Shown here: one piece after another, positions 1 through 36,785 of the stretch
How the letters are laid out: each line of letters starts with the position of its first letter
Numbering within the stretch: the first letter of the stretch is position 1
Source: an uncultured Bacteroidales bacterium
GTDB lineage: Bacteria; Bacteroidota; Bacteroidia; Bacteroidales; Paludibacteraceae
Direction: 5' to 3'
Assembly: GCA_902792535.1 (NCBI GenBank)
Contig: CADAZU010000007.1
Span: 69,968 to 106,752 of the forward strand
DNA length: 36,785 bases
The notes under the pieces: generated by a model
The model's input: only the letters and a program-made list of their open reading frames with translations
Database searches by the model: none
Told to the model about the DNA's origin: nothing
Translations under genes and position numbers: made by a program

Positions 1-304
1 TGTACTTCTTACCATCTGCCATCACCTCCACGTCGTGCCCCAAGTTCTTTTGGTACTGCATCCTGGTCTTGAAGGGCGCCGTCAGGCTCAGCGATCCCAC
101 TTCGAGCGAGTAATCCGGCTCTACGGCATCCAGCCGCTCCACGAGAAAACGGTTCAGCTCCGCGCAGAAATCCACATCCACGCCCTCCAGCCGATCCACC
201 TCCACGAGGATATCGTTTGCCGCCGAAATCTCCAGCGTCACTAATTCATACTCCGTACCGCTCAGGTACTCCTCAATCCAAGTCTGTAATTGTTGTTTAT
301 CCAT
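1..304 (-). CDS. rimP: Ribosome maturation factor RimP (N-terminal part, cut by window edge)
   Basis: The first 101 codons of a gene that continues past the left edge. RimP binds the free 30S subunit and helps its late assembly. The translation begins MDKQQLQTWIEEYLSG and shows the N-terminal RimP alpha/beta domain, with a 'VEVDRLEGVDVDFCAELNRF' stretch followed by 'DYSLEVGSLSLTAPFK', matching the family's conserved 'D-YxLEVGSxGxxxPF' segment. The ATG at 304 is the only good start. A promoter lies at 360-391, and a hairpin (321-344) lies between it and the start. In most bacteria rimP is followed by nusA and infB, which would be off the left edge. The identification is by family resemblance of a partial protein. 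Confidence 0.88.
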   Translation of the reverse strand, partial: MDKQQLQTWIEEYLSGTEYELVTLEISAANDILVEVDRLEGVDVDFCAELNRFLVERLDAVEPDYSLEVGSLSLTAPFKTRMQYQKNLGHDVEVMADGKKY

Positions 305-320
305 GTTATTTTAATAAAGC

Positions 321-344
321 GAGGAGACCTTTTCGGGTCCCCTC
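321..344 (-). terminator. Hairpin in the rimP leader, possible terminator/attenuator
   Basis: Arms GAGGAGACC (321-329) and GGTCCCCTC (336-344) pair over nine positions with one A-C mismatch and a six-base loop. On the minus strand a weak T-rich stretch (GCTTTATT) follows. It sits about 12 nt after the predicted rimP start site. It is also the only hairpin downstream of the RyR gene (stop at 426), so it may end that transcript, attenuate rimP, or do both. Confidence 0.5.
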
Positions 345-359
345 ATTCATTTCACGGTG

Positions 360-391
360 CAAAGATACTGCTTTTTTTTGAATTATACAAA
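360..391 (-). promoter_or_regulatory. Bacteroidetes-type promoter for rimP
   Basis: On the minus strand TTTG (391-388) is followed after exactly 20 nt by TATCTTTG (367-360), matching the phylum's -33/-7 consensus TTTG...TAnnTTTG. The predicted start is near 355, giving a leader of about 50 nt. Confidence 0.8.
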
Positions 392-425
392 TAATTCAGC
401 ACTTTTTTTCTTTTTTCCGTTATTT

Positions 426-2324
426 TTACGCGTGTATCGCCTTCTCCCACTCGCGCAAGACGAGCGCCGACATCACCACTACGTGGTCTTTTAGTTGCTC
501 CACTCGCGTCAGTTTCTCGTACGGGATGATGCAAGTGTGCACCCGCACATCCTCTATCCGCGGTTCGTCGCCGCGTGCCTGCCGGTAGCCGAGCAGAGAC
601 GCTTGCGCGTTCCATCTCCGGTGCTCCGCTTCCGCGAGCCGCTCGATCATTTCGGGGTCTGTCAGAAGCTTACCTTTCTCCACTCCCTGACGCTCCAGAT
701 ATGCGAAGACGGAGCGATACATGTCGATCTGGTCGCGCGTCTTCTGGCGGTTCTTCTCCGACAGCGTCATCCACTGCATGCGCCATTCGGGCAAGCGCTC
801 ACGCCAGTCGAGGTGCTCGATCTCACCCACACGGCTGATCTCGTCGTAGAAATGTTCGTTATAGAGTCCGTTGACGAACGTAGCCATATCGTCGTTCAGC
901 AGATCGACCGTAGCACCTTCGTAATACGAGCCGAAGGTCTTGAGGTGGGCATACCGCACATCGTTGGCGTCGAGCAGGTCTTGCAGACGGCTGCGCACGG
1001 CTTGGTGAACCAGCACCCGGTTGGGGTGGATCAACTCGCCTTTCTCGTAGCGGAAATAGACCTCTTCAGGCAGCGACAATGCGGTCTGCATGGCGTGGTC
1101 GGGTGAAGCGAAACAGACAGCGATTGTCAGCAACTGTTTCTCGTCGTTCGCCCATTCCTTGATCTCTTCCCGCACTGCAGGGTCATCTATGTCCGCCTGC
1201 TTGAACTCTACGCGGATGTCACTTACCTGCGAAGCGATATAGGGGTATTTGGAGCGGTAACTGCATTCCAGCCGATCCGCCTGCTTGTCGATGATGGTAA
1301 TGACGGTAGGAGGGGTTACGGAGGAAGGGTTACCGGTTACATAATGGCAGACACGTATGGCTTCGTTCAGCAGCGCTTTGCCCATGTCGTTGAAACCGAC
1401 GATCGCCAGATGGACATACCGGTCGGTACCCTCCAGCGGCTCATAATCCAGCCGGTCATAGACATACCCGTCACCGGTTACCCGTAACCCGTTATAACTC
1501 CATAGCAACCGCGCCCAGTTCTCATAGAAATTATATACATGGATGTCGATGGTCTGCTTGCCGTCGTGCTGTTTGTAGGCCTCCGGTATCGTCAGCCGGC
1601 TGCTGATCTGGTACGCCTCGGAGTCATTGATCATCATATAGACCGGCAGCGGCGTTCCTTCGCCGCGTCCTGCTTCCTTTGCGATGAGCGGCAGAACAGA
1701 GACGCTGCGGGTGTACATACTCTCCCACTCCGCTCCGTCGAGGGTCATATATACCGCCACGGCGCGGTCCAGATTCAGGGCATGGATATGAAAAGCCGAA
1801 TGGGGCGAACCGGCATAGATGATCACGCGCTGCTCGAACTCTTTGGTCAGCAGCGCCCGCAGTTCCGCACGGACAGCTTTCGGCGAACGGATCGTCAGAA
1901 TCACCAGCGCGCGATTCTGATTCTCCTCTTTGCCCAACACATTGGCAATGATGGAACCCGAATAGGCATTGTATCCGATCATCACAAAATGATCGCGCAT
2001 GCTCTTGTACCGCCGCTGCCCCAGTTGCACTTTCTGCGCCCGATGGCGAATACCCAGCGTGATAGCGGCGAAGACGAAAGGCGTGATGATCACCGATCCG
2101 ATCAGACCGAGCACGAAATGCAGTTGCTTGCTCACTCCCGCAGGGTTCGGACTCACTTTCATCAGCGAACTGAAAGTTGCCCCCCAGTCCAGACCGTTGA
2201 TCAGCGTCACGATGATCCAGAACAAAATGACCAGCGCAAGACTGAGAATACAAAGTGCCACATTGCTGGTCGTTTCGTTCCGCCAGATATTATGCCACCA
2301 TAGCGTTATTTTTCCTCGTTTCAT
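426..2324 (-). CDS. Membrane protein with tandem Rossmann/RCK-like domains and C-terminal RyR domain
   Basis: A 632-residue protein. Two hydrophobic helices (about 22-43 and 69-92) are separated by a short extracytoplasmic loop. A first Rossmann-like domain (from about 111, 'DHFVMIGYNAYSGSIIANVL') and a second one (from about 303, 'VHLAIVGFNDMGKALL') follow. The last 75 residues (about 558-632: 'AEAEHRRWNAQASLLGYRQA', then 'IIPYEKL') resemble the RyR domain, named after ryanodine receptors and also present in prokaryotes. The order recalls two-helix channels with paired RCK domains (CASTOR/POLLUX type), but I see no potassium selectivity filter. Nucleotide- or ion-linked signalling is an inference. 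Residues about 277-286 and 329-337 are encoded by heptanucleotide tandem arrays, so these loops look acquired. The start ATG at 2324 follows a clear promoter. Confidence 0.72.
   Translation of the reverse strand: MKRGKITLWWHNIWRNETTSNVALCILSLALVILFWIIVTLINGLDWGATFSSLMKVSPNPAGVSKQLHFVLGLIGSVIITPFVFAAITLGIRHRAQKVQLGQRRYKSMRDHFVMIGYNAYSGSIIANVLGKEENQNRALVILTIRSPKAVRAELRALLTKEFEQRVIIYAGSPHSAFHIHALNLDRAVAVYMTLDGAEWESMYTRSVSVLPLIAKEAGRGEGTPLPVYMMINDSEAYQISSRLTIPEAYKQHDGKQTIDIHVYNFYENWARLLWSYNGLRVTGDGYVYDRLDYEPLEGTDRYVHLAIVGFNDMGKALLNEAIRVCHYVTGNPSSVTPPTVITIIDKQADRLECSYRSKYPYIASQVSDIRVEFKQADIDDPAVREEIKEWANDEKQLLTIAVCFASPDHAMQTALSLPEEVYFRYEKGELIHPNRVLVHQAVRSRLQDLLDANDVRYAHLKTFGSYYEGATVDLLNDDMATFVNGLYNEHFYDEISRVGEIEHLDWRERLPEWRMQWMTLSEKNRQKTRDQIDMYRSVFAYLERQGVEKGKLLTDPEMIERLAEAEHRRWNAQASLLGYRQARGDEPRIEDVRVHTCIIPYEKLTRVEQLKDHVVVMSALVLREWEKAIHA
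1313..1340. repeat. Heptanucleotide tandem array inside the RyR gene (copy 2)
   Basis: Four successive 7-nt units read GGGTTAC, GGAGGAA, GGGTTAC, CGGTTAC on the plus strand. They encode the loop around residues 329-337 just after a Rossmann helix. The same GGGTTAC family occurs in polA at 6924-6965. Confidence 0.7.
1467..1494. repeat. Heptanucleotide tandem array inside the RyR gene (copy 1)
   Basis: Four 7-nt units read CCCGTCA, CCGGTTA, CCCGTAA, CCCGTTA. They encode residues about 277-286 ahead of the second Rossmann domain and are related to the array at 1313-1340. Confidence 0.68.
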
Positions 2325-2360
2325 GTACTTTCAGTATAAATACATAGACCTTTGCGGCTG

Positions 2361-2391
2361 CAAAGATAATGCATTTTTTTGAAATACGCAA
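2361..2391 (-). promoter_or_regulatory. Bacteroidetes-type promoter for the RyR-domain gene
   Basis: Minus strand: TTG (2391-2389, preceded by C), 20 nt, TATCTTTG (2368-2361). The predicted leader is about 30 nt to the ATG at 2324. Confidence 0.75.
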
Positions 2392-2573
2392 GAGTTAAGT
2401 ACATTTTATGCACAAAAAGCGCCCACGAGGTACGCGTTACGCATCGCGTTCGAGGGTTCATTGAGTAGTTCTTGGCTTTTCGTCAGAACATGGTCGCGTG
2501 ATGGTCATGTTGCCGACACGATCATCACGGGATCATCTGCCGAGAACGACTTAACGACGAACCGGGAACCGTG
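2392..2573. other. Intergenic stretch with short 11-nt repeats
   Basis: No gene is seen here. The stretch contains duplicated 7-mers at an 11-nt period: ATGGTC at 2490 and 2501, and GATCATC at 2521 and 2532. It lies downstream of the macrodomain-like gene and upstream of the RyR promoter. No clear terminator is visible. Confidence 0.5.
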
Positions 2574-3026
2574 CTACCAGTTATCCGAACTGCGGTCGGA
2601 ATCATGGTCGAAGGAGTTGATAAAGCGATCGTGGATGTCATTGACTATCGCCGCGAACTCCTCCGGCAGAAGGATATTCTCCACATCCATCGCATGGTAG
2701 AAAAGCGGTGCTATCTCCTCCGCAGTAAAGCCGGCAATACCGCAGCCGATTGGCGTCACGAGGAAGGTATATTCGGGGTGAGCTTTGGCAAAAGCGATAA
2801 ACTCCTTGACATAGGGTTCGATGGTATCTACCCCGCCCTGCATGGTAGGTATGGCATAGCTCTGCCCCTGCAGACCGATTCCCTGCCCCCATATAGCGCC
2901 GAATTTCTCGCAAGCGATATGCGCTGCACCTCCGGCATGCGCACCCGCCAGATTACTGCCGAAGACAAAAATCTCATTCGGCTTCAGTTCGGAAATCCAT
3001 TCCGGTGTAAAGAGTCTGTTGTACAT
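2574..3026 (-). CDS. Macrodomain-like protein (A1S_2505-type phage non-structural family)
   Basis: A 150-residue soluble protein. The N-terminal 'KPNEIFVFGSNLAGAHAGGA' and the later 'YAIPTMQGG' and 'VTPIGCGIAGF' segments fit the small family named after A1S_2505, which has a macrodomain-like fold; ADP-ribose-type ligand binding is inferred. I chose the ATG at 3026 (MYNRLFTPEW) because homologous proteins start near this point. An in-frame ATG at 3107 would add 27 unrelated residues, and a small hairpin (ACCGC/GCGGT) falls in that stretch. The C-terminus (DHDSDRSSDNW) looks unstructured and runs into repeat-rich DNA. It has its own promoter upstream and is followed by the RyR gene on the same strand. 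Confidence 0.68.
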   Translation of the reverse strand: MYNRLFTPEWISELKPNEIFVFGSNLAGAHAGGAAHIACEKFGAIWGQGIGLQGQSYAIPTMQGGVDTIEPYVKEFIAFAKAHPEYTFLVTPIGCGIAGFTAEEIAPLFYHAMDVENILLPEEFAAIVNDIHDRFINSFDHDSDRSSDNW

Positions 3027-3163
3027 ATTATAAGACCGCACAAATATTGTTAGGTTATTATTTCCCAGTGACCGCTTTTGGCGGTAATAATCAATCATAC
3101 GCATCATTTACTGCATATGCGGATTAGTAGCCTGTGAGATTCCACCTCTGTAGAAATCAGGTG

Positions 3164-3194
3164 CAAAATTACTATTATTTTTTGAAACACACAA
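3164..3194 (-). promoter_or_regulatory. Promoter for the macrodomain-like gene
   Basis: Minus strand: TTG (3194-3192), 20 nt, TAATTTTG (3171-3164). Immediately downstream, CACCT/AGGTG (3143-3163) can form a small leader hairpin. The leader to the chosen ATG is about 130 nt. Confidence 0.68.
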
Positions 3195-3210
3195 TAGAGC
3201 AACACATTTT

Positions 3211-3248
3211 TTACAAAAAAAAATCGTCCGCTGGAGCAGACGATTTTT
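3211..3248 (-). terminator. Rho-independent terminator of the WG-repeat gene
   Basis: Perfect arms AAAAATCGTC (3219-3228) and GACGATTTTT (3239-3248) with a ten-base loop. On the minus strand the second arm runs on into a long T tract. It begins 10 nt after the stop codon at 3258. Confidence 0.85.
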
Positions 3249-3257
3249 GGGGATTGG

Positions 3258-4331
3258 TTATTGGTTAGGGGTGCCGACATATTCGCCTTTGTCATTGAAG
3301 AGGATGCGGTCGCCGCTGAAGGACACCTCCGCCTCAAAAAGATGGTCGTCCACCATGCGCACCATAAAATACTTCGCCGGAATAATGACATTGCCGTTCA
3401 GGTCAATTACGCCACTTCCTTCTCCTACGTCATACCGCCAGTATTTCGGAACAATAAATTTCGTCGTTCCATCCTCTTCGTAGTCATGGCTGCGGTAGGA
3501 ATCCACGTATTCTAAAACCGACAAACCGTCGTACACGAATGGAATGGTAACCTTCAGATTCCTGTCCACCTCTTGCGCTATGCCGTCTTTCGCGAGGACA
3601 TATCCATTTCCGTCAGATGCCAAGCGGATAAAATCATACTCCATTGGCAAAGCCATCTTGCCGGACGCGGACAAAAGTCCGTATCGTTTGCCGTCAGAGA
3701 CGACATAATAGCCGAACCGGGGCGCATGAATGGAATTAAAAACCGGTTCTACCGCCCACTCTCCGCGGGTGTTGATCAATCCCCATTTGTTCTCCATCGT
3801 GCGCATCACACAAAGTCCGTTGTGGAACATCGGCGCGATGTCGTAGTAGTCGTCTGTGTAGGTTATCGGGAACGACTGCGGGAAGGCTCTTTCTCCATTC
3901 GAATTAATAAAAAATATCTCTCCGTCCTTCAGCGCAGCCGCTATTCCTTCGCTGAAATTCCAAGCGCGGTTATATTGCGCTGGGATGATAATCCTGCCGG
4001 TATTGAGATTGAGATAACCGCGCAAGCGATCGAACGTCCGAAAGACCACCAGACTGTCTTCCGAAGCATATTCATTCACAAAGATATGCTGCAATTCCGG
4101 CGTCGTGTACTCGCCCGTCTGCAGGTCTTTGAGACGAGCAAACTCCTTGTCTCCGCGATCGCCATAGACCATGAGAATAGTAAGCGAAACGCGCCTCGCC
4201 AATGAGTCCCAATAATACGTTTTGTGATACTTTTGCAGATAAAGCGCAGCCATTGCGCACGCAAAGATAAATACTCCGATTGCCAGCACAGAAAGCGCCA
4301 CAATCCAAACTTTTTTCCATGAATTTGTCAT
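3258..4331 (-). CDS. Membrane-anchored WG-repeat protein
   Basis: A 357-residue protein with a short basic N-terminus, one transmembrane helix (about 9-32) and a repeat region. Units read as 'hhhxxxGxhhhPxxYxxh', for example 'YLNLNTGRIIIPAQYN', 'WGLINTRGEWAVEPVFN', 'YGLLSASGKMALPMEYD' and 'GVIDLNGNVIIPAKY'. This is the WG-repeat pattern of bacterial beta-propeller-like proteins, whose function is generally unknown. The topology (helix first, no cleavage site) places the repeats outside the cytoplasmic membrane. It stands alone, with its own promoter (4387-4418) and terminator. Confidence 0.78.
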   Translation of the reverse strand: MTNSWKKVWIVALSVLAIGVFIFACAMAALYLQKYHKTYYWDSLARRVSLTILMVYGDRGDKEFARLKDLQTGEYTTPELQHIFVNEYASEDSLVVFRTFDRLRGYLNLNTGRIIIPAQYNRAWNFSEGIAAALKDGEIFFINSNGERAFPQSFPITYTDDYYDIAPMFHNGLCVMRTMENKWGLINTRGEWAVEPVFNSIHAPRFGYYVVSDGKRYGLLSASGKMALPMEYDFIRLASDGNGYVLAKDGIAQEVDRNLKVTIPFVYDGLSVLEYVDSYRSHDYEEDGTTKFIVPKYWRYDVGEGSGVIDLNGNVIIPAKYFMVRMVDDHLFEAEVSFSGDRILFNDKGEYVGTPNQ

Positions 4332-4361
4332 AGTTGTAAAGGGTTTAAGTTAATAATTCCA

Positions 4362-4377
4362 TCTCCTCGTCAGGAGA
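4362..4377 (-). other. Leader hairpin of the WG-repeat gene
   Basis: TCTCCT/AGGAGA arms with a four-base loop lie about 10 nt after the predicted transcription start. No T tract follows, so an mRNA-stabilising or regulatory hairpin is more likely than a terminator. Confidence 0.4.
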
Positions 4378-4386
4378 ATTCGGGTG

Positions 4387-4418
4387 CAAAGGTAGTATAT
4401 TTTTTTTGATTATGCAAG
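4387..4418 (-). promoter_or_regulatory. Promoter for the WG-repeat gene
   Basis: Minus strand: CTTG (4418-4415), 20 nt, TACCTTTG (4394-4387). The leader is about 50 nt. Confidence 0.75.
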
Positions 4419-4470
4419 AGACAGCGTCATTTTTTACAGTTATTTTACTTTTTTTCAGTACACCGACACA

Positions 4471-4500
4471 AAAAAGCGCCTGAGACAATCTCAGACGCTT
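4471..4500 (-). terminator. Terminator after tRNA-Arg, end of the long minus-strand run
   Basis: Minus strand AAGCGTCTGAG / CTCAGGCGCTTTTTT: near-perfect arms, a four-base loop and a T run. It starts two bases after the tRNA-Arg discriminator base. Confidence 0.88.
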
Positions 4501-4501
4501 G

Positions 4502-4575
4502 TGATCCATGCAGGATTCAAACCTGCAACCCCCACATCCGTAGTGTGGTACTCTATTCAGTTGAGCTAATGGACC
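4502..4575 (-). tRNA. tRNA-Arg (anticodon ACG)
   Basis: A 74-nt cloverleaf. The acceptor stem GGTCCAT/ATGGATC has a G-T pair, and the D stem is GCTC/GAGT. The anticodon stem CCACA/TGTGG has loop CTACGGA, giving anticodon ACG (read as ICG, arginine). The T stem is GCAGG/CCTGC with loop TTTGAAT, and the discriminator is A. CCA is not encoded. It sits 33 nt downstream of tRNA-Asp and ends in a strong terminator. Confidence 0.93.
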
Positions 4576-4590
4576 CTTTTCGAAAAGAAG

Positions 4591-4606
4591 AGAGGCTTGC
4601 GCCTCT
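4591..4606 (-). other. Hairpin between the two tRNA genes
   Basis: AGAGGC/GCCTCT with a four-base loop, followed on the minus strand by a pyrimidine-rich run (TCTTCTTTTC). It may be a processing signal or a weak terminator after tRNA-Asp. Confidence 0.45.
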
Positions 4607-4608
4607 GG

Positions 4609-4682
4609 CGGTGCGGACGAGACTCGAACTCGCGACCTACGGCGTGACAGGCCGGTATTCTAACCAACTGAACTACCGCACC
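4609..4682 (-). tRNA. tRNA-Asp (anticodon GTC)
   Basis: A 74-nt cloverleaf. The acceptor stem is GGTGCGG/CCGCACC and the anticodon arm CCGGC-CTGTCAC-GCCGT has anticodon GTC. The T arm contains GTTCGAGTC, and the discriminator is G as expected for Asp. CCA is not encoded. It lies 33 nt after the stop of the DUF4886 gene with no clear promoter between, so it is probably transcribed from upstream. Confidence 0.94.
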
Positions 4683-4715
4683 AGATAGTCTCCTTTTCAA
4701 AAGCGGCATTTAGGG

Positions 4716-5510
4716 TCATTTTTTTGCCTCTTTTACCGCCCGATGGGCAACTTTTTGTGCTAAACGACGCTCTTTGGCACTCATCTCCGGGTTCTTGTAA
4801 CCATTCAGTCTTACATCCTTTCCGGTCAAAATTTCGTACCATACACACGCGGCTGTATAACGTCCATAGGTATAGTTCAAATGGTATCCGTCGCGGCAGA
4901 ATGTGTCGCCTAATTGGGTTTCACGTCCGTACTGGATAGCAGCTCCGCAAGGAATAAGCGGCAGTTTGATCAATTTGGTGCAAGCCTGGATACTATCCCA
5001 CATCTCTGCCTGCGAGTTATGATAAGTCGGATAGGCAGGATGCGTTGCATCTTGGCTATACGCCCAGGTCTGCATCCAATAGATCTTCGCCTTCGGCTGG
5101 TATGCCCGAACCGTATCAACCAGCATATCGAGCCATGGCTCATAGGACGAACGAACCCCGCTGAAATGACTTGCCTGCTGGAGCGAGATAATATCGTACT
5201 CTCCGTCCCGCAAGGCTTCGCGCAAAGAGACCGTATCTTTTATCACCCGTTTCTGGAGATGCGGAATATAGGATTCGCGCGCGCCGACCGGATGGCGATG
5301 GTTGGTACAAACGCGATGCGAATACGCAGCCGTATCGCGCATTAAGAACTCGGCATGCTGCTCCAGCGAGCAACCGCCATAATACAGATTATGAACCTCC
5401 ACCTGCACGCCTTTCGCGTCGCAAAGCGGTACTAATTCCTGTTCTACGGCATCCCATGAGAACGAGTTGCCGACACAGAGGATTCGGATTACTAACAATA
5501 ACGCTAACAT
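4716..5510 (-). CDS. DUF4886 family SGNH-hydrolase-like protein
   Basis: A 264-residue protein. 'RILCVGNSFSWDAVEQEL' at residues 9-26 holds the block I serine (GNSFS). A middle block 'YDIISLQQASHFSG' follows, and a C-terminal 'FCRDGYHLNYTYGRY' holds the Asp-x-x-His pair. These are hallmarks of DUF4886, an SGNH/GDSL-like hydrolase family common in Bacteroidetes; the substrate is unknown. The N-terminus is short: the ATG at 5510 is directly preceded by an in-frame TAG, and the hydrophobic start MLALLLVI is too short to be a confident signal peptide. It follows polA by 77 nt of repeat-bearing DNA. Confidence 0.82.
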   Translation of the reverse strand: MLALLLVIRILCVGNSFSWDAVEQELVPLCDAKGVQVEVHNLYYGGCSLEQHAEFLMRDTAAYSHRVCTNHRHPVGARESYIPHLQKRVIKDTVSLREALRDGEYDIISLQQASHFSGVRSSYEPWLDMLVDTVRAYQPKAKIYWMQTWAYSQDATHPAYPTYHNSQAEMWDSIQACTKLIKLPLIPCGAAIQYGRETQLGDTFCRDGYHLNYTYGRYTAACVWYEILTGKDVRLNGYKNPEMSAKERRLAQKVAHRAVKEAKK

Positions 5511-5536
5511 ATCAAACTATACAATGACGTACATAC

Positions 5537-5558
5537 TGGTCGCGGAGTGGTCGCGGGC
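5537..5558. repeat. 11-nt direct repeat between polA and the DUF4886 gene
   Basis: Two adjacent units, TGGTCGCGGAG and TGGTCGCGGGC, in the 77-nt spacer. The 11-nt period matches arrays at 2490-2538 and 21271-21388. Confidence 0.6.
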
Positions 5559-5587
5559 TTGACAGATAGATAAACATCAAGGGTTTA

Positions 5588-7939
5588 TTAATGCGCTTCA
5601 AGCCAGTTTTCTCCTACGCCACATTCGGCTATTAACGGTATGGACAAATGAACTGCATTCTGCATTTCGGACACAACGATCTCACGCACGCGCTCCACTT
5701 CGTCCTTCGGTACATTGAAATTGAGTTCGTCATGAACCTGCATGATCATCTGCGCGCGCAGTCCTTCCGCCTTAAGCCGCCGATGGATAGAGACCATCGC
5801 CATCTTGATGATGTCCGCGGCGGTGCCTTGAATAGGCGCATTGACGGCATTTCGTTCGGCAAACGAGCGCACGGTCGCATTATGGGAGTTGATGTCCGGC
5901 AGATAGCGTTTGCGTCCGAAGAGTGTCTCCGCATACCCGCGTACGCGCGCCTGTTCCTTTTGAGACTCTATATAACTGATTACGCGCGGGAAAGCCGCGA
6001 AATAATCGTCGATGAGCTGTTTCGCTTCCGTGCGGCTGCAGCCCAGCTGCTGCGCCAGACCGAACGCCGAGATGCCATAGATAATACCGAAATTGGCGGT
6101 TTTGGCATTGCGCCGCTGGTCCTTTGAAACCTGCTCAATCGGCAGACCGTAAATCTTCGCCGCCGTAGCAGCATGGATATCCTGCCCCGTGCGGAATGCC
6201 GCGAGCATATGTTCGTCCTGGCTGAAATGCGCCATGAGCCGCAACTCGATCTGGCTGTAATCGGCGGAGAGGAAGAGACATCCCTCATCTGGAATAACCG
6301 CTTCGCGGATGAACCGTCCCCTCTCAGATCGGATAGGCAGGTTCTGCAGGTTCGGATTGCTGCTGGAGAGCCGCCCCGTAGCCGTCACCGTCTGGTTATA
6401 GGTCGTATGGATCTTGCCGTCCTTGGGGTCTATGTATCCCGGCAAAGCAGAGATATAGGTGGAGATCAGTTTCTTCAGTTCCCGCTGCTCCAAGATCAGT
6501 CCTACGATCTCATGCTTGTCGCGCAGAGCGGAAAGCACCTCCTCCGAAGTGGAATACTGGCCGTTCTTGGATTTCTTGGCTTTGGTGTCCAGTTTGAGTT
6601 TGTCGAAAAGCAGTTCGCCTACCTGACGCGGGCTGTTGATATTAAACGTCTCCCCCGCCAGATCATAGATGCGCTGCTCCAAAGCGTTCAGTTCCTCCGA
6701 GAGCGTTTGTTCCGCCTGACGCAGCTTGGCTACATCGATGCGCACGCCCGCACTCTCCATCTCGCGCAGGACAGGCACCAGCGGCAGTTCCACTTCGTTA
6801 TAGAGTGTCCAAAGATCCGCATCGGCTTTCAGCGCAGCGAAATCCGGCTCCTTGTATGGATTGAACGCCACTTCGGGGTTCAGCAGATACTGGCAGAGGC
6901 GGTTTTCTATTGTATCGAAAGAGGGGTTACCGGGGACGGGTGACGAGTTACCGGGGACGGGAGTTTCCTCCGCGACCGCGAAGAGATCTAACTGGTTGAG
7001 ATCCGCAGGTTTGGGGGATTTAGGGGGTCTAGTTGAACTAGATAAACTAGTTAAACTAGAAGAACTAGATATTCCGGTGGTACCGAGTTTGCGCAGGAGG
7101 GTGTTGAACTCCAGTTCGCGATAAAGCGCACCAAGTGCCTCTATATCCGGTTCTTTTTTCGCCAAGAGCGCTTCGTCCAAAGCGATAGGCACATCCGTGC
7201 GGATCGTAGCGAGGAAACGGGAGAACTTGATCTCCTCCGTCTGGCTCTCCACCTTGGTTCGCAGGGCACCTTTGATCTCGTCGGTGTGCGCCAGCATATT
7301 ATCAATCGATCCAAACTGCTGCAGCAACGCCACCGCCGTCTTCTCTCCTACCCCTTTGCAGCCGGGGATGTTATCGCTTGCATCGCCCATCAGACCCAAT
7401 AAATCAATCACCTGGGATTGATTTTGCAGACCATATTTGTCGCATACCTCTTTCGGTCCCATTAACTCAAATCCACCTGTGTGCCGCGGGCGATACATGA
7501 AGATATGATCGGACACCAACTGGCCGTAATCCTTGTCCGGCGTGGCCATATAGACCTCAAAGCCGGCTTCTTCGCCTTTCTTCGAGAGCGTTCCGATCAC
7601 GTCGTCCGCCTCGAAACCGGGTACTTCCAGCACAGGTATATTCATCGCCTGCAAGAGGTTTTTGATCACCGGCACCGCTTTTCGTATATCTTCCGGCGTC
7701 TCGGGGCGCTGCGCTTTGTATTGCTCGTACGCCTCATGGCGGAAAGTGCCTCCTGCCGGATCGAAAGCCACACCGACATGCGACGGGTTGATCTTCTTCA
7801 ACAGGTCCTCCAGCGTGACGGCGAAACCGAAAATAGCCGAGGTGTTCTCCCCTTTGCTATTCATGCGCGGGGCTTTGATGAACGCATAGTACGCCCTGAA
7901 AATCATTGCATACGCGTCTATTAGCAGCAGTTTTTTCAT
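5588..7939 (-). CDS. polA: DNA polymerase I with most of the 3'-5' exonuclease domain missing
   Basis: A 783-residue protein. Residues 1-285 form the 5'-nuclease and its H3TH part ('EVPGFEADDVIGTL', 'LLGLMGDASDNIPG', 'GVGEKTAVALL'). The polymerase domain runs from about 375 to 783, with motif A 'DYSQIELRLMAH', motif B 'RRNAKTANFGIIYG' and motif C 'QVHDELNF'. Only about 90 residues join them, of which 286-343 is a low-complexity Ser/Pro linker, so the proofreading domain is reduced to a C-terminal remnant (about 344-390). Family members are usually above 900 residues. The frame is intact, so this is domain loss and not a frameshift. The linker is encoded by two tandem-repeat arrays. Repair and Okazaki-fragment processing should remain. 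It lies 6 nt after ung. Confidence 0.95.
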   Translation of the reverse strand: MKKLLLIDAYAMIFRAYYAFIKAPRMNSKGENTSAIFGFAVTLEDLLKKINPSHVGVAFDPAGGTFRHEAYEQYKAQRPETPEDIRKAVPVIKNLLQAMNIPVLEVPGFEADDVIGTLSKKGEEAGFEVYMATPDKDYGQLVSDHIFMYRPRHTGGFELMGPKEVCDKYGLQNQSQVIDLLGLMGDASDNIPGCKGVGEKTAVALLQQFGSIDNMLAHTDEIKGALRTKVESQTEEIKFSRFLATIRTDVPIALDEALLAKKEPDIEALGALYRELEFNTLLRKLGTTGISSSSSLTSLSSSTRPPKSPKPADLNQLDLFAVAEETPVPGNSSPVPGNPSFDTIENRLCQYLLNPEVAFNPYKEPDFAALKADADLWTLYNEVELPLVPVLREMESAGVRIDVAKLRQAEQTLSEELNALEQRIYDLAGETFNINSPRQVGELLFDKLKLDTKAKKSKNGQYSTSEEVLSALRDKHEIVGLILEQRELKKLISTYISALPGYIDPKDGKIHTTYNQTVTATGRLSSSNPNLQNLPIRSERGRFIREAVIPDEGCLFLSADYSQIELRLMAHFSQDEHMLAAFRTGQDIHAATAAKIYGLPIEQVSKDQRRNAKTANFGIIYGISAFGLAQQLGCSRTEAKQLIDDYFAAFPRVISYIESQKEQARVRGYAETLFGRKRYLPDINSHNATVRSFAERNAVNAPIQGTAADIIKMAMVSIHRRLKAEGLRAQMIMQVHDELNFNVPKDEVERVREIVVSEMQNAVHLSIPLIAECGVGENWLEAH
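6924..6965. repeat. Heptanucleotide array in the polA linker
   Basis: Six 7-nt units read GGGTTAC, CGGGGAC, GGGTGAC, GAGTTAC, CGGGGAC, GGGAGTT. They encode the duplicated Pro-Val-Pro-Gly-Asn motif at about residues 326-338. The unit family is shared with the RyR gene. Confidence 0.8.
7028..7072. repeat. 9-nt CTAG array in the polA linker
   Basis: Five exact 9-nt steps: CTAGTTGAA, CTAGATAAA, CTAGTTAAA, CTAGAAGAA, CTAGATATT. They encode the Ser/Leu-rich linker stretch at about residues 290-304. The same unit family forms the cmk-ispH junction at 29096-29158. Confidence 0.85.
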
Positions 7940-7945
7940 AGTACA

Positions 7946-8608
7946 TTACCATTTAATGGGCTCAATGCCGTGATTGATCAGATAATTATTCGCCTGGCTG
8001 AAATGTCCGCAGCCGTCAAACCCCCGATAAACAGAGAGGGGCGAGGGGTGCGAAGTCTGCAGGACCAGATGCTTGCGGCGGTCGATGAACTGACCCTTGC
8101 GCTGGGCATACGAACCCCAGAGCATGAATACCAAATGGGTGCGCTCCCTATTGAGTGCCTCGATGGCGGCATCGGTCAGTTCCTCCCATCCTTTTCCCTG
8201 ATGGCTTCCGGCGCGGTGCGCCTCCACCGTCAGGGTCGCATTCAGCAGCAGCACTCCCTGCTCCGCCCAACGACGCAAATCACCGCTGGCAGGTATAGGA
8301 GTGCCTAAATCACGGTGGATCTCCTTATATATATTCATCAGCGAAGGCGGAATAGCCACTCCCTCCGGCACCGAGAAAGAGAGTCCCATCGCCTGCCCCT
8401 CCTCGTGGTACGGATCCTGACCGATGATCACAACCCGCACGCGGTCAAACGGGCACGAGTCAAAGGCATTAAAAATCAGACCTGCCGGTGGAAAACACCG
8501 ACGGGTCTGGTATTGTTGGCGCACATAAGAAGTCAGGAGTTCGAAATAAGGTTTGTCAAACTCCGCCTGCAGCACGCGCTGCCAAGATGGATCTATGCGC
8601 ACATTCAT
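7946..8608 (-). CDS. ung: Uracil-DNA glycosylase (family 1)
   Basis: A 220-residue enzyme that removes uracil from DNA at the start of base excision repair. 'VVIIGQDPYHEEGQAMGLSFSVP' carries the catalytic Asp loop, 'LLLNATLTV' and 'HLVFMLWGSYAQ' line the uracil pocket, and 'QTSHPSPLSVYRGF' carries the minor-groove loop with its conserved His. Full length for the family. Its ATG overlaps the queA stop by one base (TGATG), and polA follows 6 nt later, a pairing that makes sense because Pol I fills the gap left after excision. Confidence 0.97.
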   Translation of the reverse strand: MNVRIDPSWQRVLQAEFDKPYFELLTSYVRQQYQTRRCFPPAGLIFNAFDSCPFDRVRVVIIGQDPYHEEGQAMGLSFSVPEGVAIPPSLMNIYKEIHRDLGTPIPASGDLRRWAEQGVLLLNATLTVEAHRAGSHQGKGWEELTDAAIEALNRERTHLVFMLWGSYAQRKGQFIDRRKHLVLQTSHPSPLSVYRGFDGCGHFSQANNYLINHGIEPIKW

Positions 8609-9711
8609 CAGTCAACGATTAACATAGCGTCTCCGTAATCTCCGAAACGATACCCCTCTTTGACCGCCTCTTCATAGGCATGCATCGTGTTCTCGTAGCC
8701 CGCAAAAGCAGCGACCATGAGCAGCTGGCTCGAACAAGGCATATAGAAATTGACGAAGAAGCTGTTGGCTGTCGAGAAATTATAGGGCGGGAAGATGAAC
8801 TTGTTAGTCCATCCGTCGTACTCTTTGAGCAAGCCATTTGTGCCCGCCACGTGCTCCATAGCACGCATCACTTCCGTTCCGACTGCACAAACACGACGTT
8901 GTTCATCATGCGCACGATTGACCGCATCCACCATCTTGGCAGGCAGTATGATCTGCTCCGACTCCATCTTGTTTTTCGTCAGATCCTCTACGTCTATTTC
9001 CTTGAATATACCTAAGGACACATGGCTCGTCATGAACGTCGTCTCGATGCCGCGGATCTCCATGCGTTTGAGCAACTGCTTGGAGAAATGCAGCCCCGAC
9101 GCCGGTGCCGCCACGGCTCCTACTTTGTCCGCAAAGATCGTCTGGTACCGCTCTACATCCATCTCGCGTACCGGCTGGTCGTGGAAAACCTCCTGATACT
9201 GCTCCTGCGTTTCCGGATCCATCGGACGACGGATATATTTCGGAAGCGGCGCATTACCCAGCGCATAGAGTTTGGGAACGAACTCCTCGTTGTCATAGTC
9301 CGTCAGGAAACGGAATGTACGTCCGCGGCTGGTGGTATTGTCAATCACTTCCGCTACGATAGCCGAATCCTCCTCAAACGTCAGTTTATTACCGATACGG
9401 ATCTTGCGCGCCGGTTCTACCAGCACGTCCCAATACCGCATCCGGTGGTTCAACTCGCGCAGGAGGAACACTTCTATCAGGGCGTTCGTCTTCTCCTTAT
9501 GCGCCCATAGACGAGCCGGGAAAACCTTCGTATCGTTGAATACGAACAAGTCCCCCTCGTCGAAATACTCTACCATCTCCGGCAAAGTCTTATGCTCCAC
9601 TTCACCGTTCTTGCGATGGAGCACCATCAGACGCGCCTCATCGCGGTAGGGCGCCGGAAATTGAGCTATTAACTCTTCTGGCAGTCTAAACTTAAACTGA
9701 CAGAGTCTCAT
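8608..9711 (-). CDS. queA: tRNA preQ1(34) S-adenosylmethionine ribosyltransferase-isomerase
   Basis: A 367-residue enzyme that transfers the ribosyl part of AdoMet to preQ1 at the tRNA wobble position, making epoxyqueuosine. Family landmarks are visible: 'QFKFRLPEELIAQFPAPYRDEARLMVL' near the start, 'GDLFVFNDTKVFPARL', 'AAPASGLHFSKQLL' and 'GTNGLLKEYDGWTNKFIFPPY' near the end. I place the start at 9711 (MRLCQFKF), as in homologues; the ATG at 9729 would add six residues. It lies 31 nt after truB, and its stop overlaps the ung start. Confidence 0.96.
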   Translation of the reverse strand: MRLCQFKFRLPEELIAQFPAPYRDEARLMVLHRKNGEVEHKTLPEMVEYFDEGDLFVFNDTKVFPARLWAHKEKTNALIEVFLLRELNHRMRYWDVLVEPARKIRIGNKLTFEEDSAIVAEVIDNTTSRGRTFRFLTDYDNEEFVPKLYALGNAPLPKYIRRPMDPETQEQYQEVFHDQPVREMDVERYQTIFADKVGAVAAPASGLHFSKQLLKRMEIRGIETTFMTSHVSLGIFKEIDVEDLTKNKMESEQIILPAKMVDAVNRAHDEQRRVCAVGTEVMRAMEHVAGTNGLLKEYDGWTNKFIFPPYNFSTANSFFVNFYMPCSSQLLMVAAFAGYENTMHAYEEAVKEGYRFGDYGDAMLIVD

Positions 9712-9742
9712 ATCATTGGATTTATACATAATTTTCGTTCAG

Positions 9743-10420
9743 TTATGCCAAAAATTGGTCAATCGTCATACAATCTTCTACCCTCGTATTCCCCACTCTC
9801 GTTCTTCTCAATGCGGTTAGGTACGCGCCTGAATTCAGTTTTTGCCCGATGTCTCTTGCCAAGGCGCGGATGTATGTTCCTTTGGAGCAGACGATGCGGA
9901 GGGTCAGTTGCATCTTCTCCTCGTCAAAAGAGAGCACCTCGATCTCGTCTATCTTGAGCAACTTGGGTTTGAGTTCCACCTGCTCGCCTTTGCGAGCCAA
10001 CTCGTATGCCCGCTTGCCATTCACTTGGACGGCAGAGAACATAGGCGGCACCTGCCATAACTCGCCGATAAAAAGCGGAATGGTTTCGTCAATCAATGCG
10101 CGGTTGATATGGGCGGTGGGGTACGTAGCATCCACCTCTTTCTCCATGTCAAACGAAGGGGTCGTAGCACCTAATTGCAGGGTTGCTACATATTCTTTCA
10201 CGTCCGCCTGAAGTGCCTCGATCATCTTCGTCTTCTTCCCCGTGCAGATGATCACTACTCCGGTAGCCAGAGGATCCAGCGTGCCGGTATGACCGACCTT
10301 CAGTTTCTTCGTTCCTAACTTGCGGCAGAGATTATACCGCACCTTCGCTACCAGATCGAACGAGGTCCATCGCAAAGGCTTGTCAAACGCCAGTATTTCG
10401 CCTGCTTCAAAATCCCACAT
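9743..10420 (-). CDS. truB: tRNA pseudouridine(55) synthase
   Basis: A 225-residue enzyme that makes pseudouridine 55 in the tRNA T loop. 'DKPLRWTSFDLVAKVR' and 'KVGHTGTLDPLATGVVII' (with the catalytic Asp) are typical, as is 'PMFSAVQVNGKRAYELARKG'. The C-terminus stops shortly after 'TRVGNTRVEDCMTIDQ', so no PUA domain is present, as in other short Bacteroidetes versions. The start is 1 nt after the uppP stop, which points to translational coupling. Confidence 0.97.
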   Translation of the reverse strand: MWDFEAGEILAFDKPLRWTSFDLVAKVRYNLCRKLGTKKLKVGHTGTLDPLATGVVIICTGKKTKMIEALQADVKEYVATLQLGATTPSFDMEKEVDATYPTAHINRALIDETIPLFIGELWQVPPMFSAVQVNGKRAYELARKGEQVELKPKLLKIDEIEVLSFDEEKMQLTLRIVCSKGTYIRALARDIGQKLNSGAYLTALRRTRVGNTRVEDCMTIDQFLA

Positions 10421-10421
10421 A

Positions 10422-11228
10422 TCAGCAGACGGTCGTAATAATCGCCACAGTACCCACTATCGCGCAATATACCGCAAAATAGACCAGACGCTGGCGGCGC
10501 ACAATCTCTATCATAAACCGGCAAGCGAAACATCCCGTGAAGAACGCGGCGACAAAACCGACCAGCGCAGGCACGACGCCCAAGCCGACAGTTATCTCGC
10601 CTTGCAGCAACTTAAGCAGGTCCAGGAAGGCTTCGCCCAATATAGGAATCAGTACCATAAGAAAAGAGAACTGGGCGATACTCTCCTTCTTCACGCCGCA
10701 GAGTAGTCCCGTTGCGATCGTCGAACCAGAACGACTCAGACCGGGCAGAACTGCACAAGCCTGCGCCAGACCGATGATGATCGCGTCCTTGTAGGTCACC
10801 TCATGCCCTTCGTCCGCACGCTTCTTCTGCAGCCATTCGCTCAGCGCCAGCAGACACGCTGTGACAAGAAGACAAACACCTACCAGCAACAGACCGTTGC
10901 CGAAGAAAGCTTCTACCTGGTCTTTGAAGAACATACCGACGATAAAAACCGGTATCATAGACACCAGAATCTTCGCCACATAGTCCTTCTCGCTATTCCA
11001 TTGCAGCGTAGTGAACGTCCCTTTGAATAACTGCGCCACCTCGCGCCAGAGTACCACCAGCGTAGATAATACCGTAGCGGTATGGACGATAATAGCGAAA
11101 GTCAGATTATCTTCGCCCGAAGTGCCCAGCAAAGCCTGACCAATCTCCAAATGACCGGAAGAAGAAACCGGCAGAAACTCCGTCAGACCCTGCACTATTC
11201 CTAATATCAGCGCCTCTAACCAACTCAT
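10422..11228 (-). CDS. uppP: Undecaprenyl-diphosphatase UppP (BacA)
   Basis: A 268-residue multi-span membrane enzyme that dephosphorylates undecaprenyl diphosphate so the carrier lipid can be reused for peptidoglycan and surface-sugar synthesis. The two family signatures are present: '[16 protein letters not shown]' at residues about 15-30, and '[19 protein letters not shown]' in the second half. Its ATG overlaps the end of the DUF3098 gene by 4 nt. The ftsX-DUF3098-uppP-truB-queA order is common in Bacteroidetes. Confidence 0.97.
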
Positions 11229-11440
11229 TTCTTCTTGCCCCGATATAAGATAGCAAACAACATCATCACAAAGCCGAAAAGCGAAATCATCGGACCTACT
11301 GTGATACGACGGAATGAGAAAATATCCGGATTATATACCTCCCCCGAAGGTGCTCCGACCATGAGGGCAAAACCGATAACGATAATAACGAAAGATACCG
11401 CTATCAGAATCAAATTCAGTTTAGATAATGTATGTTTCAT
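11225..11440 (-). CDS. DUF3098 small membrane protein
   Basis: A 71-residue protein with two transmembrane helices (about 8-28 and 47-66) separated by '[18 protein letters not shown]', and a basic tail (RGKKK). Size, topology and position between ftsX and uppP match the DUF3098 family of Bacteroidetes. Its function is unknown, and a role near the division or wall machinery is guilt by association only. Confidence 0.88.
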
Positions 11441-11462
11441 TTGTTTATTTGCTTTGATTTTC

Positions 11463-12323
11463 TCAGATCTCGTATAGAGAATTATTGTCCATGCGGATAT
11501 ACCGTCCGGTTGCTATCAGCGAAGCAAAGAGCGTAATCAGCAGTCCCGAACATAGTACGATCGCCGATATGAAGGCGATATTCTGCCATGTCAGCGCAAA
11601 GAGCATCAGTCCCATACGGAACTCTACATAATACACCACGCCGCTCAATATTGCCAATGCCGCCAGACCCGCGATAAAGCCCATCGCCATATTACGTAGC
11701 ACAAATGGCCGCCGCGTCACCCAAGAGGTGGCTCCCACCAGTGTCATGGTGTTAATCAGGAAACGCTGCGAATAAATCTGCAGGCGAATCGTATTGACAA
11801 TCAGCACCATGGATACTAACAGTAACGCCAACGCGACTACCAACAGGATCAGCGAGAACTCATGCACATTACTGCTCATCAGGTCCGCCAGATCGCGCGG
11901 ATAAATGACCTCCTCCACATAAGGAAGGGCTTCCAGATCAGCGGCGATGATCGCCAGACTATCCGGCGCACTATATGCGTCGGTAGGATGGATCTCATAA
12001 CTGGCGGACAAAGGATTGAAACCCAGGAAAGCCGAAGGATCCTCTCCTAATGAGCGGATATGCTCCTCCAGCGCTTCCGTAGCCGATACATAGCGATAAC
12101 TGCTGCATCTGTCTCCTGCGTTCAATACCGCCTCCAGACGCGCACACTGCGTACTATCCGCATCCTTGGTCAACACGGCTGTGATTGTCATGTTTTCACG
12201 CATGCGCGTAATAAGAGAATCGGCGGAGAGTAATAAAATACCCTCCAGCCCGATTAGACACAGCACCAGCGACACACTGATAGCAGATGTCACATAAGAA
12301 TTACGAAAACGATGTTTACGCAT
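11463..12323 (-). CDS. ftsX: Cell division protein FtsX
   Basis: A 286-residue permease-like membrane protein. With the ATPase FtsE (not in this window) it controls wall hydrolases at the division site. It has one N-terminal helix (about 12-34), an extracytoplasmic domain with 'MTITAVLTKDAD' and 'LPYVEEVIYPRDLAD', then three helices with the FtsX/MacB permease pattern ('LILLVVALALLLVSMVLIVNTIRLQIYSQR', 'FVLRNMAMGFIAGLAAL'). Its start overlaps the gldN stop by one base (TAATG), linking it to the T9SS genes. Confidence 0.94.
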   Translation of the reverse strand: MRKHRFRNSYVTSAISVSLVLCLIGLEGILLLSADSLITRMRENMTITAVLTKDADSTQCARLEAVLNAGDRCSSYRYVSATEALEEHIRSLGEDPSAFLGFNPLSASYEIHPTDAYSAPDSLAIIAADLEALPYVEEVIYPRDLADLMSSNVHEFSLILLVVALALLLVSMVLIVNTIRLQIYSQRFLINTMTLVGATSWVTRRPFVLRNMAMGFIAGLAALAILSGVVYYVEFRMGLMLFALTWQNIAFISAIVLCSGLLITLFASLIATGRYIRMDNNSLYEI

Positions 12324-13270
12324 TAGTATTCCCAGAGATCCTGCTCGAAGTTCAGCATTTCGGTTGCTATACGATTCTGCTCCTTCTTGATCTGCTCTTC
12401 AGTTCCGGAATAATCCGGAATCCAACGATTATACATATTTCCCTCGCCTACAATATAGGAGGTGTACAGATGTTTCTGGAAGAACTCATCAAAGGTAACA
12501 CGCTTTACCTCATTGCGATTCGGGATAGCATATTGCATTGCCATGTACGGACGCAACTTGTCGAACGGAATCCAGAACATGATCGATTCACGCAAAGAAC
12601 CCATTACATTCGAGCTGTCACGCGTCGTGATCAGATCGGACTGCAACGGAGCGATTGCCATGATCTTGGAGTGCAGACGGGAGGTGTGCTTGTCAAAGAA
12701 TACCACCTCTTGAATCAGATATTTCAGCTGATTCTTTACGATCGGCTCAAAACGATAGAAGTGCCCCGAGAGTTCGTCGGCAATACTATCATAGTGAATC
12801 AGCATAGCATCGGACGATGTAATATCATAGTGAGTCGGATCGTCAGAATAATCAGCAAGCGGGTCATCCACCATAAACATGGTTGGAATCATTGCACGGG
12901 AAATCGGTTCTTGCACAAAATCCGGTTTGATGGTCTCCATATTCTTCTCATAAATTGGCAACCCATCGATAACAGCATCCGCTATGACTTTGAACAGGTT
13001 ACGATAGTCCGAATCATCTGATTTGGTCGGGAAATAAAGCTGATAGTTCTGTTTATAACGCATATCGATAATACGATATACATAGCGGGCCCAAATCACA
13101 TCGTCGATACGGTGATCTACCAGCACAATCGTGTCATGTGCCTGCGAGAACTCCTCCGTCTGGATACGTGCACTACCCATTTCATCGAAGAACGAAATCA
13201 CCTGATGCTGCGCCTGAGCTGTTACTACGCCCAGCATCAAGCATGCAATAATACTAATTTTCTTTATCAT
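12323..13270 (-). CDS. gldN: Type IX secretion protein GldN/PorN
   Basis: A 315-residue periplasmic protein with a signal peptide (about 1-20, ending AQAQ). GldN/PorN forms the ring-shaped periplasmic complex with GldK/PorK under the outer membrane. Conserved stretches include 'VDHRIDDVIWARYVYRIIDMR', 'SREPIMFW'-like 'SLRESIMFWIPFDKLRPYMA' and the C-terminal 'TFDEFFQKHLYTSYIVGEGN'. It is encoded directly after gldM (12-nt gap), in the order seen in Porphyromonas porPKLMN. Confidence 0.95.
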   Translation of the reverse strand: MIKKISIIACLMLGVVTAQAQHQVISFFDEMGSARIQTEEFSQAHDTIVLVDHRIDDVIWARYVYRIIDMRYKQNYQLYFPTKSDDSDYRNLFKVIADAVIDGLPIYEKNMETIKPDFVQEPISRAMIPTMFMVDDPLADYSDDPTHYDITSSDAMLIHYDSIADELSGHFYRFEPIVKNQLKYLIQEVVFFDKHTSRLHSKIMAIAPLQSDLITTRDSSNVMGSLRESIMFWIPFDKLRPYMAMQYAIPNRNEVKRVTFDEFFQKHLYTSYIVGEGNMYNRWIPDYSGTEEQIKKEQNRIATEMLNFEQDLWEY

Positions 13271-13282
13271 ATTCTTTAGCTG

Positions 13283-14860
13283 TTAATTAAGTGTTAGAGG
13301 GATAGGCGACAACGGAACGACCTTTCCATCCGGACCTTTCGCGCGAATGTCCTTCAAAATGACAGAATTACCGGGTTTCAGTTTTGCCATACGATCCATT
13401 TGCTCCTTAGTAAACTTATTACTCTTCGATTCCATCAATACGCCGTTAATGTCGGCACGGAAACCGACAACTTGATAAGGTAAATCAAGCAATCCCTCTG
13501 GACCATAGGAAGCAATAACCGATGATGAGGGACTCAACAAGACACTACGCGGGATAGCCTTCTCTCCGTTGTACTCGTTCTCACCCGACTTGAAGTAAGC
13601 CCCCGGTTTGGGAAGGGCTTTTACGCGGTAGTCCCTGCTACCCATGGACTGCATCTTACCGTCCAGTTCGGCGGAGACAGAGATCGTCACGCTCTTGGTA
13701 TTGTCGCCCGGTTTGATGATCCAGATGCCGCCCTGCTGGCGCACCGAAGCACCATTGACATTCACTTTAACCTTGTCATTGGCTACGCCCGGTACGGAGA
13801 TCGAGAATTTGTTCTCATAGCCTCGGTACATGATATTCAGGTCATTGTTCGAAATCGTCACAGCCGGCTCACCTACGCTATACTCGCTCGAGAACGGCAG
13901 ATTCTCCATCTCACCCGTGGACGGGTTCTGGTAAGCGATCCAACCCGAATATTTCTTCAGTCCTACGCCGGAAGCTGCCACTTCATAGATACCATGGTCA
14001 TTGATGCGTTGACCCTCGATATAATACTCCGGACGTTGCGTTGAGTCCACAGCAGCCAAGATAATCTGAGCCGTATATTTACCGCCACGAATCACATAGT
14101 TTGAATTCGGTATCACATACGCGTTCAGTTTATTCACGCGCAGGTCACCCGCGTCCGTGCGATCCATCAGGTATTGAACCAACTGGCTCTCCGTCGAACG
14201 CACATCATTCTGCATTTTGGTTAGAATAGTGATTGACGCACCTACCGGCATACCTTCGAAGATAGCGATCTCCCAATCGCACGAATCTTTCTCATGCGCG
14301 TTCCAGCCGCGCTCGGTAGCCAGATTCTGCATGATCGAGTTCCGCAACTCGGCGTCCTGATCTGCCAATCCGGCAGCATAATCGCGATAGTACGCAACGA
14401 TCTCTTTCAACTCGGCTCCATGACCCTCGTTTATTGCATATTGCGCGGTCACATCCAGATTCGAGTTGCCTTCAATACGGCGCGTCGGATCCTGCAGACC
14501 GTCTTCGCCTCTACGGGCATCTACTTCTTTCTTGCCATCCGCCAAGATAGCTATATGCTCCTTGAAGTCCTGAATATAGTTGACGAGAGAATCTGCACGT
14601 TTTTGCACCTCTAATGCCTTATCGTACCACTCTTGAGTCTTCTCCGGGTTATCTGCATTAGCAGCCTTGAAGTCGTTATAGAGCTTCGCATTACGCGTAT
14701 CCGATGCAGCGATTGAGGAGTGCAGACTATCGTCAACCAATGTAAAACCATTGAGGATATCCGTACTTACGTTCAACGCCAACATGGCGGTGAGCACCAA
14801 GTACATCATACCGATCATTTTTTGTCTCGGGGTTTCCGGACAGTTCTTTGCTCCACTCAT
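13283..14860 (-). CDS. gldM: Type IX secretion motor protein GldM/PorM
   Basis: A 525-residue protein with a short cytoplasmic start ('SGAKNCPETPRQKMIGMMYLVLTAMLALNVS'-type, with the helix at about 16-33) and a long periplasmic part. GldM dimers pair with GldL to form the proton-driven T9SS motor and reach across the periplasm. A helical-bundle region ('LYNDFKAANADNPEKTQEWY') comes first, followed by beta-rich domains ('PAVTISNNDLNIMYRGYENK', 'KPGAYFKSGENEYNG'). Length and domain order are as expected. Separated from gldL by 57 nt. Confidence 0.96.
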   Translation of the reverse strand: MSGAKNCPETPRQKMIGMMYLVLTAMLALNVSTDILNGFTLVDDSLHSSIAASDTRNAKLYNDFKAANADNPEKTQEWYDKALEVQKRADSLVNYIQDFKEHIAILADGKKEVDARRGEDGLQDPTRRIEGNSNLDVTAQYAINEGHGAELKEIVAYYRDYAAGLADQDAELRNSIMQNLATERGWNAHEKDSCDWEIAIFEGMPVGASITILTKMQNDVRSTESQLVQYLMDRTDAGDLRVNKLNAYVIPNSNYVIRGGKYTAQIILAAVDSTQRPEYYIEGQRINDHGIYEVAASGVGLKKYSGWIAYQNPSTGEMENLPFSSEYSVGEPAVTISNNDLNIMYRGYENKFSISVPGVANDKVKVNVNGASVRQQGGIWIIKPGDNTKSVTISVSAELDGKMQSMGSRDYRVKALPKPGAYFKSGENEYNGEKAIPRSVLLSPSSSVIASYGPEGLLDLPYQVVGFRADINGVLMESKSNKFTKEQMDRMAKLKPGNSVILKDIRAKGPDGKVVPLSPIPLTLN

Positions 14861-14917
14861 TGCTGAAGTGTTTTATTGGTTTTGTTTGTATTCGTTTTTT
14901 CGATTTCCTTTGCCAAT

Positions 14918-15799
14918 TTATGCGAGTGCGTTCAGCATATTGCCATAAATATCGTTCAGGCTGGCTACTTGCTTCTGCAATTGCTTTGCTCCGGCAGCAA
15001 ATGCAGCCTGAGCTTCCGCAGACTCCTTCGCTGCTGCTGCAGCTGCCTTCTGAGCCTCGGTCTGCGCATTAACGGACTGAAGTTGCAGCTCATATACGGT
15101 ATTCAATGCCGCAATGCTCTTGCCTACTTGCTCTACGCCTGCCTTGTAAGCCTTGGTCTCTTCGGCTATATTCTGCATATCGCCGCTCACACGGGCATAA
15201 GACTGAGCCAAAGAAGCCGTTGCCGTTGCGTACGACTCGGTTGCCACCTCTGCGGCTGCCAGTTTCTCGCCTAATTTGACACCGGTCTGAGCTACTTTGC
15301 CCAACTCGGCAAACTGAGTAGCCGTCTTTGCCAAATCAGCAATACCGTCCTTCAATGCTTTCAGATCCTCATCCTTTAATGTCGGAACTTTTGCACTGGT
15401 GGGAGCAGGTTCCGATGCGGGACGGGGAGTTGTCATCGTCCCGATTGTTTGCGGACCGTCAGCGGTTCCGGCGCCTAACAATGTAGGACGAGGTTGATGT
15501 GATTTTTCTTCTAATAATTCCGGCTTGGTTCCGTATTCCAGCAACTGCGGGAAAACGTTCTCCCAGTGGAACTCGGGATGCGGATGCTCCAATGTACCGA
15601 TCAGGAACAGGAATGCCTCGGTAAACATACCGATCATCAGCACCTGACTTGCACCCGGCCAGTGCAGAATTTTAAACAACGCACCGATAATAACCACGGA
15701 TGCACCCGCGGAATATACGATGTTTACTACGTTTTTTCCCTGATAAGACTCATACCAATGGAAAAATCTTGCGCCCAAACCTTGCTTTTCTGTAGCCAT
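14918..15799 (-). CDS. gldL: Type IX secretion motor protein GldL/PorL
   Basis: A 293-residue inner-membrane protein. Two transmembrane helices lie near 22-41 and 47-67 ('NIVYSAGASVVIIGALFKIL', 'VLMIGMFTEAFLFLIGTLE'). The glutamate inside the second helix is the residue class known to matter for proton-driven rotation with GldM. A long cytoplasmic tail follows, Ala/Glu/Lys-rich and probably coiled coil ('LAKTATQFAELGKVAQTGVK'). It sits between gldK (39 nt) and gldM (57 nt). Confidence 0.95.
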   Translation of the reverse strand: MATEKQGLGARFFHWYESYQGKNVVNIVYSAGASVVIIGALFKILHWPGASQVLMIGMFTEAFLFLIGTLEHPHPEFHWENVFPQLLEYGTKPELLEEKSHQPRPTLLGAGTADGPQTIGTMTTPRPASEPAPTSAKVPTLKDEDLKALKDGIADLAKTATQFAELGKVAQTGVKLGEKLAAAEVATESYATATASLAQSYARVSGDMQNIAEETKAYKAGVEQVGKSIAALNTVYELQLQSVNAQTEAQKAAAAAAKESAEAQAAFAAGAKQLQKQVASLNDIYGNMLNALA

Positions 15800-15838
15800 A
15801 ATTTATATGATTTTAAATATTTTCTTATTATTTATTCA

Positions 15839-17188
15839 TTATTCACCTATGTACGCGCGAACGCAACGGAAGCCGATATACGGACGGCTCTCGTATTGGT
15901 ACTCATACGTACGCACGCCGCATTGCATGAAATAACTGATATCTTTCCAGCTACCGCCCTTTACCACTTTCCGTTTCAGGATATCCGGATCTGCCTTACG
16001 AGCCATATAGCTGAAATCCGGATTCAAGTCGTGGATATGCGTGTTGGCTGCACTCTGGTATGCGGAATTAGTCCACTCCGACACATTGCCGGCCATGTCA
16101 TACAGACCGAAATCATTCGGACGGAACTGGGCTACCTTCATCGTCGCTGTACCCGTATCATCATTGTATGCACCGCGATAAGGCTTGAAGTTTGCGAAGA
16201 AACAGCCCTTGCCGTCACGAGCGTAGTTGCTACCCCACGGATACATCGCCATCTTACGACCGCCGCGAGCAGCATACTCCCATTGAGACTCCGTCGGCAA
16301 ACGATACTCGTTCACCTCCGTGTTCGAATGCATGTTGAAGTATTTGGTACGCCAGTTGCAGAACGCATGAGCCTGCTCCCATGTCACACCTACTACCGGA
16401 TACTCTGCATAACCCGGATGCTTGAAATACATGTGCAGCAACGGATCGTTGTACGAGAATTGGAAATCACGGGCCCATACCAATGTATCAGGATAGATAC
16501 ATATGATCTTCTCCGTCAGCAGATCTTTCGGCTCACGAAGCGGACGAATAATGGTCGAGTCCTTGATCTCGTTGTTCTCGTTTACCCAGAATGTATCTAC
16601 ACGCGCCGTTGCTCCGGGAGGATAAGTACTCGTTGCCACATCGAATTTGTTACGTTGCGGCAGCGCCTCGTCCATATTGACCCAGTTGTAACGATAGTGC
16701 AGATTGTTGGTATTGAAACGACCGTCGGAATAGAACATGGATGACAATGCATCTACCACATCCTCTTCCTTGCTCCGCCAAGGCACTCTCTTGCTCCAGT
16801 TGATACGGAAATTATCCTCGTCGAAATCTTCATCTTTCGGCTGGATAGCATAGTCCGTCATGCCGGCTGCTACCAAGTTCGTCAGAGCAATCGAGTCGCG
16901 AACCCAGTTCACAAACTGATGGTACTCATTATTGGTAATCTCAGTCTCGTCCATCCAGAACGCATCTACCGTCACCATCACAATGTTATCCGGCTGCTCG
17001 AATACAGCGGACTGAGTGTTGGCGCCCATCATAAAAGAACCCTTCTTAATGAACAGCATGCCATAAGGATTTGCTTCCTTAAAATTGCTTGATTTGTACG
17101 CACCTACGAGCTCTCCCGCAGGCTTGTTACAACCTGCCATTACCATCGCTGCCAATGCGACCAATGGCCAAAATTTTGTTGCTTTCAT
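15839..17188 (-). CDS. gldK: Type IX secretion lipoprotein GldK/PorK
   Basis: A 449-residue lipoprotein: the signal sequence ends in a lipobox with Cys20 (VMAGC). The mature part carries an SUMF1/formylglycine-generating-enzyme-like fold ('GMLFIKKGSFMMGANTQS', 'VDAFWMDETEITNNEYHQF', 'YPVVGVTWEQAHAFCNWR', 'EYRLPTESQWEYAARGG', 'GLYDMAGNVSEW', 'VVKGGSWKD'), as in all GldK/PorK proteins, which use the fold structurally. It forms the outer-membrane-attached ring with GldN. It starts 2 nt after the porP stop. Confidence 0.96.
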   Translation of the reverse strand: MKATKFWPLVALAAMVMAGCNKPAGELVGAYKSSNFKEANPYGMLFIKKGSFMMGANTQSAVFEQPDNIVMVTVDAFWMDETEITNNEYHQFVNWVRDSIALTNLVAAGMTDYAIQPKDEDFDEDNFRINWSKRVPWRSKEEDVVDALSSMFYSDGRFNTNNLHYRYNWVNMDEALPQRNKFDVATSTYPPGATARVDTFWVNENNEIKDSTIIRPLREPKDLLTEKIICIYPDTLVWARDFQFSYNDPLLHMYFKHPGYAEYPVVGVTWEQAHAFCNWRTKYFNMHSNTEVNEYRLPTESQWEYAARGGRKMAMYPWGSNYARDGKGCFFANFKPYRGAYNDDTGTATMKVAQFRPNDFGLYDMAGNVSEWTNSAYQSAANTHIHDLNPDFSYMARKADPDILKRKVVKGGSWKDISYFMQCGVRTYEYQYESRPYIGFRCVRAYIGE

Positions 17189-17190
17189 AC

Positions 17191-18156
17191 TTACAAGTAT
17201 CGAATTGATTTATATTTATTCGTTCTCTTCGGCTTCAGGATATCAAATCCGTACGCCAGATATATTTCGTGACTTCCGTAACTCTCCAATAGTAACTTGT
17301 TGGTCGGCAGCTCGCAACTGTAACCCAACTGCAACCCGGAGATAATGTCTATTCCTAATAATATATTTACGCTTCCTGCGATGCGGTAACCCAATCCCCA
17401 GCGATACCGGTCTTTGTAATCGCACATCAGCGTCAGGTTCACGTCCCAGCTCCGGAAATCGCTCATCACCATCGCACTCGGCGTCAGCACCCATTCACGG
17501 TAGTTCTTCAGTCTGAAATGGTAACCGCCCGTTACGTACATCGTACCGAACAATGTCACCTTTTGTTCCACGCCCGTTGTACCGTCGCTCCAGTCTATCT
17601 GGGGACGAGTCACATGGCTGTAACTTGCGCCTACCCACCATACCGGAGTGCAATAATACAATCCTACCCCCATGTCAAATTTCATTCCCGACTTGCTCCC
17701 CGCCGGAAGCATCGGATCGTTGGTATCGTGGTAATCATCGCCCATCTTGCTCAAATTGACCGAATCGCCTTTGAATCCCACGTTCACAAATCCCAAATCG
17801 ACTCCTGCACTCAGATACCCTTTGCCTAATTTCTGGCGGTATGCATACTGGGCATAGAGGGATTGTGTGGTAAATAGTCCGTATCGGTCGTTCAAAAACC
17901 GGATGCCTGCGCCATGACTGGTTTTGCCGATCACAAAGGGTGAACTGAAGCTGAACCATGTACTCATCGGCGCATTCGCTATGTCAACATATTGCATGCG
18001 GTGCATTCCCGCCACCTTCATCAGGTCGCCCTCACCTACCGCTGCAGGGTTATAGGCTGTCTGGAGGTACATGTATTGCCCCATCTGAGGGTCAAACTGC
18101 GCGCTCGCAGTTACAACCAACATCAGCCCAAATAGAATTGCAATACATCGTTTCAC
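17191..18156 (-). CDS. porP: Type IX secretion outer-membrane protein PorP/SprF family
   Basis: A 321-residue protein with a signal peptide (about 1-19, ending ASAQ) followed by 'FDPQMGQYMYLQTAYNPAAVGEGD', the standard opening of PorP/SprF proteins. Alternating beta-strand character continues to the end and fits an outer-membrane barrel. In Porphyromonas PorP is encoded with PorK-N and is needed for T9SS function; the same arrangement is seen here. It follows the DUF2795 gene by 4 nt. Confidence 0.94.
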   Translation of the reverse strand: MKRCIAILFGLMLVVTASAQFDPQMGQYMYLQTAYNPAAVGEGDLMKVAGMHRMQYVDIANAPMSTWFSFSSPFVIGKTSHGAGIRFLNDRYGLFTTQSLYAQYAYRQKLGKGYLSAGVDLGFVNVGFKGDSVNLSKMGDDYHDTNDPMLPAGSKSGMKFDMGVGLYYCTPVWWVGASYSHVTRPQIDWSDGTTGVEQKVTLFGTMYVTGGYHFRLKNYREWVLTPSAMVMSDFRSWDVNLTLMCDYKDRYRWGLGYRIAGSVNILLGIDIISGLQLGYSCELPTNKLLLESYGSHEIYLAYGFDILKPKRTNKYKSIRYL

Positions 18157-18160
18157 CTAA

Positions 18161-18388
18161 TTAGTACTCCTCTTCGTTGTACATGTAGTCATCATCATTC
18201 GTCGGAAAATCCGGCCAAATGTCCAATATGCTCTCATATTGTTCTTCGTCGTCATCCTCCAGTTCCTGCAGGTTTTCTATTACCTCAGCCGGGGCGCCCA
18301 CACGGTTTGCATAGTCGAGCAACTCATCCTTGGTTGCGGGCCAAGGAGCGTCATCCAATCTTGCGGCTAATTCGAGTGTCCAATACAT
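18161..18388 (-). CDS. Small acidic DUF2795-family protein
   Basis: A 75-residue cytoplasmic protein: 'MYWTLELAARLDDAPWPATK', then a helix-rich segment ('DELLDYANRVGAPAEVIENLQ') and a strongly acidic tail (DDDEEQYESILDIWPD, ending in acidic/aromatic residues). This is the compact DUF2795-type protein found in many Bacteroidetes; its function is unknown. It is the first gene of the long T9SS run, with its own promoter and a hairpin in the leader. Confidence 0.85.
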   Translation of the reverse strand: MYWTLELAARLDDAPWPATKDELLDYANRVGAPAEVIENLQELEDDDEEQYESILDIWPDFPTNDDDYMYNEEEY

Positions 18389-18412
18389 ATATTTATACTC
18401 TTTTTGTTCCTA

Positions 18413-18432
18413 CAAAACCCGCTTTATGCGGG
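18413..18432 (-). terminator. Terminator-like hairpin in the leader of the T9SS run
   Basis: Minus strand CCCGC-ATAAA-GCGGG followed by TTTTGT. It lies about 20 nt after the predicted transcription start and 25 nt before the DUF2795 ATG. It could end read-through from the adenosyltransferase gene, attenuate the run, or protect the mRNA 5' end. Confidence 0.55.
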
Positions 18433-18453
18433 CATATTTTTTCAAAAAACGTG

Positions 18454-18485
18454 CAAAAGTACTAAAAATCTATGATACACGCAAA
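18454..18485 (-). promoter_or_regulatory. Promoter of the T9SS / envelope / repair run
   Basis: Minus strand: TTTG (18485-18482), 20 nt, TACTTTTG (18461-18454). No equally good promoter was found between here and the terminator at 4471-4500, so it may drive about 14 kb of genes. Rest of 18389-18559: AT-rich, nothing else recognised. Confidence 0.78.
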
Positions 18486-18559
18486 TATTTTGGACAAATA
18501 TTTACAATTTTCGGCATTTTTTACACATTTTGACATCATTCCGTCAATTTTTCTACATT

Positions 18560-19084
18560 TTACTCCCTTTTCCAACCCATTTCAGCCTCGTCGAGAAGGA
18601 AGGCAACATAGCGAGCCAGCACGAAAAGGAAATCACTTAACCGGTTTATAAACTTTAGATACATTTCGCTGGCATGAGATTCGATCATTCTGCGCTCCGC
18701 GCGACGACAAATAGTACGCCCCACATGGCATCGGCATACCGCTTCGCTTCCGGACGGCAACAGAAAACAATTCTGCTTCGGCACTACACCTTGCATCGTA
18801 TCAATCCATTCTTCCAATTGACGCACATCTTCATCCGAAATCCACTCTCCCGGAGCTTCACTCAATCCTGCTCCTAAATTGAACAGCTTGTTCTGTATCC
18901 ATAGAATCTGCGCATGGATGTCTTCTCTATGCTCCGCAGGCAAAGAAACATCCAGCAATCCCAACCAACTGTTCAATTCGTCCACAGTCCCGTACGCCTC
19001 TATACGCGCATCGGTTTTGGCTACCCGCTCGCCGCTTGCCAAGGCGGTTGTACCTTTGTCTCCTGTTTTTGTATAAATTGCCAT
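18560..19084 (-). CDS. Cob(I)alamin adenosyltransferase, PduO type
   Basis: A 174-residue enzyme that makes adenosylcobalamin from cob(I)alamin and ATP. 'MAIYTKTGDKGTTALASGERV' is the family's N-terminal ATP-binding signature. 'RIEAYGTVDELNSWLG', 'RTICRRAERRM' and 'FINRLSDFLFVLARY' are the other conserved blocks. Length is typical. It follows an O-methyltransferase by 12 nt. Adenosylcobalamin would serve enzymes such as methylmalonyl-CoA mutase in succinate/propionate metabolism, which fits the fumarate reductase operon nearby, though the link is inferred. Confidence 0.95.
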   Translation of the reverse strand: MAIYTKTGDKGTTALASGERVAKTDARIEAYGTVDELNSWLGLLDVSLPAEHREDIHAQILWIQNKLFNLGAGLSEAPGEWISDEDVRQLEEWIDTMQGVVPKQNCFLLPSGSEAVCRCHVGRTICRRAERRMIESHASEMYLKFINRLSDFLFVLARYVAFLLDEAEMGWKRE

Positions 19085-19096
19085 CTCGTATATAAG

Positions 19097-19909
19097 TTAA
19101 ATTCGTATTCTGTAATGCCGTTTCAAAAAGCACGGATTGACAAACAAAATACCTGCGTGATACAGATCCATGCTGGTCGTCACGCGCGCATCTGCCTTCA
19201 GTTCATTCCACGCGCGCTCCATTTCTTCGGAATAATGTATATCGTCCAGCACCAGCATACCGTTCTCCGAAATCCTCGGCAGTAAGAACTCCGCATAGCG
19301 CATGGTCGCATCATACGTATGATTCGCGTCCACATATGCCAGATCGACTTTCTCGCGCGCGTATAAATATAAGGTGTCGTCTATATTCCCTTGCTGCCAT
19401 GCGATATTTTCCACTTTCAGCGTCCGCCATATACCTTGCGCCACGCGCAAAACCGCCTCGCTGCCTTCGTATGTAGTAACCCTGTTCTTGCTGCTTGCGC
19501 TGGCTAAATAAGCCGTTGTAATGCCTAATGAAGTACCCAATTCCAATATCTCTAAAGGCCTCTCCTCATGCTGTCCCATGTAGTTTACCAGCCGGAATAA
19601 CAACTGCCCAACCTCCGGACGCTCCAGATGATGAGCCGCTATATCGCATACCCTGCGAACCACATGTGTGCCTTCCGGTGAACCCGCGGATCCGAAATCC
19701 ACCACGTCCAAACTGTCCTCGCATTGCAGCAACCGCGCGCGCTGGCGCTCAATCTCGCTGAAACAATAAAACGCATTCCTGTCACGCATGATAAAGCGCA
19801 CGAGATGAAACAGATAAGGAGAATGAATCGCCTCTCCCGTCGTATTCCATGCCGTCATTTGGTGACGAAGAAACGCCAAAGCCCTATGGATTGCTGTATT
19901 TTTTGACAT
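19097..19909 (-). CDS. Class I SAM-dependent O-methyltransferase-like protein
   Basis: A 270-residue soluble protein. Motif I for AdoMet is 'LEILELGTSLGITTAYLASA'. The acidic motif II region is 'VTTYEGSEAVLRVAQ', and 'VDLAYVDANHTYDATMRYAE' followed by 'GMLVLDDIHYSEEMERAW' gives the metal/AdoMet-site region seen in catechol-type O-methyltransferases. The N-terminal 110 residues ('HSPYLFHLVRFIMRD') are specific to a Bacteroidetes subgroup. The substrate is unknown. The start ATG lies only 8 nt after the -7 box, so the transcript would be nearly leaderless. Confidence 0.82.
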   Translation of the reverse strand: MSKNTAIHRALAFLRHQMTAWNTTGEAIHSPYLFHLVRFIMRDRNAFYCFSEIERQRARLLQCEDSLDVVDFGSAGSPEGTHVVRRVCDIAAHHLERPEVGQLLFRLVNYMGQHEERPLEILELGTSLGITTAYLASASSKNRVTTYEGSEAVLRVAQGIWRTLKVENIAWQQGNIDDTLYLYAREKVDLAYVDANHTYDATMRYAEFLLPRISENGMLVLDDIHYSEEMERAWNELKADARVTTSMDLYHAGILFVNPCFLKRHYRIRI

Positions 19910-19917
19910 TTAGCGTG

Positions 19918-19949
19918 CAAAATTACAAAAACTTTTGGAAATATGCAAA
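19918..19949 (-). promoter_or_regulatory. Promoter for the O-methyltransferase gene (divergent pair 1)
   Basis: Minus strand: TTTG (19949-19946), 20 nt, TAATTTTG (19925-19918). It overlaps the opposite promoter at 19934-19965. The ATG at 19909 begins 8 nt after the box. Confidence 0.82.
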
Positions 19950-19965
19950 AAAAATAGTAATTTTG
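19934..19965 (+). promoter_or_regulatory. Promoter for spmAB (divergent pair 1)
   Basis: TTTG (19934-19937), 20 nt, TAATTTTG (19958-19965), then CACC and the ATG at 19970. Only four bases separate the -7 box from the start codon, which predicts a leaderless or nearly leaderless mRNA. Confidence 0.84.
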
Positions 19966-19969
19966 CACC

Positions 19970-21202
19970 ATGATTTTGAATTATATTTGGATTTCGCTCA
20001 TTTTGCTAGCAGTCCTGATGGGGCTGGTGCAAGCATTGGCTTATGGCAACATAGATATTTTCTCTGCCATTCTCAATTCGACCTTTGATAGCGCTAAAAC
20101 GGGTTTTGAACTCTCCCTCGGGCTCACCGGAGTACTCTCGCTCTGGATGGGGATCATGAAAATCGGAGAGCAAGCAGGAGCGGTCAATACACTCGGAAAA
20201 GCCATCAATCCCTTCTTCAGCCGTATCTTCCCCGAGATACCGAAGGGACATCCTGTCTTCGGTTCCATGCTCATGAATATAGCCGCAAACATGCTTGGGC
20301 TTGACAATGCCGCTACTCCGATGGGACTTAAAGCGATGGGCGAATTGCAGGAACTGAACTCCGACAAAACCAAGGCTTCCAACGCCATGATCATGTTTGT
20401 CGTTTTAGGCGCCAGCGGTCTGACGCTCATTCCGACGACCATCATGGCATACCGCGCGCAACTCGGAGCTGCCAATCCTGCCGATGTGTTCCTGCCGATT
20501 CTCATTGCTACGTATGCCGCAACTTTAGTCGGCTTGATCTGCGTCTGTATAGCCCAGAAGATCAAAATGAAAGATCCGGTCGTTTTAGGCACGATCATTG
20601 GGCTTACTGCGCTGGTCGGATTGCTCGTCTGGGGCGCAACACGCCTTTCGCCGCACGCACTCTCTGTCGTCTCGGCTGCCATAGCCGCTATTCTCCTGTT
20701 AGGAGTAATTTGCTGGTTTATCATACAAGCCATGGCGAAGCGAATAAACGTCTATGACGCTTTCATAGATGGCGCCAAAGGCGGATTCCAAACGGCAATA
20801 GGTATCATCCCTTACCTTATCGCGATTCTCGTGGCGGTCGGTATGTTCCGCGCTTCCGGCGCAATGGACCTGCTGGAGCAAGGCATCGCATGGTGTTTTG
20901 CGGCATGCGGCATCAATCCCGATCTCGCAGGAGCGGTTCCTACAGCACTCATGAAACCCCTCTCCGGCAGCGGAGCACGCGGACTCATGCTCGAAGCCAT
21001 GACAACCCACGGAGCGGACAGCCTTGTCGGAAGACTTTGCTGTATCCTCCAAGGCACGACAGACACCACTTTTTACGTCCTGGCAGTCTATTTCGGTTCG
21101 GTAAATATCAAAGATACGCGCCACGCCGTGGCATGCTGCCTGTTAGCCGATTTAGCCGGAGTAATAGCCGCTTTTGCCATCGCGCCGATCTTTTTTGGCT
21201 GA
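19970..21202 (+). CDS. SpmA-SpmB fusion, nucleoside-recognition (Gate) domain membrane protein
   Basis: A 410-residue membrane protein with about eight to ten hydrophobic helices and two Gate-type domains. The first half matches SpmA ('KTGFELSLGLTGVLSLWMGIMKIGEQAG', 'MNIAANMLGLDNAATPMGLKAM'). The second half matches SpmB ('GAKGGFQTAIGIIPYLIAILVAVGMFRASG', 'ALMKPLSGSGARGLM', 'DTTFYVLAVYFGSV'). These 'spore maturation' proteins are found as fusions in non-sporulating Bacteroidetes, where the transported substrate is unknown. It opens the plus-strand unit spmAB-ybeY-pectate lyase. Confidence 0.88.
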   Translation: MILNYIWISLILLAVLMGLVQALAYGNIDIFSAILNSTFDSAKTGFELSLGLTGVLSLWMGIMKIGEQAGAVNTLGKAINPFFSRIFPEIPKGHPVFGSMLMNIAANMLGLDNAATPMGLKAMGELQELNSDKTKASNAMIMFVVLGASGLTLIPTTIMAYRAQLGAANPADVFLPILIATYAATLVGLICVCIAQKIKMKDPVVLGTIIGLTALVGLLVWGATRLSPHALSVVSAAIAAILLLGVICWFIIQAMAKRINVYDAFIDGAKGGFQTAIGIIPYLIAILVAVGMFRASGAMDLLEQGIAWCFAACGINPDLAGAVPTALMKPLSGSGARGLMLEAMTTHGADSLVGRLCCILQGTTDTTFYVLAVYFGSVNIKDTRHAVACCLLADLAGVIAAFAIAPIFFG

Positions 21203-21220
21203 AAAAAGCACCACACCCCA

Positions 21221-21245
21221 GTATTATATACATAGTATATAATAC
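21221..21245. repeat. Perfect AT-rich inverted repeat after spmAB
   Basis: Arms GTATTATATAC (21221-21231) and GTATATAATAC (21235-21245) with a three-base loop: 11 perfect base pairs. No T tract follows. It could be an operator, an mRNA 3'-end hairpin or a weak terminator. Confidence 0.7.
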
Positions 21246-21270
21246 CAATAGAATGAAGGAACTGCAATTA

Positions 21271-21388
21271 GTGCGTGATAAGTGCGTGATAAGTGGGAGA
21301 TAAGTGCGAGATAAGTGCGAGATAATCGGGGTAGGTCAAGGGTAGGTCAAGGGTAAATCAATGGTAGCTAACTGACAGATAACTGATA
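21271..21388. repeat. 11-nt tandem arrays filling the spmAB-ybeY gap
   Basis: Five 11-nt units GTGCGTGATAA, GTGCGTGATAA, GTGGGAGATAA, GTGCGAGATAA, GTGCGAGATAA (21271-21325). An 8-nt piece follows, then five more 11-nt units starting GGTCAAGGGTA, GGTCAAGGGTA, AATCAATGGTA (21334-21388). The array ends three bases before the ybeY ATG at 21392. Confidence 0.88.
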
Positions 21389-21391
21389 GAT

Positions 21392-21805
21392 ATGATTACA
21401 TATACCACAGATAGTATAGAAATGCCTGCGCTGGATGAGCGCAAAGTGAACCGCTGGATCAAAGCGGTGGCAGCCGATTATGGCTTCGCAGTCGGCAAAA
21501 TCAACTATATCTTCTGCTCCGACGAGCGGGAGTTGGCGGTCAACCGTGAGTTTCTCGGACATGACTACTACACCGATGTCATCACCTTCGACTACTCCAC
21601 TCCCTCCACGCTCAACGGAGACATCTTCATCTCGCTGGACACCGTACGCTCCAATGCGGAAATGGTCGGCACTTCCTTTGAGAACGAACTACTCCGAATC
21701 CTCATCCACGGTGTGCTCCACCTCACAGGACAAGGGGACAAAACACCCGAAACAAAAGCACAAATGACCGCCAAAGAGGAAAAAGCTTTGGCTATTTACA
21801 AATAA
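21392..21805 (+). CDS. ybeY: Endoribonuclease YbeY (rRNA maturation factor)
   Basis: A 137-residue metal-dependent RNase of 16S rRNA maturation and ribosome quality control. 'YIFCSDERELAVNREFLGHDYYTDVITFDY' and 'GDIFISLDTVRSNA' are typical blocks. The catalytic His motif reads 'HGVLHLTGQGDKTPE': the first two histidines are present, but an Asp stands where many bacteria have the third His. I believe this is usual in Bacteroidetes, but cannot check it here. It lies after a 120-nt tandem-repeat spacer and 53 nt before the pectate lyase gene. Confidence 0.93.
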   Translation: MITYTTDSIEMPALDERKVNRWIKAVAADYGFAVGKINYIFCSDERELAVNREFLGHDYYTDVITFDYSTPSTLNGDIFISLDTVRSNAEMVGTSFENELLRILIHGVLHLTGQGDKTPETKAQMTAKEEKALAIYK

Positions 21806-21858
21806 AATTAATTAGTTAAAATTAATTAGTACAAATCAAATTAAATAGTACATACACA
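21806..21858. repeat. AT-rich 7/14-nt repeat in the ybeY-pectate lyase gap
   Basis: AAATTAATTAGT occurs twice 14 nt apart (21805-21816, 21819-21830), with further TAGTACA units 14 and 21 nt on. The whole 53-nt gap reads as degenerate 7-nt steps. Confidence 0.55.
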
Positions 21859-23514
21859 ATGAAACGATTCTTACTCCTCTGCCCGCTGTTTATCGCTGCA
21901 ATGTCCCTTTCTGCCGTAAACTACTGTGCTTCCTCCTCATGGGGCTATGCCGGAACGGCTGTCACCGGAGGCGGCAATGCCACTCCCACATTGGTCAGTT
22001 CCGAGAGCGAGTTGATCTCCGCGCTCAGCAAAAGCAACCGCGTTATTATCATCACGCAGGATATTACCGTCACAAACCATATCAGCACGGACAAGGACAA
22101 CCTGACCATTATGGCGTTGCCGGGAAAGAAGCTGATTTCCAACCAGCAGAACCAATCCAACTCAGGTATTCTATACCTCAAGGGAAACAACCTCCTGCTG
22201 CGCAACCTCACTTTTGAGGGTCCGGGTGCCTATGACTGCGACGGATGGGACAACCTCTGCTTGGACAAAGCCACTAATGTATGGGTGGACCATTGCGATT
22301 TCCAAGACGGTTGCGACGGTAATTTCGATATCAAAGGCACTTCGGACAACATCACCGTCACATGGTGCCGTTTCCGCTATCTCAAAGCGCCCAGAGCAGG
22401 TGGATCCGGTGGAGCGGATGACCACCGTTTCTCCAATCTCATCGGTTCGGGATCCAAAGACAAACCTTCCGATGGCACATACAACGTAACCTATGGTTTC
22501 TGCTGGTGGGACGAGGGCTGCAAGCAGCGCATGACACGTTGCCGCAACTGCGAACTCCATTTCCTCAACTGCTACTGGAACTCCTCTGTAGCGGACTACT
22601 ATGTCGGACCGGAGAACGCCAAATGTTACTTCGAAGGCTGTACCTTTGCCGGAAGTGCCAATAGTGCCTCCAAGATATGGAGTGACTCATACGGAGGCGA
22701 CACGAATCGCTGCACCTTCGTCAACTGCACCGGCAAACTGCCGTCTAACTCCTCCACACCGGTTGCAGCTCCTACTTACACGTACGACCAACTGACCGCC
22801 GCGGTGGCAAAGAACTACGTCACCAACGCTTGCGGAGCAGGTGCCACACTCACAGTCACCAATACCGCCGAGGTTTCTTCTTCATGCGACAGCGAAAAAC
22901 AAGGACAAGGAGGTGAAGGCGGACAAGGACAAGGCGGCGAAGCGACCATCGTAAGCGGAGACTGCTGCGTGGATCTCAGTTTGGGCGAAGAACCATCGGT
23001 CGCCAACGGAGGTATTCCCGCGGAATTCAGCCAACTATCGATAGTGGCATCACTCAACGCCGGCAAAGGTTCCAAATGGGATCAGGGATTTCTGCATATG
23101 GGAGCCAACAGCGACTACATCACCTTCGATTTTTCGGCATACAATGCCACTATTACTGCCGTTTCCTTTGATGTCACCATCCCAACATGGACGGCGACGA
23201 ACAACACGATCGCTTATCATTGGAACACTAACGAAAACAGCAGTTATACTATCTCCAGTGAGGAGAAAGAGACCGTTTCTCTGACCGCTCCCGCGAACGC
23301 CACTTCTTTCACCATCCAGCGTTCCGCCGGCAAGGGCACACGGATCTCCGAAGTATGCTTCACCCTGCAAGCAGCACAAACTCCGGAACCAACAGAAAAT
23401 CTCCTTCCTTCTGCTGAAAAGACCTCCCCCGCACATAAAATAATTCGCGGAGGACAATTACTCATCCTCCGCGATAACAAAGCCTTCAATATCTTAGGCT
23501 CCCGCGTGTATTAA
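21859..23514 (+). CDS. Secreted pectate lyase (PL1 family) with C-terminal extra domain and T9SS-like sorting end
   Basis: A 551-residue protein. A signal peptide (about 1-19) precedes a PL1 right-handed beta-helix catalytic domain (about 24-330). '[23 protein letters not shown]'-type residues (Asp144, Asp148, Asp153) give the calcium site, and '[20 protein letters not shown]' carries the catalytic basic residues. A Gly/Gln linker (348-361) leads to a beta-sandwich-like domain of unknown role (about 365-505). The final 28 residues ('[20 protein letters not shown]' then GSRVY) resemble the conserved end of T9SS cargo, so export by the T9SS encoded here is plausible. It cleaves pectic polygalacturonate by beta-elimination (family knowledge). 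Its stop overlaps that of frdB on the other strand. Confidence 0.86.
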
Positions 23515-24266
23515 TCCTTAAACTTAGCTTTTAAGAATTCGCGGTTCAGTCTTGCTATATTAGCGAGGCTGACGCTCTTCGGGCACTCGGCAGCACAAGC
23601 GCCGGTGTTCGTACAGTTACCGAAACCGAGCTCATCCATCTTAGCCACCATCGCTTTGGCGCGAGCCGCAGCCTCAATCTTGCCTTGCGGCAGAAGAGCC
23701 AACTGGCTGACCTTGGCAGCCACAAACAGCATAGCACTTCCGTTCTTACAAGCCGCAGCGCACGCGCCGCAACCGATACAAGAAGCTGCATCCATTGCTT
23801 CGTCAGCTACGGGCTTCGGAATAGGAATTGCATTTGCGTCAGGCACACCGCCGGTGTTAACACTCACGAATCCGCCGGCCTGCATGATCTTGTCATACGC
23901 ACCGCGATCCACCATCAGGTCTTTGATTACAGGGAACGCACGGCTGCGCCACGGTTCAACGGTGATGGTCTCGCCGTCGTGGAACTTACGCATATGCAGC
24001 TGACAAGTCGTGATCGCGCTGTCTGGTCCGTGCGGGTGACCGTTGACGTACATCGAGCACATACCGCAGATACCCTCGCGGCAATCGTGATCGTACGTCA
24101 CAGGATCCTTGTGCTCGGCGATGAGCTGCTCGTTCAGGATATCAATCATCTCCAGGAACGAAGCGCCTTGGAATACATGTTTCAGCTCATAGGTCTCAAA
24201 ATGACCTTGAGCTTTGGGGCCGGCCTGACGCCATACCCGTACTTTAATATCAATATACTGATCCAT
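23511..24266 (-). CDS. frdB: Fumarate reductase/succinate dehydrogenase iron-sulfur subunit
   Basis: A 251-residue electron-transfer subunit between the flavoprotein and the membrane cytochrome. The plant-type [2Fe-2S] site is '[15 protein letters not shown]'. The [4Fe-4S]/[3Fe-4S] region is '[17 protein letters not shown]' and '[13 protein letters not shown]'. I use the ATG at 24266 ([14 protein letters not shown]); the TTG at 24278 lies in the repeat array between frdA and frdB. This is the third gene of the frdC-frdA-frdB operon. It is convergent with the pectate lyase gene, overlapping it by 4 nt with no terminator between. Confidence 0.96.
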
Positions 24267-24270
24267 ATTA

Positions 24271-24298
24271 ATTGTCAATTATCAATTATCAATTCTTA
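24271..24298. repeat. Heptanucleotide array at the frdA-frdB junction
   Basis: Four 7-nt units: ATTGTCA, ATTATCA, ATTATCA, ATTCTTA. It spans the frdA stop and the spacer before the frdB ATG, and is the same family as the array inside the flippase-like gene (33016-33050). Confidence 0.82.
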
Positions 24299-26412
24299 TA
24301 ATTACGGGTCTTTCTCTCGGTAAACTCGTAATCCAAAGGCTCTTTGATGAGTTGCGGCTCTTGGTCCTCACCCATGTATTTCCAGCAGCCAACATAGCTG
24401 AACTTGTCGTCCTGACGCAGTGCCTCGCCTTCCGGCGTCTGGTATTCCTCGCGGAAGTGACCACCGCAGCTCTCCTCGCGATGGAGTGCATCTACTGCCA
24501 TCAGACGGCCAATCTCGATAAAGTCCGCCAGACGGAGCGCTTTCTCCAACTCGTTGTTCAGGCTGTTTGCCTCACCCGGAATATAGACGTTGGTCCAGAA
24601 CTCTTTCTTGATGGCGTCGATCTTCGCGATACCTTCTTTCAAGCCCTCTGCGGTACGTCCCATGCCGACGAAATCCCACATAACGAGACCCAGCTCTTTA
24701 TGGATCGAATCAACAGAACGCTTTCCTTGAATAGCCATCAGCTTGTCGATCTTAGCCTGCACAGCTTTCTCCGCCTCAGCAAACTCCGGCAGGTCAGTAC
24801 TCATACGCGGCACGCCGATCTGGTCTGCGAGGTAATTCTGGATCGTATAAGGCAGTACGAAATAGCCGTCAGCGAGACCTTGCATCAACGCCGAAGCACC
24901 CAGACGGTTTGCTCCATGGTCGGAGAAGTTCGCCTCGCCGATACAGAACAGACCCTTGACAGATGTCTGCAGCTCGTAGTCCACCCAGATACCACCCATC
25001 GTATAGTGGATAGCCGGGAAGATCATCATCGGGTTCTCGTACGGGTTCTCGTCCACGATCTTCTCGTACATCTGGAACAGGTTACCGTATTTCTGTGCCA
25101 CAACGTCCTTACCCAGACGCTGGATAGCCTCGCTGAAATCCAGGAACACAGCCAGACCGGTGTTGTTCACGCCGTAGCCCTTGTCGCAACGCTCTTTGGC
25201 GGCACGCGAAGCTACGTCACGCGGAACGAGGTTTCCGAATGCCGGATAGCGACGCTCCAAGTAGTAATCGCGATCCTCTTCAGGGATGTCGCGTCCTTTG
25301 ATCTCGCCTGCTTGCAGACGTTTTGCGTCCTCCAGTTTCTTCGGCACCCAGATACGTCCGTCGTTACGCAATGACTCACTCATCAACGTCAGCTTACTCT
25401 GGAAATCACCATGCTTCGGAATACAGGTCGGGTGGATCTGTGCGTAGCAGGGGTTAGCGAAATAGGCACCGTGGCGGTACATCTGCATAGCAGCCGAACC
25501 GTTACTTGCCATCGCGTTGGTGGAGAGGAAGAACGTGTTTCCGTAACCGCCCGAACCAACTACCACCGCGTGAGCGAAGAAGCGCTCAATACGGCCGGTA
25601 ACGAGGTTACGGGCGATGATACCGCGTGCGCGTTTCTCGCCGTTCTCATCGGCGATGAGCACGATATCCAGCATCTCGTAACGGGTGTACATCTTCACTT
25701 TGCCCTTGCCGATCTGGCGGCTCAATGCGCTGTATGCACCCAGCAGCAACTGCTGTCCGGTCTGACCCTTTGCGTAGAAGGTACGGGATACCTGTGCGCC
25801 ACCGAAAGAACGGTTGTCCAGCAGACCTCCGTACTCGCGTGCAAAAGGAACGCCTTGTGCCACACACTGGTCGATGATGTTATTACTTACCTCTGCCAGA
25901 CGATATACGTTCGCCTCACGGGCACGATAGTCACCACCCTTGATCGTATCATAATACAGACGATAAACACTGTCACCGTCGTTCTGGTAGTTCTTCGCAG
26001 CGTTGATACCACCCTGCGCAGCAATCGAGTGCGCACGGCGCGGACTGTCCTGAATACAGAAGTTCAGTACGTTGAATCCCATCTCTGCAAGGGACGCAGC
26101 AGCCGATGCACCGGCAAGACCCGTTCCCACAACAATAATGTCCAAACGACGTTTGTTAGCCGGGTTCACCAGCTTCTGGTGGTTCTTGTAATTGGTCCAT
26201 TTCAGCTCCAGCGGACCCTCAGGAATCTTAGCGTCCTTAGGAGTAATAACCGGCGTGGTTGCCTCTTTGTAGGCTTCTGCGGCTGCTGACTGAACCTGCT
26301 CGGTCACTTCTGCAGCCTTGTCCACTACTGCCTCGGCTGCTTCCAGCACTGCTCCGGCTGCTTTTACTGCTACTTTTTTCGCAGCTTCAATTATCTCTTC
26401 TTTCTTTGCCAT
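24289..26412 (-). CDS. frdA: Fumarate reductase/succinate dehydrogenase flavoprotein subunit with N-terminal Ala-rich extension
   Basis: A 707-residue FAD enzyme that interconverts fumarate and succinate. The FAD Rossmann motif is '[17 protein letters not shown]' (about residues 91-107). '[20 protein letters not shown]' carries the His that binds FAD covalently. '[11 protein letters not shown]' and '[11 protein letters not shown]' are active-site blocks. Homologues begin close to 'KIPEGPL'; here about 55 residues of Ala/Glu/Lys-rich helix precede it ('[20 protein letters not shown]'), with 11-residue-like periodicity. I chose the ATG at 26412; a TTG three codons upstream is less likely. Confidence 0.96.
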
Positions 26413-26414
26413 AA

Positions 26415-26446
26415 TTTTCAAATCGTCAAATTTTCAAATCTTCAAA
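26415..26446. repeat. 8-nt array at the frdC-frdA junction
   Basis: Four 8-nt units: TTTTCAAA, TCGTCAAA, TTTTCAAA, TCTTCAAA. It fills the 37-nt gap between the frdC stop and the frdA ATG. Confidence 0.82.
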
Positions 26447-26449
26447 TTC

Positions 26450-27145
26450 TCATGCGCACAGCATTCCGATTCCCATCCCCAGATAGTACAGAACAACGAC
26501 CGTAAACGGCAGGATGGCAAGAGTAGCCACAACGGTAGAGATCACTTCTACGCGTTTCTGCCATTTCAGGTTGTTCAGACCCATAGAGGTCATAGCCGAA
26601 CCCACACCGTGATTCAGGTGGAGCCACAGCACTACAAACCACAGCAGATACAGCACGCAGTACACCTGACCCCATACCGGAGTGGAGAACAGTTCCTTTA
26701 CATACGCTGCGCCGTTCTGCGGGTCAAACATACCGGTCTCGATACCGGTCAGCTCCGCAAACTGCATCTTGAACCAGAAATTGTAGAGGTGGAGGCAGAC
26801 GAAACCAAGGATGATGAAGCCCAGAACAAGCATGTTCTCCGACTCCCAAGTCACACCTTGTTTCTTCGCGCGAACCTCATAACGGTCATTACCGCGAGCT
26901 GCACGGTTCTGGATGGTCAGATACAGACCGTAGCAGAAATGAACCAGCACCAGGAAGGCAATTCCCAGCGAGCCGATCACTGCGTACCAGTTAGCGCCAA
27001 GCAAACGGCAAATAGTGTTGTACGCCTCTTCGCTGAACACCAGCGCAAGGTTCATACAACCGTGAAAAAGCAGGAACAGCACTAATGCCGCTCCACTGAG
27101 GGCCATTACGAACTTACGGCCGACAGATGAATCTTTTAACCACAT
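26450..27145 (-). CDS. frdC: Fumarate reductase/succinate dehydrogenase cytochrome b subunit
   Basis: A 231-residue membrane anchor with five helices that binds heme b and passes electrons between the quinone pool and the soluble subunits. Helix-borne histidines are visible in 'LLFHGCMNLALVF', 'LVHFCYGLYLT', 'CLHLYNFWFKM' and 'LWLHLNHGVGSAM', as in the single-polypeptide type found in Bacteroides and Wolinella. It is the first gene of its operon, with a promoter at 27206-27237 and a leader of about 55 nt. The operon is central to fumarate respiration, a main succinate-producing route in this order. Confidence 0.95.
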   Translation of the reverse strand: MWLKDSSVGRKFVMALSGAALVLFLLFHGCMNLALVFSEEAYNTICRLLGANWYAVIGSLGIAFLVLVHFCYGLYLTIQNRAARGNDRYEVRAKKQGVTWESENMLVLGFIILGFVCLHLYNFWFKMQFAELTGIETGMFDPQNGAAYVKELFSTPVWGQVYCVLYLLWFVVLWLHLNHGVGSAMTSMGLNNLKWQKRVEVISTVVATLAILPFTVVVLYYLGMGIGMLCA

Positions 27146-27205
27146 AAAGATTGATTGTTTTTTAATGAATTATTTAATTATTGTGTGTGCTATACAAATC
27201 GGCTG

Positions 27206-27237
27206 CAAATTTACTGCTTTTTTTTGATATACGCAAG
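27206..27237 (-). promoter_or_regulatory. Promoter of the frdCAB operon (divergent pair with porQ)
   Basis: Minus strand: CTTG (27237-27234), 20 nt, TAAATTTG (27213-27206). It lies back to back with the porQ promoter, with 53 nt between the two -7 boxes. Confidence 0.8.
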
Positions 27238-27242
27238 AAAAA

Positions 27243-27274
27243 TTTGCATATATGCAATTTTTGTTGTAATTTTG
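27243..27274 (+). promoter_or_regulatory. Promoter of porQ-cmk-ispH
   Basis: TTTG (27243-27246), 20 nt, TAATTTTG (27267-27274). The -33 element begins a TTGCATATATGCAA palindrome also present at the 33.7-kb divergent promoter. The predicted start is near 27279-27281. Confidence 0.84.
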
Positions 27275-27298
27275 CACCCGATTTTAAAATGCGGTAGT

Positions 27299-28405
27299 GT
27301 GGACATTAGCAGAAAAATAGTAACGCTGATCCTGTGTACTTTGTCCCTTTGTACATTTGGCCAGGTGTCAAGCGCAGGACGGTCGGTGTTCTCATTTATG
27401 AGTCTGCCGACCTCGTCGCGTCTGAACGCGCTTGGCGGATCGAACGTCTCCCTCAGCGACGGAGACATCTCGATGGGTATGTGCAACCCTGCCCTGCTCC
27501 ATGCCAACAGCCACATGAACCTCCAACTCAACTACTCCTATTACCTGCCCGGAACGATGTTCGGCTCTGCCCTCTACGGACATAATTTCGGAGAAGCCAA
27601 GGGCTTGCGCAAGGAGGGAACGGAAGAAGGCGAGCCGCAGAAACCGAATTATTTTGCAGTCGGAATTCACTATCTGGACTATGGGCGGATGAAATATGCG
27701 GACGAGAACGGCGTACAGACCGGCGGCAGTTTCGGCGCACGCGACATCCTCATTGATATCATGTACGCGCGCCAGTTGGGACGCATGTTCAAGGTCGGAG
27801 TCACCCTCAAACCCGTCTATTCGATCTACGAGAGTTACAGTTCTTTCGCCATCGGAGCAGATGTCGGAGCGCATTTCCAGACACTCGACTCCACCTTCCA
27901 GATGGGCTTGGTCTTGCAGAACATCGGATGGCAGATCAAGAGTTTCTATTCCTCCGAAGACGGAACCGGGCATGAGATGCTGCCGCTGAACCTGCAACTC
28001 GGACTCACGTACCGCGTCAAGCACGCGCCGCTGCGTTTCCATCTCCAGATCCACAACATGCAGACTTGGTATCTGAACTACGAATGGACCAGTCTGGACA
28101 AGAGTCCCACGACCGGCGAGATCCTCCCGCACGACGTCAAATGGTACGACATGCTCTTCCGCCATACGATTTGGAGTATCGAAGTAGTGCCCAAGAGCGA
28201 GAAATTCTATATCGCCTTCAGTTATAACCACCGCCGCAGAGCGGAACTGCAACTGACCGACCAGAAATCGCTGGCAGGTTTTGCGCTCGGTGTGGGTGTC
28301 AAGATCAAACAGGCACGCGTCGGATTCGCAATCAGCCAACTCACCAAGTCCAATTTCTCCTACCAAGTGGGTCTGACATTGGACATCAATTCACTAATGA
28401 AATAA
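27299..28405 (+). CDS. porQ: Type IX secretion protein PorQ
   Basis: A 368-residue outer-membrane barrel protein. Its mature start ('SVFSFMSLPTSSRLNALGGSNVSLSDGDIS', then 'MCNPALLHANSHMNLQLNY') is the PorQ signature. PorQ forms part of the T9SS attachment complex at the outer membrane. I place the start at the GTG at 27299, because the promoter fixes transcription at about 27280, no in-frame ATG follows early enough, and this gives a clean signal peptide ending FGQ. Part of the signal peptide is encoded by an 8-nt tandem array. porQ-cmk-ispH is a recurrent Bacteroidetes gene order. Confidence 0.9.
   Translation: MDISRKIVTLILCTLSLCTFGQVSSAGRSVFSFMSLPTSSRLNALGGSNVSLSDGDISMGMCNPALLHANSHMNLQLNYSYYLPGTMFGSALYGHNFGEAKGLRKEGTEEGEPQKPNYFAVGIHYLDYGRMKYADENGVQTGGSFGARDILIDIMYARQLGRMFKVGVTLKPVYSIYESYSSFAIGADVGAHFQTLDSTFQMGLVLQNIGWQIKSFYSSEDGTGHEMLPLNLQLGLTYRVKHAPLRFHLQIHNMQTWYLNYEWTSLDKSPTTGEILPHDVKWYDMLFRHTIWSIEVVPKSEKFYIAFSYNHRRRAELQLTDQKSLAGFALGVGVKIKQARVGFAISQLTKSNFSYQVGLTLDINSLMK
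27332..27363. repeat. 8-nt array inside the PorQ signal peptide
   Basis: Units CTGTGTAC, TTTGTCCC, TTTGTACA, TTTGGCCA encode the hydrophobic core LCTLSLCTFGQ. They are related to arrays at 30076-30110 and 33791-33825. Confidence 0.68.
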
Positions 28406-28406
28406 G

Positions 28407-28447
28407 AAAATTGTCAAATGGTAAATAGTAAATTGTCAAATCGTAAA
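28407..28447. repeat. Degenerate 7/8-nt repeat at the porQ-cmk junction
   Basis: Units around GTCAAATG, GTAAATA, GTAAATT, GTCAAATC, GTAAACT run from the porQ stop into the first codons of cmk, which encode the extra N-terminal residues VNSKLSNRKL. Confidence 0.6.
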
Positions 28448-29113
28448 CTGATCGTTGCTATAGACGGCTATTCGTCGTGCGGCAAATCGACGATCGCCAA
28501 AGCGCTGGCTTCGTACGCCGGCTACACATACGTGGACACGGGCGCTATGTATCGCGCCATCGCTTTATACACGCTCCGCAACAACCTCTGGGACGATGCC
28601 TCAATCATCGCTGCTCTGCCTCAGATAGAGGTCGGCTTTGTGCTCGCAAACGGCGCGCAGCACGTCACCCTCAACGGCGAAGACGTAGAACCCTTCATCC
28701 GCACGCTGGAGGTGGGCAATACCGCCAGCCGCGTTTCGGCAATCAAAGAAGTAAGGGCGTTCCTCGTGGCGCAGCAGCAGAAGATGGGCGTCTCCAAAGG
28801 CATCGTCATGGACGGACGCGACATCGGAACGGTCGTCTTCCCGCAGGCGGAACTAAAACTCTTCCTCACTGCCAGCCCGGAGGTGCGTGCGCAACGGCGC
28901 TTTGACGAACTGGTTGCCAAGGGCGAAAAGCCCGATTTTGCTGCCGTTCTGGCTGACGTGAACGACCGCGACTACCGCGACACCCACCGCGCAGAAAGTC
29001 CGCTCCGCCAAGCCGAAGATGCCATCGTCGTGGACAACAGTTTCATGACCCGCGAACAACAAATGGAACTGATATACAAGTTGTTCAACGATACTCTAGA
29101 TAAACTAGTTTAA
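28418..29113 (+). CDS. cmk: Cytidylate kinase
   Basis: A 231-residue enzyme that phosphorylates CMP and dCMP. The P-loop is 'IDGYSSCGKSTIAKALA'; 'YVDTGAMYRAIALY' and 'IVMDGRDIGTVVFPQAELKLFLTAS' are the nucleotide-binding blocks, and 'RDYRDTHRAESPL' lies in the lid region. The start ATG at 28418 falls in repeat DNA, so the first ten residues are repeat-derived. It lies 12 nt after porQ; its stop is inside a 9-nt array that bridges to ispH. Confidence 0.96.
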   Translation: MVNSKLSNRKLIVAIDGYSSCGKSTIAKALASYAGYTYVDTGAMYRAIALYTLRNNLWDDASIIAALPQIEVGFVLANGAQHVTLNGEDVEPFIRTLEVGNTASRVSAIKEVRAFLVAQQQKMGVSKGIVMDGRDIGTVVFPQAELKLFLTASPEVRAQRRFDELVAKGEKPDFAAVLADVNDRDYRDTHRAESPLRQAEDAIVVDNSFMTREQQMELIYKLFNDTLDKLV

Positions 29114-29158
29114 CTAATTCTACTATATCTACTAGTTATACTAGATTGACTATAATGA
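29096..29158. repeat. 9-nt CTAG array bridging cmk and ispH
   Basis: Seven exact 9-nt steps: CTAGATAAA, CTAGTTTAA, CTAATTCTA, CTATATCTA, CTAGTTATA, CTAGATTGA, CTATAATGA. It contains the cmk stop (29111-29113) and the ispH start ATG (29155). Confidence 0.88.
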
Positions 29159-30072
29159 CGATTTCTATTGATTCCCATAGTGGTTTTTGCTTCGGCGTGA
29201 CGCGCGCGATTGAAGCGGCAGAAAGCGAACTGAACAACGGTCCGCTTTATTGCTTGGGCGACATCGTGCATAACGGACAAGAGGTCAAGCGGCTGGAGAT
29301 CAAAGGCTTACAGACGATCGACTACGACGACTTGCGGACGCTGCCTTCCCATTCGCGCGTGCTCCTTCGGGCGCACGGTGAGCCGCCAAGCACCTATTGG
29401 ATCGCGCAGCAACGGGGCATCGAAATCATCGATGCCACTTGTCCGGTGGTAAAGAAACTCCAAGACCGTATTCGCGCCTGCTACGAAACCCACAAGAACG
29501 ATGAACCGCAACCGCCGCAGATCGTCATTTACGGCAAACCCGGACACGCTGAAGTGATCGGTCTCCAAGGGCAGACCAACAACACCGCCATCGTCATCGA
29601 GTCCGCCGACCAACTCGACCGCCTCGATTTCACGCGACCGATCTATCTCTTCTCGCAAACCACCAAATCCGTCGAAGGTTTCAACGCCCTCGTCGAAGCA
29701 ATCAAATCTCGCCTAAACAAGGTCTCTCCCCTTGTGGGGGAGCCGGAGGGGGTTTCCGCCTCTTTCGAATACCATGACACCATCTGCCGCAATGTAGCAA
29801 ACCGCGTAGCGGAGTTGCAGGCTTTCGCTCGCGCCAACGACATCGTGCTCTTCGTCGGTGGCTCCAAGTCCTCCAATGCGCGCGTTCTATACGAAAAATG
29901 TGTCGAGGCGAACCCCAACACACTTTTCATCTCCTCCCCCGACGAGCTCGAAGAAAAACTTTCAACTTTCAACTTTCAACTTTCAACTCTCAAAGTTGGC
30001 ATCTGCGGCGCCACCTCCACGCCTCTCTGGCTGATGGAACAAGTAAGGGACAAGCTCGCGCTCATCCCTTAA
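29155..30072 (+). CDS. ispH: 4-hydroxy-3-methylbut-2-enyl diphosphate reductase
   Basis: A 305-residue [4Fe-4S] enzyme, the last step of the MEP isoprenoid pathway. The cluster cysteines are Cys12 ('HSGFCFGV'), the Cys in 'DATCPVVKK' and the Cys in 'VGICGATSTP'. 'LLRAHGEPP' and 'GKPGHAEVIG' carry substrate-binding His residues. I use the ATG at 29155; an upstream TTG is in the repeat array. Two repeat-derived insertions are visible: 'NKVSPLVGEPEGVS' before 'FEYHDTICRNVANR', and 'LSTFNFQLSTLK' just before the last cysteine. The product feeds undecaprenyl phosphate, tying it loosely to uppP. Confidence 0.96.
   Translation: MTISIDSHSGFCFGVTRAIEAAESELNNGPLYCLGDIVHNGQEVKRLEIKGLQTIDYDDLRTLPSHSRVLLRAHGEPPSTYWIAQQRGIEIIDATCPVVKKLQDRIRACYETHKNDEPQPPQIVIYGKPGHAEVIGLQGQTNNTAIVIESADQLDRLDFTRPIYLFSQTTKSVEGFNALVEAIKSRLNKVSPLVGEPEGVSASFEYHDTICRNVANRVAELQAFARANDIVLFVGGSKSSNARVLYEKCVEANPNTLFISSPDELEEKLSTFNFQLSTLKVGICGATSTPLWLMEQVRDKLALIP
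29724..29752. repeat. GC-rich inverted-repeat element inserted in ispH
   Basis: CTCCCC (29726-29731) and GGGGAG (29737-29742) form perfect 6-bp arms with loop TTGTG, followed by CCGGAGGGGG. It encodes the extra loop LVGEPEG. It looks like a dispersed palindromic element captured in frame. Confidence 0.58.
29957..29991. repeat. AACTTTC heptanucleotide array inside ispH
   Basis: Four AACTTTC units followed by AACTCTC, in frame, encode residues LSTFNFQLSTL immediately before the third cluster cysteine region. Confidence 0.88.
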
Positions 30073-30075
30073 CCT

Positions 30076-30110
30076 TTGTACATTGTACTTTGTCCCTTGG
30101 TACTTTACCT
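30076..30110. repeat. TTGTACT-type heptanucleotide array at the ispH-malQ junction
   Basis: Five 7-nt units TTGTACA, TTGTACT, TTGTCCC, TTGGTAC, TTTACCT fill the gap between two convergent genes and overlap the malQ stop codon. No terminator hairpin is seen here. Confidence 0.75.
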
Positions 30111-32717
30111 GACGCTTGTCAGCTTCTTGATCTTCGCATTCAGCTTATCGCATTTCATCAACTTTTCCAGACTGATGTGCATCCGGTAGTTCCAGAAATG
30201 GCGCGGGTTAGCGGGCACGTTGATACGGTCGGCGAACTGGTCTTTGATGCGCACGTCGCCGTCGATAGCCAGCCAGTCTTGCAGCGGCAGAATGGTCCAC
30301 ATAGCAGGACTGTACATATGCTGGTTGATGATGAACTCCGCGATCTCCGGCGTCATCTCCTGCGGCGCGTCGCCCCACCAACCCATCTGCTCGTTGTAGA
30401 AACGCTGCGTCACAGCGCGGTCCTCTTCCCACCATGCGCGAAGCGGATTCATATCGTGCGTGCCGGTCGTGCAGACACTCTGATACGGTGCGTCCGCCGG
30501 GTGGGCAAACTTAACGGTCGGATCTTTCGGCATGCGCTGGATCTCCAGACTCAGGATCTGCAACTCGTGCATCACATCCGGCACGCAAGCAGGAACCATA
30601 CCTAAGTCCTCGCCGCAGCATAGCATCTTCGTCGCACGGATCAGCGTCGGCAGTTTGCGCATCGCCGAATCGCGCCAGAAGCCCGTATGACGGCGGAAGA
30701 AATAGTCATTATAAATGCGCATCAGTACTTCTTTCTGGTCGCTGTACAACTCATTGAACGAGTGGCTCTGGTAGATCGAGATACGCGGATGGAGCCATCC
30801 CGGACGGCGCTGGTCTTCCACCATCAGCACTTCGCAATGCAGGTAAATCAACGCATTGCAGATGTTCTTCGCCGCCTCCGCACTCAGACCGGAAGCCTTC
30901 AGCTGCTTCTTGTCGCTCATCAGACGGTCGTACCATTCTTGCACTTTGACTTGCGTATCGAACTCCGGACGGAAGAAATAAACATATCCGTCATGCGTGT
31001 CCAGCGCATATTTCTTCGCCCACTCGGTGTCGTAACCCAACACGTCGCCGAGGAAATTGGAGCGGATATAAGGCTTCGTCAGTCTGTCCCAGTCCAGACA
31101 AACGCCCTGCGCGCAGAGGTCGTCATAACTGTACGGCAGCGCCGGAACGAAATGTCCGCAGAGCCCCCATACATCCGTCTTCTTCATCTGCCATATACGG
31201 AAGAAACCGAGGATATGATCTACGCGGTATGCGTCGAAATAGTCCTGCATCTTGCGGAAACGAGCCTGCCACCAGCCGAAATTATCCTCCGCCATCTTGT
31301 CCCAGTTATAGGTTGGGAAGCCCCAGTTCTGACCGCGCGCATCAAAATCATCAGGCGGCGCACCCGCAGAGGCGTCCAGATTGAACAACTCCGGATAAAC
31401 GGCTGCATCGACGCTATCCGGGCTGATTCCGATAGGTATATCACCCTTCATCGCTACGCCGATCGAGTGCGCGTAAGCCACAGCGTCTGTCAGCTGTTTG
31501 TCCGCATGGAACTGCAGGAACTTATAGAAATCTTTCGGTTGTTTGTCGCGTTTGTGCAAGAACTCCGCATACGGCTCCAGCCACGAATCGTTCTTCTGGA
31601 TAAACGCCTTGTATGCCTCGCTGCTGAAAAGCGCGTCCTTATCCTGTTTGTATAACGCCTTGAAGAACACCATCTTAGCGTCATAAACAGCCTGATAATC
31701 CGCAAAACTCTTCGCGTTGAACTCCGCCTTCTGCGCCTCGTATTTCTTCTTTTGCGCAGGCGTCAGGCGACCCATTTTCTCGATATTGATATAGATCGGA
31801 TGAAGCGCAAACACCGAAACGGCATTGTACGGATAGCTGTCTAAGTTATTGTGCCGCAATGTCGTATCGTTGATCGGCAGCGTCTGGATCATCTGCTGAC
31901 CCGTAGCCGCAGCCCAGTCCGCCATCTTCTTCAGATCCTGAAACTCACCGATTCCGAAACCTTCATCCGTCCGCAACGAGAACACAGGAACGGCGACTCC
32001 GGCTCCTTTCCAGCGAGGTTGTGTCCGGCGGAATCCGCGGTCGTTCTGGTAAATAACCTGACCCTTCTCAATTCCCCAGATCTGACGGTTCTCACCCCAT
32101 TCGGTATCGACCACAGCACCGGTCTTCAGGTCATAAACGACATATTTGTACTCAATTATATCCTGACCTTTCACCTCGATGTCGGCTTTCCAGATCGGGA
32201 ACTCGGCATCGCTCATCACCAGCTTGTTATCCGGATTCCATTCACCCAACTCGGCGCAGTTTCCGATGATAGCCACGCCCTGCGTCGGCAGGATCTGCGG
32301 CAGATCAATCGAGAAACGGATATTACCCTTCGGCGCTTTCACTTTCGCCGGTTTGTGGCGGGCAAAAAGCGATTTCAGGAATACCGTCGTATAGAAACTG
32401 TCCTCATACGTACTTGCCTGCCATGCGTCGCGCACCACGATTTTTCCCTTTGCACTTCGTACATCGTCCAATCGCAAATGTCTCGGCTCTCCCGCCTCAT
32501 AGATAAATCCGCCGTCTTGCAGACGGATCGCATACTTATATTGAATGCTGCCGGCGAAATCGCTCACAGGCACATTGATCTGCCAGAAATCCGTTCCCTG
32601 GCAGTTCAGCACAAGCGGCTCTTTCTCCGTCCAACCCAAAATCGATTCTTGCGTCTCAATCACGCATAGACTCTGGCCATACTCGGCACGATAGTGAATC
32701 TGAAAATTGATGTTCAT
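30105..32717 (-). CDS. malQ: 4-alpha-glucanotransferase with two N-terminal CBM20 domains
   Basis: An 870-residue enzyme of the GH77, DPE2-like type, which moves glucan units between maltooligosaccharides and acceptor glucans in glycogen/maltose use. The two starch-binding CBM20 modules cover about 1-105 and 130-235 ('IGNCAELGEWNPDNKLVMSD' in the second). The GH77 barrel follows, with 'IQTLPINDTT', 'YRVDHILGFFRIW' (nucleophile Asp), 'CCGEDLGMVP' (acid/base Glu) and 'CTTGTHDMNPLRAWW'. No signal peptide, so cytoplasmic. It is transcribed alone from 32795-32826. Confidence 0.95.
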   Translation of the reverse strand: MNINFQIHYRAEYGQSLCVIETQESILGWTEKEPLVLNCQGTDFWQINVPVSDFAGSIQYKYAIRLQDGGFIYEAGEPRHLRLDDVRSAKGKIVVRDAWQASTYEDSFYTTVFLKSLFARHKPAKVKAPKGNIRFSIDLPQILPTQGVAIIGNCAELGEWNPDNKLVMSDAEFPIWKADIEVKGQDIIEYKYVVYDLKTGAVVDTEWGENRQIWGIEKGQVIYQNDRGFRRTQPRWKGAGVAVPVFSLRTDEGFGIGEFQDLKKMADWAAATGQQMIQTLPINDTTLRHNNLDSYPYNAVSVFALHPIYINIEKMGRLTPAQKKKYEAQKAEFNAKSFADYQAVYDAKMVFFKALYKQDKDALFSSEAYKAFIQKNDSWLEPYAEFLHKRDKQPKDFYKFLQFHADKQLTDAVAYAHSIGVAMKGDIPIGISPDSVDAAVYPELFNLDASAGAPPDDFDARGQNWGFPTYNWDKMAEDNFGWWQARFRKMQDYFDAYRVDHILGFFRIWQMKKTDVWGLCGHFVPALPYSYDDLCAQGVCLDWDRLTKPYIRSNFLGDVLGYDTEWAKKYALDTHDGYVYFFRPEFDTQVKVQEWYDRLMSDKKQLKASGLSAEAAKNICNALIYLHCEVLMVEDQRRPGWLHPRISIYQSHSFNELYSDQKEVLMRIYNDYFFRRHTGFWRDSAMRKLPTLIRATKMLCCGEDLGMVPACVPDVMHELQILSLEIQRMPKDPTVKFAHPADAPYQSVCTTGTHDMNPLRAWWEEDRAVTQRFYNEQMGWWGDAPQEMTPEIAEFIINQHMYSPAMWTILPLQDWLAIDGDVRIKDQFADRINVPANPRHFWNYRMHISLEKLMKCDKLNAKIKKLTSVR

Positions 32718-32794
32718 GATATTATTGATTATTGTTTTACTACTTTTTTACCTCTCATTTACGTTCCACGAGTGGTGCCACCCGAATTCCGCTA

Positions 32795-32826
32795 CAAAGG
32801 TAATACTTTTTTGTCAACTGTGCAAA
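32795..32826 (-). promoter_or_regulatory. Promoter for malQ
   Basis: Minus strand: TTTG (32826-32823), 20 nt, TACCTTTG (32802-32795). The -33 element directly abuts the stop codon of the upstream flippase-like gene. The leader is about 75 nt. Confidence 0.8.
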
Positions 32827-33702
32827 TTATTTTGCGTTTTTCTTCAAAAACACCCATACCACACACGGCAACAGCGTATTTATGATCCATAGCAGCACAC
32901 CTGCCATGGCTGCATTCATCGTTCCGAACACCAAGATTGCCCACGCCCCGCGAACACCTATTTCCGCGATCGGCACGTTCGGCGTGATCGTCACCAGCAG
33001 GTAATACACAAATAGATTGCCAATTGTCAATTGTAAATTGTCTATTGCCCCAAGGGCATAGAGTACCAGCCCCAGTTGCACGCACCAGCACACCAGCCGC
33101 ACAAAACTCTGCGCGATACTCTTGACCACCAGCGCACCATTCACCTCGGCATACTTCTTCAGCGCCTTGGGCGCCAGTGCAAAAGCAATCATCAGCACCA
33201 GTATCACCATCGCCAATGCATACAAATAGCTGTCACCCAACTGCGCCATAATAGCCGGACTGAAAGCCAATGCCGCAACGCCTGCCAGCAAAATCGCTGC
33301 CGTCATCGTCGCACTCCCCACAGCCCCCATTGCCAGCACCTTGTACCAAAGAGCTTTGTCTATCATATTTGCTCCCTCACTCATCAAAAACCCTCGTGCC
33401 GGGTATTCCCCCAGCCGCCAGGGAGTGATCAGTCCCGCTAACTTGGAATAATACACCTGCCTGTGCGCATCGCGCCAACTCATAGGGACGAGAGTGCGCC
33501 ACCTCCACGCTTCCAGTGCCATATTGAGCGGCATAAGCGCCACGCAAAGCCCTATTGCCAACCATTGCTGCCAACCCATTCCGCGCAAGGTCTCACCCAG
33601 CGCAGCATAGTCCTCATACGTGGCGATTTTCCACACCAAGAACGCACACGCCGCAAATGCGACCGACCATTCGATAAGATGATATAGCGTCTTTCTGTCC
33701 AT
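32827..33702 (-). CDS. Flippase-like integral membrane protein (LPG synthase TM / AglD family)
   Basis: A 291-residue protein with about eight hydrophobic helices. 'NMALEAWRWRTL', 'YSKLAGLITPWRLGEYPARG' and 'TPNVPIAEIGVRGAWAI' are typical of the lysylphosphatidylglycerol-synthase transmembrane/flippase-like family; the substrate is unknown. I place the start at 33702 (MDRKTLYHLIEW): transcription is predicted to begin only a few bases upstream, which excludes the longer frame to 33741. One loop/helix ('GAIDNLQLTIGN') is encoded by a heptanucleotide array. Confidence 0.8.
   Translation of the reverse strand: MDRKTLYHLIEWSVAFAACAFLVWKIATYEDYAALGETLRGMGWQQWLAIGLCVALMPLNMALEAWRWRTLVPMSWRDAHRQVYYSKLAGLITPWRLGEYPARGFLMSEGANMIDKALWYKVLAMGAVGSATMTAAILLAGVAALAFSPAIMAQLGDSYLYALAMVILVLMIAFALAPKALKKYAEVNGALVVKSIAQSFVRLVCWCVQLGLVLYALGAIDNLQLTIGNLFVYYLLVTITPNVPIAEIGVRGAWAILVFGTMNAAMAGVLLWIINTLLPCVVWVFLKKNAK
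33016..33050. repeat. ATTGTCA heptanucleotide array inside the flippase-like gene
   Basis: Five 7-nt units: ATTGCCA, ATTGTCA, ATTGTAA, ATTGTCT, ATTGCCC. The frame stays open through it. Same family as the frdA-frdB junction array. Confidence 0.88.
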
Positions 33703-33710
33703 ACTCGCCG

Positions 33711-33742
33711 CAAAATTACTGCTTTTTTTGCATATATGCAAG
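33711..33742 (-). promoter_or_regulatory. Promoter for the flippase-like gene (divergent pair 2)
   Basis: Minus strand: CTTG (33742-33739), 20 nt, TAATTTTG (33718-33711). The ATG at 33702 lies 8 nt after the box. It shares the TTGCATATATGCAA palindrome with the opposing promoter. Confidence 0.82.
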
Positions 33743-33758
33743 ATTTTTACTAATTTTG
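33727..33758 (+). promoter_or_regulatory. Promoter for the HhH outer-membrane protein gene (divergent pair 2)
   Basis: TTTG (33727-33730), 20 nt, TAATTTTG (33751-33758), then CACC and the GTG start at 33763. Confidence 0.84.
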
Positions 33759-33762
33759 CACC

Positions 33763-35628
33763 GTGAAAAGAACAGTTCTGTCCATATTGCTTGTACTTTG
33801 TACTTGGTCACTTGGTACTTTGCCTACCTTCGGGCAGAGCCTTGACGCCATCATCCTCGACATCTACAATGCCGCTACGGAGATCGGCGAAGTGGACTAC
33901 GAGCAACTGCAAACGGACCTCTATGCCTTGCACGACGCGCCTATCAACCTCAATAACACCTCCGACGAAGAACTGCAGCAGCTCTATTTCCTTTCCCCGC
34001 AACAGATAGACGACATTCTGGCGTACGCGGACAGACATCCGTTCCAGTCGCTCTACGAACTCCGCATGATCGCTTCGCTGGCGGATTATGAGATACGCGA
34101 CCTGCTGCCTTTCGTACGCATAGGCACGCGCACGCCCGAACAAAATATATACGCGCGCGAAGTATTCGCTTATGCCAACCATGAACTCATCGCGCGTATC
34201 GACGCACGCGATATAGAGTCCTTCAGCGGTTCGGATCCGATGTACATACAAGCGCGCTATCGCTTTGACTACCAACGCAAAGTAACCTTCGGAGCACAGC
34301 TCCGCAGACCCGCCGGAGGCGGAGCACAAGAGCTGCAATACGGCGCGTATATCCAGCTTCGCGACATAGCCCCGCATCTGCACACGGTCGTGGGAGGCAA
34401 TTTTCAGGCTTCCTTCGGGCAAGGATTAGTGCTTGCGCCCGTCTTCCATACCGGCAAGTCCATGTATATCCAATCGGTCGGACAGAGCCGCGAAGGCTTG
34501 CGTTATTACAGTTCCGCAGACGGCGAAGGACTGCATGGCGTGGGAGCCACGCTACGATGGGAGTGGACTAAGAAAACGCGCCTCGATGCTACTGTCCTCT
34601 ACTCCATGCGGCGCACGAACGACAGCACGTGGCACCACCTCGTCGGAGCGAACCTTACCCTGCGTCATAACCGCCTCCAACTCCAACTGACCGCCATCGA
34701 GAATATCTGGACGGACAGCATCCGTCCCTATAGGGACGCAGCCTATAATCAGCACTATTTCCGCGGCAGAAACCAAGCCGTCATAGGCGCTTCCGCCCGC
34801 TACAACCACGGTTGGTTTGACGCCTTCGCCGAAGTCGCCACCGCCCAAAACAGACATTGGGGCTTCGCCGCACTCGTCGGCTCGCGCTTCTACCCCGCTT
34901 CCGGCGTCTCGCTTGTAGCCCTCTACCGCTACTATTCGCCGTGGTTTGACAACTCGCTGGGATACGCTTTCTCGGAGACATCACGCATAGGGGACGAAAA
35001 TGGCGGATATGTCGGTTTTGACATCACCCGCTGGCGCAACTGGAGACTCCTCGGCTACGGCGATGTGTTCTATTTCTCCGGACCCAAATACGGTCTCCCG
35101 CAAAGTCCGACCATCGGCTACGACGCCATGGCGGAAGCCCGTTATATCCGCCAGGATTGGCGGATCGGTCTCCGCCTTCGCGCCCGCAAGAAAGGTGAAT
35201 CCACCTGCTCCGCCCGTGCGCAATTCGATTGGGCGCAAGGCGGTTGGAGCCTGCGAACAACAGCCGACGCCAATTATGTGCAATCTTATGGCGTCAGTCT
35301 CGCGCAGGACATCGCGTACGATTTTCAGTCACCAATGAGCAATTACCAAATCCCCTTATCCATACGGCTCCGCCTGCAAGGCTTCGATGCCCGCGAATGG
35401 GCGAACCGCATTTATCTCTACGAACACGATGTGCTCTACGCCTTCTCCATCCCTGCCGTCTATGGCTTGGGCGGCAGAGCATATATCTGCCTCCGATGGC
35501 AGATCATTCCGCAACTCGCACTCTATTTCCGTCTCTCGGAAACCGTCTATGCCAAGCAATGGGCGGCAGAGCATAACCGCTCCATTACCCGCACAGACGT
35601 ACACCTTCTCCTCCGCGCAAAATTATAA
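33763..35628 (+). CDS. Helix-hairpin-helix domain outer-membrane beta-barrel protein
   Basis: A 621-residue protein starting with GTG. The signal peptide (about 1-24, ending FGQS) is partly encoded by a heptanucleotide array. Residues about 50-115 form a ComEA-like helix-hairpin-helix region ('INLNNTSDEELQQLYFLSPQQ', 'YELRMIASL', 'EIRDLLPFV'). The rest (about 150-621) has the alternating pattern of a large outer-membrane barrel, ends in a strand ('VHLLLRAKL') and includes 'GGNFQASFGQGLVLAP'. This combination is common in Bacteroidetes and has no established function. Transcript nearly leaderless. Confidence 0.82.
   Translation: MKRTVLSILLVLCTWSLGTLPTFGQSLDAIILDIYNAATEIGEVDYEQLQTDLYALHDAPINLNNTSDEELQQLYFLSPQQIDDILAYADRHPFQSLYELRMIASLADYEIRDLLPFVRIGTRTPEQNIYAREVFAYANHELIARIDARDIESFSGSDPMYIQARYRFDYQRKVTFGAQLRRPAGGGAQELQYGAYIQLRDIAPHLHTVVGGNFQASFGQGLVLAPVFHTGKSMYIQSVGQSREGLRYYSSADGEGLHGVGATLRWEWTKKTRLDATVLYSMRRTNDSTWHHLVGANLTLRHNRLQLQLTAIENIWTDSIRPYRDAAYNQHYFRGRNQAVIGASARYNHGWFDAFAEVATAQNRHWGFAALVGSRFYPASGVSLVALYRYYSPWFDNSLGYAFSETSRIGDENGGYVGFDITRWRNWRLLGYGDVFYFSGPKYGLPQSPTIGYDAMAEARYIRQDWRIGLRLRARKKGESTCSARAQFDWAQGGWSLRTTADANYVQSYGVSLAQDIAYDFQSPMSNYQIPLSIRLRLQGFDAREWANRIYLYEHDVLYAFSIPAVYGLGGRAYICLRWQIIPQLALYFRLSETVYAKQWAAEHNRSITRTDVHLLLRAKL
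33791..33825. repeat. TTGTACT heptanucleotide array in a signal peptide
   Basis: Units TTGTACT, TTGTACT, TGGTCAC, TTGGTAC, TTTGCCT encode the signal-peptide core VLCTWSLGTLPT. Confidence 0.78.
35329..35349. repeat. Possible three-unit heptanucleotide array in the barrel gene
   Basis: TCACCAA, TGAGCAA, TTACCAA encode part of an inter-strand loop (SPMSNYQ). Only three units, so chance is not excluded. Confidence 0.4.
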
Positions 35629-35691
35629 AAAGTGGATTTTGTATAGTTGACTTTGCAAATATTAAAAACTACCAAAAAAACATTCTATATT

Positions 35692-35723
35692 TTTGCTCAA
35701 TTCAAAAAAATGTTGTAATTTTG
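35692..35723 (+). promoter_or_regulatory. Promoter of the predicted small RNA
   Basis: TTTG (35692-35695), 20 nt, TAATTTTG (35716-35723). No protein gene of normal size follows before the terminator at 35859-35899. Confidence 0.8.
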
Positions 35724-35727
35724 CACC

Positions 35728-35899
35728 ACGTTTAGAAATTACAAAAGTACCAACGGTTAAGACACTACTTTTGCGCATGACTAAAGCAAATGCATATCAC
35801 CCCTCTACATTTGGCATGGCTAAAAAAGGCTATGCGTATGGGGTCGACTGCGCTTTCTAGAGACAAAACCCGGCAATAAGGTTTTGTCTCTTTTCTTTT
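35728..35899 (+). ncRNA. Predicted structured small RNA (about 170 nt)
   Basis: Bounded by a strong promoter and a strong terminator. Predicted helices are CAAAAGTA/TACTTTTG (35742-35749 with 35766-35773), then nested helices GCGCA/TGCGC (35773-35777 with 35849-35853), ACCCC/GGGGT (35799-35803 with 35840-35844) and a 7-bp inner hairpin (35814-35820 with 35829-35835). The nested rod is unlike a random spacer. A 27-codon open frame (ATG 35777, TAG 35858-35860) runs through the rod, so a micropeptide gene is an alternative. No known RNA family was recognised. Confidence 0.55.
35859..35899 (+). terminator. Terminator of the predicted small RNA
   Basis: Perfect 12-bp arms AGAGACAAAACC (35859-35870) and GGTTTTGTCTCT (35880-35891), a nine-base loop, then TTTTCTTTT. 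Confidence 0.9.
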
Positions 35900-35923
35900 G
35901 TCCGCCACCATTAGTACACTATC

Positions 35924-36098
35924 GATCTTTGACATAGTGGAATTACCGAAAAAGCAGAAAAACAAGCGTTTTTTGCCCAAATGCTTGCATATCTATATAT
36001 CCATCGTATTATGCCCCAAAGCATGATTATTTTGTAAAGTACTCACTATATTATAATTAAAACGGTAATTCCATTATCAAACGGAGTTACCGTTTTTT
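35924..36098 (+). promoter_or_regulatory. BoxA-like element and alternative-pairing terminator region
   Basis: GATCTTTGACAT (35924-35935) resembles the boxA of rRNA leaders (core CTTTAACA). It is followed by segment A, TGGAATTACCG (35938-35948). Segment B, CGGTAATTCCA (36063-36073), is the exact complement of A but also forms the left arm of a terminator (36061-36072 with 36083-36094, then six T). A:B and B:C pairings exclude each other. Between A and B, ATGCTT/AAGCAT (35981-35986 with 36019-36024) can nest. This could be an attenuator or a second structured RNA. No promoter was found for it. Confidence 0.5.
36061..36098 (+). terminator. Rho-independent terminator upstream of the DUF1016 gene
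   Basis: AACGGTAATTCC / GGAGTTACCGTT pair over 12 positions with one G-T, a ten-base loop and a T6 tail. Confidence 0.85.
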
Positions 36099-36321
36099 GT
36101 GCGTATACACCATTCGCGCGCGAAATAAGAAAAGAAGATACTACTAATAACTACGAACATAAAAAACAAAATAATAGTTGTGCCCGACACGGATGAGGGA
36201 GAATAGAAGATATAGTACTATCGTTCGGTACTTTAAAAGAGGAACGAAAAGATCTTTGACATGGTGATTCCATAAGGAATAATCGAAAAGTGCGATTTTA
36301 TTGCATTTTGTTGCCGGATTA
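36099..36321. other. AT-rich intergenic stretch with a second GATCTTTGACAT element
   Basis: GATCTTTGACAT recurs at 36251-36262, followed by a small hairpin ATTCC-ATAA-GGAAT (36267-36280). The rest (36099-36250) shows nothing I recognise. Confidence 0.5.
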
Positions 36322-36353
36322 TTTGCATATGTCAGAAATTTTTAGTAACTTTG
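36322..36353 (+). promoter_or_regulatory. Promoter for the DUF1016 gene
   Basis: TTTG (36322-36325), 20 nt, TAACTTTG (36346-36353). The leader is about 22 nt to the ATG at 36381. Confidence 0.8.
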
Positions 36354-36380
36354 CAGTGTTTTTTAAACGACTGCAATATT

Positions 36381-36785
36381 ATGAAAAATGAGCCATCGCA
36401 AAAGATAACAGAATTGCCGGAGAGTCAACTGCTTTATACGGATGTGTGCCATATCATAGATGAAACGCGCACCCGTGTAGCGGTGTATGTGAACGCTGAA
36501 GTCTGTCACACCAACTGGCTGATTGGTAAGCGCATAAAAGAAGACATTCTGTACAACAAACGTGCTGAATATGGCAAGCAAGTCGTTAAGAACCTGTCCG
36601 CTCGTCTGACAGAGAAGTACGGACGTGGATGGAGCGACCGCACTCTATTGCATTGTATACGCGCTGCGTATACTTTTACGGAGGAAGAGATTGTATACGC
36701 AGTGCGTAGACAATTCAGTTGGACGCATTTACGTTCTATTATGTTTCTTGAAGACCCGCTTGCACGTAAGTTCTATATGCAGATG
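36381..36785 (+). CDS. DUF1016 / YhcG-type PDDEXK nuclease family protein, N-terminal part
   Basis: The first 135 codons of a gene cut by the right edge. 'VCHTNWLIGKRIKEDILYNKRAEYGKQVVKNLSARLTEKYG'-type residues followed by 'RQFSWTHLRSIMFLEDPLARKFYMQM' are the DUF1016 N-terminal domain. The C-terminal PDDEXK nuclease domain expected in this family would lie outside. Such genes often sit in restriction-modification or mobile regions, but no such context is visible here. The start ATG at 36381 is set by the promoter at 36322-36353. The coding DNA contains a short inverted and direct repeat (36655-36708). Confidence 0.85.
   Translation, partial: MKNEPSQKITELPESQLLYTDVCHIIDETRTRVAVYVNAEVCHTNWLIGKRIKEDILYNKRAEYGKQVVKNLSARLTEKYGRGWSDRTLLHCIRAAYTFTEEEIVYAVRRQFSWTHLRSIMFLEDPLARKFYMQM
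36655..36708. repeat. GTATACGC inverted and direct repeat within the DUF1016 gene
   Basis: GTATACGC-GCT-GCGTATAC (36655-36673) is a perfect 8-bp inverted repeat. A 16-nt near copy of its left part lies at 36693-36708, 38 nt on, and is therefore in another reading frame. Confidence 0.55.

Follow-up and report, generated by a model that had tools for sequence, protein, structure and literature searches.

An intergenic element with an 11-nucleotide step before ybeY, and a separate class of 7- and 8-nucleotide arrays, in an uncultured Bacteroidales bacterium

The heptanucleotide STRR, short tandem repeats of 7 nt that lie between genes, are cyanobacterial and thus belong to a different phylum from the Bacteroidales considered here, and the palindromic elements of Rickettsia occur both between genes and, in frame, inside them. 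A repeat from within the Bacteroidales is BrickBuilt of Porphyromonas gingivalis, a 23-nt minisatellite inside a MITE, of which, according to the accessible part of its description, one strain carries 19 intergenic copies, segments of these having promoter activity (PMC4596501). Direct repeats of the heptamer TAACTGA are recorded, as far as the available portion of the report goes, in Beggiatoaceae, Cyanobacteria and five Bacteroidetes including Paludibacter propionicigenes, where they are intergenic and often stand just before start codons (PMC4679880). REP elements, in the part of their description at hand, have a palindrome of 20-40 bp, one end of which carries the tag GTAG or CGTC (PMC3733652). 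A sequence-only reading of the DNA studied here had considered repeat arrays of its kind to be without description in Bacteroidales, a statement that the BrickBuilt and TAACTGA reports contradict. No description of an 11-nt intergenic element of Bacteroidales was found in the open-licence literature, and the element that we describe is apparently new; dispersed intergenic repeats with tandem units are already known as a kind. Its combination of a palindrome, a near-fixed spacer and an 11-nt step is in neither the BrickBuilt nor the TAACTGA description, as far as the accessible parts of these extend (PMC4596501, PMC4679880).

The window, by which we mean the whole analysed stretch of 36,785 nt, comes from a genome that, judged by FrdA, has assemblies of uncultured Bacteroidales and Paludibacteraceae as its nearest named records; its genes polA, malQ and DUF4886 were named by Pfam. 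Arrays of equal period had been proposed at several of its gene junctions, and when each junction was scored at periods 5-14 against 500 shuffles they turned out to be real, their scores being reached by 0-4 of 500 shuffles, with a weak pair only between polA and DUF4886 (Table 1).

Table 1. Positions of the element before ybeY and of the other arrays in the window
Feature	Position	Strand	Basis or remark
Weak 11-nt pair, polA-DUF4886	5537..5556	-	4/500 shuffles
Element: perfect inverted repeat, 11-bp arms and 3-nt loop, GTATTATATAC-ATA-GTATATAATAC	21221..21245	+	read in window sequence
Element: spacer, 23 nt	21246..21268	+	between palindrome and core
Element: core, five 11-nt units of AGTGCG[T/A]GATA type	21269..21323	+	TRF and register
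Element: tail, locus-private 11-nt arrays, GGGTAGGTCAA type then TAACTGACAGA type, core register kept	21324..21391	+	ends 1 base before ybeY ATG
7-nt array, frdA-frdB (other class)	24266..24294	-	TRF; 0/500 shuffles with gene overlaps, 2/500 without
8-nt array, frdC-frdA, AATCTTCA unit family	26413..26447	-	TRF; 0/500 shuffles
9-nt array, cmk-ispH	29096..29152	+	TRF; 1/500 shuffles
7-nt array (AACTTTC), inside ispH coding sequence	29957..29993	+	TRF
7-nt array, ispH-malQ	30074..30106	+	TRF; 0/500 shuffles

The expected enrichment over shuffled controls is also borne out in a larger sample of the same genome, made up of the window and 20 stretches of contigs C1, C10 and C12 (224 junctions, 40.8 kb): a best periodic score of at least 14 is reached at 52 of the 224 junctions as compared to 0.75 in shuffles, C10 and C12 having been chosen when already known to carry the 11-nt element, of which the sample includes four copies. 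At a score of at least 10, 26 junctions are found for period 7 (1.75 expected from dinucleotide shuffles), 22 for period 8 (0.95), 13 for period 9 (1.9) and 23 for period 11 (1.3), periods 10 (7 junctions, 0.85 expected), 12 (8, 1.4) and 13 (6, 1.25) being weaker. The assignment of the arrays to gene junctions stands in so far as their density per 10 kb is still greater in non-coding DNA than inside genes, but they are not confined there, since at a score of at least 13 period 7 accounts for 18 non-coding and 24 intragenic segments (0.4 expected each) and period 8 for 18 and 7, respectively. In occupying both locations the 7/8-nt class resembles the Rickettsia palindromic elements, whereas the 11-nt class, with 21 non-coding segments and 2 coding ones, is nearly absent from genes. 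Similarly, the view that arrays end at stop or start codons applies to 7/8-nt arrays at upstream stop codons (18 of 31, 9.4 expected); starts show no such excess (7 of 31, again with 9.4 expected). Overall the preference for gene edges is weak (24 of 61 arrays no more than 6 nt from an edge, 17.7 expected). Near-identical pairs of units between arrays, with letter-shuffled units as the reference, number 127 at period 7 (25.2 expected), 62 at period 8 (11.1) and 11 at period 11 (0.0), and the period-9 arrays of this sample show no shared-unit families. Taken together, the arrays do exist and far exceed what chance would give, yet they comprise at least two distinct kinds, namely a 7/8-nt class and an 11-nt element.

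The array of 11-nt units between spmAB and ybeY is indeed present, as had been proposed. TRF reports period-11 stretches at 21270-21325 (5.1 copies), 21329-21367 (3.5) and 21369-21392 (2.2), a single 11-nt register is common to all three and ends one base 5' of the ybeY ATG (21392), and the array scores 5 at period 7 but 62 at period 11, its best period, and none of 500 dinucleotide shuffles attains this 62. With high confidence, positions 21221-21391 are a copy of a dispersed intergenic element in which a palindrome is followed, after a spacer of near-fixed length, by 11-nt core units, usually five, and often by a locus-private 11-nt tail. Like BrickBuilt, this element belongs to the Bacteroidales, has many intergenic copies and has its tandem units flanked by a leader and a tail, a search of its own genome with the array having returned 11 places. 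Unlike BrickBuilt, as far as the available description of the latter goes, it has a period of 11 instead of a 23-nt unit, it has one palindrome on one side of the core at a near-fixed distance where BrickBuilt ends in small inverted repeats, and units of its type are replaced between species whereas BrickBuilt is reported within a species (PMC4596501). The TAACTGA repeats share their period of 7 with the frdA-frdB and ispH-malQ arrays, and hence with the 7/8-nt class of the window; they are made of one fixed heptamer, and no palindrome, spacer or 11-nt step is described for them in the accessible part of the report (PMC4679880). The spmAB-ybeY array has neither the period of 7 nor head-to-tail TAACTGA. 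The heptamer as such is present twice before ybeY, at 21369-21390, the two occurrences being 11 nt apart and within the 11-nt unit. The REP tag GTAG or CGTC is absent beside the window palindrome GTATTATATAC-N3-GTATATAATAC.

Copies with the unit of the window copy, termed family A, were matched in 19 of 61 genomes of the same genus, and 70 of the 85 matches listed were examined. A covariance model run over 160 genomes of the family, with stricter filters by which weak matches can be lost, matched in 9, all of them from this genus (1 of 33 genera), and a pattern too strict for a survey was found across the order in the genome of the window only, of 393. The element has so far been found in this genus only; the exact 18-nt core pattern is in none of the viral contigs checked for carriage by phage. 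The layout is well kept: five core units are present in 56 of the 70 copies, four in 9 and six in 5, 56 of 70 have a perfect inverted repeat whose arms measure 9 bp or more and whose loop measures 3-4 nt, and in 47 of these 56 a spacer of 21-23 nt separates it from the core. A second array with lag 11 follows the core in 19 of 60 tails (shuffles 0.3, maximum 2; next best lag 3). Tail composition appears phase-locked to the core (p about 0.001 from 1000 rotations of 38 tails), an effect given no weight here because residual homology among the tails could cause it. The 3-nt loop of the palindrome occurs in both orientations (ATA/TAT, TAC/GTA; for example L189, L190 and L202), as if its centre flips.

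The element is not tied to one unit. spmB was recognised upstream of ybeY in 26 of 30 genomes, at a distance of 0-5 nt in seven and of at least 22 nt in 19. In 13 of these 19 gaps there is an 11-nt array whose score none of 200 shuffles attains; L055 has a 7-nt array, and five are without an array, although one of the five has a nominal signal that 9 of 200 shuffles equal. The gap in L057, of about 48 nt, holds no array. The 13 arrays are built from at least five units, AGTGCGTGATA, AAGCATAACAT, CCTATGGGTAT, TTAGTAGGTGA and GTTAGATATTA; TTAGTAGGTGA may be a drifted AGTGCGTGATA, and AAGCATAACAT, CCTATGGGTAT and GTTAGATATTA look unrelated by eye. The two alternative ybeY units that were searched in related genomes, TTAGTAGGTGA and CCTATGGGTAT, are both dispersed. 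TTAGTAGGTGA has 7 matches in G026, 7 in G044, 5 in G016, 1 in G043 and 0 in two genomes, and at L229 it sits before a relative of a gene that neighbours a family A copy. CCTATGGGTAT has 30 matches in four genomes (13 in G004, 11 in G041, 3 each in G003 and G030), and among the 20 loci fetched the palindrome is present at 35-37 nt in 17, at exactly 36 nt in 14, and a lag-11 tail in 10; for five of the 20, three of them at ybeY, there is a family A copy that has the same gene as its neighbour, with side and strand agreeing as well. The genome of the window itself also holds two further 11-nt families, B (7 loci) and C (9 places). The places of family C, for instance L243 (G000:C11:57451-57616) and eight more, have a shared CGCTTACTAACC-type leader followed by 3-14 units of AATCACCTA[T/A]G. 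Several gene junctions carry the element in more than one species. The 11-nt step is retained with another unit at the spmB-ybeY junction and likewise in two of the unit families, so that step and layout outlast the word. Such replacement of the word between relatives, with period and layout kept, amounts to a natural experiment in which reading by spacing can be told from reading by sequence. It would be a rather unlikely extension that the genus as a whole uses an 11-nt ruler, constant in step, spacer and number of units, the unit itself being rewritten in concert genome-wide and many loci adding a private array. Equally doubtful is the functional side of this ruler, namely that a multi-subunit machine, Rho or other, would read spacing more than letters, the copies then being scattered termination or insulation modules built from repeats. 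Within family A concerted evolution is slight, identity being 0.89-0.93 within a genome as compared to 0.87 between orthologous sites.

But what could read a step of 11 nt? The step would be the footprint of a multi-subunit nucleic-acid-binding machine, for which we propose Rho. The published rule for Rho sites, in the accessible part of its description, asks for a stretch of 78 nt in which C exceeds G and recurs every 11-13 nt, and for a downstream hairpin as pause (PMC6407284). On its minus strand the core would provide a C every 11 nt and an excess of C over G; a hairpin would come next, some 78 nt from the start of the core, giving the layout of a Rho-dependent terminator or insulator. Core and spacer together measure 76-78 nt in the family A copies with five units and a spacer of 21-23 nt, and end at the palindrome. 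We re-coded the rule (C spacing, C above G and pause hairpin), as distinct from running the published program, and applied it to the same interval on both strands. Of the 70 copies of family A, 67 score on the minus strand, where matched shuffles give 26.2, and 12 on the plus strand, where they give 8.5. Of the 20 loci of the CCTATGGGTAT family, 19 score on the minus strand and 2 on the plus strand (8.4 and 0.4 in shuffles of that interval). Any repeat with a C in its unit, however, satisfies the spacing rule by itself. Among 29 period-11 arrays, four family A copies included, the stronger hairpin is located 3' of the C-rich strand in 12 and 5' in 2, with a tie in 14; no bias of this kind is seen at periods 7 and 8. 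The identity of the element together with function as a Rho site is our best joint explanation, held with somewhat less than even confidence. More tentative still is the function taken by itself, a predicted Rho-utilisation site with a pause hairpin on the minus strand.

Several observations do not fit Rho easily. Rho-dependent terminators are not dispersed repeats. At ybeY the C-rich strand is the antisense strand, and over co-directional cases the sense strand is the C-richer one in five of ten. Against a background of 169 of 310, the next gene in the C-rich direction is co-directional in 9 of 16 arrays of the genome sample, in 3 of 7 family B loci, in 8 of 9 family C places and in 55 of 70 family A copies, and no strand rule valid for all 11-nt arrays was found; nor does their strand skew exceed that of a random 11-mer (0.42 vs 0.43). 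Moreover, the tails of family A lean the opposite way, C exceeding G on the plus strand in 48 of 70. If the Rho reading is true, the spacing rule for Rho sites becomes testable in gut Bacteroidales; if it is false, a gut genus nevertheless has an element, apparently not described before, next to ybeY and other housekeeping genes.

An unlikely alternative, yet the one that survives best, is a selfish, non-autonomous repeat of the BrickBuilt or MITE kind, whose leader, tandem units and tail have spread between genes and been homogenised without a function for the host. Copying or conversion between loci, by which the copies would arise on our main reading as well, has its signs in a 75-nt leader that is 98.7% identical at two non-orthologous junctions in two genomes (L018 in the genome of the window and L218 in G018) and in the genome-wide shared variants of G027 and G035; a selfish repeat would account for both observations, for the matches in merely 19 of 61 genomes and for the presence of an element in G027 at a site where the genome of the window has none. 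It accounts less well for nearly constant unit number and spacer and for sites that are shared over large divergence: nine clusters of family A sites, for which one shared flanking gene was taken to suffice, are common to several genomes, one of them spanning eight. Nor did the sites compared show a duplicated target or a clean empty site, as the flanks of the G027 site do not align and the G059 site is without a flank match in the assembly of the window.

Slightly less probable are phased protein-binding sites in DNA, where a dimer bound to the palindrome and an oligomer bound to the units, which would be spaced by one helical turn, would control the adjacent promoters. The near-fixed spacers of 21-23 nt in family A and 35-37 nt in the CCTATGGGTAT family agree with such sites, as do the palindrome letters conserved in aligned copies and the location of 34 of the 69 family A copies with both neighbours between divergent genes (background 23 of 127). 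Tail units that are private to each locus do not, and some copies have different hairpins behind a promoter-like box; the spacers outside the mode (12, 28, 31 and 38-40 nt) come from 9 copies, too few for a test of helical phasing. The earlier suggestion that the arrays are binding or mRNA-structure elements suits the 11-nt class, with its palindrome, near-fixed spacer and near-fixed unit number, and may hold for it.

We consider it improbable that the element is a multi-copy small RNA or mRNA leader with a promoter, a hairpin and repeated sites for RNA or an RNA-binding protein. In 21 of 70 copies the core is preceded, at a distance of 55-110 nt, by a TAnnTTTG box, many copies having it at about -77 to -82, and this plus-strand box suits a small RNA better than it suits Rho; several copies of one site cluster also lie 5' of the same gene. 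On the other hand, 49 of 70 copies are without the box, on either strand no more than 2 of 70 have a terminator-like hairpin after the core, and in 36 aligned copies no pair of the stem is altered on both sides, a result that is weak either way as variant palindromes are out of register. A search of the window against Rfam at gathering score gave two tRNAs and no match for the element.

Plain slippage, by which local sequence would have been duplicated in steps of 11 (or 7 or 8) nt and kept since junctions tolerate it, is very improbable and already weak for the family A core. In its favour, the ybeY array of G059 is one 11-nt unit longer than that of the window (gap 200 vs 189), family C varies from 3 to 14 units, and, according to the available portion of the TAACTGA report, most genomes have heptamers as their most frequent long repeats (PMC4679880). 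Against it, units are shared at unlinked loci, unit number is near-fixed with position-specific units, and at least five units serve one junction, all with period 11.

The 7/8-nt arrays differ from the element in place and spread. In the genome sample their unit families recur at unlinked loci, with ATTGTCA in 14 arrays, AGCCGTC in 10, AACTTTC in 5 and the period-8 unit AATCTTCA in 11, and they are also found inside housekeeping genes, namely ispH (Table 1), recR (L154:5999-6042) and coaE (L144:17810-17839). The recR array coincides with an 11-residue insertion relative to two solved RecR chains, and that of ispH with a 5-residue insertion relative to two IspH chains; for coaE the structure alignments stop before the array. 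In relatives, the frdC-frdA and frdA-frdB junctions can be plain gaps free of arrays, of 4-36 nt (L058, L059, L061, L062, L064, L065, L067) and of 2-6 nt (L060, L064, L065, L067, L068, L070), and other relatives have 7- or 8-nt arrays there, some in gaps of 158-631 nt and as inverted pairs. The proposal that the arrays are slippage products selected as spacers fits poorly, because units are shared across unlinked loci, 7/8-nt arrays are intragenic too and the frd gaps of several relatives are short and array-free. Arrays of this type are also present at 25 of 102 junctions in Prevotella (2.6 expected), 11 of 109 in Muribaculaceae (1.6) and 7 of 115 in Bacteroides, Parabacteroides and Porphyromonas (1.7). 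The class would be a spreading, lineage-specific repeat, near in kind to the TAACTGA heptamers as far as the accessible part of their description allows the comparison (PMC4679880).

The idea that 7/8-nt arrays serve as arrays of stop codons was rejected: TGA is richer on the sense strand in 13, on the antisense strand in 8 and equal in 10 of 31 arrays of the genome sample, the corresponding figures being 13, 5 and 8 of 26 at genus-like loci and 2, 5 and 5 of 12 in Prevotella, which gives no rule. Inverted pairs of 7/8-nt arrays are present at the frd junctions L059, L061, L080 and L084 and at L103, and their arms could pair into a long hairpin of short units. In the window, frdB and a pectate-lyase-like gene are convergent and their stops overlap by 4 nt (23511-23514), which leaves no space for a terminator between them.
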